From Sinorhizobium terangae (GTDB lineage: Bacteria > Pseudomonadota > Alphaproteobacteria > Rhizobiales > Rhizobiaceae): a DNA stretch of 64,000 nt. The stretch covers positions 1,612,001 through 1,676,000 of the forward strand of contig NZ_CP121660.1 in NCBI RefSeq assembly GCF_029714365.1, given 5' to 3'. Position numbers and translations under genes: made by a program. This document shows, one piece after another, positions 1-64,000 of this stretch. The stretch's first letter is position 1; every line of letters begins with the position of its first letter. The notes under the pieces are model-generated. The model saw only the letters and a list, made by a program, of their open reading frames with translations, was not told where the DNA came from and searched no databases.

Positions 1-671
1 TGTGCCGGACGTTGGCCGTGGCGACCGAGCGCGGAAAGCAGTTGCTCGGTCGGGCTGCCTGGCGGCACGCCATAGCCGTGCGGCACGATGCTCTGGAATT
101 TGTACCGGCCATTTTCGTCGGTGACGATCGTGCGGCGCATGTTGAACGGCGCCTGCTTTCCCGTCGGATCGAAGTGCGAGTAGAAGCCGCGGGTGTCACA
201 GTGCCACACTTCCACCGTGGCGCCCGACAGCGGCTTGCCGTCGGCATCATGGACGGTGCCGTGCATAATGAGCGTGTGACCGTGAGCATCGGTGCCGTCG
301 TCGAGTCGCGCAAAGCCTTCCGAGACGGGCGCGCCTGCCACATAGAGCGGCCCCTCGATCGTGCGCGGGGTCGGGTTGTCGATGCCGAGAGCCTCGTCGA
401 TGGCGTCGAGACGCTCGTCGAGGAAATGGTCGAGACCGAGGCCGGGCGAGATCAGGCCGGCCTGGCCGGCCGCGCCGATCTCGTTGAGCCAGGCGATCCC
501 GGTCCAGTATTCGTCGGGGGTGATGTCGAGATCGTCGATTGCCTTGAACAGGTCTGACATGATCCGATGAACGATCTCTTTTACGCGCGGATTGCCGCCG
601 GTCTTGTCCAAACCGCTGAGGACCTTGAGAAAGTCCTGGATCTCCGGCTTGTCGAAAATCTTCACGTTCAT
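1..671 (-). CDS. catA: Catechol 1,2-dioxygenase, C-terminus outside window
   Basis: Intradiol ring-cleavage dioxygenase that would convert catechol to cis,cis-muconate with non-haem Fe(III). The N-terminal dioxygenase helical region is visible (MNVKIFDKPEIQDFLKVLSG, then a segment with YWTGIAWLNEIG), followed by the start of the catalytic beta-sandwich with GPLYVAGAPVSEG, LSGATVEVWHCDTRGFYSHFD and RRTIVTDENGRYKFQSI. The last metal ligands lie beyond the left edge. It is the third gene of catB-catC-catA, 74 bases after catC, and starts at ATG 671 behind a purine-rich site. A hydroxyquinol or chlorocatechol dioxygenase is the alternative; the catBC neighbours favour catechol. Confidence 0.9.
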   Translation of the reverse strand, partial: MNVKIFDKPEIQDFLKVLSGLDKTGGNPRVKEIVHRIMSDLFKAIDDLDITPDEYWTGIAWLNEIGAAGQAGLISPGLGLDHFLDERLDAIDEALGIDNPTPRTIEGPLYVAGAPVSEGFARLDDGTDAHGHTLIMHGTVHDADGKPLSGATVEVWHCDTRGFYSHFDPTGKQAPFNMRRTIVTDENGRYKFQSIVPHGYGVPPGSPTEQLLSALGRHGQRPA

Positions 672-745
672 GTTGATTCCTCCACTTTGATTGCTTTGAA
701 ACTGCGCCGGTTCCCGTCCTCCCGGGAGCACCGGTGACGATGGCA

Positions 746-1036
746 TCAGCTGTCGTCCTCACGGATCGCGGAGGGATGCCGCAGAAGCGGCGTCACCTCG
801 ATGTCCATGAGTTTGAACAGCGGAAGTCCCGAGAGAACCTCGTGCAATTCCGCATTGTCCCTGACGTCAAAGACGCTGTAGTTCGCGTACTGACCGGCGA
901 TCCGCCAGATATGCCGCCACTTGCCGCTGCGCTGCAGTTCCTGCGCGTAGGCTTTTTCCCGGGCAATGATCTCTGCCGCTGCGTCTGAGGGCAGATCATG
1001 GGGAATGCGAACGTCCATCCGTACATGAAACAGCAT
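746..1036 (-). CDS. catC: Muconolactone delta-isomerase
   Basis: Small cytoplasmic enzyme that converts muconolactone to beta-ketoadipate enol-lactone in the catechol branch of the beta-ketoadipate pathway. The 96-residue length and the opening MLFHVRMDVRIPHDLPSDAA are typical of the family, as is the WRHIWRIAGQYANYSVFDV core. The start is the ATG at 1036, not the in-frame codon upstream: it gives the family N-terminus and has a GGGGTGAG site just before it. It begins 4 bases after the catB stop, so the two are almost certainly cotranscribed and probably translationally coupled. Confidence 0.94.
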   Translation of the reverse strand: MLFHVRMDVRIPHDLPSDAAAEIIAREKAYAQELQRSGKWRHIWRIAGQYANYSVFDVRDNAELHEVLSGLPLFKLMDIEVTPLLRHPSAIREDDS

Positions 1037-1040
1037 GATC

Positions 1041-2192
1041 TCACCCCACCACACGCAAGGTCGAAGCTTGCTTGCCGTCCCTGCGGAAACGATCGACGGC
1101 TTCCTCGGAAAGCATCACGCCGAGCCCGGGACCCGATGGCAATCGCAGCTCGAAGTTCTCGAAGCGCAGCGGCTCCTCCAGGAGTTCCTCGGTCAGAAGC
1201 AGCGGACCGAAGAACTCGGTGCCCCATTCCAGCTCCTTGACCGTCGCCATCAACTGGGATGCGGCAATCGTGCCGATCGGCCCCTCCAGCATGGTGCCGC
1301 CGTAAATGCTGACGCCCGCGGCTTCCGCGATCGCGATCACCCGGGCGGCGGCAAACAACCCTCCCGCCTGCTCGATCTTGATCGAGAACACGTCGGCAGC
1401 CCGCGCAGTCGCGGCCTCAAGCGCGCTTTCCGGTCCAATCAGAACTTCGTCGGCCATGATGGCGATTGGGGAAGCCCGCCGCAGCCGGGCGAGCGCTGTG
1501 ATCCCCGGCACCGGTTGTTCGACCAGCACGCAGCCGGCGTCAGCCAGAGCTTGGATGGCATTGCGCGCTTCCCGCTCCCGCCACGCCATGTTCACGTCGA
1601 CCCGGATGGAAGCCAGGTCCGGTAGTGCCTTGCGGATCGCGCCCACATGGCGGACATCCTCTTCGATCGATTTCACGCCGATCTTCAGCTTGAAGTCCTT
1701 GTGGCGCTGCCGGCTGAGCATGGCTTGCGCCTCGTCGATGTCCTTGGCCGTGTCGCCGGAGGCGAGCGTCCAAGCGATCGGCAGGCTGTCGCGGCGCCGG
1801 CCACCGAGCAGTTCCGACATCGGCAGACCGAGGCGGCGCGCATGACAATCGAGCAGGGCCGCCTCGACCGCGCATTTGGCGAAGTGATTTCCCTTTACCG
1901 CTTTGACGACTACGTCCATGGCTGCCTGGATGCGCGTCGCGTCACGGCCGATCAGCAGCGGCGCGATATACTCGTCGATCGTCAATTTCATGCCTTCCGG
2001 GCTTTCAGCCCCGTAGGCGAGCCCGCCGATCGTCGTCCCCTCTCCGAGCCCTTCGAAGCCGTCGGAGCAGTGGACGCGGACGATGGTCATGCTCTGCCGG
2101 TTCATGGTGACCATCGACAGCCGATGCGGCCGGATGGTGGGCAGATCGAGTATAATTGTTTCGATCGCGCTGATGCGGATTGCCGTAGACAC
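1041..2192 (-). CDS. catB: Muconate cycloisomerase
   Basis: Enolase-superfamily lactonising enzyme (383 aa) that converts cis,cis-muconate to muconolactone. An N-terminal capping domain (residues 1-130) precedes a TIM-barrel with the general-base KxK motif (FKLKIG near residue 170), metal ligands in RVDVNMAW, VEQP and MADEVLIG, and the IKIEQAGG segment. The start is GTG at 2192, 7 bases after a strong GGGAGGAA site. It leads the catBCA operon and diverges from catR over a 95-base gap carrying a LysR box. No catD or pcaIJ is in view, so the lower pathway must be elsewhere. Confidence 0.93.
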   Translation of the reverse strand: MSTAIRISAIETIILDLPTIRPHRLSMVTMNRQSMTIVRVHCSDGFEGLGEGTTIGGLAYGAESPEGMKLTIDEYIAPLLIGRDATRIQAAMDVVVKAVKGNHFAKCAVEAALLDCHARRLGLPMSELLGGRRRDSLPIAWTLASGDTAKDIDEAQAMLSRQRHKDFKLKIGVKSIEEDVRHVGAIRKALPDLASIRVDVNMAWREREARNAIQALADAGCVLVEQPVPGITALARLRRASPIAIMADEVLIGPESALEAATARAADVFSIKIEQAGGLFAAARVIAIAEAAGVSIYGGTMLEGPIGTIAASQLMATVKELEWGTEFFGPLLLTEELLEEPLRFENFELRLPSGPGLGVMLSEEAVDRFRRDGKQASTLRVVG

Positions 2193-2268
2193 GAGGCTTT
2201 CCTCCCTTGATTACGAGGAAATTAGCGTCCACTTTAAAACCAGTCCAAAACTATAAAAGTTGAATTTG

Positions 2269-2283
2269 ATACCTAAAAGGTAT
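2269..2283. promoter_or_regulatory. LysR-type (CatR) binding box between catB and catR
   Basis: A perfect 5-5-5 inverted repeat, ATACC-TAAAA-GGTAT, contains the LysR signature T-N11-A (T2270 to A2282). It lies in the only gap between divergent catR and catB, and overlaps the ribosome-binding region of catR, which would suit autorepression. CatR regulators are known to bind such boxes and activate catBC with muconate as inducer; binding here is inferred. Confidence 0.7.
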
Positions 2284-2287
2284 GCTC

Positions 2288-3220
2288 ATGGAACTGAGGC
2301 AGCTGCGTTATTTTCTCGCCGTCGCGCGCGAGCGGAACTTCTCGCGTGCTGCAGAGATCCTGCATATTGCCCAGCCGCCCCTCAGCCGGCAGATACAGCA
2401 ACTGGAAGACGAACTCGGCGTTCTGCTTATCGACCGCTCGAACCGACCGCTCGATTTGACGGAGGCTGGCCGCTTCTTCTACGAGCAGGCCGGACAGATC
2501 ATTGCTCGCATCGAAAATATGCGCGAGCAGACGCGCAAGATCGGCTTATCTCGTCGGGAGCGCTACGTCATTGGCTGCGTCGGCTCGACGCTCTATGGCG
2601 GTATACCGGACCTCGTCCGCCGCATGCGCGAGCGCTGGCCGGATCTCGACATCGAGATCCGGGAAATGATGTCGACCGAGCAGGTCACCGCTCTCAAGGA
2701 GAGGCGGATCGATGTCGGCTTCGGCAGGGTCCGCCTCAACGACAGGGAAGTCGAGAGGCTGACGCTTCGGGAGGAACGACTGGTGGTCGCCTTTCCAAAG
2801 GGGCATCCAAAATCGCTCTCCACCGAACCGATCGGCCTTGCCGAACTGGAGGGGGAACCGCTGGTCGTCTATCCGTCGGCGCCGCGGCCGAGCTTTGCCG
2901 ACGAGGTCCTCAGCATGTTGAGCGAGCAAGGCATTTCTCCTGGCAGCGTGGAAGAGGTCCGTGAAATCCAGACGGCGCTGGGCATCGTGGCGGCCGGTAT
3001 GAGCTTGTGCATCATTCCCACAGCCTCTCAGCGGCAAAGACCCGACGACGTCTGTTACCGCGTCATAAAAGATGAGAAGGCCACCTCGCCGATCATCATG
3101 AGTTTTAGGCGCGACGATGCAAAAGGAAGGATCGAAGAGATCAAGCAGCTCATTCGCGAGATGTACGCCGACAACCCGCCGTGGCTGCAACTGTCCAACG
3201 TGCAACTTGACGGGGCCTGA
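2288..3220 (+). CDS. catR: LysR-type regulator of catechol degradation
   Basis: LysR regulator of about 310 residues. The winged HTH is at the N-terminus (MELRQLRYFLAVARERNFSRAAEILHIAQPPLSRQIQQLEDELG), followed by an inducer-binding domain with QRQRPDDVCYRVI near the C-terminus. The ATG at 2288 is preferred over 2282, because AAAGG at 2276-2280 is 7 bases away and the resulting MELRQLRYF opening is typical of CatR and BenM proteins. It faces catB across a T-N11-A box. By analogy it would activate catBCA with cis,cis-muconate as coinducer. Confidence 0.88.
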   Translation: MELRQLRYFLAVARERNFSRAAEILHIAQPPLSRQIQQLEDELGVLLIDRSNRPLDLTEAGRFFYEQAGQIIARIENMREQTRKIGLSRRERYVIGCVGSTLYGGIPDLVRRMRERWPDLDIEIREMMSTEQVTALKERRIDVGFGRVRLNDREVERLTLREERLVVAFPKGHPKSLSTEPIGLAELEGEPLVVYPSAPRPSFADEVLSMLSEQGISPGSVEEVREIQTALGIVAAGMSLCIIPTASQRQRPDDVCYRVIKDEKATSPIIMSFRRDDAKGRIEEIKQLIREMYADNPPWLQLSNVQLDGA

Positions 3221-3276
3221 GTTTCCCTCGAATCTTCGGCCGCACTGCAGACAGCCAAAGATAGCCTCGTATGCGA

Positions 3277-3303
3277 CCCTCTGGAACGCGAAAGATCGAC
3301 CCA
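3277..3303 (+). repeat. Left copy of a direct repeat flanking the cyclase gene
   Basis: The block ends in GAAAGATCGACCCA and starts with CCCTCTG. A second copy in the same orientation lies at 5344-5372, on the other side of the cyclase gene. The rest of the 303-base gap 3221-3523 shows no convincing gene. Confidence 0.55.
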
Positions 3304-3523
3304 ATGCGGAAGCTTCCCGGCAGCGCCAGCGATGTCCGGTGTTGGACGCGAGGCGGCCGCTGCACGAAAGGCCCTACGCAATTCACCCTGATCTCAGTTT
3401 ACGTTTGAGCCCAAAGTAATCGGCATAATGGCGGATGTTGCGTCGAGCTACAGTCGGACTTTCAATTCGTATACAGTTGGACTGCTCGGGCTGAGCGTCG
3501 CGAGTGACATTGGAGGTTAAGAC

Positions 3524-5268
3524 GTGGAGCGCAGGCTGGCGACTATACTCGCGGCCGACGTTGTCGGTTACAGCCGGCTAATGGAGCTCGACGAGGAGCG
3601 TACCTATAGTGCACTGCGCGTTTGCCGGGCCGTCATCGAACGTCTGATTGAGAACCACGGCGGCAGGGTCTTCGGCGGTGCGGGCGACAGCCTAATTGCT
3701 GAGTTCGTCAGCCCTGTCGAGGCGGTGCGGGCTGCGTTTGAGGTCCAGCATAAACTCGCATCGATGTCGTTCGACCTTCCGGAAGGCCAGAGGATGCAGT
3801 ACCGGATCGGATCAATCTCGGCGACGTCATGATCGATCGCGAAGATCTTTTTGGCGACGGCGTCAACGTCGCCGCGCGCCTTGAGGCCCTCGCCGAGCCC
3901 GGCGGCATTTGCATATCGGGGAATGTTCATGAATGCGTAGACGGCAAATTGCGGTTCGGATTCGACGATCTCGGATTTCGAGAGCTCAAGAATATCATCC
4001 GGCCGATCCGGGTGTTTCAGGCGCGACTGAGCACAACCGCGCAGGCGAAGCTGCCGTCCCCGCGACCTTCGAGCAACAAGCCGTCGATTGCCGTCCTGCC
4101 TTTCGAAAATATGAGCGCAGATCCTGCCCAAGTCTATTTCAGCGACGGCATCACCGAGGACATCATTACGGAACTGGCCCGCTTCCAGCAGTTGCTCGTG
4201 ATCGCGCGCCACTCCTCTTTTCATTACCGGGACAAAGCCGCCGATGTCCTGCGGATCGGAAGGGAACTGAATGCGCGGTACGTGGTTGAAGGGAGCGTTC
4301 GACGAAGCGGGGATCGAATTCGCATCTCGGCGCAGCTGATCGATACCGTCACAGGCACTCACGTCTGGGGCGAGCGCTACGATAGCAAATTGACAGAACT
4401 GTTCTCGGTTCAAGATGAGGTGACGAAAAGGATCGTCGCCGCCCTAGCTGTGCGCGTGGAGGAGGAGGATTGGGCGAAAGCCCGCCGCAAGCCCCCGGAC
4501 AGCATGCGTGCTTACGACTTCTGGCTGCGCGGCAAACGCAGCCTCGATCTTTACACGCATGGGGGCAATCTCGAAGCACGCCAACTGTTTGAGAAAGCCC
4601 TGGAGACCGATCCGGATTACTCCCGCGCCCACGCAGGGCTAGCCGTTACCTATGATCGTGGCGGATTCTATTCGGCTTGGGATGTCGATCCGAAGGCGTC
4701 GCTTCAGAAGGCCGAGGACCATGCGAAGAAGGCTGTCTCCCTCGACGACACGGATCCCTTGCCGCACGTCGTTCTGGGCTGGGTGCATCTTGGACGCAGG
4801 GAATTTGACCAGGCCAAGGCGCACCTGGAGCGGGCCGTGGCCATCAATCCTAACGACGCGGACACGCTGGCAAAATCGGCTCTGGTCCTGGCATGGTCCG
4901 GCGAGGGAGCAGCGGTCATCGATTTAGCGCAGGCCGCCATACGGCTCAATCCGCATTTTCCCAGCTGGTATCAGTGTTTTCTGGCCGGTTGTCATCTTTG
5001 CGCCGGGGAATATCCGGAGGCTGTTGCCATTTGGGAACGAATGCCGGATGCAACCCCGGAGACGCGAGCGATGTTAGCCGCGGCCTGCGTTATTGTCGGC
5101 AGGCTGGAAGACGCACGGCGGCATATGGCGGAGTTCATCCGGACATATCCGCAGCACTTTGCCGGCAGGCCGAGCGCGCGCCGCGTCAGGCGTCTGTTCG
5201 CATTTCGACACGAGGCCGATGTTGATCGCCTAATTCAGGCGATGTGTACGGCCGGACTCCCAAGATAA
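3524..5268 (+). pseudogene. Class III adenylate cyclase with TolB-like and TPR domains, frameshifted
   Basis: Would make cAMP from ATP. The first part (MERRLATILAADVVGYSRLM to MQYRIG) is a class III cyclase domain. Its frame is lost at 3810/3811, where one base is missing from the expected codons for RIGINLGDVMIDREDLFGDGVNVAARLE. The second half is then in another frame to the stop at 5268. Restoring one base gives 581 residues: cyclase domain (1-170), a KPSIAVLPFENMS TolB/FlgO-like domain (about 185-310), and TPR helices to the end, the usual rhizobial layout. Either the gene is dead or this is a sequencing error. GTG at 3524 has a GGAGG upstream. No signal peptide is seen. Confidence 0.85.
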
Positions 5269-5343
5269 GTGACCGCGCGCTTTTGGCACTTCCGTCGCGT
5301 TCGTCGCAAGCGAAGGCAAGGCAGAAAACCACCCTCTGGAGCG

Positions 5344-5372
5344 CCCTCTGACGAACGTGAAAGATCGACCCA
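5344..5372 (+). repeat. Right copy of the direct repeat flanking the cyclase gene
   Basis: Same block as 3277-3303, identical over GAAAGATCGACCCA and over CCCTCTG, with a small insertion between. Apart from this repeat, no convincing gene is seen in 5269-5634. Confidence 0.55.
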
Positions 5373-5634
5373 AAGACGACTTTCGTAGATCGAACTGTGG
5401 AAAACCGCTGTGCGCCGATCCTCAGTCGTTCGGCAATCAAACCGACCTATCAGGGTATATTGACCCTGAGCTACCCCGATGGCCAAGTTCGACGGAGAGC
5501 GACCGGCGGGGGCCTGCTCATCGAACCTGCGGCAACCATGAGAACCGTGCTCAGTGCGAAACCGATACAGAATGCGGCTATGCGAAGCATCGATGTTTCC
5601 TCGAGTTCCAGAGTGTTGAAAGGGTGTCGCCTGT

Positions 5635-6480
5635 TCAGGCGGCCTTGTCGCGGCCAATCGCCTGGACCTTGTCCCAGACGCGTTCGGGCCGGGGAATCTC
5701 GAGGTCAAAAATGGTCTCAAACGTGTCCGCGAGATGGTCCGCGCTTGTGATGCGGTGTTCGCTAACACTGTTGGGCTTCACGGTGCGCAAGCAATCGTTC
5801 TGCAGGGCGACATAGCCGTCCGCGGTATGACGCAGGACTGCCAGCGTGTTTGTGAATGGCGACGCGGGGTCCCGGATCAACCAGGAATGCGTGCCGGCCA
5901 TGGCCGCCTCATCGCTGTGATCGGCCCGGAAATCGAAGCTGTGTGCGATGCCATGCACATGATTGTTGAAGCGCAGCCAGCCGTCCTCCGTCGGCATAAT
6001 CGAAAAATCGAAACCGCGCTGGCTGATCGGTCCGACAGCAAGCGGCACGGGTTCGACGATGGCGTCGGCGACGCCGACCTCGGCGAGATAGGGGCGGTCG
6101 AGATCGACACGCAGGGTCAGGTGATTGCCGATGGCGATGTCGCCCAGTTTTTCGCGGTCAACGCCACCGCAAAGACGGGTCACCCGGAAACCGAGCGCAT
6201 CAAGCACTGCGCCGAAGAGACCGTTCATCTCGTAGCACCAGCCGCCGCGCCTCCCCTCCACCATCTTGGCGAAGGCGGATGCCGGGGTGATCGAGGACGG
6301 CCATCCCATGAAGGCATCCAGCGCCTCCCAGGTGAAGGTCATGAGGTGAGCGCGGTGAAGTTTCGACAGGCCGTGAAGGTCGAGAGAAATCGGCCGGTCG
6401 ACCCGGATCCTTGCGAGATACGTGTCCAATTGGCTGGCTGTCAGGGTCATTCCGATTTCGTTTGAAGGCGCGTGTGTCAT
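5635..6480 (-). CDS. nat: Arylamine N-acetyltransferase
   Basis: Cytoplasmic enzyme of 281 residues that moves acetyl from acetyl-CoA to arylamines or hydrazines through a cysteine thioester. RGGWCYEMNGLFG places the nucleophile at Cys82 and GNHLTLRV the histidine at His120. The usual Asp of DVGFG is Glu134 here (EVGVAD), a substitution I recall from a Bacillus NAT. The start ATG at 6480 has AAAGGAGA upstream. It lies 70 bases after the cupin gene on the same strand, so the two are probably one operon facing the LysR gene at 7112. The substrate is unknown; detoxification of aromatic amines is the usual suggestion. Confidence 0.88.
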   Translation of the reverse strand: MTHAPSNEIGMTLTASQLDTYLARIRVDRPISLDLHGLSKLHRAHLMTFTWEALDAFMGWPSSITPASAFAKMVEGRRGGWCYEMNGLFGAVLDALGFRVTRLCGGVDREKLGDIAIGNHLTLRVDLDRPYLAEVGVADAIVEPVPLAVGPISQRGFDFSIMPTEDGWLRFNNHVHGIAHSFDFRADHSDEAAMAGTHSWLIRDPASPFTNTLAVLRHTADGYVALQNDCLRTVKPNSVSEHRITSADHLADTFETIFDLEIPRPERVWDKVQAIGRDKAA

Positions 6481-6550
6481 CCTTCGGTCTCCTTTCGATG
6501 GACCGTTGTTGTTGTCGGTGCTGTATTTCGGCGGGCGATGTGTCGCCGGA

Positions 6551-7012
6551 TCAGGCGACCTTGCGATCGTCGTCGGGCAGGAAGGTGAGGCCGAAATCCA
6601 TTGCGACGGAGGCGATCTGCTCGGGCGTTTCGGGCTTGCAGAGCTCGATGATCGGAAAGAAGTTCTCGAACCCGCCCGGCGTCACGACGACCATGAGGCA
6701 GCCTTCCGTCTCTCCGATGTTCCTGAACCGATGCGGCACGCCGCGCGGCAGCGCGATGCAGCCCCCCTCTGCCAGCTCGACATAGTCGCCGGCACACCAG
6801 AAGCCAAAGCAACCGGACAGGACGCGGAAGAACTCGTCCTCGCGCTCGTGCACATGAAGCGGCGGACCTTCCCCGGGCGGCACGATGGCCTCGAGCATGC
6901 CCAGCGCGCCGCCTGTGTTGGAGGCCATCATGCGTATGACGTGTTTGCCGAACGCCGCTGCCGGCGTTCCATGGCCCGGCGGCGATACCGCCGCATAGGT
7001 GAATGTCTTCAT
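6551..7012 (-). CDS. Cupin-domain protein
   Basis: A single-domain cupin of 153 residues. The first cupin motif is seen in PLHVHEREDEFFRVLSG (metal-binding His, His, Glu) and the second in PRGVPHRFRN. Such proteins are often isomerases, dioxygenases or quercetinase-like enzymes, but nothing here fixes the reaction. The start is ATG 7012, preceded by GGAGA; the upstream ATG at 7039 lacks a site. It precedes the NAT gene and diverges from a LysR gene. A paralogue with the same GGA.GM and PGGFE..F patterns is at 40391-40876. Confidence 0.82.
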   Translation of the reverse strand: MKTFTYAAVSPPGHGTPAAAFGKHVIRMMASNTGGALGMLEAIVPPGEGPPLHVHEREDEFFRVLSGCFGFWCAGDYVELAEGGCIALPRGVPHRFRNIGETEGCLMVVVTPGGFENFFPIIELCKPETPEQIASVAMDFGLTFLPDDDRKVA

Positions 7013-7071
7013 GTCGGGTCTCCTTCTGCTTGAGGACACCCATCGATTACTTTGTGCTCCGTCTCATGATA

Positions 7072-7110
7072 AGAGCGATGAATTGACATTATTGAACGGA
7101 TAATCGCTCT
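7072..7110. promoter_or_regulatory. Inverted repeat in the leader of the LysR gene
   Basis: AGAGCGAT at 7072-7079 pairs perfectly with ATCGCTCT at 7103-7110, which ends one base before the LysR start codon. The 23-base spacer is AT-rich. It could be the regulator's own operator, also serving the divergent cupin-NAT genes, or a leader hairpin hiding the start codon. Confidence 0.5.
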
Positions 7111-7111
7111 C

Positions 7112-8005
7112 ATGAAAACGCTGGATCCGCTTGACGGGATTGCCGCCTTTCTAACTGTTTCGACGCATCTCAGCTTCACTAAGGCGGCGGACGAACTCGG
7201 CATGTCGCGTGCGACGGTGGGAGCCCAGGTCAGGCAGCTCGAGGATCGCCTCGGCATCCGCCTCTTCCAGAGATCGACGCGCAAGATCGCCCTTACCGAG
7301 GCGGGCGCGGCCTACCGGGAAGCCCTTTCGGGTATCCTGCCGCAGATAAGGGAGGCGGAACGGGCGGCAACCTCGTTCCAGAAGGAAGCCGTCGGGCGGT
7401 TGCGGGTATCCGCGCCGCCCGACCTCGGGCATCTGGTGATCGTGCCGGCGGTTTCGGAGTTCCTCAAGCTCAACCCGGCTGTGTCCCTGGAACTGGACCT
7501 GTCGCATCGGGCCGTGAACCTGGTCGAGGATGGCTTCGACCTTGCAATTCGAGGCCGCCTCGAGGTCGATATCAATCTTATCACCCGGCAACTGGCGACA
7601 TCGTCAATCGTGATTTGCGCTTCGCCCGCCTATATTGCCGAACATGGTGCACCGGAGACGCCGCACGACCTCGCACACCATTCCTGTCTCCACTTCGCCG
7701 AACTAAGATGGGCGCGGATCTGGCCGTTCAGCAGGAACGGTGAGGAGTTTCGCATTCCAATCGTGCCTCGGCTGGAACTTAATCACAGCCTTGGCCTGCG
7801 CGACGCCGCCTTGCTGGGAGTCGGTATCGTCCTCCTGCCCGACTTTATCGTTGGCGAAGACCTCAGGCAGGGCCGGTTGATACGTCTTCTCCCCGATTGG
7901 CATATCAGCACGATACAGCTGCAAGCGGTCTATCCGGCCAATCGCCATATCGCGGTAAAGGTCCGACGCTTCGTCTCGTTCCTGGCAGGCAAACTGCGGT
8001 CGTAG
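7112..8005 (+). CDS. LysR-family transcriptional regulator
   Basis: A 297-residue LysR protein of the group that resembles CrgA and DsdC-like regulators. The HTH is at residues 15-60 (LSFTKAADELGMSRATVGAQVRQLEDRLGIRLFQRSTRKIALTEAG), followed by the substrate-binding domain (RLRVSAPPDLGHLVIVPAVSEFL, ending in RRFVSFLAGKL). It is divergent from the cupin-NAT pair and separated by 99 bases, so it most likely controls them and itself. The inducer cannot be told from sequence. Confidence 0.88.
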   Translation: MKTLDPLDGIAAFLTVSTHLSFTKAADELGMSRATVGAQVRQLEDRLGIRLFQRSTRKIALTEAGAAYREALSGILPQIREAERAATSFQKEAVGRLRVSAPPDLGHLVIVPAVSEFLKLNPAVSLELDLSHRAVNLVEDGFDLAIRGRLEVDINLITRQLATSSIVICASPAYIAEHGAPETPHDLAHHSCLHFAELRWARIWPFSRNGEEFRIPIVPRLELNHSLGLRDAALLGVGIVLLPDFIVGEDLRQGRLIRLLPDWHISTIQLQAVYPANRHIAVKVRRFVSFLAGKLRS

Positions 8006-8218
8006 ACGAGGCGAAAACCCGCACTCCGGATGAATGTGAGAATGAGCAGCAGCGACAGGAGGCTCTCACGAACGTCTACTTTGCGTCTGGTAAGACGCGC
8101 GGCGCTGTAGTGCCCAAGTGTCCGCTTAGGGCCGCAGTATCACTTCGAGGAAGATTATCATCGGCCCGCTTGAGGTTAAGCGCTGCGGCTGTGGAGGGTG
8201 GCTTTCGGGAGGAAAGCT

Positions 8219-8815
8219 ATGTCCAGTTGGAACTCCGGCCGCATCGTCGGTCAGAAGCCTCCATTGAAGCCGGAGGAGGTCTAGGCCATTCGAACTCGCC
8301 TCCAGATGCTGGGCGCGGTGCGTGACCTAGCGCTTTTCAATCTCGCTATCGACAGCAAATTGCGAGCTTGTGATCTCGTCGCGATCTCAGTTGCTGATGT
8401 GGCAATTTCCGGAAGGGTTCGCGACCGGGCGATCATTATCCAGAGGAAGACCAGCCGACCCGTGCAATTCGAACTGACCGACCAAACGCGGGAGGCTGTC
8501 GCTGCATGGATTGGAAGTCGCAGACTCGGTGAACGGGATTACTTGTTTCCCAGCCGCGTCCACGCATTGCCGCATCTCTCGACGCGGCAATATGGCAGGA
8601 TCGTCGAGCGGTGGGTGTCGAGCATCGGACTTGACCCCAAGCGCTACGGCACGCACTCGATGAGGAGAACCAAGGCGGCGCACATTTACAAGAAGACCGG
8701 CAACCTGCGCGCCGTCCAGCTCTTGCTAGGCCACACAAAACTGGAGAGCACCGTGCAGGACCTCGGGATCGAGGTCGATGACGCCCTAGCCATCTCTGAA
8801 CAAGTTGAGTTGTAG
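8219..8815 (+). pseudogene. Tyrosine recombinase (phage-type integrase), inactivated
   Basis: A short rhizobial integrase of about 198 codons, preceded by AGGAAAG. Its frame starts at ATG 8219 (MSSWNSGRIVGQKPPLKPEEV) but has an in-frame TAG at 8282-8284, codon 22, where relatives read Trp. Reading resumes in the same frame (AIRTRLQMLGAVRDLALFNLAIDSKLRACDLV). Catalytic Arg and the HSMRRTKA box remain. However the Tyr of the expected LESTVRYLGIEVDDA is replaced: the sequence reads TVQDLGIEVDDA, with GAC at 8759-8761. Two lesions make loss of recombinase activity likely. No attachment site was found. Confidence 0.85.
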
Positions 8816-9318
8816 TGCTGAATCGCGGCGCTTCTCATTGAAGCGCCGCTCTTTGGCCCCGCTGAGGGCCAAAGTCGACCCGTTGCGGACTTCGGCAGCA
8901 TTTACTCAGAATGGCTGGATCCCGAGCCGGAAGTAGCTATTGACCGCGACCCGCACATTTACCGGACATTTGCGCCCGTTCATTAATTTCGCGGCTTTCA
9001 TTCATTTTTTCTCGAATGAGCCGATGTGCCACGCCAGCGCTTCCTCAAACGTCCGGAGCTACTGACGCGCCGTCGCAGTGCCGCTGCCATTCCCTTCCAA
9101 TTTGGCGGCGATCTCGCGCTGAAGAGCTATATGGCGCTCGCCGCCCGCGACGGGCCTTTCCGCCGCTGGCAGGCGTTCCTCAATGAGGGCAATGTGATGC
9201 GCTCATATAGCACAAGCGCTCGCACTTCGTTTCAGAACGCCCTCGGAAGCTGACTGAAGCTCGCGCGGAACATGGCGACGTTGCAGCGATTGGGATGTAC
9301 AAACCGGGAGGCTGTCGA
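8816..9318. other. Gap without a recognisable gene
   Basis: About 500 bases after the dead integrase. It holds a degenerate relative of the GAAAGATCGACCC motif (AAAGTCGACCC near 8870) and short open frames with no recognisable product. Confidence 0.4.
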
Positions 9319-9888
9319 ATGTCGGCCATAACGCGCGATCCTGTTTCAGATAGCACCTTGTCCTCCGACCAGCGGATCGGTGCGGCGGGCCTTGAACGTC
9401 GGTCTCTGCAAAGCCGGAGCAGCCCGTTCAAGTCGGCCGTCACCAGCGGAACGATCGCGAGCCTGACGACGACGGCGGCATTGGCGCTGCTCGCTGGATT
9501 GGAGGGACGGAGCATTTTCCAGCCAACCAATGCCACGAGCCATTGGCTTTATAGTGAGAATGCCGGCCACGTCGGGGCCGCGGACGCTAAGCACACGTTG
9601 CTCGGCTACTGCACTCATCATCTGTCGGCGATCTTCTGGGCTCTGCCCTTCGAAGCATGGCTGGCGGCCGACCGCTACAGGGAACCGACCGCAATAATAC
9701 GGAAGGCGGCGCTGACCGCCGCTGTTGCTTACGTGGTCGACTACCACCTGGTTCCGAAGCGGCTGACACCCGGTTGGGAGACCGTTCTCTCGAAGAGATC
9801 GATCGGACTGACCTACGCCGCACTGGCGCTCGGTCTGGCGGCGGGAGCCATGGTGTCACGGAAATCGCAACATCCGGGCGACAAATGA
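9319..9888 (+). CDS. Hypothetical inner-membrane protein
   Basis: I do not recognise a named family. The product of 189 residues has a polar N-terminus, then hydrophobic stretches near TIASLTTTAALALLAGL, YCTHHLSAIFWALPF, AALTAAVAYVVDYHLV and IGLTYAALALGLAAGAMV, suggesting about four membrane helices. The start at 9319 is chosen because GGGAGG lies at 9305-9310; an in-frame ATG at 9295 has no site. It stands alone between the dead integrase and a convergent LysR gene. Confidence 0.65.
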   Translation: MSAITRDPVSDSTLSSDQRIGAAGLERRSLQSRSSPFKSAVTSGTIASLTTTAALALLAGLEGRSIFQPTNATSHWLYSENAGHVGAADAKHTLLGYCTHHLSAIFWALPFEAWLAADRYREPTAIIRKAALTAAVAYVVDYHLVPKRLTPGWETVLSKRSIGLTYAALALGLAAGAMVSRKSQHPGDK

Positions 9889-9929
9889 ACAGCGGATGGC
9901 TGTGTTGGATCCAGTGTGAAGGCCGAAGC

Positions 9930-10814
9930 CTACCCCTTGCCTTCAAGATGCTCGAGCAGGCTCTGCGCGAGCGGCGTCAGTTCCGTGTCGCTGCGGATGC
10001 AGAGCGACAAGCGACGCACCGCCCAATCCTCCGCCAGGCGTTTGACGGAGATCGGCATCGATTTCCGGCAGCGGCGTACGGCCGTCTCGGGCACGATGCC
10101 GACCCCGACCCCGGCGCTCGCCATCCGGCAAATATCGTCGAACCCGCGCAGCCGAATGCGCGGCCTGATCCGCAGACCGATGCGCGCCGCCTGCGCGTCA
10201 AGGTGATCCTGCAAGGCGCCTTCGCGCAGCGCTATGAAATGCTGACCGCGAAGATCGGCAAGGCGGACGTGTCGCATGGCCGCAAGGGCGTGGTCGCGTC
10301 CCGCCACCACGACGAGTCGGTCCGTCACGAAGGGGCGCAGCGTCAGTCCGGTTGTTTCCACCAGATCCGAGAGCACGCCAATTTCGGCGAAGCCGAGCGC
10401 GATACTGCGGGCGATGTCGGCGCTTTGGCGTTCCTTGACCACAATATCGGCTTGCGGATGGGTGGCCAGCCAGGGCGCGAGCCGCGCGGGCAGGAACTCG
10501 GCCAACGCCGCTGTATTGGCCAGGAGGCGGACAGTGCCGCGCAGGTCTTTCGCTAACTGCCCGATCTCAGCGCGCATGCGAGCCATCTGGGAGAGGATCA
10601 GCCGCGCATGGTGCAGCAGCGCCTCGCCGGCTTCGGTCAGTGTCACGCCGCGCCGGCCGCGGTCCAGCAGCTTCACGCCGGCCAAGGTTTCCATCTCGCG
10701 CAGGCGTTCGCTGGCGGCAGGTAGCGACAATCCGGCCTCGACCGCGCCATGAGTGATGCTGCCGGCCTCGGCCACGGTGAGAAACAGGCGCAGGTCGGTC
10801 ACATCGAAACGCAT
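9930..10814 (-). CDS. LysR-family transcriptional regulator
   Basis: A 294-residue LysR regulator: MRFDVTDLRLFLTVAEAGSITHGAVEAGLSLPAASERLREMETLAGVKLLDRGRRGVTLTEAGEALLHHAR, then a substrate-binding domain. The open frame extends far upstream, but the ATG at 10814 gives the family N-terminus. It diverges from the TauE/SafE gene at 10911, and the 96-base gap holds a T-N11-A box, so control of that exporter is likely. Confidence 0.88.
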   Translation of the reverse strand: MRFDVTDLRLFLTVAEAGSITHGAVEAGLSLPAASERLREMETLAGVKLLDRGRRGVTLTEAGEALLHHARLILSQMARMRAEIGQLAKDLRGTVRLLANTAALAEFLPARLAPWLATHPQADIVVKERQSADIARSIALGFAEIGVLSDLVETTGLTLRPFVTDRLVVVAGRDHALAAMRHVRLADLRGQHFIALREGALQDHLDAQAARIGLRIRPRIRLRGFDDICRMASAGVGVGIVPETAVRRCRKSMPISVKRLAEDWAVRRLSLCIRSDTELTPLAQSLLEHLEGKG

Positions 10815-10839
10815 GGCGGCAGAATAATCGGGCGCAAGG

Positions 10840-10856
10840 CTTCGGTCTAGCCGAAG
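10840..10856. promoter_or_regulatory. LysR-type box between regulator and TauE/SafE gene
   Basis: CTTCGG-TCTAG-CCGAAG is a perfect inverted repeat with T-N11-A inside (T10842 to A10854). It sits 26 bases from the LysR start and 54 bases from the transporter start. Binding by the adjacent LysR protein is inferred. Confidence 0.6.
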
Positions 10857-10910
10857 GCTGACTGCGGCACTTCCGCATTGTCTGCGGCGCGTCAGACGGT
10901 ATGACGGGGC

Positions 10911-11660
10911 ATGACCGATCTGTCCATGCCCGTCCTGCTCGCGGCCGCCGCAACCTTCTTCGCCGCCGGCGTCGTCAAGGGCGTGACCGGCATGGGGTTG
11001 CCGACGGTGGCGATGGGAGTGCTTGGCGCGCTGATCTCGCCGCTCTCGGCGGCCGGCTTGCTGATCGTCCCGTCCTTCGTCACCAATGTCTGGCAGCTTC
11101 TGGCCGGTCCCGCCTTCGGTCCGCTCGTCCGCCGATTCTGGCCGATGATGCTGGCGATCTGCACCGGCACGATGCTGGGTGTGACATGGCTGACCAGCGG
11201 CGAGACCGAGGCGACCACCACCGCCCTCGGCGCCGCGCTCGTCACTTACGCCGGCTATTCCTTGCTGGGGTCCCAGATTCGCGTGCCCTGGCACTGGGAG
11301 CCATGGCTTTCGCCGCTGATCGGCGCGGTGACCGGCGTCGTGACGGGCGGCACAGGGATACTCGTCATACCGGCCGTGCCCTACTTGCAGGCGCTCAGCC
11401 TTCCGCGGGACGATCTGGTGCAGGCGCTCGGGTTATCGTTTACTGTGTCGACCGTTGCACTCGCCGCGGCGCTTGGCGCACACGGCGCATTCGAACTCCA
11501 GGGACTGGCGCTCTCGGTACTGGCTCTTGGTCCTGCGCTGGCAGGCATGTGGGCTGGCCAGGCGCTGCGTGGGCGGATCAGCCCGGCTGCCTTTCGACGC
11601 CTGTTCCTTATCTGCTTGCTCCTGCTCGGAGCGGAAATGTCGATGAGATCGTTGGTGTGA
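10911..11660 (+). CDS. TauE/SafE-family sulfite/anion exporter
   Basis: Inner-membrane permease of 249 residues with about eight hydrophobic helices and the two-fold repeat typical of the TauE/SafE family (FAAGVVKGVTGMGLPTVAMGVLGALISPLSAAGLLIVPSFVTNVWQ in the first half, TGVVTGGTGILVIPAVPYLQALSL in the second). Known members move sulfite, sulfoacetate or other organic anions; the substrate here is open. It diverges from a LysR gene that is likely its regulator. Confidence 0.82.
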   Translation: MTDLSMPVLLAAAATFFAAGVVKGVTGMGLPTVAMGVLGALISPLSAAGLLIVPSFVTNVWQLLAGPAFGPLVRRFWPMMLAICTGTMLGVTWLTSGETEATTTALGAALVTYAGYSLLGSQIRVPWHWEPWLSPLIGAVTGVVTGGTGILVIPAVPYLQALSLPRDDLVQALGLSFTVSTVALAAALGAHGAFELQGLALSVLALGPALAGMWAGQALRGRISPAAFRRLFLICLLLLGAEMSMRSLV

Positions 11661-11779
11661 AGGAACTCCAAGCGCCGTTCGGGCCAGAAAGCGGTCACTT
11701 GAAAGTCGATTCAGTGCAAATCAAAAATCGCCTGCTGGACCCCAAGAGAAGAACGGTCGAATCCTTCCCAGGAAAGCCA

Positions 11780-12412
11780 TCAAAAGACGGGCATCATCGC
11801 AACGCGACGAAGTGGGTCGAGACCTTTAGCTTTTTCCGCCGCAAGGTTGGCGCTCAGGCGCTCCGGACATGCATCTCCCTCCACAATGTGGAATCCCAGT
11901 GACGTGTAGAACGGCGCGTTAAAGGGGGCGAGGCGATCCGTCGTTAGAGTTGCACCTTGGAGCTTTCTTGCACGGCCTTCGTCTAGCAGGGCTTTCATGA
12001 TCTGCCTTCCTATGCCCCTTCTCTGCCAGCTTGGATGCACGTCCACTTCGCCAATGTGCAGGCAACCGTCCGCTATATACCCTCCGCCGTAGCCGACGGG
12101 GATGGCCTGCTCGTCGAATGCAGCGAATAGGAAGCCGGCATCGAGATATTGCTGCAGTTCGCCGTCACTGCTGGCCGCCGCTTCACCAGTCACGGCGCCC
12201 GCCCCGCGCAGGGTCTCGAATGAAGCTAGTTCTATCGTGCGTAATGCCGCAAAATGATCTCGGTTCGCTCTTCCTATACGGAAACTCACGTCGACCTCAT
12301 CTACTTGGATTTCTGGTGCTCTACCCAACAGCGTTTTACTGATGCCGAGCTCGCGATCCAACGGTAGTTGCAACCTTTTCCCGGACGTCGAGAGTGAAGC
12401 GCGCACCTTCAT
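11780..12412 (-). CDS. GNAT-family N-acetyltransferase
   Basis: A 210-residue protein with a GNAT core: FRIGRANRDHFAALRTIELASF, then EVDVHPSWQRRGIGRQIMKALLDEGRARKLQGATLTTD, which carries the acetyl-CoA pyrophosphate loop (QRRGIG). FNAPFYTSLGFHIV supplies the typical late motif. The start at 12412 has GAGGAG close upstream. It would acetylate a small molecule or peptide N-terminus. It sits downstream of the dehydrogenase-like gene on the same strand, with 27 bases between. Confidence 0.83.
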   Translation of the reverse strand: MKVRASLSTSGKRLQLPLDRELGISKTLLGRAPEIQVDEVDVSFRIGRANRDHFAALRTIELASFETLRGAGAVTGEAAASSDGELQQYLDAGFLFAAFDEQAIPVGYGGGYIADGCLHIGEVDVHPSWQRRGIGRQIMKALLDEGRARKLQGATLTTDRLAPFNAPFYTSLGFHIVEGDACPERLSANLAAEKAKGLDPLRRVAMMPVF

Positions 12413-12439
12413 TTCACTCCTCTTTGTTGGATTGCGTGG

Positions 12440-13477
12440 TCACCTCGCGGCAATTTCGAACGCCAAGTGATCGGGCTGGAGCGCGGTTAGCACCTCCTCG
12501 GCGTTGAGGATTTCGCCGGGCGCGTGTGCTCCTGCATGGCTGAACTGCCGGCCGAGAAGACGCTCGACGACCTCGCAGACGAGCGGTGCGGTGAAGGCGT
12601 AAATGTCCTGTCCTCGGGCAACAGTCCGTCGACTGGCTCCTTCGCGCCTCGCAACGACTTCGACGACGAACTGTTGCGCTGAGCGCCCGGTCGGGTCCGC
12701 CGCGTTCGGAGCGGGCGTCGCCTTGTCGCGAATGTCGCTGAGAGCGACCGCGCTCAAATAGGTGTGGAGCTCTGTTGTCTTCACGTGCCGAGAGATCAGA
12801 ACGATCTCGGAGAATGGCATTTCGCTGACGATCTGACTGCCCAGCCCGGACCCGAACTCCCAGTGCTTCTGCGCAGGCGGGAGAGCCAAGGGACTGAGGC
12901 GGCCCTCGGAGACAACCATGCGCGTTGCCTTGTTCCGTTCACCGGTAACGCGGGTGCCGCGCGTCGGGTGCCAGCTGTCGAGTCCGATGAAGATGTCGAT
13001 CGTGTCCGCAGACGTCCAGCCTCTCAACGTGGCGGTGACCAGCAGGTCGGCGAACCCGCCGTAGAACCCCATACCGGGGATGACCGCAACTCCGGCTTGG
13101 CGGGCAGATTCATCGAAATTCTCAAGGGTCGTTCCGACGCTCGGTTGCTCGGCGCTGACATCAATATAGTGGATCCCTGACTTTACCGCTGCAGCGGCCA
13201 ACGCATCGGCGGTATCGAGGAATGGCCCTGCGCAATTGATCACGGCCTCTGCGCCGGCCAATACCCGCATTAGCGACCCCTCATCGTCGACGGTCGCTGG
13301 GCGGCAGAGCACCTCCGGCTCGCGAAAGTTTGCCGCTGCGAACGCCTCGGCACTGCGGGCGATTGCGATCGGCCGAAGCCCACGGCGCAACAATTCCGCG
13401 ACCACGAAGCGGCCGGTATGCCCTGTTGCTCCAAATACCGCTACCGTCCCAGCGGTTATCATCACATTCTCTGTCAT
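12440..13477 (-). CDS. Saccharopine dehydrogenase-like NAD(P)-binding protein
   Basis: A 345-residue Rossmann protein. VAVFGATGHTGRFVVAELLRRG near the N-terminus is the dinucleotide-binding loop, followed by AEAVINCAGPFLDTADALAAAAVKSGIHYIDVSAEQ and GMGFYGGFADLLV, as in the saccharopine dehydrogenase-like/trans-acting enoyl reductase family. The actual substrate is unknown. The ATG at 13477 is chosen because GGAGG precedes it at 6 bases; the frame also has an upstream ATG at 13489. It faces a TetR gene across twin palindromic operators, so it is probably repressed by that protein and induced by an unknown ligand. Confidence 0.8.
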   Translation of the reverse strand: MTENVMITAGTVAVFGATGHTGRFVVAELLRRGLRPIAIARSAEAFAAANFREPEVLCRPATVDDEGSLMRVLAGAEAVINCAGPFLDTADALAAAAVKSGIHYIDVSAEQPSVGTTLENFDESARQAGVAVIPGMGFYGGFADLLVTATLRGWTSADTIDIFIGLDSWHPTRGTRVTGERNKATRMVVSEGRLSPLALPPAQKHWEFGSGLGSQIVSEMPFSEIVLISRHVKTTELHTYLSAVALSDIRDKATPAPNAADPTGRSAQQFVVEVVARREGASRRTVARGQDIYAFTAPLVCEVVERLLGRQFSHAGAHAPGEILNAEEVLTALQPDHLAFEIAAR

Positions 13478-13492
13478 TAATTCCTCCATGCT

Positions 13493-13531
13493 ACAGACCT
13501 GTCTGTTGCAGAGAAGTACATACAGGTCTGT
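13493..13531. promoter_or_regulatory. Twin TetR operators
   Basis: ACAGAC-CT-GTCTGT at 13493-13506 is a perfect 14-base palindrome, and ACATAC-AG-GTCTGT at 13518-13531 is the same site with one mismatch. Their centres are 25 bases apart. The pair also forms a larger perfect repeat, CTACAGACCTGT with ACAGGTCTGTAG. The site lies in the only gap between the divergent dehydrogenase-like and TetR genes. Confidence 0.78.
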
Positions 13532-13583
13532 AGCGCGTCAAGACCTTCCGTGCTATATCTGCTGGACAAAGTGGAGGCCGAGC

Positions 13584-14204
13584 ATGTCGAGAATTGCATC
13601 CATTCCTGTCGGCCACGGCGCCAACGTCCGCAACAGGATCCTCGAAACCGCGTCAGAGCTCTTCTACAAGCAAGGCGTTCGGGCGGTAGGTGTCGACCTG
13701 GTGGTCGAGAAAGCCGGCGTCGCGAAGACGAGCCTCTACCGTCATTTCGGCACGAAGGACGATCTCGTTGCCGCGTTCCTGGAGCGCGAAGATCAGGACT
13801 TCTGGGGCCAGTGGGGTAGCGTGACAGCGCAACACCAAAACAACGCCAAGGCGCAGTTGGACGCCCATATGGGTTGGATTGGCGAACGTGTCGGAAGGCC
13901 GCACTATCGAGGCTGCCCACAGATCAACGTAGCCGCCGAGTTTCCTGAACCTGACCATCCCGCGCGCAAGATTGCCGAGGCCCATAAGCGCGAGATGCGG
14001 CGGCGGCTGAAAGTGATCGCGGAGCATCTCGACGTGGCTGCCCCTGATGAACTAGCGGGCCAGCTCGCGGTTCTGATAAACGGCGCCTTCGTCAGCTCAC
14101 AAATTTTCGAGCCGGGCGAGGCCACGCCGCTGCTTCGGCGCGCGGCCGAAGCACTGATATCCGCTGGCGAGGCATCGAGGTCACGCTCGGGCCGACGGCA
14201 GTAA
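13584..14204 (+). CDS. TetR-family transcriptional repressor
   Basis: A 206-residue TetR protein. The N-terminal HTH reads RNRILETASELFYKQGVRAVGVDLVVEKAGVAKTSLYRHFGTKDDLVAAFLE, and the C-terminal ligand domain ends in LLRRAAEALISAG. The frame is open far upstream, but ATG 13584, after a GTGGAGG stretch, gives the normal N-terminus. It should bind the twin palindromes at 13493-13531 and repress both itself and the divergent dehydrogenase-like gene. The ligand is unknown. Confidence 0.88.
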   Translation: MSRIASIPVGHGANVRNRILETASELFYKQGVRAVGVDLVVEKAGVAKTSLYRHFGTKDDLVAAFLEREDQDFWGQWGSVTAQHQNNAKAQLDAHMGWIGERVGRPHYRGCPQINVAAEFPEPDHPARKIAEAHKREMRRRLKVIAEHLDVAAPDELAGQLAVLINGAFVSSQIFEPGEATPLLRRAAEALISAGEASRSRSGRRQ

Positions 14205-14390
14205 CTCCGCCGCTTCGACGCGCGCCACGAGCAGCCGCCCATGCACCGGACCCCCGACTGCTTTCGACCAAAACCGCGACGGATGGGAACCGGGAAGATC
14301 GACCCCTGAGCCGGCATTCACCGATACCGTTCCTGAATTTTCGGTGATCGCCCCGTTGCGGATACTCTGACCACGAGGCACTCTGCCGCG

Positions 14391-15000
14391 GTGGAGGCCG
14401 TTCGCTGCATTCGGACCTCGGTGGAGCGCTCGCTTCGCCTCATGAATACCGACTACATTGACCTGCTTCTCATCCACAGACCCGACCCGTTCATAAACCA
14501 CTTCGAGACCGGTGCGGTGCTGGATGCAATGGTCAAGGAAGGAAAGGTACGAGCTGTTGGAGTCTCGAATTTCCGGACCTGGGATTATGAATTGCTGCAG
14601 TCGGCGATGGCGACGCGATTGTCTGTAAATGAAATCGAATTAAGCTTGCTCGCTCGTGACGCGTTCACAAACGGTGACGTAGCCTTTTTCCAACAGCGCC
14701 AAATTCCGCTGATGGCGTGGTCTCCTTTGGCGGGAGGTCGATTGATAAACGACGCTGATGAAGGCTTAGCATCTGCTCTTGATCGCGTTGCTCACACGTA
14801 TGGCGTAGATCGTGCAGCAGTCGCTCTGGCGTGGCTGCTGGCGCACCCGGCGCAGATTCTCCCGGTGCTCGGCACCAACAATCTCGATCGTATCCGCAAT
14901 CTCTCGAAGGCCGGACAAGTCAAGATCGACCGGATGACTTGGTTCACTCTCTACACGGCGGCATGGGAGATGACGTTCCATGATTTGAGAGCATGCGTCA
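14391..15000 (+). pseudogene. Aldo/keto reductase, 5'-truncated remnant
   Basis: About 200 residues match the C-terminal two-thirds of YdhF-type aldo/keto reductases: SVERSLRLMNTDYIDLLLIHRPDPF, GKVRAVGVSNF, IPLMAWSPLAGGRL, GVDRAAVALAWLLAHPAQILPVLGTNNLDRI. The first 90 or so residues, with the catalytic Asp and Tyr, are missing. The frame also runs past the normal C-terminus (about EMTFHDL) into unrelated sequence up to 15215. So both ends are abnormal and the gene is best read as a remnant. Confidence 0.75.
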
Positions 15001-15370
15001 ATGATGCATCGACGGCGCATGACGGTATGGTGGCGCATGGCGCACCGCGCCCGTTCAGCTCCCGTCGTCCGGCTTCCGCTCTTCACCCAGAGCGCATTCT
15101 TTCTTTCGTGTTCGTTAGCTCTAAAGTTGTTCGCCTCCTGCACATGTGTCTCGACCGACAGTTACATTCACCGATCTTTCGCGCTACCGGGATGTGGTCG
15201 CGGAGTCCCTATTAGAAGAGGTTCACACTATGTGGACCGACGTACGCTATTCTGTACCCTGTGTTCGCGCTGTGCTCGTGAACTCGTTCGCCTCGGCGAG
15301 ATCTTTTCTGATGACGTCATCTTCCGAGAGAGACCTACTTGAGAGTGTGCAATGCCAAAAGCGGGGGAAC
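15001..15370. other. Gap without a recognisable gene
   Basis: Between the aldo/keto reductase remnant and the end of the NUDIX gene. Open frames here show no family pattern and no good ribosome-binding site. Confidence 0.4.
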
Positions 15371-15847
15371 TTACCCCATTTTCAGCATACTCGACAGAAG
15401 CCCTTTCAACTCAGGCTCTTGAACGCGCAATGCAGCTTCGGTCGGCGACAACCATTCGACTTTCCGCTGGTCGACTTCCGGGAATGTGCTGTCGACCTTG
15501 TCTACTTTCAAGGCGTGAACCTCCACGACGGTGGGTATCTTCTCGCCGTTATCGAGCGTCTTCAGGTACGTGTAATATCCCAACGGACGCTTCTTAGCCT
15601 TGCCGACCACACCGGCCTCTTCCCAGGCCTCACGCTCAGCAACCTGGTGAGATTTCAGCCCCTTGATGGGCCAGCCTTTCGGGACGGTCCAGCGACGCGA
15701 GTCACGGGTCGTTATCACGAGGACTTCTACGGAACCCTTGTCGCCCAGGCGATGGCAAAGCGCTCCAATCTGCTCGGCAGCGCCGTTCTTCATCATTGAC
15801 CCTGCGAAGCTCGCAAGTCGCGTCAGGTGTCGTTCATTCTTCTTCAT
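15371..15847 (-). CDS. NUDIX hydrolase
   Basis: A 158-residue NUDIX protein that would hydrolyse a nucleoside diphosphate-linked or polyphosphate substrate. The box reads GWPIKGLKSHQVAEREAWEEAGVVG: the REAWEEAGV half is canonical, but the first Glu of the consensus is replaced. PKGWPIKGLKSHQVAEREA resembles diphosphoinositol polyphosphate phosphohydrolase-like members common in rhizobia. The start at 15847 (MKKNERHLTRLASFAG) is the best guess; the frame is open upstream to 16015 and the site is weak. A second NUDIX gene is at 19842. Confidence 0.75.
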   Translation of the reverse strand: MKKNERHLTRLASFAGSMMKNGAAEQIGALCHRLGDKGSVEVLVITTRDSRRWTVPKGWPIKGLKSHQVAEREAWEEAGVVGKAKKRPLGYYTYLKTLDNGEKIPTVVEVHALKVDKVDSTFPEVDQRKVEWLSPTEAALRVQEPELKGLLSSMLKMG

Positions 15848-16063
15848 GGCGCAGCTCAATCGGCCTGAAACAGGGCTCGTCAAATTCTTGGGAAAGCAGT
15901 TGACGGACAATCTATGCCAATCTCTCTGCCCGGTCGACGGGACGCAAAAAATGAAAGCTGATGTATCAAGCGGAGCCAGGGAACCTTTCTGCCACTTGAA
16001 AAGTTTATTGCGCATCGCTCCTGAACCACCCGTTTGGGGGCGAGGAGTATTGCCATTACTTCA

Positions 16064-16093
16064 GCGCCCGCCGATTGGCGGGCGCATTTTATT
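16064..16093 (+). terminator. Candidate rho-independent terminator
   Basis: GCGCCCGCC-GATT-GGCGGGCGC forms a perfect 9-base stem at 16064-16085 and is followed by ATTTTATT. No plus-strand gene ends nearby, so it may be left over from a lost gene, or insulate the DUF47-pit pair. Confidence 0.5.
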
Positions 16094-16277
16094 GTGTGAG
16101 CCTAAGACAGACCGGGATATCTTGACCTGATCAGAGCCTGAGTCGCGCGAAGTCTAGCGTGCTGCGCCTGCACGGATCCCTGTGGGAAACGGCCATTTCC
16201 GGGGCCTTGGAACGTTCCCAGCTCGCACAGGTCCAATATGACGGATTTGTGACAATCGACAACCGCATGGATCGCCG

Positions 16278-16921
16278 ATGCTCGGCCTGTTTCGCAAGCT
16301 CCTCCCTCGTGAAGACCGGTTCTTCGATCTGTTCGAACAGCATTCGCGCACGGTCATGGCGGCCGCGGAGGCGCTGAACGCGCTGCTCGCTGGCGGACCG
16401 GACATCGAACGCCATTGCGATCGCATCGTCCAACTTGAGGACGAGGCCGACGCGATCACCCGAGAGGTCCTGCTGGCGGTGCGCCGCAGCTTCATCACGC
16501 CCTTCGACCGCGGCGACATCAAGGATCTCATCCAGTCGATGGACGATGCGATCGACATGATGCACAAGACGGTGAAGACCATCCGGCTCTATGAGCAGAA
16601 AAGCTTCGATCCCGGCATGCAGGCAATGGGCGTCGCGGTCGTCGAGGACGCGCATCTCGTCGCCGAGGCCATTCCGCTCCTCAACCGGATCGGCGTCAAC
16701 GCGCACCGCCTGAGCACGATCGCCGAGGAGGTGACCCGTGTCGAAGGCCGCTCCGACGAACTGCAGAGCAGGGCCTGAAGGACCTGTTCAAGCGGCATGG
16801 CAGCACCAATCCCATGGCCTATATCATCGGCAGCGAAATCTATGGCGAACTCGAAAAGGTCGTCGACCGCTTCGAGGATGTTGCCAACGAAATCAGCGGC
16901 ATCGTGATCGAGAACGTCTGA
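16278..16921 (+). pseudogene. DUF47/PhoU-like partner of Pit transporter, frameshifted
   Basis: Companion of low-affinity phosphate transporters (OrfA of rhizobial orfA-pit). MLGLFRKLLPREDRFFDLFEQHSRTVMAAAEAL and the helical core LEDEADAITREVLLAVRRSFITPFDRGDI are typical. The frame breaks at 16765/16766, where one base is missing from codons for DELHEQGLKDLF; after it the ending KRHGSTNPMAYIIGSEIYGELEKVVDRFEDVANEISGIVIENV is in another frame. Restoring one base gives 214 residues, the usual length. As it stands it ends early at 16778. The intact stop would overlap the pit start (TGATG). Confidence 0.87.
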
Positions 16922-17923
16922 TGGACGCCACCCTCGCCTTCCCGCTGCTTGTGGGTCTCATCGGGGTTGCCCTGTTTTTCGATTTCCTGAACGGATTGCA
17001 CGATGCAGCCAATTCGATCGCGACGATCGTCTCGACGCGGGTGCTGCGGCCGCAATATGCCGTCATGTGGGCGGCCTTCTTCAACTTCATCGCCTTCCTC
17101 TTCTTCGGTCTGCATGTGGCCGAGACGCTTGGGAAGGGCATCATCAATCCCGGCATCGTCACGCCGCAGGTCATCTTTGCGGCGCTGATTGGTGCGATCG
17201 TCTGGAACATCCTGACCTGGGTCTTCGGCATCCCGTCGAGCTCTTCGCACGCGCTCGTCGGTGGCCTCGTCGGCGCAGGCCTTGCCAAGGCCGGCTTCAG
17301 TTCCATCGTCTGGTCCGGCCTCCTGAAGACTGCCGGCGCCATTGTCATGTCACGGGGGATCGGCTTCGTGCTGGCTGTTTTGCTGGTGCTGATCGTCTCC
17401 TGGCTGTTCGTGCGCCAGACGCCATTCTCCGTCGACAACACCTTCCGAGGGCTGCAATTCGTGTCGGCCTCGCTTTATTCGCTCGGCCATGGCGGCAACG
17501 ACGCGCAGAAGACCATGGGCATCATCGCCGTGCTCCTCTTTTCCCAAGGCTACCTCGGGCCGGAATTCCACGTGCCCTTCTGGGTGGTCCTCACCTGCCA
17601 GGCGGCAATTGCGCTCGGCACGCTTTTCGGGGGATGGAGCATCGTCCACACGATGGGATCGAAGATCACCAAGCTCAACCCGATGCAGGGCTTCTGTGCG
17701 CAGACCGGCGGCGCCATTACGCTTTTTGCCGCCACCTGGCTCGGCATTCCGGTCTCGACAACCCATACGATCACCGGCGCCATCATCGGCGTCGGCTCGG
17801 CCCGCGTCTCGGCCGTGCGGTGGGGGCCTCGCCGGAAATATCGTCGTCGCCTGGGTAATCACGCTACCAGCGGCCGCGCTAATATCGGCCGTTTCCTACT
17901 ATGCAGTCGATATAATAGGCTAG
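16921..17923 (+). pseudogene. pit: Pit-type inorganic phosphate transporter, frameshifted near the C-terminus
   Basis: Low-affinity phosphate permease with about ten membrane helices. Both signature repeats are present: FDFLNGLHDAANSIATIVSTRVL near the N-terminus and SLGHGGNDAQKTMGI with VSTTHTITGAIIGVGSA in the second half. A run of five G at 17822-17826, where four are expected, shifts the frame after SAVRWG. The old ending (LAGNIVVAWVITLPAAALISAVSYYAVDIIG, stop 17921-17923) is then out of frame and an altered tail runs to 17964. Removing one G gives 333 residues, the normal length. The last helix is lost as read. A homopolymer sequencing error cannot be excluded. Confidence 0.87.
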
Positions 17924-18453
17924 AGAGTCTCACGCGCCTTCTAGCGGCTCGGCGAGACAAATAGCTAGCTTTGTCCAACAGCTTAATCCCCACCGCCTTG
18001 CATCAAGTCGAACCGCAGCCGTCATGCCAGGCAAAACCATTCAACCGGTTCTTTTGTCGGCGCAGAGCAGCCATTTGGCACTTATGCTGCGAATTTCTGG
18101 ATTCCACACCCATCCACGACGCTGATGAAGGCGAATTCTCGACCCGAAGCGGCATTTGAACGTGCGGTGCAGCTGGACGAAGGGAGGGGTAGCGCGAAGC
18201 GTCCGCTCCTGGTGCTTCTGCGACGATGGGAATGGGAAAGATCGACACTCTACGGGCGTTCGTTCGCCCGCCCCAACGGGATGATTGGGTCGCAATTCCA
18301 TCTTCCAGGCTCAGACGCACATGGCTGTGAGGTCACCTCGTCACAACTGATCAGATGGAGTATTCTAGCCGTTCCGGCCATCGGATTGGACGTGGGGCCC
18401 ACCCGGTGGTGGACGGTAGCACTCGACGCAAGCTGATCGCAGGGGGATTCTGG
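17924..18453. other. Gap without a recognisable gene
   Basis: Contains a degenerate GAAAGATCGAC motif near 18238-18248 and short frames without family pattern. Confidence 0.4.
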
Positions 18454-19026
18454 GTGGAGGGGCACGAGGCGGATGAATCAAGCGCCAGTCTCAGACAACA
18501 GGTCGAACTGCTGAAGCGAGAGCTTGACGAGACCCTCGAACAGCAGACGGCGACGAGCGAAATACTGCGGGTCATTCCGATCTCGACCAGCTCCGCGCAG
18601 CCCGTCTTCGATGCGATAGCGAAAAGCGCAGCGAGGCTATGCGCGGCAGAATTTTGCTTTGTGTTTCGGTTCGACGGCGAGCTCCTGCATTCCGTCGCCT
18701 ATCACGGCATATCGCGCGAAGGCATTGAAGCGGCCCACGCCAGTTTCCCGCGGAAACCCTACAGGGGCTACGTAACGGGGCGAGCCGTTCTCAGCGGTGC
18801 CATAGAGCAGATTCCTGACGTATTTGCCGATCCTGAATACCAGTTGCTGCCGCTGGCGAAAATCGTGTCGTATCGCAGCTCGATCGGCGTGCCGTCGATG
18901 CTGACCGGGCGGGCGATCGGAGCGATCGGCGTCAGTCGACGTGAGGTCGGATATTTTCCAGAACGGCAGATTGAGCTCCTGCGAACATTCGCCGATCAGG
19001 CCGTGATCGCCATCGAGAACGTGAGT
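18454..19026 (+). pseudogene. GAF-domain sensor gene, truncated
   Basis: The product starts with a coiled-coil-like segment (SSASLRQQVELLKRELDETLEQQTATSEILRVIPIS) and a GAF domain (PVFDAIAKSAARLCAAEFCFVFRFDGELLHSVAYHG to LLRTFADQAVIAIENV). In rhizobial relatives this is the front of a longer sensor kinase or cyclase continuing as IENVRLFEE. Here homology stops at IENV, at about 19026, exactly where a minus-strand group II intron end begins. GTG 18454 is chosen because AGGGGG lies 7 bases upstream. The kinase or output domain is missing. Confidence 0.7.
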
Positions 19027-19249
19027 CGAGGTGTGGCACGGGTGGCTGTAGGTTGAGCAGATCTGTTTCCGCCCCTTTCGTCTGGCGGTGCCTTAGTGGC
19101 TCGACCGTGACTCCCGTTTCCACACCCCGCTCATCGAACCGGACGTGCAGATCTCCCGCATCCGGCTCTCGGACAAGATTTCACGCCTTCACCCACGGCA
19201 CGCCGCGTCCGAGACGGGTCAGACGTACCAGCCCGAATTGCTGGTATAG
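19025..19249 (-). mobile_element. Group II intron 3' remnant with domain V
   Basis: On the minus strand, 19168-19136 reads as a 33-base domain V hairpin, starting GAGCCGGATGCGGGAG and ending CGTCCGGTTC, with the AGC triad near its 5' end. Just before it is a frame ending LYQQFGLVRLTRLGRGVPWVKA and a stop at 19183-19181, which looks like the tail of an intron-encoded maturase. About 110 bases follow domain V down to the GAF gene, ending ...CTCGAC, compatible with a 3' AY end. Everything 5' of the maturase tail is gone. Recognition is by eye only. Confidence 0.5.
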
Positions 19250-19342
19250 TCACGCCACTTGTGCCGCCGTCATGATGTAGGCCTCGTGCTCCTAGGTGGA
19301 CACGTGAGCGGTCGTGGCTTTCTTCGTTCGAGAGTCTGCCAT
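19250..19342 (-). pseudogene. Decayed DUF3606-like gene, copy A
   Basis: The minus-strand frame from ATG 19342 reads MADSRTKKATTAHVST, stop, EHEAYIMTAAQVA, stop, then runs into the group II intron remnant. It matches the copy at 23710-23471 (MADHPKKEGCDRSRVSTQEHEVAYLMKTAKV). The sequences upstream of the two starts are also alike (AGGAGCCGTTCCG here, AGGAGCCGTTTCG there), which points to an old duplication. Confidence 0.5.
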
Positions 19343-19428
19343 TCCCCTCTGTCTTAGGAGCCGTTCCGACCGCGGAGATCGGGAACCCTTGCTATGGTCA
19401 AGATGTTTGACTTCCAAGGAGGTCCCCT

Positions 19429-19683
19429 ATGGCTCACGCAGACAAGATGAAAAGGCTGATTGAAGATTGTCAGAGAGACATCGCCGCCTACCTGCCGCCC
19501 AATAGCGCCATCGCGCCGGAAGAGCTGCTCAACAGGCTGGTGGCCCGGCTCGAAGGCCGCCAGGCTGAGGAGGCATTGGCCGATGAATGGCAAAGCTGGT
19601 GGCCGAACGATGATGCTGACCGCAACATAGATCCACTCCGGGAAAGGTTATACCGGAAGTCGCTTGACACTGGCGAGTGTTGA
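19429..19683 (+). CDS. Small hypothetical protein
   Basis: I do not recognise a family. The 84-residue product is charged and probably cytoplasmic (MAHADKMKRLIEDCQRDIAAYLPPNSAIAPEELLNRLVARLEGRQAEEALADEWQSWWP). AAGGAGG lies 6-12 bases before the ATG, a strong site that makes translation likely. It is followed by the NUDIX gene on the same strand. Confidence 0.6.
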   Translation: MAHADKMKRLIEDCQRDIAAYLPPNSAIAPEELLNRLVARLEGRQAEEALADEWQSWWPNDDADRNIDPLRERLYRKSLDTGEC

Positions 19684-19841
19684 ACCGCAACTGTGCAAGC
19701 GAGGCGGTTGGCTTTCCTGGCTCCGTTCGGGCGGTCAAATCCATGGAACATCTTTTTGCCAAATGGTTCAGCAGCCGCGCATCCCGATGTCTCATTCGCG
19801 TTAGTGGACCGGAATCGAAGTTGAAACCCGAGAGAGATGCC

Positions 19842-20285
19842 ATGTCACAGGAAGCTCCGGAGGTCGAGTCTAACGAGTTACATGAGACAGAGGATGTCGA
19901 GCAGGCCGGCGCAATCTGCATCCGTCGCAGCAACGAGGCCACGTCGGAAGTCCTGCTCGTGGCGAGCCTCCGGCACGGCCGATGGGGATTGCCAAAAGGC
20001 CACATCGAAGAGCACGAGACTTCGAAATCGACGGCTGAGCGAGAGGCTTTCGAGGAGGCAGGCGTTATCGGCTCTGCTGACGCCCAACCGTTTGGCAGCT
20101 ACCATTATTTCAAGGACAGCAGCACCAGGCGACATCGAGTGACCGTCCATATGATGAAAATGCGAGCAGTGGCCAACTCCTTTCCCGAAAAGACGATTCG
20201 CAAGACCAAGTGGTTTCCTGTCGATGAGGCTGCGAGGGCGGCCAGTCAGCCAGGCCTGCGGGCATTGCTGCTGAAACTGAGATAG
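19842..20285 (+). CDS. NUDIX hydrolase
   Basis: A 147-residue NUDIX protein (AGAICIRRS, LLVASLRHGRWGLPKGHIEEHETSKSTAEREAFEEAGVIG). The box G-x5-E-x7-REAFEEAGV is complete, unlike the one at 15371-15847. The WGLPKGHIE and VTVHMMKM segments suggest the diphosphoinositol polyphosphate phosphohydrolase-like branch. ATG 19842 follows GAGAGA by 5 bases; the frame is open further upstream without a better site. A terminator follows at 20404. Confidence 0.85.
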   Translation: MSQEAPEVESNELHETEDVEQAGAICIRRSNEATSEVLLVASLRHGRWGLPKGHIEEHETSKSTAEREAFEEAGVIGSADAQPFGSYHYFKDSSTRRHRVTVHMMKMRAVANSFPEKTIRKTKWFPVDEAARAASQPGLRALLLKLR

Positions 20286-20403
20286 GTCTGCCCTGACGCA
20301 ATGGCGACATTGACGCAGCCTCACTGTCACGCCGTCGTCACGAACCGCGGCTAAACAACACCCACTCACCATTGACCACGGGGGTACTGGCAATGGCTGC
20401 GGG

Positions 20404-20428
20404 AAGGTCGGGTTAGCCCGGCCTTTTT
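20404..20428 (+). terminator. Rho-independent terminator
   Basis: AAGGTCGGG-TTAG-CCCGGCCTT forms a 9-base stem with one G-U pair, and runs into TTTTT. It closes the NUDIX transcript and separates it from the Ku region. Confidence 0.75.
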
Positions 20429-20515
20429 AGTGATTCTTGCCATTGGCAGAGTGGTGGACGAGGAACTCAACTCTATCCGCCCCGTTCTTCTTCTCAAATC
20501 GGATGGAGTAGAACC

Positions 20516-20698
20516 ATGACCACCAAAGACACCAACGCAAAACCGGAACAGGCGAGGCCTGCTGATGTCCATCAGCCTGCGGATCGAAAGAAGCGCGCTG
20601 ACGAGGAGTCGATTGCGCCGCCGACCGTCCAGCCCCCCGGTGCCAAGGACAATAGCGAAAAGCCGGAAGTTAATCCTGTCACTGGCGGGGCCGCCTAA
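20516..20698 (+). CDS. Small hydrophilic hypothetical protein
   Basis: Sixty residues rich in Lys, Glu, Asp and Pro (MTTKDTNAKPEQARPADVHQPADRKKRADEESIAPPTVQPPG), probably disordered. GGAGTAG precedes the ATG. It lies 99 bases upstream of the first Ku gene on the same strand, so it may share its transcript. No function can be given. Confidence 0.5.
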   Translation: MTTKDTNAKPEQARPADVHQPADRKKRADEESIAPPTVQPPGAKDNSEKPEVNPVTGGAA

Positions 20699-20797
20699 TG
20701 GCTGCTCTGGTGATGTAATTGTTGAATTTATCAGCGATTTCGGAACAAAGGAGAACGTGATTCGGTTGACTCCGTCGGGTTACCTGAGGAGCAAACC

Positions 20798-21712
20798 ATG
20801 GCAGTCGCGGGGCGAGCCCAATGGAAGGGCTATATCCGGTTTGGCGAAGTGACCGCGCCGGTGGCGCTCTACACCGCCACGTCGACATCCGAGCGGATCT
20901 CCTTCCACACGGTGAACCGAGAAACGGGCAACCGGGTGCGGCGCGAATTCGTCGACAGTGCGACCGGCAAGCCGGTGCAGAAGGAAGATCAGGTCAAAGG
21001 CTACGAGCTCGACAACGACAGGTACGTGGTGCTCGAGCCGGAGGAAGTCGCCGCGGCGGTACCGGAGAGCGACAAAACCTTGCATGTCGAGGCGTTCATT
21101 TCCTGCGAGGACATCGACAAAGTCTATTTCGACCGGCCCTATTACCTGACGCCGGACAAGATGGGCGCGGAGGCATTCGCGCTGCTGCGCGACGGCATGC
21201 ACAAGAAGAAGGTCGCTGCCATCGCCCAGACAGTTCTCTTCCGGCGGATGCGGACCGTGCTGCTCCGCACGCACGAGAAAGGTTTGATCGCCACGACACT
21301 GAACTTCGACTATGAAGTCCGAAGCGCCAAAGAGGCGTTCAAGGAAATCCCGGAAATCAAGATCAAGGGCGAGATGCTCGACCTCGCCAAGCACATCATC
21401 GGCACGAAGAAGGGCACCTTCTCGGCCGACGAGTTCGACGACCGGTATGAGGCCGCGCTTGCCGAACTGGTCAAGGCCAAGATGGAAGGCAAGACCCTGC
21501 CGAAACGCGCTCCTCCGAAAGTTTCGAAACCAAATGAATTGCTGGAAGCCCTGCGCCAGAGCGCCGGTGTCAAGGCTGCGGCCGAACCGAAGAGACGCGC
21601 CGGCAAGGCCGCGGCAAAAGGGAGAGCAAAAGCAACGCGGGCGGCCGCAGCGAAGGCGAAGACAAAGACCGCCGCGAAGAGCGCACCCGCTCAACGTCGC
21701 CGGGCAAGCTAA
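20798..21712 (+). CDS. ku: Ku protein (NHEJ), first of a tandem pair
   Basis: Bacterial Ku of 304 residues that would bind DNA double-strand ends and recruit LigD. The core is typical: WKGYIRFGEVTAPVALYTATSTSERISFHTVNRETGNRVRREFVD, KGYEL, FDRPYYLTPDKMGAEAFALLRDGM, and KGTFSADEFDDRYEAALAELVKAKMEGK. The tail from about residue 250 is Lys/Ala-rich and probably binds DNA. GAGG lies upstream of ATG 20798. A second Ku gene follows after 12 bases. No ligD is adjacent; the nearest is 31 kb away. Sinorhizobium meliloti is known to carry several ku and ligD genes. Confidence 0.95.
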   Translation: MAVAGRAQWKGYIRFGEVTAPVALYTATSTSERISFHTVNRETGNRVRREFVDSATGKPVQKEDQVKGYELDNDRYVVLEPEEVAAAVPESDKTLHVEAFISCEDIDKVYFDRPYYLTPDKMGAEAFALLRDGMHKKKVAAIAQTVLFRRMRTVLLRTHEKGLIATTLNFDYEVRSAKEAFKEIPEIKIKGEMLDLAKHIIGTKKGTFSADEFDDRYEAALAELVKAKMEGKTLPKRAPPKVSKPNELLEALRQSAGVKAAAEPKRRAGKAAAKGRAKATRAAAAKAKTKTAAKSAPAQRRRAS

Positions 21713-21724
21713 GTGAGGTGAACG

Positions 21725-22540
21725 ATGGCACCCCCACGTCCATATTGGAAAGGCTATCTCAAGCTCTCGCTCGTCACCTGCCCTGTTTCGATGATGCCGG
21801 CGACCAGTGAGTCGGAGAAGGTTCGCTTTCACACCCTGAACCGGAAAACGAACAATCGCGTCGTCTCCAGATACGTCGACGCCGAGACCGGCAAGGTAGT
21901 CGATGAAGAAGACGAGGCGAAGGGGTACGAACGCGGCGAAAACGAGTTCCTGGTGATCGAGGACGAGGAACTGGAGAGTGTCGCGCTCGAAAGCGCCCGG
22001 ACCATCGACATCGAAAAGTTCGTGCCGCGCAACACGATCGAATGGGTCTGGCTGGAAAAGCCCCACTACCTGTCGCCGTCGGATGAGGTCGGCCACGAGG
22101 CGTTCAGCGTCATCCGCGACGCGATGGAAGCCGAGAAGGTCGTGGGCATATCCAGACTTGTCATTGGTCGGCGCGAGCGAGCTGTAATGTTGGAGCCATG
22201 CGGCAAAGGTATCGTCGTGTGGACTCTCCGTTATGGCGACGAGGTGAGGAAGCCGGAAAACTATTTTGACGACATCAGCGACGGCGACAATGATCCCAAG
22301 CTGATGAGCCTCGTTACATCGCTGATCGACGAACGGAGCAAACCCTGGAACCCGGACATGGTCCAGGATCCGGTACAGGAAAAACTCAAGGAGATAATCG
22401 AGAGCAAGCGCAAGTCAGCCAAGAAGGGCGCCAAGCCGAAAGGCAAGGATGAAGAGCCTGCCTACACCGGCAACGTGATCGACCTGATGTCGGCTCTGAA
22501 GAAGAGCCTCGAAAAGAAGTCGGGTGGCAAGAGTAAATAG
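21725..22540 (+). CDS. ku: Ku protein (NHEJ), second of a tandem pair
   Basis: Ku paralogue of 271 residues: WKGYLKLSLVTCPVSMMPATSESEKVRFHTLNRKTNNRVVSRYVDAETGKVV, KGYERGENEFLVIEDEELESVALES, LEKPHYLSPSDEVGHEAFSVIRDAM. It is only distantly like its neighbour at 20798 and is closer to the Ku at 55849, which shares the LRLSLVSCPV-type start and a VIDLMSALKKSLE-type ending. The C-terminal Lys-rich tail is short. The 12-base spacing and a GAGGTGA site imply one transcript, and perhaps a heterodimer. Confidence 0.95.
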   Translation: MAPPRPYWKGYLKLSLVTCPVSMMPATSESEKVRFHTLNRKTNNRVVSRYVDAETGKVVDEEDEAKGYERGENEFLVIEDEELESVALESARTIDIEKFVPRNTIEWVWLEKPHYLSPSDEVGHEAFSVIRDAMEAEKVVGISRLVIGRRERAVMLEPCGKGIVVWTLRYGDEVRKPENYFDDISDGDNDPKLMSLVTSLIDERSKPWNPDMVQDPVQEKLKEIIESKRKSAKKGAKPKGKDEEPAYTGNVIDLMSALKKSLEKKSGGKSK

Positions 22541-22725
22541 GAGTTGGGACAACGAATTGGCGGGTTGGACCGGGCTCTGTCGGTGAGTTGCGACGGCCGC
22601 CAGTCGTGTGGGGACTGAAAACGAGGTGGGCCTATGCGGCCCCTCGCCTTGATCCCTGTCTGACGGCGGCATGAACGCAAGAACACGATGGAGACCGTCC
22701 GCGACGATCTTCGGACGATGCTGCG

Positions 22726-22860
22726 TTGTACATTCTGACAACGCCGGAGGAGATTGAACCGTGGCTAACAGCGGATTGGCAGCAGGCGCGCACCCTTCAA
22801 CGGCCGTTGTCGGTTGACGCCATGACACTTTTGCCCGTTGAAGGGGAGCAGCAGGCATTT
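22726..22860 (+). pseudogene. SRAP/YedK-like C-terminal remnant
   Basis: About 40 residues (YILTTPEEIEPWLTADWQQARTLQRPLSVDAMTLLPVEG) match the C-terminal end of SOS-response-associated peptidase proteins, which crosslink to abasic sites in single-stranded DNA. The N-terminal bulk, including the catalytic Cys2, is absent upstream, and the frame carries on past the normal end. It is a fragment. Its place next to the Ku pair suggests a once larger repair cluster. Confidence 0.45.
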
Positions 22861-23219
22861 CTACTCTACCTACCCACTGCGTCACAAACAAAAGGCCCGG
22901 CGACCGGAAGCCCGCCGAGCCCGGGTTACAGCATCGCTTTGCTTGGGACATCGGCCGCTGGGACTTCGCCCGGTCTAAGGGTGACGTCACTGGTGGCCTG
23001 GTCCCTCGCGAGGCATGTTCCCTCGTGTAACCGCCAGCAATATTGCCATAGCCATAATGGGTTAAAAAGTGGGACTTAGGTCCGATGCCCTCCGCAAACG
23101 TCCTATGCACCTTTGAGCGGGGAACCACGCAAGGGGCACAGCGTTTGGAGGCTGTCGCTGTTTAGCGATCCGAGGCCCATTGCGATGGTTGGGGGTTCGC
23201 GAGGGACAGGAGGACCGCA

Positions 23220-23447
23220 ATGTCCAAGCGCTCAGCAAGAAAAATTTCGCCAACGAAAGAGACCGAAGCCGTCCTTGTGGAGTAGGTCGTTCATGACTGG
23301 TGCAAAGTGCATCGAGTGGACCCTAAGAGCCATTTGGCAGTAATGGAGGGGCTGAGGGTTCTCTACATGATCCGCGAGTTTGATATGACGGATAAAGAGA
23401 AGCTTCTGGAGGAACTGCTGGACGGCGACGGACCTCGTGCTTCTTAG
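23220..23447 (+). pseudogene. Small gene interrupted by an amber codon
   Basis: ATG 23220 follows AGGAGG closely and reads MSKRSARKISPTKETEAVLVE, then TAG at 23283-23285 (codon 22), then continues in the same frame VVHDWCKVHRVDPKSHLAVMEGLRVLYMIREFDMTDKEKLLEELLDGDGPRAS to a stop at 23447. The downstream part has protein-like composition, with an amphipathic acidic end. I do not recognise a family. It appears to be a 75-residue gene broken by one nonsense change. Confidence 0.5.
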
Positions 23448-23470
23448 GCTAGCTCAGACTTCCCTGAAAG

Positions 23471-23710
23471 TCAGCAGAGAGCAACGCCCCAACTCGCCGG
23501 CGTGGCTCTATCTCTGTTCGCAATGACCGCACGTTCTATTTCTTCGCCAGATAATTCCATCACCTTCTCGCGGCTAGGGCCCGCGTCACGGATCGCTTAC
23601 AGCGCCTTCTGTCGCGTTACCTTCGCCGTCTTCATCAGATAGGCGACCTCATGCTCTTGCGTGGATACTCGTGAACGGTCGCAGCCTTCTTTCTTCGGAT
23701 GGTCTGCCAT
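23471..23710 (-). pseudogene. DUF3606-like gene with an internal stop, copy B
   Basis: From ATG 23710 the frame reads MADHPKKEGCDRSRVSTQEHEVAYLMKTAKVTRQKAL, then TAA at 23599-23597 (codon 38), then AIRDAGPSREKVMELSGEEIE to a stop at 23471. The DRSRVST..EHEVAY pattern is that of DUF3606 proteins, usually 55-80 residues. A single change of the TAA would restore the frame. A more decayed copy lies at 19342-19250. Confidence 0.55.
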
Positions 23711-23885
23711 TGGTTTATCTTCCGTCGTCATGAAGAATAGGAGCCGTTTCGGCTGCGGCAAGGCCGGGAATCGTTGAGATGCCAAGCTAGCGAGCTTAGA
23801 GAGCTGTCATGCCGTTTTGCCCCTGGCTGCGCGGAACCAAGGTCACTGCCCGGAAGTTTTTGCTTCATCCAACGGGAGCAGCGCC

Positions 23886-24248
23886 ATGGCAAAGCTAGAG
23901 TATGAGATAGTAGAGCACGACGGCGGGTGGGCGTACAAAGTCGATGACGTCTTTTCTGAAACCTTCCCAAGCCACGCCGATGCCCTTGCCGCAGCGGAAA
24001 TTGCGGCGGGTCAGCATGAGCTTCCAGGTTCAACAGAAAATATCGAATTCCAGGACGCTGCTGGTAGCTGGCATGAAGAAGTCGCCTCGGGACTCGATCG
24101 ACCACGTACTGAAGTCGTCAATACGCCGGCCCTGCGTTACGCCGAACGCCGAACCAGCGTGCATCGCGGGACTTTCGGTACATTTATGCTGCTTGCCGGA
24201 ATTGGCTTTGCGGTTGGATACCTCCTTCGTCCTGCCCAACGGCGTTAG
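23886..24248 (+). CDS. DUF2188-like protein with C-terminal membrane segment
   Basis: A 120-residue protein. The front (MAKLEYEIVEHDGGWAYKVDDVFSETFPSHADALAAAEIAAGQH) has the W.YK....S.TF.S...A...A pattern of DUF2188-type proteins. A polar linker follows, then one hydrophobic helix near the end (GTFMLLAGIGFAVGYLLRPAQRR), suggesting an inner-membrane anchor. The ATG at 23886 follows GGGAGC; the frame is open upstream to 23817. Role unknown. Confidence 0.65.
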   Translation: MAKLEYEIVEHDGGWAYKVDDVFSETFPSHADALAAAEIAAGQHELPGSTENIEFQDAAGSWHEEVASGLDRPRTEVVNTPALRYAERRTSVHRGTFGTFMLLAGIGFAVGYLLRPAQRR

Positions 24249-24268
24249 TTCGCTCCGCCCTCGACCTC

Positions 24269-24436
24269 TTGACCGATCTGCGGATGAGTCTGGCGGCCAA
24301 CGAATTTAAGAAGAAGCCAGCAATAAGCACTGAAGCGGTGGCCGAGACGGTGGGATATCAATCCGTTTCCGCATTCCGGCATGTGTTCACTGATGACGCC
24401 GGGAGAATGGCGCCGACTGGCCAACAAGGGCGAGTA
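24269..24436 (+). pseudogene. AraC-type HTH remnant
   Basis: LTDLRMSLAANEFKKKPAISTEAVAETVGYQSVSAFRHVFTDDAGRMAP matches the two-helix C-terminal DNA-binding end of AraC regulators. The frame is short, lacks the ligand domain and loses similarity after the second HTH. Between it and the DUF3788 gene nothing else is seen. Confidence 0.55.
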
Positions 24437-24638
24437 ATCGTGCGACATAGATTCATGCGCGCAGCTTGATCCTTTCGCGCATCATATTGAGCTGATCCAG
24501 TCTCGATATTTGCACCCCCAGCCGTAAATTGGGTTCCGTAATCACTTGATGAGGGAGCCACCCGATGAACTGGATCAGTATCGCCGCCAACCAACCCGCA
24601 ACCGGCGTCACCGCCGGACCGTAATATGAGGCCTGCAG

Positions 24639-25106
24639 ATGATTTTACCAACCAGCACGCTTCGCCAGATCGGCGACAGGATAACTGACAAATCAGCATC
24701 GCCCGACGACAGCGCCGTTCGAGAATGGCTCGGACCGGAGGCATTCAGGTATTGGGCCGAACTGCGGAATTGGATCGACGAATCTTATCCTGGAGTTTTC
24801 GCGCCGGACTGGCTCTATGGTGGCAAGAACCCCGGCTGGTCCTTGCGCTACAAGAAAACCAAGGCGTTCACCACCTTGGTGCCGGAATACCGGCGGTTTT
24901 CGGCTGTCGTGGTCATGGGCGGAGCAGAACGAGAAAAGTTTGAGCAGCGGCGTTATGTCTGGCGCCCGCAACTGGTCAAACTCTACGATGAAGCCAAAAC
25001 ATACATCGACGGGAAATGGCTGACCCTTGCCATCTCATCGGCAGATGATCTGCACGATGTATCCGAGCTTCTGGCGATGAAGCGCCCGTCACCATCGCGC
25101 GGTTGA
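24639..25106 (+). CDS. DUF3788 family protein
   Basis: A 155-residue soluble protein with the DUF3788 look: LGPEAFRYWAELRNWIDESYPGVFAPDWLYGGKNPGWSLRYKKTKAFTTLVPEYRRFSAVVVMGGAEREKFE, and a C-terminal DVSELLAMKR. No biochemical role is established for the family as far as I know. No strong ribosome-binding site is seen at 24639. It stands alone. Confidence 0.72.
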   Translation: MILPTSTLRQIGDRITDKSASPDDSAVREWLGPEAFRYWAELRNWIDESYPGVFAPDWLYGGKNPGWSLRYKKTKAFTTLVPEYRRFSAVVVMGGAEREKFEQRRYVWRPQLVKLYDEAKTYIDGKWLTLAISSADDLHDVSELLAMKRPSPSRG

Positions 25107-25298
25107 CTGTCACAGAAATCCTGGATTCGCGGTGCGGCGACTCTACGGAACGCGAGCGTCGATCTCATCGACATCGCACATCAAGTCGAGATCAAGATCG
25201 TCGCGGTAGCGAACCGATCGCCATATTCGTGCGGGATCGAAGGCTTTCCGCGCCTGTAATTTACTTTGACCCAACGAATGTCTGAGGAGATTAATCCC

Positions 25299-26216
25299 AT
25301 GAAAGCGATCGTAGCAAGTGATCAAGCCGCGGGAACGGCCGGCATCAAGCTGGTGGAGCGGCCGGAACCGCAGGCGGCGATAAACGATGTCATCGTTGAA
25401 GTTCATGCGTCGGGGTTCGTCCCGACCGAACTGACCTGGCCCTCCACCTGGGCCGATCGCGTCGGTCGCGGGCGAACACCATCGATTCCCGGGCATGAGC
25501 TGGCCGGGGTGGTCACCGCTCTAGGCTATGGTACGACGGGACTGTCGGTGGGGCAGCGTGTGTTCGGCCTCACGGACTGGTATCGCGACGGCACCCTGGC
25601 AGAGTATGTGGCTGTCGAGGCGCGCAACCTCGCACCGCTGCCGGGCGAGGTCGACTTTACGGTTGGAGCGAGCCTGCCGATCTCGGGCCTGACCGCATGG
25701 CAGGGACTGTTTCAGCACGGCCGCCTTCAAGCCGGCCAGAGCATCCTTGTGCATGGTGCCGCCGGCGCAGTTGGCTCGATAGTAGTGCAGCTAGCGCGCG
25801 AGTTTGGTGCCTACGTCATTGGCACCGGACGCTCCGCCGACCGTCAGAAGGCACTCGAGTTCGGCGTGCAGGAGTTCCTGGATCTTGAAAACGATGTCCT
25901 CGAAGACGTGGGCCGCGTCGATCTGGTGTTCGATGTCATCGGCGGCGACATCGGGAAACGGTCCGCAGGCCTGACACGAGCCGGAGGAACGCTGGTCTCT
26001 ATCGTTGGCCCAGTCGAGGCGCGGCCCACCGACGGTCTGGCGATCGACTTCGTCGTCGAATCCGATCGTGCCCAACTGGGCGAAATCGTCCAGCGGGTAC
26101 GGGACGGACGCCTACGGACGAACATCGGCAACGTCTCTAGGCTCGATAACGCCATCGCCGCCTTCAACTCAACCGAGCGACGCACCGGGAAGACCATCAT
26201 CCACATTCATCCATGA
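25299..26216 (+). CDS. NADPH-dependent quinone oxidoreductase-like protein (MDR family)
   Basis: A 305-residue medium-chain dehydrogenase/reductase without the catalytic zinc ligands. The N-terminal GroES-like part contains PGHELAGVVTALGYGTTGLSVGQRVFGLTDWYRDGTLAEYVAVEARNLAPLPGEVDF. The cofactor loop is HGAAGAVGSIVVQLAREFGAYVIGTGRSADRQKALEFG. It would reduce a quinone or enone with NADPH. ATG 25299 follows GAGGAG at 9 bases; upstream ATGs in frame have no site. A LysR remnant lies downstream. Confidence 0.82.
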   Translation: MKAIVASDQAAGTAGIKLVERPEPQAAINDVIVEVHASGFVPTELTWPSTWADRVGRGRTPSIPGHELAGVVTALGYGTTGLSVGQRVFGLTDWYRDGTLAEYVAVEARNLAPLPGEVDFTVGASLPISGLTAWQGLFQHGRLQAGQSILVHGAAGAVGSIVVQLAREFGAYVIGTGRSADRQKALEFGVQEFLDLENDVLEDVGRVDLVFDVIGGDIGKRSAGLTRAGGTLVSIVGPVEARPTDGLAIDFVVESDRAQLGEIVQRVRDGRLRTNIGNVSRLDNAIAAFNSTERRTGKTIIHIHP

Positions 26217-26450
26217 CTTCGGGGATCGACACATCGAGCCATCGAATGGCGAACGCGGTCCTCGACTTGAGTCTTGATGGCCGGAGCAACACTCCGGCCG
26301 ACACGCTAGCGAAATGCCTCTGGGACGCCCGCAGCTACGGGGCGGCCGCGACCGTGCTCTTGAGCGGATACGAACTGCAGACCAGAGATTTCAACAAAGC
26401 CGGTGTTGAGCCGGCCCTGAGAGCTTCGCTATTTTCGTTTATTTCGTTTA

Positions 26451-26843
26451 TTGCGTCTGCTCCGGCACGGTCGGCCCGAGCATCCGCGCGATCTGCTTGA
26501 CCATGCCTGTCTGCGCCACCGCTTTCCAAGCGGCGTGACGCCGCCGTGGGAATTCGAGCGCAACGGCGAGGAGGTGCGGATCGATCGGACTGGTCCGCTG
26601 GTCGTGACAGCCGGCGGAGCAAGCGACCTCGCCGTCGATGCGGCGATCGCCGGTCTCGGCATCGTCGGCCTGTTCGAAGACTGGCTGCGTCCGTATTTTG
26701 ACAGCGGCGTCCTCGAGCCCGTTCTTGAGCCATGGTGGGAGCGCTTCTCGGGTCCATTCCTCTACTATCCCGGACGACGCCTGGTGCCCACGCCGCTTAG
26801 GGCATTCATCGACTTCATCAAAGCGTCGGCCGGCCAATCCTGA
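26451..26843 (+). pseudogene. LysR regulator, C-terminal remnant
   Basis: The sequence RHGRPEHPRDLLDHACLRHRFPSGVTPPWEFERNGEEVRID, then ASDLAVDAAIAGLGIVGLFEDWLRPYFDSGVLEPVLEPW and PLRAFIDFIKAS, is the last 125 residues of a LysR substrate-binding domain. The HTH and first half are absent. The 230 bases before it, back to the oxidoreductase gene, encode nothing recognisable. Confidence 0.7.
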
Positions 26844-27369
26844 CGTTCGGTGGACGAACAACGAGCGTACGGCCACTCCAGGGTGCCGTCATGGTCCTGA
26901 ATGTCGTCTGTACCCAAATGGTGGCTGTCAGGTGTGAGCGATGTCGGCCGCTGTTAGCTCCTGCTGGCGCCCGCCTTGAGGTCACCAACGCGGGACGCTT
27001 ACGTTCTAAGGATAAATCTTGCACAGCCGAGTAGAGCTGCAGAGGGTGTCGGTCCCTGCGGCTCCGGTCGCGAGGTATTTTTCGTTTAGCCGGGGGCTCA
27101 GTCGCCCTGTTCCATCCAAGGGAACTGCTTCGAACGTCGCCTGTAAAGTAGCATAGGGGGCTGGGGTGGATTCAATCGGCGCGGCTACTGATCGGCTCGC
27201 GCAGCTCATTTGGGAGCTCTGACCGCTTTGCCGCCGAGTGGAGACCTCGTGGAGCTTTCAAATCGCATAACCGCGGATGGTTTTGCCCATCTATCAGTCG
27301 AATGGTTTGCAGCTTTGCCGAATCACGTTGGCTCGTTAGAGGTTATACAAGACCACGACGGATACGCTC
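26844..27369. other. Gap without a recognisable gene
   Basis: A plus-strand frame at 27210-27473 has protein-like stretches (LVELSNRITADGFAHLSVEWFAALPNHVGSLEVI) but overlaps the exonuclease gene out of frame and has no site. I leave it uncalled. Confidence 0.4.
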
Positions 27370-27960
27370 TTGAAGACCATAGCAATCGACTTCGAAACTG
27401 CAAACGAACAGCGTGGCAGCGCCTGCTCTGTAGGCCTCGCCTGGATAGAGGATGGGCGGGTGGTGAGGATTGAAGAGCGGTTGATCCGACCGAAGGACAT
27501 GCGCTTTTCCTCCTTCAACATCGCAGTTCACGGTATCCGGCCCGAGCACGTACAAGACGCCGGCGAATTTCCCGAGGTGATGGACGAGTTCGCCGATGAC
27601 TTCCGTGGCGCGACCATGATTGCGCATAACGCAGCCTTCGACTTCAGCGTCTGGCGATCATGTCTTGATCTCTACCGACGGAGCTATCCGCAACTGTCGT
27701 ATCTGTGCTCGGTCAAGATGGCGCAAAAGGTCTGGCCGCATCTCGGATCACATAGGCTCAACATCTTGGCCCGTCATCTCGGCCTGAGTTTTTCTCATCA
27801 CAACGCCGCGGAAGACGCGGCCATCTGCGCCGAGGCGGCGATAGCCATCGCCCGGTCACTAGGCGTTTCGCATATCCGCGACATCCCGATGAAGATCGGC
27901 ATGAGGGCCGGCCGATTGTTTTCAGGCGGCTATGCTGCCTGCACCTGCCGAAAGGCCTGA
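27370..27960 (+). CDS. DEDDh 3'-5' exonuclease (DnaQ/RNase T-like)
   Basis: A 196-residue exonuclease of the polymerase III epsilon type, acting with two metal ions. The DEDDh residues are visible: DFET at the N-terminus, AHNAAFDFSVW in the middle, and HHNAAEDA near residue 150. The protein starts directly at the first strand (MKTIAIDFETANEQRGSACSVGLAWIEDGRVV), so the TTG at 27370 is the likely start although no clear ribosome-binding site is seen. It is too short for replicative DnaQ and is more likely a repair or RNA-processing nuclease. Confidence 0.8.
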   Translation: MKTIAIDFETANEQRGSACSVGLAWIEDGRVVRIEERLIRPKDMRFSSFNIAVHGIRPEHVQDAGEFPEVMDEFADDFRGATMIAHNAAFDFSVWRSCLDLYRRSYPQLSYLCSVKMAQKVWPHLGSHRLNILARHLGLSFSHHNAAEDAAICAEAAIAIARSLGVSHIRDIPMKIGMRAGRLFSGGYAACTCRKA

Positions 27961-28122
27961 TCAGGCAAAATCTCTGACGGGATCAACAGATGGGAATTGA
28001 AGACCAGTCGCAGCGGCGCGCTTCCCTCGACCTACACAGGCATAAACGCTTGAACACTCGAGCGCGTCCCCGGAGTCGTCGCGCGAACGGCCTGAATCTG
28101 TACCTTCGGTGTGCTGGGGTCG

Positions 28123-28311
28123 TTAATCGTCTATCGGCAGGTGGAATCCCCAAGGCAAATTCACCGCCCGCACCGGTTCATCATCTTCAAGCGGCGGGCG
28201 TGTCGCTTCGGCATTCACAGAAAGAGCCGCCAGCACAGCCTTCAGTGCGAGAGGACGATAGTGGTCAACGAGTTCCGACGGCTTGTCTTCGCTGTCAGGT
28301 TTATCCGACAT
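28123..28311 (-). CDS. Small hypothetical protein
   Basis: Sixty-two residues, MSDKPDSEDKPSELVDHYRPLALKAVLAALSVNAEATRPPLEDDEPVRAVNLPWGFHLPIDD. GTGGAGA precedes the ATG at 28311. The acidic, proline-containing product has one short helix and no membrane segment. Similar short proteins seem common in rhizobia, but I know of no function. Confidence 0.5.
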   Translation of the reverse strand: MSDKPDSEDKPSELVDHYRPLALKAVLAALSVNAEATRPPLEDDEPVRAVNLPWGFHLPIDD

Positions 28312-29228
28312 GGTGTTCTCCACGTCAGTTGCTAACTGTTTCCGGCTTTGAAAAGGGCACCATCTGACCGAGAGCCTCAGCAATAAACGATTCTACCCCC
28401 GCCTTTATTGGAACGAATCAAGCACCACTGCCAGTCACGCGGCGCTTCGATACGGCAACTCCTCAAGGTAGATTCGACGGGGCCATGAACCGGTAATACG
28501 CCCACACCAGGATCACCCCGCTGTCACCGCGAGTCAGGCAGCGCCTTGCGGTGACTTGTACCGGCCAACCTTCGCTCCCGCTTTGGTTTCCGTGGTTTAA
28601 ACTTAATCTGTTATCGTCGCTCATACGGCCCCTTGGCGGGGGACCTCGCAGTAAGGCGCTACAGGTGTGCTCCGGTCGAACCTGCATCGCGAGTCTCAGC
28701 AGTAGCGGCACGATTTCACCGCTCCCGCCGCTGACGTACCTGCCGCCAAACATCAGCGGACCTTCGCAAGGAAACGCTGAAGGTGCTCGCTTTTTTGATT
28801 CGACATCACCTGCTTCTGACGAAGGTTGCAGGACGGTAGGGATCTTGTCCCGCCAGCATACGTGCGAGCATATGGCTGATACGGTCCTGCGCGCCGTAGG
28901 AAGGAGTAGAGGGTACGAAATCGCATGTTTCGAGTGGGCAGCCGTCAGGTCGCCCGATGAGGAAGCGCTGAGATGGCGGCCGGATTTGTGGCGCCGGGAG
29001 AATGCTAGCACGCAATCAAGGGGCCACATGTCACCGGACCACAGTAGCGATGAGGCGAATGTGCTGCTGACGAACGCAGCCTCATGTCATCCAGGCTCTG
29101 CGCCCACCATCAATCGACTTGTTTCGGGACTTGACGCCTTGAGGTCGGAACATCGCCCCCGCCGCTCACGTTTATCACTCACTCCGGTCTCGGATCAGTT
29201 CAGGTGAAGCGTCATACGGGAGGGTTGC
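28312..29228. other. Long gap without a recognisable gene
   Basis: About 900 bases. Open frames on both strands exist (for example 28551-29207 on the plus strand), but their translations are low in hydrophobic-core patterns and match nothing I know. No RNA gene was recognised. Confidence 0.4.
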
Positions 29229-30308
29229 GTGGGCAGATCCGCGAACGAGAAAGAAAACGGCGTCCTCCTCACGCATGGTGACGACGATCTGCCGTCAGTC
29301 ACCGTCGATGACTACAATATCGAACTGCGAAGCTCCGACGGCTTTTTGGGTGACAAGGCCAACAAATATGCCTTCCAGGAAAAGCTCGAAGCCTGGCGCA
29401 AGCGCGTGCGCAAGGGGGGGACCGATCCACTCGGCAAGACGCCAACCGGCGACCTGTCGAAAAAGGAGATCGATGCCCTTCTCGTTGGCGACGACAAGGA
29501 GGCAGCCGCCCTGGTCATGGCAGCGGTTGACGATTTCGCAGACGAACTCGCCACTGTTCTCGACAGATTGCTGCACCAGAAGAGCTGGAAGAATACGGAA
29601 CGCGTCGTGGTGGGCGGCGGCTTCAGTGAGCGCGCCGTAGGCGAATTGGCAATAGCCCGCGCGATGGTGCTGCTGAAGTCCAAGGGCACCGAGATTGAGC
29701 TCACGCCGATCGCTCACCACCCCGATGATGCAGGGCTTATCGGCGCCGTGCACCTCATCCCGTCCTGGATGCTGAAGGGGCACAAGGCGATCCTTGCCAT
29801 CGATATTGGTGGCACCAATATTCGCGTGGGCATCGTCGAGATGCACCTGAAGGAAGAGGCGAACCTCTCGAAGGCCAAGGTCTGGAAGTCAGATATTTGG
29901 CGGCATGCGGACGACAAGCCCAGCCGGACCACGGCGATTGAACGTCTCATCTCCATGATCGAAAAACTTATCGACAAGGCGGACAAGGCAGATCTCGACC
30001 CGGCCCCCGTCATTGGCGTCGCCTGTCCTGGTTTGATCGACGCCGATGGATCGATCGTGCGCGGCGGTCAGAACCTGCCGGGCGGCAATTGGGAAAGCGA
30101 GCACTTCAATCTGCCCGCGGCGATCAAGGAGGCCATTCCGCAAATCGGCGACGACGAAACCTTCGTGATCATGCATAACGACGCCGTCGTCCAGGGCCTT
30201 TCGCAGGTATCTTCCATGCAGGATGTCTCCAGTTGGGGAGTTCTGACGATTGGCACCGGACTCGGCAACGCCCACTTCACCAACAAGCGTGAACGCGATA
30301 CCGATTGA
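29229..30308 (+). CDS. ROK-family sugar kinase or regulator-like protein
   Basis: A 359-residue protein. The second half is a ROK fold: AILAIDIGGTNIRVGIVEMHL (phosphate loop), VIGVACPGLIDADGSIVRGGQNLPGGNWES, and VIMHNDAVVQGLSQV with GVLTIGTGLGNAHFTNK. The first 180 residues are an extension with no typical HTH, including VVVGGGFSERAVGELAIARA, which resembles another actin-like ATPase piece. The zinc CxCGxxGC motif of many ROK kinases is not seen. GTG 29229 follows GGGAGGG. It may be a glucokinase-like enzyme of unknown substrate. Confidence 0.72.
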   Translation: MGRSANEKENGVLLTHGDDDLPSVTVDDYNIELRSSDGFLGDKANKYAFQEKLEAWRKRVRKGGTDPLGKTPTGDLSKKEIDALLVGDDKEAAALVMAAVDDFADELATVLDRLLHQKSWKNTERVVVGGGFSERAVGELAIARAMVLLKSKGTEIELTPIAHHPDDAGLIGAVHLIPSWMLKGHKAILAIDIGGTNIRVGIVEMHLKEEANLSKAKVWKSDIWRHADDKPSRTTAIERLISMIEKLIDKADKADLDPAPVIGVACPGLIDADGSIVRGGQNLPGGNWESEHFNLPAAIKEAIPQIGDDETFVIMHNDAVVQGLSQVSSMQDVSSWGVLTIGTGLGNAHFTNKRERDTD

Positions 30309-30376
30309 GCTCCTGCATTTTTCCTTCAACCGTGCCCGATTTGAGGCGCACACAGATCATGGGGAGGACGGCGCAG

Positions 30377-30520
30377 ATGAACCGGAATGGGCTCTATCTC
30401 ATTATCGCAGTTCTTGCTGCCGTTGCGATCGGGCTCGGCATCTATGTCTATCGCGAAGAGAACAAGCCGGGCGTCGAGATCAGGATTGGTGAAGATGGTG
30501 TTTCGGTGGAGGAGAACTGA
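30377..30520 (+). CDS. Small membrane protein
   Basis: Forty-seven residues: MNRNGLYLIIAVLAAVAIGLGIYVYREENKPGVEIRIGEDGVSVEEN. One N-terminal helix is followed by a short charged periplasmic or cytoplasmic strand. GGGGAGGA lies upstream of the ATG. Similar short proteins occur in rhizobia; role unknown. Confidence 0.62.
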   Translation: MNRNGLYLIIAVLAAVAIGLGIYVYREENKPGVEIRIGEDGVSVEEN

Positions 30521-30573
30521 CGACAGTCCCGGCCGTTGAGGGACCGGCCCGTGCACAGGGCAGTGGAGGCGGT

Positions 30574-31623
30574 TTATGCGTGCCGTGTCGCGCCGATCTC
30601 GGCAACGAGCAAATCGATCGCCGCGAACACGTCCATCGGCTGCCAGTCTTTCGGATTGCGATAGCTCGGATAGAGCCCGAGCGTTGCCGCGGTGAGCTGA
30701 TCGAGCGTCGGTCTCGCACAGCTGCGGCGCGCCGAGGCCGCATCGGCCGCGCCGGTCGCCCGATCATCCGTCAGCCCCCATCCAGCGTAGAACGGCACGG
30801 CGTAGCAACGCACGGGTATCTTCCGGAGTAACGCATCGAAGCCGACCTGGCTCGAAACGGTCCAGACCTCATCGACGACGTCGAGTATCGAAGCGACCGA
30901 CACGCGGTCGGCCAGGAGAACGACGCCCGCTGTTCTCGCCGCGCGCTCGGTCATATAGCCTTTGCGGTAACCGGCCATGACGTCCGGATGCGTGCGCACG
31001 ACGCATTGCGCGCCACTTGCCAAGGCATCGTCGAGCATTCTGTCGAAGGAATGATGGCTCCCGAGCGCTCGCTCCACCGAGACGTCACCGAAGACCTGGT
31101 CGACAAGCAGAATACGCCTGCGCGTGCTCTGTTCGATCGACAGCGGGTTATGGGGCAGATTGTTGTATTTCGACAGTTTATGTTCGATCATCCGCTCGCG
31201 GATGCTCTCCCCAAAGCTGTCCCAGCCGCCTTTGGCCGCGGCGGCGATCAGCAGTTCCAGCCGCGACGCCTTCCCGCCGTCAACAGGAAGCGCACGGTCA
31301 TCCACGATGATCGAGACGGGCGCGGCACCATCCTTGCCAAGACCGACCGAGCGTAAGAAGCCGTCTTCAAGATGCCAATGCGGCAATCGCCGCAAGCGGG
31401 CAACGGCCATCGCACTTTTCGCCGGAATGCGGCCACCCCACGAGATTATTCCGTCGATTCCTGGAGAGAGCGTGGAGCCGAGCGGAATTCCGCCAAAATA
31501 GTGGCCGAGCCATGGGAACGCATTGCGGACAAAGAACGTCGCGCCAAGCCTGGTTCCCTCCGGCGGATACCAGACCTTGTCCGTCGCGCCCGGCAAGTTA
31601 TCCACAGCTTTTAACACAAGCAC
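30574..31623 (-). CDS. Capsular polysaccharide Kdo transferase-like protein (KpsC/LpsZ family)
   Basis: A protein of about 349 residues with the KpsC/LpsZ signature: WGGRIPAKSAMAVARLRRLPHWHLEDGFLRSVGLG, ILLVDQVFGDVSVERALG, CVVRTHPDVMAGYRKGYMTERAA, and VDEVWTVSSQVGFDALLRKIPVRCYAVPFYAGWGLTDDRA. KpsC proteins add beta-Kdo to a lipid anchor for group 2 capsules. E. coli KpsC has two such domains, while this has one, as in rhizobial LpsZ or RkpJ-like proteins. The GTG at 31623 is one possible start; others lie within 20 codons. No capsule export genes are nearby. Confidence 0.78.
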   Translation of the reverse strand: MLVLKAVDNLPGATDKVWYPPEGTRLGATFFVRNAFPWLGHYFGGIPLGSTLSPGIDGIISWGGRIPAKSAMAVARLRRLPHWHLEDGFLRSVGLGKDGAAPVSIIVDDRALPVDGGKASRLELLIAAAAKGGWDSFGESIRERMIEHKLSKYNNLPHNPLSIEQSTRRRILLVDQVFGDVSVERALGSHHSFDRMLDDALASGAQCVVRTHPDVMAGYRKGYMTERAARTAGVVLLADRVSVASILDVVDEVWTVSSQVGFDALLRKIPVRCYAVPFYAGWGLTDDRATGAADAASARRSCARPTLDQLTAATLGLYPSYRNPKDWQPMDVFAAIDLLVAEIGATRHA

Positions 31624-31935
31624 CTCATCTCGGGCACCACATCTCAGGGCTGTACGGCGCCGATTGCTTCCTCACTTTACGCCCAAGAACCAGTTTAGAC
31701 GCGAAAACGCAATGGCCTTGGTGGCTGCCGGCCTTTCTGACCGAATCGGTTTTCTGAAACAAGCCGGAGGCAGGGCTCCGGACACCATCCCAAGTGCCTC
31801 TGGCGTGTTCGATTTCGGCCCCGCGCCCTCAAACCTCAGACCATAGTCCCATGCCTCTCAGACTTAGTGCCGATACCCAGTTTTCAGCACTGCGGTAGCC
31901 TTTGTAACCTTGTGAAAAGGTTCGTGGAGTTTGTT

Positions 31936-32025
31936 GTGACGAAGATCTTGGTTGTGGCTATGTCGCTCGTAATGGTTGGCTTCTGGGGCTCTGTGGGCGT
32001 TCTGATTTACTCGCTGCTCACGTGA
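31936..32025 (+). CDS. Very small putative membrane protein
   Basis: GTG 31936 follows GGAG and reads MTKILVVAMSLVMVGFWGSVGVLIYSLLT, 29 residues with one hydrophobic helix. Nothing else is seen in 31624-31935. It may be chance. Confidence 0.35.
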   Translation: MTKILVVAMSLVMVGFWGSVGVLIYSLLT

Positions 32026-32117
32026 TCCGATGGAGGCGTATGTCTTATTTACTGGCGGAACCAGCCGCGGCCCCCTATAGTTTCCCCTGGTAATGGAGGT
32101 TGCCAGAGGAGGATCAC

Positions 32118-32210
32118 ATGAGCGACACCACTTTCGGGTTTCTGATAGCGGCTGAATTATCAGCGTTATTTTGGGCCGCAGTGCTTATGACGGCCTTTTC
32201 GGCCTGGTGA
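32118..32210 (+). CDS. Very small membrane protein
   Basis: ATG 32118 is preceded by AGAGGAGGATCAC, an excellent site. The product MSDTTFGFLIAAELSALFWAAVLMTAFSAW has 30 residues, nearly all one membrane helix. The strong site is the main argument. Confidence 0.55.
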   Translation: MSDTTFGFLIAAELSALFWAAVLMTAFSAW

Positions 32211-32428
32211 TCGCCCGCTCGGCTTCATCAATCCCCAATGCCCTGTGTGGCCACCGACGGCCACACGTTCGCGCTCGCAGTTCCCCTCCTCCGGCAGCTT
32301 TCCGCGTGCCGCGGCGGCAGAGCCCGGCGGCCGACCGGTGTGTTACCTCGGAGACTCGACCGTCCAACTCCGATGATGTTTCCATATCGTCGAAACTGTT
32401 CTTGGGATGCAGCCAGGGCTGAAAGAAG

Positions 32429-32560
32429 ATGGTTTACGATCGGCATGACAGGCGTTCGCGCCGCATTCAGATGATCAGGTTTTTCGGTGCGCTGTTGCTG
32501 CCGGTGATTTTGCTCGGCTCGGCGATCGCCGCGGCCGAGTGGATGGGAAACACGCTTTGA
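32429..32560 (+). CDS. Small membrane protein
   Basis: MVYDRHDRRSRRIQMIRFFGALLLPVILLGSAIAAAEWMGNTL, 43 residues: a basic N-terminal stretch followed by one helix. The site (GAAAGAAG) is weak. From here to the ABC permease stop at 32905 no gene is seen. Confidence 0.45.
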   Translation: MVYDRHDRRSRRIQMIRFFGALLLPVILLGSAIAAAEWMGNTL

Positions 32561-32904
32561 AACTTGTCGGCGCGCAGTGGGACCGTCTTCGAATTGTCAC
32601 GAAAACCAGCGCATCCATTTGAGTAACACGCTCGCACACAGGTGGTAAGCCGTTTTGGCGAATGGCAGCTTTCCCGCTCTGGTGGTAAATATCGATCCAG
32701 CCGTTTGGAAAAGCTGACGGTCAGGGGCCTGCGCCGTCGATTACAAATCGCTGCAGGCCTCGCCCAACCTTTCCCCGTGGTTTCACCCACTCGACATCAG
32801 CGTCTTCCCGCCTATCCCGTGCACGTGAACCGAGTGCCGGGTGCGAGTCAGAGCGTGCCGGCCGTCGGCGAAATGCCGCGGCGTTCTTCCGCAAAAAATG
32901 CCCC

Positions 32905-33804
32905 CTACTCCTTCACGGCGCCCGTCATGGACGAAACATAGTAATCGACGAAGAACGAGTAGAGGATCACAACGGGCAACGAGCCGAACAGCGCTCCTGC
33001 CATCAGCGCGCCCCACTCGAACACGTCGCCACGCACGAGTTCGGTCAGTACGCCCACAGGAACGGTCTTGTTCTCCGAAGACTGAATGAATGTCAGTGCA
33101 TAGATGAATTCGTTCCAGGAGAGCGTGAACGCGAAGATGCCCGCCGATATCAGCCCGGGCACGGCAAGCGGCAGGATGATCTTGACGAGGATCTGCCAGC
33201 GTGTCGCACCATCCACGAGCGCGCTCTCTTCGAGCTCGAACGGAATCGAGCGGAAATACCCCATAAGCAGCCAGGTGCAGAAGGGGATGAGGAAGGTCGG
33301 ATAGGTGAAGACCAGCGCCAGCCTGGAATCGTAGATCCCGAACTTGAAGACTATGAAAGCGAGCGGAATGAAGAGGATCGACGGCGGCACCAGATAGGCG
33401 AGGAAGATCATCAGCCCGACTGGCCGCGAGCCGGTAAAGCGCACCCGCTCGATCGCGTAGGCTGCGAAGACCGAGGCCGCAAGCGAGAGGATCGTGGAGC
33501 CGACGGCGACGAGCATCGTGTTCCACAGCCAGCCTGGGTAGGAAGTCTCGAAGAACAGATACTTGATGTGGTCGAGCGTCGGGCCGACGACCCAGAACGG
33601 GCTGTAATTGGTGTAGTCGGTCAACTGGGCATTCGGCTTCACTGCGGTGATTGCCATCCAGTAGAACGGAAACAGAAGCACGAACACGAAGACCGCCATC
33701 GGCAGGTAGAGCACGACGATCCGGCGCGGGAGGCGGTTGAGGTAGCTCATGCCCTCCGCGTGGTCGGTAAGGACGTCGTCAGGGATTTTCGTGGTGGTGT
33801 TCAA
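32905..33804 (-). CDS. Sugar ABC transporter permease (MalG-type)
   Basis: Inner-membrane permease of 299 residues with six helices. The EAA loop that contacts the ATPase is ALVDGATRWQILVKIILPLAVPGLISAGIFAF. The first helix is VVLYLPMAVFVFVLLFPFYWMAI and the C-terminus ends VSSMTGAVKE. It is the last gene of the FadR-denD-SDR-ABC operon, with its partner permease 124 bases upstream. Its substrate follows from the operon: probably D-erythronate or a related four-carbon acid or its precursor. Confidence 0.9.
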   Translation of the reverse strand: MNTTTKIPDDVLTDHAEGMSYLNRLPRRIVVLYLPMAVFVFVLLFPFYWMAITAVKPNAQLTDYTNYSPFWVVGPTLDHIKYLFFETSYPGWLWNTMLVAVGSTILSLAASVFAAYAIERVRFTGSRPVGLMIFLAYLVPPSILFIPLAFIVFKFGIYDSRLALVFTYPTFLIPFCTWLLMGYFRSIPFELEESALVDGATRWQILVKIILPLAVPGLISAGIFAFTLSWNEFIYALTFIQSSENKTVPVGVLTELVRGDVFEWGALMAGALFGSLPVVILYSFFVDYYVSSMTGAVKE

Positions 33805-33832
33805 GGCAAAACCTCCTGGATCACGATGATTT

Positions 33833-33931
33833 GGGGTCGTATCGACCCAAAATCATAAACGTGATCGATTCTAATAAGTTAGAGCGGGATGCGGGCGGAA
33901 AACCGCGCACACTTTTCCTCATCCCGCTCTA
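33833..33931. repeat. Rhizobial intergenic mosaic (RIME-like) element
   Basis: TAGAGCGGGATG at 33880-33891 pairs perfectly with CATCCCGCTCTA at 33920-33931. Between the arms lies a GCGG..AAAA..CCGC core followed by CACACTTTTCCT, the hallmark of rhizobial RIME palindromes. It sits between two permease genes, and its right arm covers the stop codon of the upstream permease (33929-33931). Confidence 0.75.
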
Positions 33932-34861
33932 GTCCTGACCGCCCTGTTGCCATTTGCGGCGCTGCAGCCCGAAGAAGCTGAACATGATCGCAGCAAGCAG
34001 GAAGGGGATCATGGCCACGGCGATCGCCGCCCCTTCGCCAAGCTGACCGCCCGGAATGCCGCGCTGGAAGGAAAGCGTCGCCATCAGATGGGTCGCGTTC
34101 ACCGGTCCGCCCTTGGTCAGCACGTAGATCAGCTGGAAATCGGTAAAGGTGAAGAGCACCGAGAAGGTCATGACGACGGCGATGATCGGCGTCAGCATCG
34201 GCAAGGTCACATAGCGAAAGCGTTGCCAGTTGGTGGCACCGTCGAGCGAGGCCGCCTCCTGCAGCGACGCCGGGATTGTCTGCAGCCCGGCGAGCAGCGA
34301 GATGGCGACGAAGGGAATGCCGCGCCAGACATTGGCGGCGATAACCGAAATCCGGGCGTTGGTCGGATCGCCGAGGAAGTTGATTGGTCCATCGATCAGC
34401 CCGAGCTGCATCAGCGACCAGGAAATGATCGAGAACTGCGAATCGTAGATCCACCAGAAGGCAAGTGCCGAAAGCACGGTCGGCACGACCCATGGAAGCA
34501 GCACGATCGCCCGGAAGAATGACTTGAACGGCAGGTTTTCGTTGAGCAGCAGGGCAAGCCACAGGCCAAGCACGAACTTCAGGATCGACGCGACCGAGGT
34601 GTAGAGCAGCGTGTTGAAGACCGAGAGCCAGAAAACCGCGTCCTCCGCAAGGAAGATATAGTTCTCAAGACCGATGAAAATGCCGTCGCGGCCGATGCGC
34701 GTGTCGGTGAAGCCGAGCCAGACGCCGAGCCCGAGCGGATAGGTGAGAAAGCAGACCAGGAACACGGCGGCCGGCAGCATGAACAGGAAACCAAGCACGT
34801 TGTTGTTCTGCATGAGCGAAGCCATGAAGGATGGCGGCTTTCCGGACGGTACGGTGGGCAT
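33929..34861 (-). CDS. Sugar ABC transporter permease (MalF-type)
   Basis: Partner permease of 310 residues with six helices (VLGFLFMLPAAVFLVCFLTYPLGLGVWLGFTDT at the start) and an EAA loop QEAASLDGATNWQRFRYVTLPMLTPIIAVVMTFSVLFTF. It is followed by a RIME-like palindrome that overlaps its stop. Upstream of it, a strong hairpin separates it from the binding-protein gene. Together with 32905-33804 it forms the channel of the importer. Confidence 0.9.
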   Translation of the reverse strand: MPTVPSGKPPSFMASLMQNNNVLGFLFMLPAAVFLVCFLTYPLGLGVWLGFTDTRIGRDGIFIGLENYIFLAEDAVFWLSVFNTLLYTSVASILKFVLGLWLALLLNENLPFKSFFRAIVLLPWVVPTVLSALAFWWIYDSQFSIISWSLMQLGLIDGPINFLGDPTNARISVIAANVWRGIPFVAISLLAGLQTIPASLQEAASLDGATNWQRFRYVTLPMLTPIIAVVMTFSVLFTFTDFQLIYVLTKGGPVNATHLMATLSFQRGIPGGQLGEGAAIAVAMIPFLLAAIMFSFFGLQRRKWQQGGQD

Positions 34862-34923
34862 CGAACTTCTCCGCGGGTGATCTCGCAGTTTACGCCGACA
34901 GGTTCCGCCGGCGCATTTCAGGC

Positions 34924-34953
34924 TTCGGGCGGCTCGCTCAAGAGCCGCCCGAA
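34924..34953 (-). terminator. Strong hairpin between binding-protein and permease genes
   Basis: TTCGGGCGGCTC and GAGCCGCCCGAA form a perfect 12-base stem with a 6-base loop, starting 6 bases past the binding-protein stop. There is no U-tract. Such hairpins protect binding-protein mRNA ends and lower expression of downstream permeases, which is the likely role. Confidence 0.65.
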
Positions 34954-34958
34954 ACTGG

Positions 34959-36275
34959 CTAGACGCGATAGTAACGGTTTGCCCGCCGTTCCGCCTCGGT
35001 GACAGCGTCCTCCGGCGTCATCTGCCCGGTCACGGCCGTGGCAAACATGTCGACCAGCACGTAGTCGGCCATGACGCCGGCCGAAGCATAGCCGAGCGGC
35101 CCGGCATAGCCGTTCGGACGCAATGTTTCCGAAGCGCGCGCGTAGGGCGCGTGGATCGGATCGGCGGTCCAGACGGGGTTGTCGGCGAAGGCTTTCAACG
35201 GTTGGCAGCAATAGGCGCTCGACCCCTCGATCCAGGCATTCATCTGGTCGGCTTCCATCATGAACTTGATGTATGCCTTGGCCGCTTCCGGATATTTGCA
35301 GTGGTTGAAGAGCAGGATCGAACTCGTCTGGTGAAGTTCGACGCTCTGGCCGACCGGACCGATGGGCAAGTTGGTGGTGCGGATATCGGCCGCGAGCTCA
35401 GCCAGCGCCGGATCCTTCTTCGCCGCGTAATAGAGCGAAACACCGTTTGCCGTCAGCGACACCTGGCCGGCGAGGAAGGCGCGGTTGTTGTTGATGTCGA
35501 GCCAGCTTTCGGTGCCCGGGATGAAGGTCTCGTACAGCTGTTTTGCGTAATTGATCGCAGCCAGTGTCTCAGGGCTGTTGATGGTGACCTTGCCGCTTTC
35601 GTCGACCATCTTGCCGCCGTGGCTCCACAGCAGCCAATGGGCATAGTTGTTGCCGTCGCCGACGGCCTTGCCGTGCGGGAAGCCGGCCGGCGTGCCTTTG
35701 GCTTTCAATGCCTTGCAGAGCTCGAGGAAGCCTGCCGTGTCCTTCGGAAACTCACTGAAGCCCGCCGCCTTCATGTGGCTGTCGCGATAACAGACGGCGT
35801 TGCCGATCGCCGTCAGCGGCATGGCGATAAACTGGCCGTCGCGGCTCGCGTAGCCCTTCAGGCCGTCGTACCAGCCACCATATTTGTTGCCGAGATAGTT
35901 CGCGAGCTCCGTCAGGTCGACGAGCTTGTCTGGATATTGGTGGGCATCGTCGAACCAGCACATCACCATGTCGGGACCGGAACCGACATTCGCCGCGACC
36001 GCGGCCTTCGGACGAATGTCTTCCCAGCTTTCCTTGTCGATGCGCACCTCGACGCCTGTCGCCTCGGTGAATTTCTTGGTGTTGGCGAGCCAAGCGTCCT
36101 CGTCGCCCTTGACGAAAGGTGTCCAGCGCAGAAGTCGCAGGGTTGCGCCTTCTTCCGGCTTGTAGCTCGGCTCGGCAGCCTGCGCGAAGGACGGGCGGAT
36201 GCCGAGCGGCGAAAGACCCGCCACGCCGGCAAGGGCAGCCGAGGCTGCAAGGAAGTCACGTCTCTTTATTGGCAT
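34959..36275 (-). CDS. Sugar ABC transporter substrate-binding protein
   Basis: Extracellular binding protein of family 1, 438 residues. A Tat-type signal (MPIKRRDFLAASAALAGVAGLSPLGIRPSFAQA) has the RRDFL motif and a cleavage site near residue 32. The mature protein starts AEPSYKPEEGATLRLLRWTPF and has DMVMCWFDDAHQYPDKLVDLTELANYLG and FLAGQVSLTANGVSLYYA. ATG 36275 follows AGGAGGAG. It lies between the ATPase gene and the permeases in the denD operon. Confidence 0.9.
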   Translation of the reverse strand: MPIKRRDFLAASAALAGVAGLSPLGIRPSFAQAAEPSYKPEEGATLRLLRWTPFVKGDEDAWLANTKKFTEATGVEVRIDKESWEDIRPKAAVAANVGSGPDMVMCWFDDAHQYPDKLVDLTELANYLGNKYGGWYDGLKGYASRDGQFIAMPLTAIGNAVCYRDSHMKAAGFSEFPKDTAGFLELCKALKAKGTPAGFPHGKAVGDGNNYAHWLLWSHGGKMVDESGKVTINSPETLAAINYAKQLYETFIPGTESWLDINNNRAFLAGQVSLTANGVSLYYAAKKDPALAELAADIRTTNLPIGPVGQSVELHQTSSILLFNHCKYPEAAKAYIKFMMEADQMNAWIEGSSAYCCQPLKAFADNPVWTADPIHAPYARASETLRPNGYAGPLGYASAGVMADYVLVDMFATAVTGQMTPEDAVTEAERRANRYYRV

Positions 36276-36427
36276 AATACTCCTCCTGGAAAAGCGGGAG
36301 CGCATCCTTCCGACATTCACCGTCCCGCTTGGCGAATGCGGCGGCAATGATGCCCAGCCCCTGCCGGACATCTCCGCGCGGTCAAGGCCGAGGCTCCTCT
36401 TTCCCTCGATTGCCTCGCCGCGCGGCA

Positions 36428-37495
36428 TCAATCGACCAGGCGTCGTCCGCTCTCCGCGTCGAACAGGTGAACGTGGGCGGCATCGATCGACAGACGGATG
36501 GTGTCACCCGGCTTGGCATTCACCCTTTCGCGGAAGACGCAGGTGACATCGCTGCCTCCGAGCCGGACGATCATCTGCGTCTCGTAGCCGGTCGGCTCTA
36601 TCACCACGATCTCGGCGGGCAGCCCGTTCGGGTCCAAGGCCATATATTCGGGCCGAAGCCCGTAGACGAGGTCATGTCCGATGGCGGCAGCGGCGGGGCG
36701 CGCGACCGGCAGCGCCGTTCCGTCCTCGGTGAGGAATGCGTTGCCGACGGTCGGATCGAGCCTGCCTTTGATCATGTTCATCGCCGGCGAGCCGATGAAG
36801 CCGGCGACGAACAGATTGACCGGGTTGTCATAGAGTTCGAGCGGCGCGCCAATCTGCTCGACGACGCCGTCATGCATGACGACGATCTTGTCGGCCATGG
36901 TCATCGCTTCGATCTGGTCGTGGGTGACATAGACGGTGGTGGTCTTCAGGCGCTGATGCAATTCCTTGATCTCGGCGCGCATGGCCACGCGCAGCTTCGC
37001 GTCAAGGTTCGACAGCGGCTCGTCGAAGAGAAACACCTGCGGATCGCGCACGATCGCCCGGCCCATTGCGACGCGCTGGCGCTGACCGCCGGAGAGTTGG
37101 CGCGGATAGCGGTCGAGCAGCTTCGACAGGCCGAGGATCTCCGCCGCCGCGCCGACGCGCTTGTCGATATCGGCCTTCGGTGAACCAGCGAGCATCAGCG
37201 AGAAGGCCATGTTGTCGGCGACCGTCATATGCGGATAGAGCGCATAATTCTGGAACACCATGGCGATGTCGCGGTCCTTCGGCGGCAGCGAATTGACGAT
37301 GCGGTTGCCGATGCGGATTTCACCCGCGGAGATGTTTTCAAGCCCCGCCAGCATCCGCAGCAGCGTGGATTTTCCGCAACCGGAGGGGCCGACGAGAATG
37401 ACGAACTCGCCGTCCTCGATTTCGATGTTCACGCCCTTGATTACGGGAAAGGCACCGAACGATTTCCTGACGTCCACAAAGTCCACGGCTGCCAT
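36428..37495 (-). CDS. ABC transporter ATP-binding protein (MalK/UgpC-type)
   Basis: A 355-residue nucleotide-binding subunit. The Walker A is GPSGCGKST, Q-loop VFQNYALYPHMTV, signature LSGGQRQRVAMGRAIV, Walker B VFLFDEPLSNLD, and switch His in YVTHDQIEAMTMAD. The C-terminal MalK-like OB domain ends in LFDAESGRRLVD. ATG 37495 has a GGAGG before it. It energises the two permeases at 32905-34861. Confidence 0.93.
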   Translation of the reverse strand: MAAVDFVDVRKSFGAFPVIKGVNIEIEDGEFVILVGPSGCGKSTLLRMLAGLENISAGEIRIGNRIVNSLPPKDRDIAMVFQNYALYPHMTVADNMAFSLMLAGSPKADIDKRVGAAAEILGLSKLLDRYPRQLSGGQRQRVAMGRAIVRDPQVFLFDEPLSNLDAKLRVAMRAEIKELHQRLKTTTVYVTHDQIEAMTMADKIVVMHDGVVEQIGAPLELYDNPVNLFVAGFIGSPAMNMIKGRLDPTVGNAFLTEDGTALPVARPAAAAIGHDLVYGLRPEYMALDPNGLPAEIVVIEPTGYETQMIVRLGGSDVTCVFRERVNAKPGDTIRLSIDAAHVHLFDAESGRRLVD

Positions 37496-37580
37496 AAGCG
37501 TTCCTCCCAATATCTGCCCGTGCTGATCGCCTGCGTCAGGCCGTCCCCCTGCCCGTCGCAAGCGACCTCTTGGAGTTCTC

Positions 37581-38357
37581 CTATCCGCGGCCGACTAACG
37601 GCATCTTCGTCGCCATGACGGTCATCGTCAGCACGTTGGCTGTCAGCGGCAGGCTCGCCATGTAGACGACGGCCTCGGCCACGTGCACGACGGGAATGGT
37701 CGGTTCGGCTGCGATCTCTCCATTGGCCTGCAACACACCCGTGCTCATCTTCTCGGTCATATCGGTCGCAGCATTGCCGATGTCGATCTGGCCACAGGCG
37801 ATGTCGTGCGCCCGCCCATCGAGCGCGATGGATTTCGTCAGCCCCGTGATCGCGTGTTTGGTCGCTGTATAGGGGGCGGAATTCGGCCTCGGCGTCGTCG
37901 CCGAAATGGAACCGTTGTTGATGATCCGTCCGCCACGCGGGTTTTGGCTTTTCATCAGCCGGAAGGCATGCTGGGTGCAGAGGAAGGCGCCGGTCAGGTT
38001 CGCCGAGACGATGTCGCTCCACTGCTCGAACGTCACATCCTCGGGCGGCACCGGCGGCACGTTCGTGCCGGCATTGTTGACCAGCAGGTCGAGCCGATCG
38101 AATTCGTCCCGGATCGCGCCGAATAGCGCAGCGACCTCAGCCGGGTTGCCGACGTCGCAGGTGATCGCCCGCACAGTGCCGCCGGTCTCCCGCGCGATTT
38201 CGTCGGCCGCGTCCTCAAGCACGTCAGGCCGGCGGCCGGTGATCACGAGGCTGTAGCCCTCGGCGCTCAAGGCTTTGGCGATCCCGCGACCGACGCCAGT
38301 ACCGCCGCCGGTCACGAGCACGATCTTTCCTTCGCCCGATCTTTTCGCCTGCGCCAT
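37581..38357 (-). CDS. Short-chain dehydrogenase/reductase
   Basis: A 258-residue SDR. The cofactor motif is [12 protein letters not shown], and the active site has NNGSISA and [28 protein letters not shown] is typical of polyol or gluconate-type SDRs. Its start lies 1 base from the denD stop, and the ATPase gene follows, so it is inside the operon. It could oxidise a related sugar acid or aldehyde (for example erythrose or an aldotetronolactone precursor) before DenD. The substrate is not known. Confidence 0.87.
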
Positions 38358-38358
38358 G

Positions 38359-39342
38359 TCAGATCCTCCCTCCGAGTTCGTCCTCGATATGGATCCGGAT
38401 GATCTCGTCGAAATTGCTTTCCGCCGTGAAACCGAGCTCGCGCGCCCGCCGGGCATCAAAATCGGTGGGCCAGCCGGCAACGATCGAGGCGATGACGGGA
38501 TCCGGTTCGCGGCGAATGAGGCGTGCCGCCTTCTCGCCGGCAACCCGCCGAAGCGCCTCGATCTCTTCGCCGACCAGTGCCGACAGGCCCGGCATGGTCA
38601 GGTTGCGCCGCGGCCCGATGCTCGCCGTGTCCATGCGCGCCGCATGCACGAAGAAACCGACGGCCGAACGCGGGCTTGCGAACCAGTGACGGACATTCTC
38701 GTCCACCGGCAATACCGCCTCCTGCCCGACCAGCGGCTCGCGCAGAATGTTGGAGAAAAACCCTGATGCCGCCTTGTTGGGCTTGCCGGGCCGAACGCAA
38801 ATGGTCGGGAGGCGGATGCCGATGCCGTCGAAGATGCCTCGGCGCGTATAGTCGGCGAGCAGCAATTCGCAGATAGCCTTCTGCGTGCCGTAGCTCGTCA
38901 GCGGCGTCGTGAAAAACTCGTCCCCGATCTTTTCCGGGAAGGGCTGGCCGAAGACGGCAATCGACGAGGCAAAGATGACGCGCGGGAAATAGGGGCCGTT
39001 GCGGCCTTCGTGGCGGATCGCCTCGAAAAGCGAACGCGTACCGTCCAGATTGATGCTGTAGCCCTTGTCGAAATCGGCCTCCGCCTCGCCGGAAACGATC
39101 GCCGCCAGATGAAAGATGACATCCGGCCGCGACGCGATGAGCCGTTCTGCTCCGCCTTCGGACGACAGATCGACCGCCGGCGCCGTCGAAGTCGCGGAAA
39201 GTGTCGCGGGCACTGGTGCCTGGACCACGTCTACTAGCGTAAGCCGGGTGACCTCATAGCCGAGAGCGCCCGGCTCTGCGGCGAGCCTCTCGACCAGCTT
39301 GCGGCCGATCATTCCGGCCGCACCTATGACCATGACATGCAT
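38359..39342 (-). CDS. denD: D-erythronate dehydrogenase
   Basis: An NAD-dependent epimerase/dehydratase-family enzyme of 327 residues. [20 protein letters not shown] is the Rossmann loop, [34 protein letters not shown] follows, and the active site reads [44 protein letters not shown] with YxxxK. This matches DenD, which oxidises D-erythronate at C2 to 2-oxo-tetronate. The otn genes 1.6 kb away would take the product to DHAP. The start at 39342 lies 40 bases from the FadR-type regulator's stop. A uronate dehydrogenase-like role is the alternative. Confidence 0.82.
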
Positions 39343-39382
39343 TCGCGGCGAACCTCCGTTTTAGGCCCGGGAAATTCCGGGT

Positions 39383-40159
39383 TCAGCGTGTCTTCCCACC
39401 CTTGCCTGCCGGCCTTTCCGCCCGCCCGTGTTCAGCGAGCAATTCCTTCGTTGTCTCGTAGATTCGCATGAGATGATGGCGAAACGCCGCGACGACGGCC
39501 TCGCGGTCGCGCCGGGCAAGCGCTGCCACGATCTCGCTGTGATCCTTGTAGCTGGCATCTATGGCGCCGGGTCGGGACATGGCGCTGCGCCGGTAATTCA
39601 TCATGTAGGTGTAGAGATCGGTGACGAAGTCGGAGAGCAGCGGATTGCCGCAACCCCGATAGATCGCCACATGGAATTCACGGTCGCAGATCAGGAATCG
39701 CATGGCATCGTCGCCGCCGAGCCGCTGCGCTTCGAGCAGGCTCTCCAGCTTGCTGAGCGTGTCGTCGTCGATGTTCTCGGCGGCATCACCCACGACCTTC
39801 AGCTCGATATGGAGCCTTGCGGCATGAACCGCCTCGAGATCATAGCTGTCGATGGCATTCGGCGAGGCGATCGTGACGGTGACGTCGCTGAGGTCGACAT
39901 TGGCAACCCGGCTGCGGCTGCCTTGCGAAACCTCGATGATCCCGCGTGCGGCAAGCATCTGGATGGCGCCGCGCACCGTCTCCCGGCTGACATGGAGCAC
40001 GTTGGCGAGTTCGCGTTCGCCGGGAAGCTCGTCGCCCGGATGCAGCATGTTGGTCGCAACGAGAACCATCAGCTTGTCGGCAATCACGTCACGCGCCGTG
40101 CGGCGTTCGAGGCTCCGCCCGATCTTCGGCATTTGCGTGAGTATGGGACTGCCATTCAC
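39383..40159 (-). CDS. FadR/GntR-family regulator
   Basis: A 258-residue GntR protein with the HTH at residues 20-85 (RTARDVIADKLMVLVATNMLHPGDELPGERELANVLHVSRETVRGAIQMLAARGIIEVSQGSRSRV) and an FCD ligand domain (HIELKVVGDAAENIDDDTLSKLESLLE, FHVAIYRGCGNPLLSDFVTDLYTYMMNYRR, HSEIVAALARRDREAVVAAFRHHLMRIYE). It is the first gene of the minus-strand operon and is probably its own repressor through the inverted repeat at 40175-40205. The likely inducer is a four-carbon acid or its oxo form. Confidence 0.88.
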   Translation of the reverse strand: MNGSPILTQMPKIGRSLERRTARDVIADKLMVLVATNMLHPGDELPGERELANVLHVSRETVRGAIQMLAARGIIEVSQGSRSRVANVDLSDVTVTIASPNAIDSYDLEAVHAARLHIELKVVGDAAENIDDDTLSKLESLLEAQRLGGDDAMRFLICDREFHVAIYRGCGNPLLSDFVTDLYTYMMNYRRSAMSRPGAIDASYKDHSEIVAALARRDREAVVAAFRHHLMRIYETTKELLAEHGRAERPAGKGGKTR

Positions 40160-40174
40160 TGCGCCGCACCTCCA

Positions 40175-40205
40175 ACTGATCCACTGGTTGGTCCACCGGA
40201 TCAGT
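40175..40205. promoter_or_regulatory. Candidate FadR/GntR operator
   Basis: ACTGATCC at 40175-40182 pairs perfectly with GGATCAGT at 40198-40205. Inside lies TGGT-TGG-TCCA, near the GntR/FadR pattern TnGTnnnACnA. It starts 16 bases upstream of the regulator's ATG and would govern the whole operon. Confidence 0.6.
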
Positions 40206-40390
40206 CATACGAATAGACTGCGCAAACGAAGGCATGGTCAAGGCAAGTTCGTCGCGGCACTGCATCAAAAATGCGCGCACCATTTTGTGCAACGCACGCA
40301 AGCAAGAAAAAATAGTCGAGAGGCCCGCTGCTCTCACCAACTACCATCGAGTGATGTGCTATATAGATTGCAACTGACAAGGAGGTGGCT

Positions 40391-40876
40391 ATGTCAACTT
40401 TCCGGAATGCAGTCGTCTCTTTGCCCGGCAAAGAGCGGATAGCGAAAACGCCGTTTGGTGCGAAGGTTGTTATCCATGCCACGGCCGCCGAGACTGGAGG
40501 TGCATTCGGAATGTGGGATACCTTCACGCCTCCAGGTCATGGCCCGGCCCCTCACACGCACACACGAGAGACCGAAGTCTTTCGCGTGATCCGTGGCCTC
40601 TATCGTTTCCAATGCGGTGATGACGAGTTTGACGCGCCACCAGGAACCGTCGTGGTTCTGCCACCGCATGTGCGGCACGCTTGGCGAAACATCAGTGACG
40701 AACCCGGCCAAATGTTCGGTACCGTCATCCCGGGCGGTTTCGAGCAATTGTTTATCGATATCGATGCTTCTTGTGCCGACACTCCCGAGAAAATTGCCGT
40801 GATCGAAGCGCACCTGGGAATCGTCAACGATATGACTTTGGCTCTCGGACTCGCAGATCGGACTGTTGCTGACTGA
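40391..40876 (+). CDS. Cupin-domain protein
   Basis: A 161-residue cupin (PHTHTRETEVFRVIRGLYRFQCGDDEFDAPPGTVVVLPPHVRHAWRN) that shares residue patterns throughout with the cupin at 6551-7012, including the ETGGAFGMWDTFTPPGHGP and PGGFEQLF segments. The His, His, Glu metal set of the first motif and the second-motif His are kept. ATG 40391 is chosen because AAGGAGG lies 5 bases upstream; the in-frame GTG at 40385 falls within that site. It stands between the denD and otnC operons, but nothing shows that it belongs to either pathway. Confidence 0.8.
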   Translation: MSTFRNAVVSLPGKERIAKTPFGAKVVIHATAAETGGAFGMWDTFTPPGHGPAPHTHTRETEVFRVIRGLYRFQCGDDEFDAPPGTVVVLPPHVRHAWRNISDEPGQMFGTVIPGGFEQLFIDIDASCADTPEKIAVIEAHLGIVNDMTLALGLADRTVAD

Positions 40877-40974
40877 TCATCGAACGCCAAGGGTCAGCCC
40901 GCTGTCGCGAACCGAGAGTCTGGCGATCTTTTTGTCGTTCGTGTCAGGTTTGAGTCCCTGGCTCCCGGCTGACA

Positions 40975-41652
40975 TCACCCGTGGTCATGCCCCTCATGCC
41001 CACCAAGCGATGGCAGGTCGAGCCCGAAGGTCTTGGCAAGATCGGCCACCTGCTCCGGGCTGAGATAGCGTGGATTGAGATTGCGCAGCAGCAGGTAGAG
41101 CTTTGCCGTTTCCTCCAATTCTTCGGTGGCGAACACCGCAGCCTCAAGGCTGTCGCCCGCCACCACCGGACCATGATTGGCGAGCAAGACCGAGGAGTAC
41201 TTGCCCGCAAGTCCGCGGATCGCATCGGCAACGGCCGGGTCGCCGGGTCGATAATAGGGCACGAGCGCCGTCTCACCGGCGCGCATGAGGTAGTAAGGCG
41301 TCATCGGCGGCAGCGCGGCGCGCGGATCGATCTCCGGCAACATGGTGAGCGCCACCGCGTGGGTGGAATGCAGGTGCACGATCGCCCGGGCACTGCCACG
41401 CGACTCATAGAGGGCGGAGTGAAGCGGGATTTCCTTCGTCGGCTTGTCGCCGGAAATGAGCCGGCCGGCTGCATCGAGCCGCGATATGCGGGCGGGGTCG
41501 AGGAAGCCGAGCGAGGCATTGGTCGGCGTTACCAGGCAGCCGCCATCGTCGAGCCGAAGCGATATGTTGCCCGACGAGCCGGGCGTCAGGCCCCGTTCGA
41601 ATAGGGATCGCCCGTAACGGCAGATTTCCTCACGCAGACGTGTCTCGGACAT
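40975..41652 (-). CDS. otnC: 3-oxo-tetronate 4-phosphate decarboxylase
   Basis: Class II aldolase-family enzyme of 225 residues: MSETRLREEICRYGRSLFERGLTPGSSGNISLRLDDGGCLVTPTNASLGFLDPARISRLDAAGRLISGDKPTKEIPLHSALYESRGSARAIVHLHSTHAVALTML. The zinc-binding HLHSTH and a later ANHGPVV are seen. With otnK and otnI nearby, it would decarboxylate 3-oxo-tetronate 4-phosphate to dihydroxyacetone phosphate and CO2. It lies 17 bases downstream of the LacI gene, so its transcription starts from the operator region at 42.8 kb. Confidence 0.85.
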   Translation of the reverse strand: MSETRLREEICRYGRSLFERGLTPGSSGNISLRLDDGGCLVTPTNASLGFLDPARISRLDAAGRLISGDKPTKEIPLHSALYESRGSARAIVHLHSTHAVALTMLPEIDPRAALPPMTPYYLMRAGETALVPYYRPGDPAVADAIRGLAGKYSSVLLANHGPVVAGDSLEAAVFATEELEETAKLYLLLRNLNPRYLSPEQVADLAKTFGLDLPSLGGHEGHDHG

Positions 41653-41669
41653 AGGTAAATCCTTTCAAA

Positions 41670-42674
41670 TCAGGCGGTCGCGCCCTCGACCAGTTCGAAT
41701 CCGAGATCAACGACCTGCGGTGGCGAGTTCGTGACCACCAGTTCCGCCGCTATCCGTCCAGTCGCGACGCGAGGCGTCCGTATGGTCGAGAGCGGCTGCG
41801 GCGTCACTCGGCCGATATCGAGGCCGTTATAACCGAAGATCGCCAGTTGTGAGGGAACCGAGATTCCGTGCGCCAGGCAGTGAAAATAGCCGCCGAGCGC
41901 CATGTCGTCGTTCGAAAAATAGACCGCGTCGAGGTCGCGACGCCTTGCCAGCAGCCGCTCCAGTCCCAGCCGCCCGCTTTCCACCGACGATCCGCCAGCG
42001 TAGATTTCCCGATCAGCAAGCGGAGCACCGGCCGCGCCGAGCGCTTCAGAAAGCCCGGCAAAGCGCTTGCCGGCGCGCGTGTCGCGATCAAGGTCGTGCC
42101 CAACATAGCCGATCCGACGATAGCCGCGCTTCAACAGGAACTCGGCGCTTGCACGCCCGGCAGCACGATTGGAATAGCCGACCGCGAGATCCAGCGCCGT
42201 GCCATCGAGATCGAGCAGTTCGACGACCCGGCAGCCGCTCGCGCGCAACATCTTCAGCGTGCGCTCGCTGTGTTCGAAGCCGGCAAGCATCACCGCCGTC
42301 GGCCGCCAGGCGAGCATTGCAGCGACGAGCGCCTCCTCGCGCTCGGGATCGTAGTCGGTGACGGAGAAGACGGCCTGATGCTGATTTTGCTCCAGCACAG
42401 TGCTCGCCCCGCGCAATACATCCGGAAAGACGATGTTGGAGAGCGACGGGATCACGAAGGCGACGAGCCGCGACCCGGCGGACGCGAGCGTGCCGGCGAT
42501 GCGGTTCGGCACATAGCCGAGTCGTTCGACCGCTTCCATCACCCGGTCCCTCGTCTTCTTGGAAAACGAGCCGTGATCGCGCAAGACGCGCGACACGGTG
42601 CTCTCGCCGACGCCGGCGGCTTCCGCGACCTCGGCAAGCGTCACCGCCGGATGGTGCCTGAAATCCAAAGTCAC
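41670..42674 (-). CDS. LacI-family regulator of the tetronate genes
   Basis: A 334-residue LacI protein: HTH VTLAEVAEAAGVGESTVSRVLRDHGSFSKKTRDRVMEAVERLGYVPNRIAGTLA, hinge and periplasmic-binding-like domain (LVAFVIPSLSNIVFPDVLRGASTVLEQNQHQAVFSVTDYDPEREEALVAAM), close to GntR-type gluconate repressors. The GTG at 42674 is the start, with GGAGG 5 bases before. It cotranscribes otnC and diverges from the MFS-ltnD-otnI-otnK operon over three copies of one palindrome that it should bind. The inducer is likely an L-threonate or D-erythronate derivative. Confidence 0.88.
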   Translation of the reverse strand: MTLDFRHHPAVTLAEVAEAAGVGESTVSRVLRDHGSFSKKTRDRVMEAVERLGYVPNRIAGTLASAGSRLVAFVIPSLSNIVFPDVLRGASTVLEQNQHQAVFSVTDYDPEREEALVAAMLAWRPTAVMLAGFEHSERTLKMLRASGCRVVELLDLDGTALDLAVGYSNRAAGRASAEFLLKRGYRRIGYVGHDLDRDTRAGKRFAGLSEALGAAGAPLADREIYAGGSSVESGRLGLERLLARRRDLDAVYFSNDDMALGGYFHCLAHGISVPSQLAIFGYNGLDIGRVTPQPLSTIRTPRVATGRIAAELVVTNSPPQVVDLGFELVEGATA

Positions 42675-42768
42675 ATTCTCGCCTCCTGACAGCCTGCCAT
42701 CCATCCCGAGCCCTGGTGCCGCTCGGCGCTCGAGATCTGTCGTTCGAATCAATAGATAACCCGAATAT

Positions 42769-42840
42769 TTGGCAGCGCTACCATTTTTCATTTGGCAGCG
42801 CTGCCAAAATCCTATAGGGGAGAATGGCAGCGCTGCCAAA
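42769..42840. promoter_or_regulatory. Three LacI-type operators
   Basis: Three copies of GGCAGCGCTGCC stand at 42771-42782 (one mismatch, GGCAGCGCTACC), 42794-42805 (inside a perfect 18-base palindrome, 42791-42808) and 42826-42837. Centres are 23 and 32 bases apart, near 2 and 3 helical turns, so the proteins would bind on one face. CCTATAGG between the last two may hold a -10 box. The central CG is typical of LacI operators. Confidence 0.85.
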
Positions 42841-42901
42841 CAGGCGCCGCGCCGCGCCGGGGTGGAGCAAGGGTCCCGGGAACCTAGAGGAGGAGGAAAT
42901 C

Positions 42902-44218
42902 ATGACGCTGCAAACGCAGGCGCCGGTCGCTGGCGCGCATCTCGAACGGACGGTCGAGGATCGCGCCTATACCAAGGTTTTCTGGAGAATCGTTCCATTC
43001 TTGATGCTCTGCTACGTGGTCGCCTATCTCGACCGCGTCAATGTCGGCTTTGCCAAGCTGCAAATGTCGAGCGAGCTTGGCCTGTCGGAAGCGGCCTATG
43101 GCATCGGCGCCGGCATTTTCTTCATCGGCTATTTTCTGTTCGAGGTGCCGAGCAACGTCATCCTGAACAAGGTCGGCGCCCGCGTATGGATCGCCCGTAT
43201 CATGATCACGTGGGGCGTCATCTCCGCCGCTTTCATGTTCACGACGTCGGAAAGCGTGTTCTACGTCCTGCGTTTCCTGTTGGGTGTCGCCGAGGCCGGG
43301 TTTTTCCCTGGAATCATCCTCTATCTCACGACCTGGTACCCGGCGCATCGCCGCGCCAAGATCATCACCACCTTCATGTCGGCAATCCCGATCTCATCCA
43401 TCTTCGGCAATCCGCTTTCCGGCCTGCTGATGGATAGTTTCCATGGAACGCATGGCCTTTCCGGCTGGCAATGGATGTTCCTGATCGAGGCAGTTCCCGC
43501 GATCCTTTTCGGTATCGCCACCTTCTTCTATCTTGACGACACGATCGGCCATGCGAACTGGCTGACGAAGGAGGAAAAGAACGTGCTGGCGGCCAATATC
43601 GACGCCGAGAATCGGGTGAAATCGTCGAGCCCGCACAGCATCGCCGGAGCGCTGACCGATCGCCGCGTCTGGCTCATGTGCCTGATCTATTTCTGCTTCG
43701 TCCTCGGACAATACGGACTGAATTTTTGGATGCCGACGATCGTGAAGGCGACCGGGGTGACCGGAAACCTCAACATCGGTCTTATTTCCGCGATCCCCTA
43801 TCTTTGCACCTTCGTCGTCATGCTCGTGCTCGGACGTTCTTCGGACCGTTTCCGCGAACGGCGCTGGCATCTCGTCGTCCCGGCAGTCATTGCTGCCGGC
43901 GGTTTCGTCGCGGCAACCGTAGCGACGAGCACCACCGTCGCGATCGTCTGCCTCTCGCTCGCTGCCGCAGGCGCCATAAGCTGCGCACCGCTCTTCTGGT
44001 CGCTGCCGACCGCCTTTCTCGCAGGGACCGGAGCTGCGGCCGGGATCGCCTGGATCAACTCGGTCGGCAACCTCGCAGGCTTCCTGGGACCGTTCCTGGT
44101 CGGTTATCTGAAGGACTTCACCGGCAACAACAGCGCGGGCATGTATTTCCTGGCCGCGGCTCTTATCGTCGGCGCGCTCGCCGTGCTGACGGTTCCTGCC
44201 AAGACCGTCAACCGCTAG
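42902..44218 (+). CDS. MFS transporter, anion:cation symporter family
   Basis: A 438-residue permease with 12 helices, of the GudP/ExuT-like family that imports sugar acids with protons. YVVAYLDRVNVGFAKLQMSSELGLSEAAYGIGAGIFFIGYFLFEVPSNVILNKVGARVWIARIMITWG is the family N-terminus. ATG 42902 follows GAGGAGGAG. It is first in the operon with ltnD, otnI and otnK, so its substrate is probably L-threonate or D-erythronate. This gives the region two transporter types for four-carbon acids. Confidence 0.9.
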   Translation: MTLQTQAPVAGAHLERTVEDRAYTKVFWRIVPFLMLCYVVAYLDRVNVGFAKLQMSSELGLSEAAYGIGAGIFFIGYFLFEVPSNVILNKVGARVWIARIMITWGVISAAFMFTTSESVFYVLRFLLGVAEAGFFPGIILYLTTWYPAHRRAKIITTFMSAIPISSIFGNPLSGLLMDSFHGTHGLSGWQWMFLIEAVPAILFGIATFFYLDDTIGHANWLTKEEKNVLAANIDAENRVKSSSPHSIAGALTDRRVWLMCLIYFCFVLGQYGLNFWMPTIVKATGVTGNLNIGLISAIPYLCTFVVMLVLGRSSDRFRERRWHLVVPAVIAAGGFVAATVATSTTVAIVCLSLAAAGAISCAPLFWSLPTAFLAGTGAAAGIAWINSVGNLAGFLGPFLVGYLKDFTGNNSAGMYFLAAALIVGALAVLTVPAKTVNR

Positions 44219-44289
44219 AACCAATGACACTGTACCCCTCCGGCCTTTCCGGAGGGTCAACCCGACATCCGAGACTGGAGGATATCGTC

Positions 44290-45222
44290 ATGACACTGCA
44301 TGTTGAAAATCCCGGCCGCAGTGCCGTGGCCGCGGTGATCGGCCTCGGCTCGATGGGGTTCGGCATGGCGCAGGCGCTGAAGCGTGCGGGTCTCGCGGTC
44401 GTCGGCTACGACGTCGCTCCCGCCGCCGTCGCGCGCTTCATCGCGGAAGGCGGTCGCGGGGCGAGCACGCTCGGAGAGGCCGTTCGCGATGCCGACATCG
44501 TCGTTTCGGTGGTCGTCAACGCCGTACAGACCGAAGCCGTCCTGTTCGGCCCGGAGGGTATCGCAAGCGTCATGAAGCCCGGCGCCGTCTTCATTTCGTC
44601 TGCAACGATGGACCCGGCGATCGCGCGTGATCTCGCGCAGCGGGTCGAAGCGCTCGGTTTCCACTATCTCGACGCGCCGATCTCCGGTGGCGCTGCAAAA
44701 GCGGCGAAGGGCGAATTGACGATCATGGCGTCCGGGTCGGCACGAGCCTTCGCCGCGGCCCGCCCTGCCCTCGACGCGATGGCCGCCAAGGTGTACGAGC
44801 TCGGCGACGCCGCCGGTACCGGCGCGGCCTTCAAGATGATCAACCAACTCCTGGCCGGCGTGCACATCGCTGCCGCCTGCGAGGCCATCAGCTTCGCTGC
44901 CAAGCAGGACCTCGATCTCGAGAAAGTCTACGAGGTGATCACCGCCTCGGCCGGCAATTCCTGGATGTTCGAAAACCGCATCCCGCATGTGCTCGCGGGC
45001 GACTACACACCGCTCAGTGCCATCGAGATTTTCGTAAAAGACCTCGGCATCGTTCAGGATATGGCTCGCGCGGAGCGCTATCCGGTGCCGCTCGTGGCGG
45101 CTGCCTTGCAGATGTATCTCGCGGCTTCCGGCGCCGGCATGGGGCGCGACGACGACTCTTCGCTTGCGCGGCTCTATGCGCAGCTTTCCGGCGCGCAACT
45201 GCCAGGCACGATCAAGGCATAA
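44290..45222 (+). CDS. ltnD: L-threonate dehydrogenase
   Basis: A 310-residue beta-hydroxyacid dehydrogenase. The NAD loop is VIGLGSMGFGMAQALKRAG, the substrate motif DAPISGGAAKAAKGELTIMASG, and the catalytic Lys is in GTGAAFKMINQLLAGVHIAAACEAISFAAK. This is the LtnD type, which oxidises L-threonate at C2 to 2-oxo-threonate. The ATG at 44290 is chosen on family N-terminus; the frame is open far upstream. It lies 71 bases after the MFS gene and 10 bases before otnI. Confidence 0.87.
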   Translation: MTLHVENPGRSAVAAVIGLGSMGFGMAQALKRAGLAVVGYDVAPAAVARFIAEGGRGASTLGEAVRDADIVVSVVVNAVQTEAVLFGPEGIASVMKPGAVFISSATMDPAIARDLAQRVEALGFHYLDAPISGGAAKAAKGELTIMASGSARAFAAARPALDAMAAKVYELGDAAGTGAAFKMINQLLAGVHIAAACEAISFAAKQDLDLEKVYEVITASAGNSWMFENRIPHVLAGDYTPLSAIEIFVKDLGIVQDMARAERYPVPLVAAALQMYLAASGAGMGRDDDSSLARLYAQLSGAQLPGTIKA

Positions 45223-45232
45223 GGACGACACC

Positions 45233-46009
45233 ATGCCCCTTTTCGCCGCCAATCTGACGATGATGTTTACCGAGTGGTCTTTTCTCGACCGGTTCGACGC
45301 CGCAGCCGAGGCCGGTTTCACGGCCGTCGAATATCTCTTCCCCTATGACGTGCCGCCGGAGGCGATCGCCGAACGGCTTGCCCGCAACAACCTGCAACAG
45401 GCGCTGTTCAACCTGCCGCCAGGCGACTGGGCGGCGGGCGAGCGCGGGATTGCAGTCCTGCCGGGGCGTTTCGATGCGCTCAAAGCGGATATCGACCGGG
45501 GCTTGGAATATGCCGCGGCGACAGGCGTCAAGCGGCTGCATCTGATGGCAGGCCTCGCCGATCCATCCGACAGCGAGACTGCGACCCGCTATCGCCGTTC
45601 GGTGGCCTACGCTGCCGAGCAGCTGGCTGAGAAGGAGATCGATCTCCTGATCGAGCCGATCAACGGCCGTAACATGCCGGGCTATTTCCTCAATGATTTC
45701 GGCGCCGCAGAGCGGCTGATCGCGGAGCTTGGACTTGCCAATCTGAAGCTTCAGTTCGACATCTACCATCGCCAGATCATGCACGGCGACGTCACGGTGG
45801 CACTCCGGCGCCTCATGCCGATCACCGGCCACATCCAGATCGCCAGCGTCCCTTCGCGCCATGAGCCGGACGGCGAAGAGCTGAATTATCCCTACCTGTT
45901 CGCAGAGATCGACCGGATCGGCTATGACGGTTTCGTCGGCTGCGAATATGCCCCGCGCGGCCGCACCCTCGACGGTCTCGACTGGTTCAAGCCGTATGCA
46001 AGGAGCTGA
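45233..46009 (+). CDS. otnI: 2-oxo-tetronate isomerase (hydroxypyruvate isomerase-like)
   Basis: TIM-barrel of the xylose isomerase-like fold, 258 residues: MPLFAANLTMMFTEWSFLDRFDAAAEAGFTAVEYLFPYDVPPEAIAERL, LIEPINGRNMPGYFLNDFGAAERLI, LKLQFDIYHRQIMHGDVT, and VGCEYAPRGRTLDGLDW. In tetronate pathways it converts 2-oxo- to 3-oxo-tetronate; older annotation would say hydroxypyruvate isomerase. It lies 10 bases after ltnD and 3 bases before otnK. It would serve both the LtnD and DenD branches. Confidence 0.87.
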   Translation: MPLFAANLTMMFTEWSFLDRFDAAAEAGFTAVEYLFPYDVPPEAIAERLARNNLQQALFNLPPGDWAAGERGIAVLPGRFDALKADIDRGLEYAAATGVKRLHLMAGLADPSDSETATRYRRSVAYAAEQLAEKEIDLLIEPINGRNMPGYFLNDFGAAERLIAELGLANLKLQFDIYHRQIMHGDVTVALRRLMPITGHIQIASVPSRHEPDGEELNYPYLFAEIDRIGYDGFVGCEYAPRGRTLDGLDWFKPYARS

Positions 46010-46012
46010 CCG

Positions 46013-47296
46013 ATGAGCATCCTTCTGGGATCGATCGCCGACGACTACACCGGCGCCTCAGACCTCGCCAATACGCTGACGAAGAACGGTCTCAGCACGG
46101 TGCAGACGGTCGGCATTCCCGATCCGTCGCTGCCGTTGCCGGATGTCGACGCGGTGGTCGCTTCGCTGAAGATCCGCTCAGTCGTGGCCGACGAGGCCGT
46201 CGTGGCTGCAAGCCGTGCCGAGCAATGGTTGCGCGATCGCGGTGCGGCCCATGTGCTCTACAAGATCTGCTCGACCTTCGATTCCACCGATGCCGGCAAC
46301 ATTGGCCCGGTCACGGAAGCGCTGAGGGATGCAGCGGGCGGCGGCGTGGTCCTGGTCACGCCCGCTTTCCCGGAAACCGGGCGCACCGTCTATCTCGGTC
46401 ACCTTTTCGTCAATGGCCAGCCGCTCGACGAAAGCCCGCTCAAGGATCATCCTCTCAATCCCATGCGCGACGCCAATCTGATGCGCGTCCTGGCCCGCCA
46501 ATCTCGCGGCCCCATTGGACTTATCGATCTGGCGACGGTAGCTACCGGGCCGGCCGCGGTGCGGGCGAGGATCGAAGCGCTTCGCGCAGAAGGCGCCACT
46601 GCGGCGATCGCGGACGCGATCTTCGAACGCGATCTTGAAATTCTCGGCGAGGCTCTACTCGATGCACCGGTGTCGACCGGCGCATCCGGCCTCGGCCTCG
46701 GGCTCGCCCGCGCACTCGTGGGCTCCGGTCGCGTGCCGTCGAGGGTCGATACTACTGCCGATGCCGTTCGCCCCGTCGGCGGGCATGCAGCCGTCGTCGC
46801 CGGCAGTTGCTCCAGCGCCACCCTTCGCCAGCTTGCCACTGCCGAACAGGCAATGCCGGTCCTGAGGCTCGACCCCGAACGATTGCTCACCGCCGCGCCT
46901 GACGAAATTTCAGCCGCGCTTTCCTGGGCCGGGGAGCGAATGGAGACAGGGCCCGTCATCATTGCCGCCAGCACCACGCCGGATGCCGTTTCCGATCTTC
47001 AGTCGCGCTATGGACGCGAAATATCGGGGCGCGCGATCGAGGCCGGGACCTCGGCGATCGCGGCCGAACTGGTGGCGCGCGGCGTCAGGCGCCTCATCGT
47101 TGCCGGCGGCGAAACCTCCGGCGCGACGGTCGACAGGCTGGGAATTCCGGCGTTCCTGATCGGCCCGGAGATCGCGCCCGGCGTGCCGGTTCTGCGGACG
47201 ATCGGCAACTCACAAGGCGAGATGCTTATGGCGCTCAAATCCGGCAATTTCGGAGGCGACGACTTCTTCGCCGCGGCGCTGGCGATGATGCGATAA
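46013..47296 (+). CDS. otnK: 3-oxo-tetronate kinase
   Basis: A 427-residue four-carbon acid sugar kinase (DUF1537 family). The N-terminal domain starts LLGSIADDYTGASDLANTLTKNGLSTVQTVG and has YKICSTFDSTDAGNIGPVTEAL; the C-terminal nucleotide-binding domain has LIVAGGETSGATVDRLGI and GNSQGEMLMALKSGNFGGDDFFAAAL. It phosphorylates 3-oxo-tetronate at the C4 hydroxyl with ATP, making the substrate of OtnC. It is the last gene of the operon and is followed by a strong hairpin and a repeat element. Confidence 0.88.
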   Translation: MSILLGSIADDYTGASDLANTLTKNGLSTVQTVGIPDPSLPLPDVDAVVASLKIRSVVADEAVVAASRAEQWLRDRGAAHVLYKICSTFDSTDAGNIGPVTEALRDAAGGGVVLVTPAFPETGRTVYLGHLFVNGQPLDESPLKDHPLNPMRDANLMRVLARQSRGPIGLIDLATVATGPAAVRARIEALRAEGATAAIADAIFERDLEILGEALLDAPVSTGASGLGLGLARALVGSGRVPSRVDTTADAVRPVGGHAAVVAGSCSSATLRQLATAEQAMPVLRLDPERLLTAAPDEISAALSWAGERMETGPVIIAASTTPDAVSDLQSRYGREISGRAIEAGTSAIAAELVARGVRRLIVAGGETSGATVDRLGIPAFLIGPEIAPGVPVLRTIGNSQGEMLMALKSGNFGGDDFFAAALAMMR

Positions 47297-47297
47297 A

Positions 47298-47334
47298 GGG
47301 GCGGCGGGGCCCCCTCGTCCGCTCCCGCCGCCCC
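47298..47334 (+). terminator. Stem-loop terminator after otnK
   Basis: GGGGCGGCGGG at 47298-47308 pairs perfectly with CCCGCCGCCCC at 47324-47334, starting 2 bases past the otnK stop. It lacks a U-tract but is stable enough to end transcription or protect the mRNA. Confidence 0.55.
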
Positions 47335-47423
47335 CTGCAGCATGCTTCCCTCGATCGGAACCGATTGAAGGACGAAGACATGCAGCCATTCGAAATGCCC
47401 AAAGCGCTTCACGGTTTTGGGCA
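47335..47423. repeat. Sinorhizobium-type intergenic palindromic element
   Basis: CTGCAGCATGC at the left and CATGCAG at 47379-47385 enclose TCGATCGG-AA-CCGATTGA, an imperfect palindrome; a second one follows (TGCCCAAA at 47396, TTTGGGCA at 47416). The pattern of an AACCGATT core and an ACATGCAG arm is one I know from many Sinorhizobium intergenic regions. Confidence 0.6.
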
Positions 47424-47483
47424 ATATGCGTGAGCGCCATACCCGACTGATTGGATCGGGCCGACTCCGAGCCGCCCCGGGAA

Positions 47484-48452
47484 TTAGAGGCCCTTCTCCT
47501 TCATGATCTGGCCGGCGTTCTCCTTCGTCACCTTCATCGTGTCGAGCGTCACAGTTTTTTCGACCTTTTCCCCGTTAAGGAACTTGATCGCCTGACGGAG
47601 CCCCTCGGCACCGGGTGTCGCATAGAGAAAGGTCGCGGTGAGTTCGCCATTATTGACCCAGGTCACGCCTTCACCCGGAAGGGCGTCGATGCCGATGAAC
47701 TTGATGTCCTTTTCGCGGCCGGCGTCCTTCGCCGCCAGATAGGCGCCGTAGGCCATCGGATCGTTGTGGCCGTAGACGAGATCGATCTTCTCGTTGTTGC
47801 GTAGCGCCGTCGCCATGATGTTATAGGCCTGATCCTGCTTCCAATCGCCCGACTGCTGGTCGAGCAGGTTCTTGATGCCCGGCTCCTTGTCGGTGAATTC
47901 GTGGAAGCCGTCGTGCCTGTCGTGCGCCGGCTGCGTACCCATGCCGCCCCAGATTTCCACGACATTGCCCTGAGCCTTGCCCTTGCCGCCGAGAAGCTCG
48001 ACCGCATATTCGCCCGCCGCCCGGCCGATCAGCTTGTTGTCGCCGCCGACGAACTGCGTGTACTGGTCGGTCTCGACGTTGCGGTCGAGAACGAAGACGG
48101 GGATCTTCGCGTCGATCGCCTGCTGGACGACACCGGTGAGACCCGCCGATTCCTTCGGCGAAATAAGCAGGGCATCGACTTCCTGACGGATCAGGTTCTC
48201 GACGTCGGCAACCTGTTTTTCCGTCTTGTCCTCGCCATCCGTGACGATGAGCTCGACTTCCGGATGTTTCGCAGCTTCCGCGATGATGTCCTTGTTGAAC
48301 TGCGCGCGCCACGGCTCGATGGTGGTCGCCTGGCTGAAGCCGATGCGCCACTTCTTGTCCTGGGCGAGTGCATCCTTGCCCGGCAACAGGGCGGTAGTGG
48401 CCGCCAGAACGGCCGCAAAGGCCGCCAGTCTCATGATGTCACGACGTTTCAT
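47484..48452 (-). CDS. Ribose-type ABC transporter substrate-binding protein
   Basis: A 322-residue periplasmic binding protein with a signal peptide (MKRRDIMRLAAFAAVLAATTALLPGKDALAQ, cleaved after ALA or DALAQ). The mature part reads WRIGFSQATTIEPWRAQFNKDIIAEAAKHPEVELIVTDGEDKTEKQVADVENLI, then PVFVLDRNVETDQYTQFVGGDNKLIGRAAGEYAVE, as in the RbsB/LacI-type fold. Its ATG overlaps the permease stop by 4 bases. The sugar is not evident; erythritol-like or ribose-like pentoses and polyols are possible. Confidence 0.9.
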   Translation of the reverse strand: MKRRDIMRLAAFAAVLAATTALLPGKDALAQDKKWRIGFSQATTIEPWRAQFNKDIIAEAAKHPEVELIVTDGEDKTEKQVADVENLIRQEVDALLISPKESAGLTGVVQQAIDAKIPVFVLDRNVETDQYTQFVGGDNKLIGRAAGEYAVELLGGKGKAQGNVVEIWGGMGTQPAHDRHDGFHEFTDKEPGIKNLLDQQSGDWKQDQAYNIMATALRNNEKIDLVYGHNDPMAYGAYLAAKDAGREKDIKFIGIDALPGEGVTWVNNGELTATFLYATPGAEGLRQAIKFLNGEKVEKTVTLDTMKVTKENAGQIMKEKGL

Positions 48453-49765
48453 TCTTCCTTTCCTCCCATGGTTAGAGACAAGGTCTCTCTTGACGGCCGC
48501 TCCTCCGCGGCCGTTTCCCGTTGCGCCGGGCGGCGGCTTGTCAGCCGCAAATGGGCGAGCACATCGTAGGCGTTGCGCTCCTGGACGAGCACCGTACCGA
48601 TGATGATCACGCCCTTCAGCACCAGCTGAAGATTAGAGTTGATGTTGTGGAGCTGCAGGATGTTGGAGAGCAGACCGAAGATCAGAACCCCGCAGAACGT
48701 GCCCGCGAGACTTCCGCGTCCACCCATCAAGCTCGTGCCGCCGATCACCACAGCCGCGATCGCGTCGAGCTCCAGCCCCGCGCCGGCATCCGGTTTTCCT
48801 TGCCGATACTGCGCCACATAGAGAACCGCGGCGATGCCGGCGAGCAGGCCCGAGTTCGCGTAGGTGACGATCTTTACCCGCCCGGCATTGATGCCGGAAA
48901 GCCGCGCCGCCTCCTCGTTACCCCCGATCGCATAGACGTATCGGCCGAAGGGCGTGAAGCGCAGAACGACGCTATAAAGAATGATCGCGGCGATGAAGAA
49001 GATGCCCGGCATCGGTACGATGCCGAAGACGAGCTGGCGAAGCACGTCGAAATCCGCGGTGGCGTTGCTGCCGGTATAAACGGGCAGAACCGCGTTGTTC
49101 TGGCCGGCTGTCAGCCGGGCGATGCCAAGTGCCGTCACCATCATCGCCAGGGTGACGATGAACGGCTGCAGCCTGCCGACAACGATGATCACGCCATTGA
49201 TCGCGCCGAAGAGCAAGCCTACGGCGGGCGCGACGAGCAGGACCCCGAACACCCCGAACTTCGTCTGCACCTGCGGCAGCAGGAAGCTCAAGACGAGGGC
49301 GCACAGGATTATGCCGCCCACCGCAGGCAGCAGCGTGCCGCGCGTCCGATCGAGTTGGACATCCCTGATATTGGCGACGCCAGCCCGCGTCTTTTCGATG
49401 TTGACGAAAATGAAGCGAACGACGACCGCGCCGACGAGCAGCGACGCCAATCCGACAGCCGGAATCCCGAGGAAAACGGCAGGCGTTTCGCCGGGCACGG
49501 TCAGAAGCATGGCGCAAACGACGCTGCAGATCGCCATCATCGAACCGACCGAGAGATCTATTCCGCCGGTCAGAATGACGGCCGTCATGCCGGTGGCGAG
49601 AAGACCCGTCGTCGAAACCTGGCGCAGCACATCGAGAAGGTTGCCGGAAGAAAGAAAGATGTTTCTCCCCGACGAGGTCACCGGCGAGGAGAGAACGCCA
49701 ATCAGGAAGATGGCGATCAGGCCCCAATAGAGTTTCGTCCGGGATAGTAGTCTAACAAATGTCAT
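48449..49765 (-). CDS. Ribose-type ABC transporter permease
   Basis: A 438-residue RbsC/XylH-type permease, longer than the usual 330-350 because of an extra segment around residues 110-200 (TRAGVANIRDVQLDRTRGTLLPAVGGIILCALVLSFLL). Family motifs include TGMTAVILTGGIDLSVGSMMAI, GAINGVIIVVGRLQPFIVTLAMMVTALGIARL, and DAIAAVVIGGTSLMGGRGSLAGTFCG. It overlaps both neighbours by 4 bases, so the three genes are translationally coupled. Confidence 0.9.
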   Translation of the reverse strand: MTFVRLLSRTKLYWGLIAIFLIGVLSSPVTSSGRNIFLSSGNLLDVLRQVSTTGLLATGMTAVILTGGIDLSVGSMMAICSVVCAMLLTVPGETPAVFLGIPAVGLASLLVGAVVVRFIFVNIEKTRAGVANIRDVQLDRTRGTLLPAVGGIILCALVLSFLLPQVQTKFGVFGVLLVAPAVGLLFGAINGVIIVVGRLQPFIVTLAMMVTALGIARLTAGQNNAVLPVYTGSNATADFDVLRQLVFGIVPMPGIFFIAAIILYSVVLRFTPFGRYVYAIGGNEEAARLSGINAGRVKIVTYANSGLLAGIAAVLYVAQYRQGKPDAGAGLELDAIAAVVIGGTSLMGGRGSLAGTFCGVLIFGLLSNILQLHNINSNLQLVLKGVIIIGTVLVQERNAYDVLAHLRLTSRRPAQRETAAEERPSRETLSLTMGGKEE

Positions 49766-51351
49766 GCAACGGCCCTTCCAAGCGCGCCACCCCGCGGCGC
49801 GGCGAGCTGCATGATGCGCTCCTCGCTCGCCTCCTCCCGGGAAATAAGCCCGGTCTGGCGGCCTTCCGCCATCACCAGGATACGGTCTGCAAGATGCAAG
49901 AGCTCCGGCAACTCGGAGCTCACCACCACGATCGCCAGCCCCTCACTCGCGAGCGCGAAGATGAGGTCGTAGATCTCGCGTTTGGCGCCGACGTCGATGC
50001 CGCGTGTCGGCTCGTCGAGCAGTAGCACGCGTGGCCCAGTGGCAAGCCACTTGCCGATCACCACCTTCTGCTGATTGCCGCCCGAGAGGGTCCCGGCCGT
50101 CTGGTCGATGCTGCCGCACCGCACGCCGAGCGTCTGGACGGCCTTCCGGCTCAGCGCACTCTCCGCATCGAAGGACCGCAAACCGAAACGCGCCAGCCGA
50201 CCGACCAGCGGCAGAGCCACGTTGTCGGTGATTGAATCATGGAGATGCAGCCCCTGGGTTTTGCGGTCTTCCGTCACCAGCGCGATCCCGAGGCGGCGGG
50301 CATCGAGCGGGGAACGAATGTCGACCGGCGTGCCATCGAGACTGACCTCGCCGGCACGCCGACCATTGCTCGAACCGAAGATCGTTTCCAGGATCTCGGT
50401 GCGCCCCGCTCCAAGCAGCCCGCCGATACCGAGGATTTCGCCCGCGCTGACGTCGAAGCTCACAGCCTTCAGCACATCGCGCCAGCCGTGCCGGCTCGGC
50501 GTCGAAAGCGAGAGGCCGCGCACTGACAGCACGGGACCGCCTTGCGTCGATCGCTCGACGCGCTCCGCCTCGAGCAGGCCGCGCCCGACCATGGCGGCGA
50601 TGACCGTCACTTCGTCGAGCTCGGCCCTCGGCCGGGTCCAGACATGGCGGCCATCGCGAAAGACGGTGATGCGGTCGCTCAAATGCATCACCTCATCGAT
50701 TCGATGGGAAATATAGATGATCCCGACGCCGTCGGCCGCGAGCTGCCGCATGATCTTGAAGAGCCGCTGGCACTCGCCGGGTGAAAGCGCCGAAGTCGGT
50801 TCGTCCATGATAAGGATGCGCGCCTCAAGCGAGAGCGCCTTGGCAATCTCGACAAGCTGCTGCTCGCCGACTCTCAGCTGACCGACGCGCGCCTCGGGAT
50901 CGAGGTCGATGCCAAGACGACGCAACAACACGCGCGATGCATCGAGGCTTGCCTTGCGATCGACGAAGAGGCCGGCGATCACCCGTTCACGGCCAAGAAA
51001 GATGTTGTCGGCGACGCGGAGCTCCGGAACGAGGTTCAGCTCCTGATGGATGATGGCGATCCCGGCCGCTTCGGCATCCCTGACGGTCGAGAAGCGCACC
51101 GGCGTACCATCGACCCGCACGAGACCGTCATAATCGGGATAAACGCCAGAAAGGATCTTCATCAGCGTCGATTTGCCGGCGCCGTTTTCGCCCATGAGGG
51201 CGTGGATCTCGCCGGCGCGCAGATCGAAACGCACGTCCTTGAGCGCGGCAATGCCGCCGAAGGATTTGGACACGCCTTCGGCGGTCAGAACGGTGCGCTG
51301 GGCATCGCTATGCGGACCAGAATGAGGCGAGATCGCATTATCATCGCGCAT
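49762..51351 (-). CDS. Ribose-type ABC transporter ATP-binding protein
   Basis: A 529-residue RbsA-type ATPase with two nucleotide-binding domains. The first has Walker A GENGAGKST, signature LRVGEQQLVEIAKAL and Walker B ILIMDEPTSAL. The second has the usual degenerate GIGGLLGAGRTE, signature LSGGNQQKVVIGKWL and Walker B VLLLDEPTRGIDVG. It leads the operon and faces a LacI gene over two AAACGTTT operators. Confidence 0.93.
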   Translation of the reverse strand: MRDDNAISPHSGPHSDAQRTVLTAEGVSKSFGGIAALKDVRFDLRAGEIHALMGENGAGKSTLMKILSGVYPDYDGLVRVDGTPVRFSTVRDAEAAGIAIIHQELNLVPELRVADNIFLGRERVIAGLFVDRKASLDASRVLLRRLGIDLDPEARVGQLRVGEQQLVEIAKALSLEARILIMDEPTSALSPGECQRLFKIMRQLAADGVGIIYISHRIDEVMHLSDRITVFRDGRHVWTRPRAELDEVTVIAAMVGRGLLEAERVERSTQGGPVLSVRGLSLSTPSRHGWRDVLKAVSFDVSAGEILGIGGLLGAGRTEILETIFGSSNGRRAGEVSLDGTPVDIRSPLDARRLGIALVTEDRKTQGLHLHDSITDNVALPLVGRLARFGLRSFDAESALSRKAVQTLGVRCGSIDQTAGTLSGGNQQKVVIGKWLATGPRVLLLDEPTRGIDVGAKREIYDLIFALASEGLAIVVVSSELPELLHLADRILVMAEGRQTGLISREEASEERIMQLAAPRGGALGRAVA

Positions 51352-51415
51352 GACATTGGCGGCCTCCCCACCACCGATATCTCACGATCATTTTCGTATG
51401 TTTCCGAGAGCCTAT

Positions 51416-51526
51416 TCTAAACGTTTCGAGTGTGTCAAGCGGCTATAAGTCCCACTGCAGCGCGGCTATTGCACAAATTCGCCGGCTCACATAAGGTTTT
51501 TCCAACCGTATTTCGAAACGTTTTGA
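51416..51526. promoter_or_regulatory. Pair of LacI-type operators
   Basis: TCTAAACGTTTCGA (51416-51429) and TCGAAACGTTTTGA (51513-51526) share the palindromic core AAACGTTT, 97 bases centre to centre. One is close to the ABC operon start, the other just before the LacI start. A repression loop between them is possible. Confidence 0.75.
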
Positions 51527-51532
51527 TCAAAG

Positions 51533-52588
51533 ATGCAACGCCGCCGGTCACGAAAATCCACCGCACCCACGATGCTCGACGTGGCGAAGGCCGCGAGCGT
51601 TTCCGTGGCGACGGTTTCTGCGGTGATAAACGGGTCCGCTCCCGTCAGCCCCGAACTGCGCAGCCGCATCGAAGAGGCGATCCAGGTCATCGGCTACAAG
51701 CGCAACGCGATCGCCCGCAGTCTCAAGCTCGGCACCACCCGCACGGTCGGGCTGATGGTGGCCGACATCACCAACCCGTTCTTCACCGATGTCGTGGCAG
51801 TGATCCAGGATGTTCTCCATCGCGCCGGCTACGCGGTGATGCTCTGCTGCAACGACGAGGACGTCGGGATGCAGGATGAACAGATCGAGCTCCTGATCGA
51901 TCGCAGCGTGGACGGCCTGATCATTGCGCCCGCGGGAGACGACGAGACCCTGAAGCGCATCCTGGCCAGCGCCAATCTTCCAACGGTGCTGATCGACCGG
52001 CTTTGCGACGGGATCGACACGGACGCCGTCGTGCTCGACAACCGCCGCGCCGTCCAGGACGCGACCGCCTATATGCTCGGCCTCGGCCATCGCCGCATCG
52101 GCTATATCTCAGGCTCGCTCGAGACGTCGACGGGACGAGAGCGCCTGGCCGGATATGAGGCCGCATTGGAAGCCGCCAAGCTGCCCTACGAGGAAGACCT
52201 CGTGCGGATCGGCAATTTCCGCGAGAAGGATGCCTACAAGGCGACGATGCAACTGCTCACGAGCGCCGAGAGACCGACGGCGATCTTTTCTGCCAACAAC
52301 CTGATGGTCATCGGCGTGATGAAGGCGATCCGCGACATCGGTCTCAAGTGTCCGGAAGACGTCTCGGTCGCAAGCTTCGACGATTTCCCCTGGGCGGATG
52401 TTTTCCAGCCGCATCTGACGACGATCGCCCAGCCGGTTCAGGCGATCGGGGAGCAGGCGGCGCAACTCATCCTCGACCGTCTTTCCGGCAAGAGCCCGGC
52501 GACACCGCGCCGGCTTGTGCTGCAGGGCCGCCTGATGATCCGCGAGTCCTGCAGGCCGATCAGCCTGACACCGCGTGCGATCGCTTAG
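51533..52588 (+). CDS. LacI-family regulator of the ribose-type ABC operon
   Basis: A 351-residue LacI protein. The HTH is at residues 12-50 (TMLDVAKAASVSVATVSAVINGSAPVSPELRSRIEEAIQVIGYKRNAIARSLKLGTTRTVGLMVADITNPFFTDVV), and the effector domain includes VLIDRLCDGIDTDAVVLDNRRAVQDATAYMLGLGHRRIGYISG. It is divergent from the ABC operon. ATG 51533 has no clear ribosome-binding site and lies 7 bases from an operator half, so autoregulation of initiation is likely. Confidence 0.9.
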   Translation: MQRRRSRKSTAPTMLDVAKAASVSVATVSAVINGSAPVSPELRSRIEEAIQVIGYKRNAIARSLKLGTTRTVGLMVADITNPFFTDVVAVIQDVLHRAGYAVMLCCNDEDVGMQDEQIELLIDRSVDGLIIAPAGDDETLKRILASANLPTVLIDRLCDGIDTDAVVLDNRRAVQDATAYMLGLGHRRIGYISGSLETSTGRERLAGYEAALEAAKLPYEEDLVRIGNFREKDAYKATMQLLTSAERPTAIFSANNLMVIGVMKAIRDIGLKCPEDVSVASFDDFPWADVFQPHLTTIAQPVQAIGEQAAQLILDRLSGKSPATPRRLVLQGRLMIRESCRPISLTPRAIA

Positions 52589-52684
52589 TGCCTGCCGCCT
52601 AAAAGCGCAGCGGTTCGGGCGCGGCAAACCCGAGAACCAGAGACACAAGGTGCATTCGCATTCACGCGATGCGCCTCAGCGCCA

Positions 52685-53260
52685 TCAATCCTCGTGCAGC
52701 GCACGGGCAATCGGCGGGCCAACGGTAAGGTCGCGGAACTTTGCCGTAAAGCCTGCGCGTTCCGGGGAGCAGGCCATGACACCGATTTCCGCATCCGCGG
52801 CTGAAAACGGACAAAGCCGCGCCATCTGCCAGGGCGCGTCGCCGAAGCGGAACTGCACCCGCACCGCGTCGCCATGGCGCGTCAGCCGCACCTCGATCGC
52901 GTCGGATGGCGTTGCATCGTGGAGTGGAATGACCGACCAGTCCGAAACGCCGCGCGTGACGACGACGCTGAAATGCATCAGCCCATCGGTATATTCGATA
53001 CCGCACTTGATCCAGTTCTCCTCATCGAGCCGCAGCATCAGACCGGCCTGGTCGTAGAGCTGCTCATAGACGCCCGTGATCGTGGCGGATGCGGTGAAAT
53101 CGTCGGATACCGATCGGAGATAGGCGTGGCCGCTGTCGCGAACGAACCCGTAGAAGGTCTCGCGCCAGAAATCCGTATTGCCGTCCGTCGTGAGCGACAG
53201 CGCCTTTTCGTTGCCTTGCCAGCTTGACGGCTCGTTCAACCAGCGATGGTTTTCTCCCAT
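52685..53260 (-). CDS. DUF1349 family protein
   Basis: A 191-residue beta-sandwich protein of the DUF1349/concanavalin-like lectin type: WRETFYGFVRDSGHAYLRSVSDDFTASATITGVYEQLYDQAGLMLRLDEENWIKCGIEYTDGLMHFSVVVTRGVSDWS, ending MACSPERAGFTAKFRDLTVGP. The family is often linked to sugar-related loci; no enzyme activity is established that I know of. It is convergent with the LacI gene and divergent from ligD. Confidence 0.83.
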   Translation of the reverse strand: MGENHRWLNEPSSWQGNEKALSLTTDGNTDFWRETFYGFVRDSGHAYLRSVSDDFTASATITGVYEQLYDQAGLMLRLDEENWIKCGIEYTDGLMHFSVVVTRGVSDWSVIPLHDATPSDAIEVRLTRHGDAVRVQFRFGDAPWQMARLCPFSAADAEIGVMACSPERAGFTAKFRDLTVGPPIARALHED

Positions 53261-53343
53261 TTTTGCCTTGCCCTCCCTTTATGTTCCGCGTCGACTTCAA
53301 CGTCATATTGCGGGTTCGCCCTGCAAGCCATAGCGTAGGGGAC

Positions 53344-55821
53344 ATGGCGACGTCGAAGCTACAGGTCTATCGCAAGAAAAGGGATTTTTCGAAAACGTCG
53401 GAGCCGCCCGGCAGCCTTGCCGGCGAGAGCGGCAACCGCTTTGTCGTCCATAAACACCATGCGACGGCCGATCACTACGACCTGAGGCTTGAGGTGGGGG
53501 ACGTGCTCAAAAGCTGGGCCGTCCCGAAAGGGCCATCGCTCAATCCGGCCGACAAGCGGCTCGCGGTCGAGACCGAGGATCATCCGCTGGAATACATCGA
53601 CTTCGAGGGTGTCATCCCCGAGGGCGAGTATGGCGGCGGCCCGATGATCGTCTGGGACACGGGCGTCTGGGCGCCGATGGACGACATCGAGAAGAGCTTG
53701 CGCACGGGCGCCTTCAAGTTCCGCCTCGCCGGCGAAAAGCTCAATGGGGGCTGGATGCTGGCGCGGTTGAAAGCCAAGCCCGGCGAGGAAGACCAGCGCA
53801 ACTGGCTCCTGTTCAAGGAACGCGACCTCGCTGCCGATGCCACTGTCGACATTCTCACCGCACGCCCAGAGAGCGTCAAATCCGGACGGCGCATCGAAGA
53901 ACTGGTGGAGAAGCCGAAACCGCCAGCCAAACCTGTCAAGCCGGTCAAGCTCAATCCGGGCGCACTACCGGGCGCCGTCAAAGGTGCGGCACCCGCGCGC
54001 ATCGAACCGCAGCTTGCGACGCCTGCCGACAGGCCTCCGGGTGGCGGCGCAATCGAGAGCGGCGACTGGTTGCATGAGATCAAGTTCGACGGCTACCGGA
54101 CGATGGCGCACATCTCGGACGGTGAGGTGCGTCTTATCACCCGTGGCGGCCTCGACTGGACGAAGCGCTACGGCGATCTTCCGGAAGCCTTCCGCCGGCT
54201 GCCCTGCCGCGAGGCCGTTATCGACGGCGAAATCATCGTCCCTGACGACCAAGGAATCAGTCGCTTTTCCCTGTTGCAGGAGGCACTTTCGAGTGGCGCC
54301 GGTAACAAGCTTGTCTTCTACGCCTTCGATCTTCTCTATCTCGATGGCTGGAGTCTGCTGGCTACTCCGCTTGAAAAGCGCAAGGCGCTGCTCGCGAAAT
54401 TGCTTTCCTCGCATGTATCGGGGCGCTCGGCCATCCAGTTCAGCGATCATGTCCCTGGCGACGGGCGAGCGCTTTACGACCGGGCGTCGGAATTGGGACT
54501 TGAAGGCATTATCTCCAAGCGAGCCTCGGCGCCCTACCAGAGCGGCCGATCGAAAACCTGGACCAAGACCAAGGCGCTCCAGCCGGACGACTTCGTGATT
54601 GCCGGATACACCACCTCGGAGGCGGCCGAGGGTCTCGCCGCGCTGGCACTCGGGGAATGGGTCGAGGGCGAACTGCAATACCGCGGCAAGGTCGGAACCG
54701 GCTTCGATGCGCACACGGCGCAAGAATTGCTCGCGCGGTTGGAGCCGCTTCGCGCCGGTGCGGCAAAACTCGAGGGTGCGCCAAAGGAGATCGTCTGGGT
54801 CCGCCCCGTGCTGTGGGCACATATCCATTATGGCAACCGCACGGCCGACAATGTGCTTCGCCATGCCGTGTTCAAGGGGCTTCGCGAAATCGAACTGTCG
54901 ACGCCCGCCGCGCCGCAGCGAAAGCGGCTGATTTCGGACGCGGACCTCGCCAGCATTTCGATCACAAATCCGATGCGCCGCCTGTTCGGGAAGTCCGGCC
55001 CGACCAAGCTCGACATCGCCGTCTACTATGCGCTCGTCGGCGATTTCATGCTGCCGCATATTCTCAATCGCCCGGTCTCGCTTGTGCGCTGCCCGACGGG
55101 AAGGTCCCAGGATTGCTTCTTCCAACGTCACCCCTTCACCGGCATGCCGTCCTCGGTCGAAACCTTTCAATCAACCAACTCGGAAGGCGAGACGAAATCC
55201 TACCTTTCGGTGGGAGACGCCAAGGGATATCTCGCGCTGGCGCAATTCGGCGTCGTCGAGTTTCACACCTGGGGGACCGTCACCAAGCAGCTTGAAAAGG
55301 CTGACCGCATCGTCTTCGACCTCGACCCGGGCGAAGGCATCACCTGGCGCGAGGTGGTCGAGGCCGCCGTCCATGTGCGCGGCGAGCTGGAGGCGCTTAA
55401 CCTCGTTCCCTTCGTCAAGACATCTGGCGGCAGGGGCGTGCACGTGGTCGTGCCGATCGTGCCGAAACTCAACTGGAAAAAGGTGCATCAGGCAACAAGC
55501 GCGATTGCGACCCGTCTGGCCGCGACCGCGCCCGAGGTGTTCACCACCACGATGGGCAAGGAAAACCGCGTCAAGCGAATCTTCATCGACTTCCATCGCA
55601 ACGCGCGCGGCCACACGGCAGCCGCCCCCTACTCGCTTCGCGCGAGGACAAATCTACCGGCGTCAACCCCGGTAAGCTGGAGCGATCTCGAGTCTATCGA
55701 CGCTCCGGAGGATTTGAACTATTCTTCGCTGCCTGGCCTCCTGGTCACGTCCGGCGATCCATGGGCGGAAATAGCTGCCTTCGCCAGGGATCTGCCGCAG
55801 TTGTCCGAGGCGGGGAAGTAG
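53344..55821 (+). CDS. ligD: ATP-dependent DNA ligase D, three-domain
   Basis: NHEJ ligase of 825 residues in the order phosphoesterase (1-190), ligase (about 220-520), polymerase/primase (about 540-815). The PE domain has VVHKHHATADHYDLRLEV with His38, His44 and Asp46. The ligase nucleophile is Lys247 in EIKFDGYR. The polymerase has the metal pair D659-L-D661 in IVFDLDPGEGITW. ATG 53344 gives the normal N-terminus, though the frame is open to 53224. It starts an operon with ku, a BRCT-TPR gene, a hydrolase and xthA. Confidence 0.94.
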   Translation: MATSKLQVYRKKRDFSKTSEPPGSLAGESGNRFVVHKHHATADHYDLRLEVGDVLKSWAVPKGPSLNPADKRLAVETEDHPLEYIDFEGVIPEGEYGGGPMIVWDTGVWAPMDDIEKSLRTGAFKFRLAGEKLNGGWMLARLKAKPGEEDQRNWLLFKERDLAADATVDILTARPESVKSGRRIEELVEKPKPPAKPVKPVKLNPGALPGAVKGAAPARIEPQLATPADRPPGGGAIESGDWLHEIKFDGYRTMAHISDGEVRLITRGGLDWTKRYGDLPEAFRRLPCREAVIDGEIIVPDDQGISRFSLLQEALSSGAGNKLVFYAFDLLYLDGWSLLATPLEKRKALLAKLLSSHVSGRSAIQFSDHVPGDGRALYDRASELGLEGIISKRASAPYQSGRSKTWTKTKALQPDDFVIAGYTTSEAAEGLAALALGEWVEGELQYRGKVGTGFDAHTAQELLARLEPLRAGAAKLEGAPKEIVWVRPVLWAHIHYGNRTADNVLRHAVFKGLREIELSTPAAPQRKRLISDADLASISITNPMRRLFGKSGPTKLDIAVYYALVGDFMLPHILNRPVSLVRCPTGRSQDCFFQRHPFTGMPSSVETFQSTNSEGETKSYLSVGDAKGYLALAQFGVVEFHTWGTVTKQLEKADRIVFDLDPGEGITWREVVEAAVHVRGELEALNLVPFVKTSGGRGVHVVVPIVPKLNWKKVHQATSAIATRLAATAPEVFTTTMGKENRVKRIFIDFHRNARGHTAAAPYSLRARTNLPASTPVSWSDLESIDAPEDLNYSSLPGLLVTSGDPWAEIAAFARDLPQLSEAGK

Positions 55822-55848
55822 TTTCGTGTTGCCGCGCAGGAGACGATC

Positions 55849-56721
55849 ATGGCGCCCAGGGCAAGTTGGAAAGGTTATCTCAGACTCAGTCTCGTAAGTT
55901 GTCCAGTCAGGCTCTACCCAGCCACCAGTTCAAGTGAACGCATTACCTTCAACCAGCTTCACAAGAAGACTCACAACCGGATCAACATGAAGCCGGTGGA
56001 TCCGGAGCTCGGGCTTGTCGAACGGTCCGATCTGGTGAAGGGCTACGAATACGAAGACAAGAAATACATCATCATCGAGGACACCGATCTCGAAAGCGTC
56101 AAGATCGAATCCAACCACACGATGAACATCGAGGCCTTTGTCGACGAGGGGTCGGTCGACGTCATCTACCAGGATGCACCCTATTATCTCGCGCCCGACG
56201 GCGCGATGGCGGAAGAGACCTTCATCGTACTGCGCGAAGCTTTGCGCAAAACCGGCAAGCTGGCGATCGCCCGCCTCGTGCTCTCCAGTCGCGAACGGGT
56301 GATCACAATCGGTCCGCGCGAGACCGGCATGTTCGTCTGCACGCTCCGCAACCCGAACGAGGTGCGCGGCACGGCCGAATATTTCGGCAATATTCCGGTC
56401 GGAAACCCCGACCCTGAAATGCTGCAGCTGGCCGAAGCGCTCATCGAACAGAAGCTCACGACCTTCGATCCCAAGAATTACGAAGATCGCTATGAGATCG
56501 CTCTGATGCAGATGATCCGCGAGAAGCTCAAGGGCCACAAGCCGATCATCGCGGCAGCACCCGAGCGCGGTAACGTCATCAATCTCATGGATGCCTTGAA
56601 AGCGAGCCTCTCCCAGACGAAACCGCCGGCCAAGAGCAAGCCCAAGGCCGAGCCAGCGGCCAAACGAACTGCGAAGGCGGCAACGACCAGCGGCAAGCCG
56701 GCGGCCAAGAAAAAAGTCTGA
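55849..56721 (+). CDS. ku: Ku protein paired with LigD
   Basis: Ku of 290 residues: WKGYLRLSLVSCPVRLYPATSSSERITFNQLHKKTHNRINMKPVDPELGLVERSDLVKGYEYEDKKYIIIEDTDLESVKIES, YQDAPYYLAPDGAMAEETFIVLREAL, and a C-terminal VINLMDALKASLSQTKPPAKSKPK followed by a Lys/Ala tail. It begins 27 bases after ligD, so these two are the likely working NHEJ pair. Its stop overlaps the start of the next gene by one base (TGATG). Confidence 0.95.
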   Translation: MAPRASWKGYLRLSLVSCPVRLYPATSSSERITFNQLHKKTHNRINMKPVDPELGLVERSDLVKGYEYEDKKYIIIEDTDLESVKIESNHTMNIEAFVDEGSVDVIYQDAPYYLAPDGAMAEETFIVLREALRKTGKLAIARLVLSSRERVITIGPRETGMFVCTLRNPNEVRGTAEYFGNIPVGNPDPEMLQLAEALIEQKLTTFDPKNYEDRYEIALMQMIREKLKGHKPIIAAAPERGNVINLMDALKASLSQTKPPAKSKPKAEPAAKRTAKAATTSGKPAAKKKV

Positions 56722-57806
56722 TGGCGGTTGCAGGGCAGACATTCGGCATCGTCGGCGCCCTTGCCGCGTTTCCTCGCCGATTGGCGGCGCGCGAGGTCGA
56801 ACGGCAGTTCGGCCATCTGCGGCGCGGCATTACGCGCCAGACCTCGCACCTCGTCTTCGGCCGCAGCCTGCTTTCAACGGCGAGCGACGCGGAGATCGAA
56901 GCACGCTTCGACTCGGAAATACGCCAGAACAGACGTCCTCTCAGCGAGAACGGCTTTCTTCGGCTGCTGGGTCTGATGTCGACGCCGGAGGCATCGGCCT
57001 TGACGCGGCAGGCGCTCATCGATCAGTCGCGGCTTGCGGCCCGCACCTTCGACCTTCTTTCGCTGTTCGACGCCTTCGAGCATGACAGCGAACCCTATTC
57101 CTTCCGCGACCTGATCCTGGCCCGGAAATATGCCGGCCTGATCGACAGCGGCGCCACCTGGAGCGCGATCGCACGGTCAGTGCACCGCTCCGGCTCCGTG
57201 GCGGCGCTCACCGCGCTCTCGCTCCATCACGAGGGCGCGGACACGATTTACGCCCGCCGCGCCGAGGGCCTCAGCGAACTCGACGGGCAGTTGCTGTTCG
57301 ATCTTGGAACGTCCAGCGATGCGGAGCTTGAAGACCTCTTCGCTGAGGCGGAAGCCGCAGAGGAGGACGGCTGCTACGACCAAGCGGCGGCATTCTATCA
57401 ACGTTGCCTCGCCATCGACCCGACGGACTCCGTCGCCGCCTTCAACCGCGCAAATTGCCTCAAGGCAGCGGGCCGGCAGGTGGAAGCGGCGCATGATTAC
57501 ATCCGCGCGCTCAAACTGGACTCCAGCTTCGTCGAGGCGTGGTTCAATCTAGCCGGGCTCATGGGCGAACGCGGGCGGATCGACGCTGCGCGCCGGTACC
57601 TCAAAAAAGCCATCGAACTCGACGGCGACTATGCAGACGCTGTCTTCAACCTGGCGAAACTCGAATTCGACGCAGACAATCTCGCAGAGGCGCGCCACTG
57701 GTGGAGGCGCTATCTCGAGCTCGACAAGGATTCGGAGTGGGCACGGGCTGCCGAACGCGGCGTGCAGTTCGTCGACCTCCATCTCCTTCCAAGGAGCGCT
57801 GGCTGA
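56721..57806 (+). CDS. BRCT-like, HTH-like and TPR protein in the NHEJ operon
   Basis: A 361-residue protein. Residues 5-86 look like a BRCT domain: GQTFGIVGALAAFPRRLAAREVERQFGHLRRGITRQTSHLVFGRSLLS, closing with RPLSENGFLRLLG. Residues 127-157 (SFRDLILARKYAGLIDSGATWSAIARSVHRS) resemble a MerR-like HTH. Residues 215-345 hold TPRs (CYDQAAAFYQRCLAIDPTDSVAAFNRANCLKAAGR and two more). It overlaps ku by one base and precedes the hydrolase by one base, so it is coupled to both. BRCT domains bind phosphopeptides or DNA; a scaffold at breaks is inferred, not shown. Confidence 0.75.
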   Translation: MAVAGQTFGIVGALAAFPRRLAAREVERQFGHLRRGITRQTSHLVFGRSLLSTASDAEIEARFDSEIRQNRRPLSENGFLRLLGLMSTPEASALTRQALIDQSRLAARTFDLLSLFDAFEHDSEPYSFRDLILARKYAGLIDSGATWSAIARSVHRSGSVAALTALSLHHEGADTIYARRAEGLSELDGQLLFDLGTSSDAELEDLFAEAEAAEEDGCYDQAAAFYQRCLAIDPTDSVAAFNRANCLKAAGRQVEAAHDYIRALKLDSSFVEAWFNLAGLMGERGRIDAARRYLKKAIELDGDYADAVFNLAKLEFDADNLAEARHWWRRYLELDKDSEWARAAERGVQFVDLHLLPRSAG

Positions 57807-57807
57807 G

Positions 57808-58449
57808 ATGGGCGAAAAATTCCTGTTCGACGGACCGGAGGACGCCGCCGTCACCATCCTGCTGGCGCACGGCGCAGGCGCACCGATGGACTCGGCCTCG
57901 ATGAGCGCGACCGCCAAAGCTCTTGCCGAGGCCGGCTTTCGCGTCGCCCGTTTTGAGTTCGGTTACATGGCGGCGCGTCGGACTTCGGAAGGCCGCAAGC
58001 CGCCACCCAGGGCAGAGACGCTGAAGCCGGAATACGAGGCCGCCGTCGCGGCGCTCGGCGCGACCGGCCCGCTCGTCATCGGCGGCAAGTCGATGGGAGG
58101 GCGGGTCGCCAGCATGATTGCCGACGGCCTTCACTCGGGCGGTAAAATCGCCGGGCTGCTCTGTCTCGGCTATCCGTTTCATCCGCCGGCCAAACCGGAG
58201 CAGCTTCGCACGAAGCATCTCGCAGACTTGAAAACGCCGACATTGATCTGCCAGGGAACACGCGACGAGTTCGGCACCCGCGACGACGTCGCCGGCTACG
58301 CCCTCTCCGATGCGATCGAAATCCTGTGGCTCGAGGACGGCGACCACGACCTCAAACCGCGCAAGAGCGTGTCGGGCTTTTCGGCTGCCGATCATCTGAA
58401 GACGGTGGCCGAAACCGTTCGCGCCTGGACTGGCCGGCTGGTGCGCTGA
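57808..58449 (+). CDS. Alpha/beta hydrolase (dienelactone hydrolase-like)
   Basis: A 213-residue alpha/beta hydrolase with LLAHGAGAPMDSASMSATAKALAEAGFRVARFEFGYMAARR, nucleophile Ser in VIGGKSMGGRVASMIA, Asp in LICQGTRDEFG and His in LEDGDHDLKPRK. This is the KANL3/Tex30-like small hydrolase group, whose substrate is unknown. ATG 57808 follows AAGGAGC and starts one base after the BRCT-TPR stop, which argues for coupled translation. Its presence in a repair operon is unexplained. Confidence 0.83.
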   Translation: MGEKFLFDGPEDAAVTILLAHGAGAPMDSASMSATAKALAEAGFRVARFEFGYMAARRTSEGRKPPPRAETLKPEYEAAVAALGATGPLVIGGKSMGGRVASMIADGLHSGGKIAGLLCLGYPFHPPAKPEQLRTKHLADLKTPTLICQGTRDEFGTRDDVAGYALSDAIEILWLEDGDHDLKPRKSVSGFSAADHLKTVAETVRAWTGRLVR

Positions 58450-58453
58450 GCAC

Positions 58454-59227
58454 ATGAAGATCGCGACCTTCAACATCAATGGCGTCAACCGGCGGCTTGA
58501 GAACCTGCTCGCCTGGCTCACCACGGCCGAACCCGATGTCGTCTGCCTGCAGGAACTCAAGGCCACGGACGGCCAATTCCCCAAGGCAGCAATCGAGGCG
58601 GCCGGCTATGGTGCGGTGTGGCGCGGACAGGCCGCCTGGAACGGCGTCGCGATCCTCGCGCGCGATTGCGAGCCGATCCTGACCCGGGCGGAGTTGCCCG
58701 GTGACCCGTCCGATACGCAGAGCCGATACATCGAAGCGGCCGTGAACGGCATTCTCATCACCTCGCTCTACGCCCCCAACGGCAATCCGCAGCCCGGACC
58801 GAAATTCGACTACAAACTGGCCTGGCATGAACGCCTGAGGCTGCATGCTGCCGAACTGCTGGCGACCGGTCTGCCGGTGGTGCTTGCTGGCGACTACAAC
58901 GTGGTGCCCGAGCCGCGCGACATCTACCCGACCCGCTCCTACGACGAGAACGCGCTCGTACAACCCGAAAGCCGCGCCGCCTTCCGGCACCTACTCGACC
59001 AGGGCTGGCTCGACGCGCTCCGCAATATTTATCCGGAAGAACGGCTTTTCACGTTCTGGGACTACCGCCGCAACCGCTGGCAGCGCGACGCGGGCCTGCG
59101 TCTCGACCACGTTCTCTTGAGCCGGAAGCTCACACGCCGGCTCGCAGGTGCCGGCATCGACCGGGACGTGCGCGGCGTCGACGGCGCGAGCGACCACGCA
59201 CCGGTGTGGATTACGTTGCGAGATTAA
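58454..59227 (+). CDS. xthA: Exodeoxyribonuclease III / AP endonuclease
   Basis: A 257-residue member of the ExoIII family: MKIATFNINGVNRRLENLLAWLTTAEPDVVCLQELKATDGQFPKAAIEAAGYG, SRYIEAAVNGILITSLYAPNGNP, VVLAGDYNVVPEPRDIY, RLDHVLLSRKL and GASDHAPVWI. All catalytic motifs (Asn7, Glu in QELK, GDYN, SDHAP) are kept. It cuts at abasic sites and removes 3' blocks, work that can prepare ends for LigD. It starts 4 bases after the hydrolase and ends the operon. Confidence 0.9.
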   Translation: MKIATFNINGVNRRLENLLAWLTTAEPDVVCLQELKATDGQFPKAAIEAAGYGAVWRGQAAWNGVAILARDCEPILTRAELPGDPSDTQSRYIEAAVNGILITSLYAPNGNPQPGPKFDYKLAWHERLRLHAAELLATGLPVVLAGDYNVVPEPRDIYPTRSYDENALVQPESRAAFRHLLDQGWLDALRNIYPEERLFTFWDYRRNRWQRDAGLRLDHVLLSRKLTRRLAGAGIDRDVRGVDGASDHAPVWITLRD

Positions 59228-59310
59228 TAGACCTCCTCCCCGTCCGAGGTCCACAAGGGGGGAGAAGGTGGCGGTAGCGGGATGCGGACCTTGCGCCCAT
59301 CTCCCGAAGG

Positions 59311-60516
59311 CTAAAACCCGACGCGCCGCCGCGAGGCCATGACATAGAGCGCGCTTGAAAGTGTCGCGACAGCGCAATAGGTGATGGCGCCGAGCGGACC
59401 GAAGCCGTCCACGAAGAGACCGCCCAGGATGGCACCGCTGGCGATCCCGACCTGGAACGTGGCGACGATCAAGCCGCCGGTGCTTTCCGCATGGTCTGGC
59501 GCTGCGCGCACCATCCAGGTCTGCACGGCGACGGGCAACGCGCCGAAGGCGAAGCCCCAGAGGGTTACCGCAACGGCAGAAATCAGATCAATCGAACCGA
59601 GAGTCACAAGAGTCAGTGCCATCGCCGCGATGAGCAGGGTGCCAAGGGTCACAGCCGCGGTAATGCTCCGTTCGATAATGAAGCCGCCGGCGAGGTTGCC
59701 GAAAAAGCCGCCGATGCCGTAAGCAAGCAGGATCATCGATATCGCCTCGATGCCGAAGACAGGCACCCTCTCCAAGAAAGGACGAACGTAGGTGAAGCCA
59801 GCGAAGTGACCCGATACGAAGAGCATAACCGTGATGATACCGATGCGGATGCTCGGCTTGCGCATGAGGTCGAACAGAAGCCTGAGGCTCGGCACGGATT
59901 GCGGTGGCAGGCGCGGTATGCTCGCCATCTGGACGAGGAGCGTCACGAGACCGACCGCTGCGGCCATCAGGAAGGCGGCACGCCAGCCCCAGAGATCACC
60001 GATATAGGCACCGACGGGCGCTGCACAGACGGTCGCGACGGAGACGCCGGTGAAGACGATCGACATGGCGCGCGGCACGAGAGCCATCGGCACGAGACGC
60101 AGCGCGATCGCCGCCATCATCGACCAGAAGCCGCCGAGCCCGATGCCGAGGACGATCCGGGCGGCAAGGAGCATGGCGAGATTGGTGGCGAAGGCCGCGA
60201 TCAGGCTGGAGGCGATCAGGGCCAGGGTGAATCCCCAAAGCACCAGCCGGCGATCGAGGCGGCGCGTGATAATCGCTATCGTCAAGCCCGCGACCGCGCC
60301 GACGACGGCGGTCGCGGTGACCGCCTGGCCCGCTGTACCTGTGCTGATGCCGAGATCGGCCGCCATCGGCGTTAGGATGCTGACCGGAAGGAACTCTGCG
60401 GTGACGAGGCCGAACACGCCGAGTGCAAGCGAGGCCACGCCAGCCCAGGCCGGATCGCTTCGTTCGTCGTTTTCCGGCATCAGTCCGGCATCCAGTGTTG
60501 TCGCTGTTTCTGTCAT
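59311..60516 (-). CDS. MFS transporter (DHA1/AraJ-like)
   Basis: A 401-residue permease with 12 helices. ASLALGVFGLVTAEFLPVSILTPMAADLGISTGTAGQAVTATAVVGAVAGLTIAIITRRLDRRLVLWG is the DHA1 front, similar to sugar efflux and AraJ-like proteins, and GDLWGWRAAFLMAAAVG is motif C. It probably exports a drug or sugar. It is divergent from an AraC gene over 73 bases; GGAG is before its ATG. Confidence 0.87.
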   Translation of the reverse strand: MTETATTLDAGLMPENDERSDPAWAGVASLALGVFGLVTAEFLPVSILTPMAADLGISTGTAGQAVTATAVVGAVAGLTIAIITRRLDRRLVLWGFTLALIASSLIAAFATNLAMLLAARIVLGIGLGGFWSMMAAIALRLVPMALVPRAMSIVFTGVSVATVCAAPVGAYIGDLWGWRAAFLMAAAVGLVTLLVQMASIPRLPPQSVPSLRLLFDLMRKPSIRIGIITVMLFVSGHFAGFTYVRPFLERVPVFGIEAISMILLAYGIGGFFGNLAGGFIIERSITAAVTLGTLLIAAMALTLVTLGSIDLISAVAVTLWGFAFGALPVAVQTWMVRAAPDHAESTGGLIVATFQVGIASGAILGGLFVDGFGPLGAITYCAVATLSSALYVMASRRRVGF

Positions 60517-60589
60517 GAGAGCGTCTCCGTTGTGTGTTTCGGTTAGATAAGTCGTGACGCCCTGGACGTTCCATGCTAGAAATTCCGCA

Positions 60590-61576
60590 ATGCTTGATCA
60601 TTCGTCCAAAAATGACGCCTCCGCCTCCGAGGATTTCCTGACCGAGCTCTTGCGCGGACTGCGCCTCGACGGGGTTGATTACGTGCGTTGCGAATTGACC
60701 GCGCCCTGGGGCATCTCATTTCCGGCGCAGGAGACGGCGCGGTTCCATTTCATCTGCGGGGACTGCTGGTTGCGCGTTCCCGAAGGCGACTGGATCGAGT
60801 TGAAACGCGGTGATGCCGTGCTCTTGCCGCGCGGCGGCGAGCACGCATTGGCAAGTTCGCCGGACGAGAGATTGTCGCCGCTCACGGCCTATTCGGCCCA
60901 GGAGGTATGCGATTGCGTCTACAACGTCTGCAGTGGCGGGCGTGGTGCAACCACCATCCTTTTCTGCGGAACCCTGCGGTTCAACGTCGACGTGATGCAC
61001 CCTCTCTTGCGGATGATGCCGGACGTGATGCGCATCGACGCGCTGACCGCCAGCGAACCGGCGATCCCGCATCTGCTTGACGCCATGGCGCGCGAGGTCG
61101 GCGCGAGCCGCGTCGGGTCGGGCGGCGTGCTGGCGCGGCTTGCCGACGTGCTGGCTGCACTGATCATCCGCTCTTGGGTGGAACACGGCTGCGGCAATAC
61201 GAGCGGCTGGGTGGCCGCAGTCCGCCATCCGGCCATTGGCCGGGTGATCGCGGCCATGCATCTCGATCCGGAAAAGAACTGGACGGTCGATTCCCTCGCG
61301 AGACTCATGGGCGCTTCCCGCTCCGGCTTCGCACAACAGTTCGCCGCCGTCGTCGGCGAGACGCCGGCGCGCTATCTGGCGCAGGTGCGCATGCATCAGG
61401 CGCGCCAATGGCTAACCCGTGACCGTATGCGTATCTCCGTCGTGGCGAGGCGCCTGGGCTACGACTCCGAAGCCTCCTTCAGCCGCGCCTTCAAACGCGT
61501 CATCGGCGCACCCCCAAGCCACTATCGTGGCGTCGAGGCGTCGGATGCGCCGGCATTCGGCACGGCCGACGGGTGA
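60590..61576 (+). CDS. AraC-family regulator with cupin domain
   Basis: A 328-residue AraC protein. The N-terminal cupin part reads RFHFICGDCWLRVPEGDWIELKRGDAVLLPRGGEHALAS. The C-terminal HTH pair is NWTVDSLARLMGASRSGFAQQFAAVVGETPARYLAQVRMHQARQWLTRDRMRISVVARRLGYDSEASFSRAFKRVIGAPPSHYR. ATG 60590 is preferred over 60554 on family length. It probably controls the divergent MFS gene. Confidence 0.88.
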   Translation: MLDHSSKNDASASEDFLTELLRGLRLDGVDYVRCELTAPWGISFPAQETARFHFICGDCWLRVPEGDWIELKRGDAVLLPRGGEHALASSPDERLSPLTAYSAQEVCDCVYNVCSGGRGATTILFCGTLRFNVDVMHPLLRMMPDVMRIDALTASEPAIPHLLDAMAREVGASRVGSGGVLARLADVLAALIIRSWVEHGCGNTSGWVAAVRHPAIGRVIAAMHLDPEKNWTVDSLARLMGASRSGFAQQFAAVVGETPARYLAQVRMHQARQWLTRDRMRISVVARRLGYDSEASFSRAFKRVIGAPPSHYRGVEASDAPAFGTADG

Positions 61577-61893
61577 TCCCAACCCCTTCCTTCCGCTGCA
61601 TGCGAACGTGGGAAGCAGGAGCGGGCTCCTGCCTCCCTTCCAACTTGAGACGTCAACGAGCGACCCTGGAAGGTTGCGTTGCAAATTCTCGGGCGTCACT
61701 GCACAATTATTGTCCCATGGGATGCGCTTCGGCCGCCGCAGGTCGATCATTTAGCCTCACGCCGGCAGTTTGTCGGTGCTGGTACACGTGCAGCCGTGAT
61801 TAGAAATCGCGACAATCGACGGTGTCATTTGGCGATGTGCGTCCAATCGTGCAGGATAACGAGGCCGGACAAAGCAAGGCACGGAGGCGACCA
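61577..61893. other. Gap without a recognisable gene
   Basis: Between the AraC gene and the beta-hydroxyacid dehydrogenase. Only short frames without pattern are seen; it should hold the promoter of the latter. Confidence 0.4.
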
Positions 61894-62781
61894 ATGGCGA
61901 AAGTGAATGTGGGTTTCATCGGGCTCGGGCTGATGGGTCAGGGCATGGCGACGAACATCGTCAGAAAGGGCTGGCCACTTGCGGTGATGGCGCATCGCAA
62001 CCGGGCGCCGGTCGAAGCGCTCCTCGCCGAGGGCGCGACGGAAGTCAAAACGCCGCGCGAAATGGCCGAACGATGCGACATCATCGTTCTCTGCGTCACC
62101 GGCTCGCCGGAGGTACTGTCGGTCGTCGAGGGTGCGGACGGCATCGCGGCCGCGGGCAAGCCGCTCACGATCATCGACTGCTCTACCTCCGATCCCTCCG
62201 TCACCCTGAAGCTCGCCGAGGATCTGGCCGAAAAAGGGACCACGCTCCTCGACGCGCCGCTCAGCCGCACGCCGGCCGATGCCGCCGCCGGCACGCTCGA
62301 TGTCATGATCGGCGGCGCTGACGACGATGTGCGGCGTGTCTGGCCGGTGCTCGAATGCTTCGCCGGACGCATCGTCCACACCGGCCCGACCGGCACCGGC
62401 CACACCATGAAGCTCCTCAACAACTTTTTGGCGATGGGCTACGCCGCGCTCTATTCCGAGGCCTTGATGCTCGGACGGAAGGCAGGTCTCACCCGTGAAG
62501 TCTTCGACAGCGTCATCCGCGGCGGGCGGATGGATTGCCCGTTCTACCAGACATTCTTCCGCTGGGTACTGGAGCGCGACCCGAATGCGCACAAATTCGC
62601 CATCCGCAACGCCTTCAAGGACATGAGCTATCTCGCGGCCTTCGCCAACACGTCCGGCGCCGCCAACCCGATCGGCGCCGCCGTCCGCAATTCCTTCGCC
62701 CAAGCCGTCGGCGCTGGTCGCGGCGAAGACTATGTGCCGATGCTGTCCGATTTCATCGCGAAGGCGAACGGGATCAAGTAG
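61894..62781 (+). CDS. Beta-hydroxyacid dehydrogenase (3-hydroxyisobutyrate dehydrogenase-like)
   Basis: A 295-residue NAD(P)-dependent enzyme. The cofactor loop is GFIGLGLMGQGMATNIVRKG, the substrate motif LLDAPLSRTPADAAAGTLDVMIGG, and the catalytic Lys is in GTGHTMKLLNNFLAMGYAALYSEALMLGRKAG. ATG 61894 follows ACGGAGG. The SRTPADAAAGTLD variant differs from the SGG motif of LtnD at 44290, so it has another substrate, possibly tartronate semialdehyde or a hydroxybutyrate. It stands alone. Confidence 0.88.
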   Translation: MAKVNVGFIGLGLMGQGMATNIVRKGWPLAVMAHRNRAPVEALLAEGATEVKTPREMAERCDIIVLCVTGSPEVLSVVEGADGIAAAGKPLTIIDCSTSDPSVTLKLAEDLAEKGTTLLDAPLSRTPADAAAGTLDVMIGGADDDVRRVWPVLECFAGRIVHTGPTGTGHTMKLLNNFLAMGYAALYSEALMLGRKAGLTREVFDSVIRGGRMDCPFYQTFFRWVLERDPNAHKFAIRNAFKDMSYLAAFANTSGAANPIGAAVRNSFAQAVGAGRGEDYVPMLSDFIAKANGIK

Positions 62782-62937
62782 TCACACAGCGAACCGAGGA
62801 GTTGCGTCGTGAACTATGCCCACCGCCTAGCGTACCGTGCTCCGTGGACCTAACCCTTCATCCTATTCGTTGCTCCAACCCTTTAACATTAGAAGTCGCT
62901 CGCCTTGACCGGATTAGAACCAGGACAGGTCGGCCCC

Positions 62938-63180
62938 ATGAGCCAGGCGGCAGGGTCCACCCCGGGATGGAAGGAGCGCATCGCAGCAGCATTCGAGGTC
63001 GAATTCAAGAAGTGGTTGGTCGCGGAATTTCCCGTATCGCCTGCGCCATGTGGGAAGGCGAGAAAACCGCACGTTGTTTTCCGCTCGCGTTCCGCGCTCC
63101 AGCCTGATAAAATCAATCGTGAGGCGCACTGGAACCGGGCGCTCCGCTCTATACTGTATAGATACATTGATGGCCGTTAG
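62938..63180 (+). CDS. Possible small hypothetical protein
   Basis: Eighty residues from ATG 62938 (MSQAAGSTPGWKERIAAAFEVEFKKWLVAEFPVSPAPCGKARK, ending RALRSILYRYIDGR). No ribosome-binding site and no recognisable family. The following bases to 63265 are AT-rich, unlike the window, and hold the promoter of the next gene. Confidence 0.28.
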   Translation: MSQAAGSTPGWKERIAAAFEVEFKKWLVAEFPVSPAPCGKARKPHVVFRSRSALQPDKINREAHWNRALRSILYRYIDGR

Positions 63181-63265
63181 GCCCCAGATTCTTATTTTAG
63201 CTTTATTATATTGGATCAACATTTTTATTGGTCGGTATTGCGAATACCGCCTCAGAGAGGCGAAG

Positions 63266-64000
63266 ATGATAATAGATGTCATTGGATATTCTAGAGAATT
63301 TGAGAACATTCGGGAAAATTGGAACAGGGTATATCTTTCGGATCCAGAATCGCATCCTTTACTCTCCTGGACCTGGCTGAACGAATACTTGTCACGCCAA
63401 GAACGATGGTTCATTCTGGCCTTGCGGCAGGAGCAGACTGACCATCGCTATGAGGCTTTTCTGCCGCTGGAGGTCACGACTCTCCAGGATGGTGACACGG
63501 GGCTTTTCTCAGACCAGCTTCTGATGATCGGCAATCGCGACGGCGGCGCGAGTGGCTTCCTCTGCATGCCCGGCCTGGAGAACGAGGCGGCAGACGCCTT
63601 CGTCGGCTTTCTCATGAGCGAGAGTTGGACGAGCATGCGGTTCGAGCTTCGCGAGCCCTCTTCCGCCAGGCTCGAACAATTGCTGCAGGCGTTTCCCGGT
63701 GGGCCGCTTGCCCGAATCTCCGAGGATCGAGCGGGAGGCGAGCTGGGCAAGGATCCGGTTCACAGCGTGCTTATCAGAACCCGGACGGGCCGAAACCTGC
63801 ATGACAGGCTGAACCGCCGCAGCGTCGGCTTCGTGTTCGAGAGGGCAATGGCGCTGCATGTCGAGGGCACGCTCGACGCGGCGGAAGCGGGATATCGTCA
63901 AGTGATCCGCACCGTCCCCGGCCATGTGCAAGCCCGCTACGCACTTGCGCAGCTTTGCAGCGACAGGGGCGACCACGCCGAGGCGGAATATCTCTATCGC
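63266..64000 (+). CDS. CelD-like N-terminus fused to TPRs, partial
   Basis: The first 245 residues of a protein cut by the window end. ENIRENWNRVYLSDPESHPLLSWTWLNEYLSRQERWFILALRQ and YEAFLPLEV resemble the start of CelD/acetyltransferase-6 proteins used in polysaccharide modification. From about residue 195 the sequence changes to a TPR (FERAMALHVEGTLDAAEAGYRQVIRTVPGHVQARYALAQLCSDRGDHAEAEYLYR). ATG 63266 follows GAGAGGCGAAG. The 5' end is clearly AT-richer than the rest, which suggests a recent junction or a strong promoter region. Confidence 0.65.
   Translation, partial: MIIDVIGYSREFENIRENWNRVYLSDPESHPLLSWTWLNEYLSRQERWFILALRQEQTDHRYEAFLPLEVTTLQDGDTGLFSDQLLMIGNRDGGASGFLCMPGLENEAADAFVGFLMSESWTSMRFELREPSSARLEQLLQAFPGGPLARISEDRAGGELGKDPVHSVLIRTRTGRNLHDRLNRRSVGFVFERAMALHVEGTLDAAEAGYRQVIRTVPGHVQARYALAQLCSDRGDHAEAEYLYR

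What the first reader, a model, noticed from the sequence alone, without database searches (positions are those of the whole stretch)
53344..59227. Expanded NHEJ operon with an uncharacterised BRCT-HTH-TPR protein
ligD, ku, a BRCT-like/HTH-like/TPR protein, an alpha/beta hydrolase and exonuclease III are packed with gaps of 27, -1, 1 and 4 bases. LigD, Ku and ExoIII have established repair roles. The other two are in between and translationally coupled, which suggests a link to end-joining. A BRCT domain coupled to a Ku gene recalls eukaryotic XRCC4/ligase IV scaffolds.
Basis: partly seen in the sequence, partly recalled or inferred. Interest (0 to 1): 0.85.

Follow-up and report, generated by a model that had tools for sequence, protein, structure and literature searches.

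The report
BRCT-HTH-TPR partner of bacterial Ku
Many alphaproteobacteria carry, right behind one kind of DNA-break-repair gene (ku), a gene labelled only "TPR protein" that really combines a BRCT domain, a probable MerR-like DNA-binding domain and a TPR scaffold, and may be a dedicated third part of their break-joining machinery.

Summary
In detail: ligD, ku, a 361-aa gene, an alpha/beta hydrolase and exonuclease III lie at the stated coordinates with gaps of 27, -1, 1 and 4 nt. The middle protein has an N-terminal BRCT domain (profile-profile 99.0%, E 8.5e-18), a probable MerR-like winged HTH (50%, E 1.6e-4; 20 shuffles E>=0.07) and a TPR superhelix. On plasmids the link runs both ways: 86 records carry this Ku type and 86 carry the gene. 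Other Ku lineages, including three more ku genes in the same genome, lack it. The hydrolase and ExoIII are looser partners. The XRCC4 analogy is poor: the BRCT resembles LigA/RFC1, and the fitting analogy is the Ku-docking single BRCT of Pol lambda/mu. Most likely it is a Ku-type-specific NHEJ accessory scaffold; function is inferred. Deposited annotation, where shown, reads "tetratricopeptide repeat protein"; six literature searches listed no description of it, but two key papers were not held.

The parts
53305..53334 (+). Promoter-like element ATATTGC-N17-CATAGC, ending 9 nt before the ligD ATG
   Evidence: Read from sequence; a TTG...CATA pattern chosen after looking is present upstream of ligD in 19 of 27 named loci tested. 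Not tested experimentally; the generic sigma-70 scan did not list it.
53344..55821 (+). ligD, 825 aa, PE-LIG-POL three-domain DNA ligase D
   Evidence: Pfam PF13298/PF01068/PF04679/PF21686; TIGR02776 715.8 bits
55849..56721 (+). ku, 290 aa, lysine/alanine-rich C-terminal tail; the Ku lineage that carries the BRCT partner
   Evidence: PF02735 5.4e-44; TIGR02772 1.1e-82; Ku tree
56721..57806 (+). BRCT-HTH-TPR gene, 361 aa, ATG overlaps the ku stop by 1 nt (TGATG)
   Evidence: single copy in the genome; conserved beside ku
56727..56978 (+). BRCT domain, residues about 3-86 (strand-helix-strand-strand-helix-strand-helix)
   Evidence: hhalign to LigA BRCT 99.0%, E 8.5e-18, 10 column shuffles E>=0.034; RFC1 BRCT 5.7e-6; Foldseek top hit RFC1 BRCT; predicted secondary structure
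57000..57188 (+). Probable MerR-like winged helix-turn-helix, residues about 94-156
57312..57797 (+). TPR superhelix, residues about 198-359; Asn at 242, 276, 310 (spacing 34) nearly invariant
57808..58449 (+). alpha/beta hydrolase (Abhydrolase_11), 213 aa
   Evidence: PF20408 5.5e-72
58454..59227 (+). exodeoxyribonuclease III (Xth), 257 aa
   Evidence: PF03372 4e-31, TIGR00633 1.2e-68

Best explanation
The 361-aa protein is a dedicated accessory subunit of one lineage of alphaproteobacterial Ku. Shown here: its domain make-up (BRCT firmly, MerR-like wHTH with moderate support, TPR firmly), its place directly behind ku of this lineage in every case examined, purifying selection, and absence beside the other-lineage Ku genes examined. 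Inferred: it is made together with Ku by translational coupling; the BRCT docks on Ku and/or the DNA end (as the Pol lambda/mu BRCT docks on Ku70/80, or the RFC1/LigA BRCT assists DNA engagement); the winged HTH grips the duplex next to Ku; and the TPR groove, lined by an Asn ladder, holds an extended peptide of a partner (candidates: the Ku C-terminal tail, or a LigD linker), so that two ends plus LigD (and in Rhizobiaceae ExoIII) are held together for processing and ligation.
For: Adjacency to ku: 36 of 36 family hits, 4 of 4 further family genomes, 11 of 11 in other families of the order and 8 of 8 in other families of the class: 59 of 59; 80 of 80 named loci, 63 of them overlapping ku by 1 or 4 nt. 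Two-way link on plasmids: 86 records with this Ku type and 86 with the gene, with the same organism and mobility tallies; the other 414 Ku-bearing records are under 60% identical. Absent beside 23 other Ku genes (20 in 19 fetched loci, 3 in two loci of the own genome) even with the sensitive profile. BRCT. HTH. TPR. dN/dS of the gene 0.08-0.15. Precedent for a single BRCT binding Ku: PMC12056208 (abstract and passages).
Confidence: 0.5

Rival explanations
1. A transcription regulator of the NHEJ operon: a MerR-type HTH binds the ligD promoter, the TPR or BRCT part senses a damage signal.
For: MerR-like wHTH; a conserved promoter-like element upstream of ligD in 19 of 27 loci, a place where MerR proteins could act (recalled).
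Against: It lies inside the operon, overlapping ku; BRCT domains belong mainly to repair and replication proteins (recalled). The protein is kept when the order changes to ku-BRCT-ligD (L129-L131, L139, L140), so it does not track one ligD promoter. No operator was tested.
Confidence: 0.2
2. An end-processing adaptor: it brings ExoIII (and perhaps the hydrolase) rather than LigD to Ku-bound ends.
For: By listed coordinates ExoIII adjoins the hydrolase in 12 of 13 BRCT-positive genomes but in 1 of 19 BRCT-negative genomes that have the hydrolase (the ExoIII list is cut at its weak end).
Against: The deepest members (L128-L131, L135-L142, also L123) have no hydrolase or ExoIII match in the fetched flanks of about 1.5 kb (tblastn with the window proteins), so this is unlikely to be the ancestral role.
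Confidence: 0.12
3. A Ku chaperone or assembly/stability factor that folds or loads Ku, with no role at the break.
For: Overlapping genes, lineage-specific pairing with Ku, a TPR groove.
Against: BRCT plus HTH are DNA-repair and DNA-binding modules; nothing about folding demands them.
Confidence: 0.1
4. A passenger kept by operon structure or joint transfer of the cassette, with an unrelated function.
For: The cassette is patchy (36 of 297 family genomes) and lies on chromosomes and megaplasmids.
Against: It stays next to ku in every family examined while hydrolase and ExoIII come and go; dN/dS about 0.1.
Confidence: 0.08

Closest known systems
Two-component bacterial NHEJ (Ku + LigD)
   Same: Ku and three-domain LigD in one operon
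   Different: A third gene follows this Ku lineage. The word BRCT occurs 0 times in the main text of five papers on bacterial NHEJ or Ku that I searched by term (PMC7719229, PMC1378119, PMC11936186, PMC10932983, PMC5124664)
Single BRCT of NAD+-dependent ligase LigA and of RFC1
   Same: Closest BRCT by profile and fold
   Different: N-terminal, no enzyme attached; the Thr of the 'TG' motif is lost in 28 of 29
N-terminal BRCT of Pol lambda / Pol mu / TdT
   Same: Single N-terminal BRCT working with Ku in NHEJ; Pol mu BRCT in NHEJ complexes is among the top Foldseek hits (9cq3)
   Different: No polymerase; Ku binding not shown here; low sequence identity (14% for 9cq3_m)
MerR-family regulators (TnrA, GlnR; family recalled)
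   Different: HTH sits between a BRCT and TPRs, not at the N terminus
O-GlcNAc transferase TPR superhelix
   Different: Four to five repeats, no transferase; the Asn is also in designed consensus TPRs

Membership tests
BRCT domain superfamily | Sequence profile similarity to known BRCT domains | tested here: met
   hhalign 99.0%, E 8.5e-18 over 77 columns against 0.034-0.48 for 10 column shuffles; of 6 non-orthologous hits of family profile A2, 5 are LigA frames with a Pfam BRCT and 1 (L143) is an RNase_T exonuclease whose BRCT-like tail Pfam does not confirm at 0.001; PDB RFC1/LigA at 5.7e-6 to 3.3e-5
BRCT domain superfamily | Fold: beta1-alpha1-beta2-beta3-alpha2-beta4-alpha3 | tested here: met
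5'-phosphate-binding BRCT (RFC1/LigA type) | Thr of the 'TG' motif that contacts phosphate (role recalled) | tested here: not met
   Position 11 is V/I/L in 27 of 29, T in 1 of 29; the Gly is 29 of 29
MerR-type winged HTH | Sequence profile similarity to MerR domains | tested here: met
   hhalign to seven MerR domains of the own genome 50.0%, E 1.6e-4, 62 columns end to end; 20 column shuffles 0.07-0.79; BRCT and TPR parts 0.75 and 0.29. Pfam MerR_1 in only 2 of 29 members, best 0.0038
MerR-type winged HTH | Fold similarity to MerR-family DNA-binding domains | tested here: inconclusive
TPR superhelix | Tandem 34-residue TPR motifs | tested here: met
   Pfam TPR models in 29 of 29 members; 34-residue register
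Pol X-type Ku-binding BRCT | BRCT helix alpha1 docks on Ku | not testable with these tools
   No complex prediction offered; alpha1 is basic (R20 in 25 of 29, R24 R/K in 18 of 29), which is compatible but not a test
XRCC4/XLF-like scaffold | Head domain plus long coiled-coil dimerisation stalk (recalled) | tested here: not met
   The predicted structure is BRCT + HTH + TPR without such a stalk
Bacterial NHEJ operon | ku and ligD together, in one direction | tested here: met

The most novel reading that the evidence does not exclude
Bacterial NHEJ is not always two-component: one ancient alphaproteobacterial Ku lineage works with an obligate third subunit whose single N-terminal BRCT docks on Ku much as Pol lambda/mu do on Ku70/80, while its HTH and TPR parts hold DNA and LigD; the tandem ku3/ku4-type lineages nested among these Ku proteins lost it.
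Probability: 0.4. Interest if true: 0.87.

Novelty: new variant of a known kind. Interest (0 to 1): 0.72.

Why it matters
Bacterial end joining is taught as Ku plus LigD. A gene that in every case examined sits behind one Ku lineage, in eleven alphaproteobacterial families, and that on plasmids is as frequent as that Ku itself, stands in databases as 'tetratricopeptide repeat protein'. In Sinorhizobium meliloti 1021 the orthologous locus lies on pSymB and is probably sku2 (assignment recalled), the Ku reported as most relevant for break repair (PMC10932983, passage). If it is a scaffold, bacteria have their own BRCT-based synapsis factor; if a regulator, it explains how this locus is controlled. 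Either is directly testable by one in-frame deletion, since end-joining assays in S. meliloti exist (passages).

Tried and rejected
Direct Pfam scan of the window protein for BRCT: no hit at E<=1; a Pfam BRCT search of the whole own genome found one place, in a 727-aa frame elsewhere, and not this gene even at E<=10.

PADLOC: one weak hit of the TPR part to a PrimPol model (E 2.2e-4), judged a TPR cross-match.

Full-model fold comparison: the list is filled by TPRs, so the N-terminal part was predicted alone. Its BRCT part has low pLDDT; the full model is better there.

RpoE2/EcfG general-stress promoter (motif recalled) upstream of ligD: 0 of 28 regions. Generic promoter and terminator scan: at chance level, no + strand terminator-like site listed in 53000-59400.

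Distant copies beside other Ku genes: profile A6 over 101 family genomes gave 13 full-length members; its other hits cover 53-85 positions of the BRCT part, mostly in frames of about 690-900 aa as LigA has (the own-genome one is the place), with a few shorter or longer frames that I did not assign. None beside the 23 other-lineage ku genes examined.

Viral contigs: 18 stretches matched a pattern, 0 relatives. Plasmids with divergent queries: the same Rhizobiaceae genera plus 3 Enterococcus records, of which the one listed matches over 46 residues of the BRCT part.

So 'alphaproteobacterial' is a statement about what was searched. The phylum sample (299 genomes) gave no member outside the family f1, only two LigA cross-hits.

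RFC1 residue roles and the sku2 locus assignment could not be checked in the library (one search found nothing; papers not held).

Mended: promoter count (19, not 20, of 27), identity range, L143, the Rv1828 row.

Full report
OBSERVATION. LigD has PE, LIG and POL domains, Ku is a clear bacterial Ku, the last two genes are an Abhydrolase_11 protein and Xth. The window lies on a 2.1-Mb contig of a genome with four ku genes; the closest named genome found is Sinorhizobium terangae USDA4894 (100% over 200 aa). The N-terminal 200 residues have one match in the genome.

BRCT. The window protein alone gives no BRCT hit in Pfam. I collected relatives by whole-genome searches and aligned 29 diverse ones (A3; N-terminal parts A6). 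Profile-profile comparison of the N-terminal columns with six LigA BRCT domains gives 99.0%, E 8.5e-18 over 77 columns; ten column shuffles give E 0.034 or worse and the middle part 0.23. Of six non-orthologous hits of the narrower profile A2, five are LigA with a Pfam BRCT and one is an RNase_T exonuclease with a BRCT-like tail that Pfam does not confirm. The diverse profile A6 hits in 100 of 101 family genomes at E<=0.01, mostly in frames of LigA size and over the BRCT positions only. Against the PDB the best hits are RFC1 BRCT (5.7e-6) and DNA ligase A (5.9e-6). At E<=10 Pfam BRCT is met by 8 of 29 full proteins (best 0.0014) and 11 of 29 N-terminal parts (best 0.00055). The predicted secondary structure has the BRCT order, and Foldseek's top hit is RFC1 BRCT, with the Pol mu BRCT of NHEJ complexes at ranks 3, 5 and 6; no Foldseek E-value is under 0.001.

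NEIGHBOURHOOD. In a sample of 297 genomes of the family, 36 have the gene and 191 have ku. All 36 have ku directly upstream: 30 by loci, 5 by coordinates, 1 by a fetched stretch (L157). Four further family genomes (L115, L117, L118, L120), 11 of 11 in four other families of the order (L121-L131) and 8 of 8 in six other families of the class (L135-L142) do too: 59 of 59 in eleven families. Before counting I dropped six rows that are not orthologues (L132-L134, L143-L145). The deepest members are 20-32% identical to the window over the N-terminal part. Among the best 80 named loci, of 181 found, 80 of 80 have ku upstream; 34 overlap it by 4 nt, 29 by 1 nt, 17 have gaps of 5-25 nt. LigD lies upstream in 74 of 80, five of the other six being near a contig end and one (L084) not; the hydrolase is downstream in 76 and ExoIII in 75, the misses being on loci that end early. 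In L129-L131, L139 and L140 the order is ku-BRCT-ligD.

TWO-WAY LINK. On plasmids, 86 records have the gene and 86 have a Ku matching at E<=1e-100, with identical tallies by organism and mobility; the other 414 Ku-bearing records are under 60% identical. I compared tallies and rows listed in both (60 of 86 each), not all 86 one by one. In a Ku tree of 62 proteins (39 paired, 23 other) paired Ku proteins cluster (3 changes against 19.0 in shuffles); the tandem ku3/ku4-type proteins fall among the paired ones with starred support, so one gain and two losses is a simple reading, though three gains need as many changes, the root is only a midpoint, and L139 and L140 are long branches.

LOOSER PARTNERS. 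In 101 family genomes the hydrolase is in 32, the 13 BRCT-positive ones among them; ExoIII-like genes are in 101 of 101. By listed coordinates ExoIII adjoins the hydrolase in 12 of 13 BRCT-positive (not G067) and in 1 of 19 BRCT-negative hydrolase genomes (G024). So the pair belongs to the cassette in Rhizobiaceae and near families but is not its core.

MECHANISM. Shown: domain make-up, placement, lineage-specific pairing, selection (dN/dS of the gene 0.08-0.15). Inferred: co-translation with Ku, docking on Ku or DNA, TPR-held partner. The best precedent for the BRCT is Pol lambda and Pol mu, whose BRCT docks at the Ku70/Ku80 bridge, in Pol lambda by helix alpha1 (PMC12056208, abstract and passages). 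The Thr that RFC1/LigA-type BRCTs use on phosphate (recalled) is missing here in 28 of 29, which speaks for protein docking rather than 5'-phosphate binding. LigA's own BRCT role is still open (PMC5052709, passages).

KNOWN? Six searches, judged by their listings, gave no paper on a BRCT/TPR protein of bacterial NHEJ, and a term search finds 'BRCT' 0 times in the main text of PMC7719229, PMC1378119, PMC11936186, PMC10932983 and PMC5124664. In the passages seen, PMC9226535 uses BRCT for eukaryotic Pol X. The two key S. meliloti NHEJ papers are not held, so prior mention there is possible. A deposited S. meliloti record annotates the operon as ligD, Ku protein, tetratricopeptide repeat protein, alpha/beta hydrolase, xth.

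VERDICT. A real, old, Ku-lineage-specific accessory gene whose domain make-up was hidden behind its TPR label.

Noticed in passing
window 20804-21589 and 21734-22537: Two further tandem ku genes (38-39% identical to the finding's Ku), probably the sku3/sku4 type (name recalled); neither has a BRCT partner, although the Ku tree places their lineages among the paired Ku proteins.
   Followed up: partly
window 53305-53334: Conserved ATATTGC-N17-CATAGC-like element 8-9 nt before the ligD ATG in 19 of 27 named loci by a pattern chosen after looking; suggests a very short or absent 5' leader on the operon mRNA.
   Followed up: partly
L041:7001-8725: In Ensifer sp. IC4062 the BRCT gene reads as a 575-aa frame that runs on past its usual stop into the hydrolase region: a frame change near its 3' end, real or an assembly error.
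   Followed up: no
L018, L060: In Mesorhizobium sp. L-8-3 (L060, and L018 from a contig of the same length) about 0.8 kb lies between the BRCT gene and the hydrolase.
   Followed up: no
L143: An RNase_T exonuclease frame with a BRCT-like tail in another alphaproteobacterial family, found as a cross-hit; Pfam does not confirm the tail at E<=0.001.
   Followed up: partly
G017:C8:122551-123318: In a BRCT-negative family genome an ExoIII-like gene lies right beside ku on the opposite strand, so ExoIII and ku may have come together more than once.
   Followed up: no
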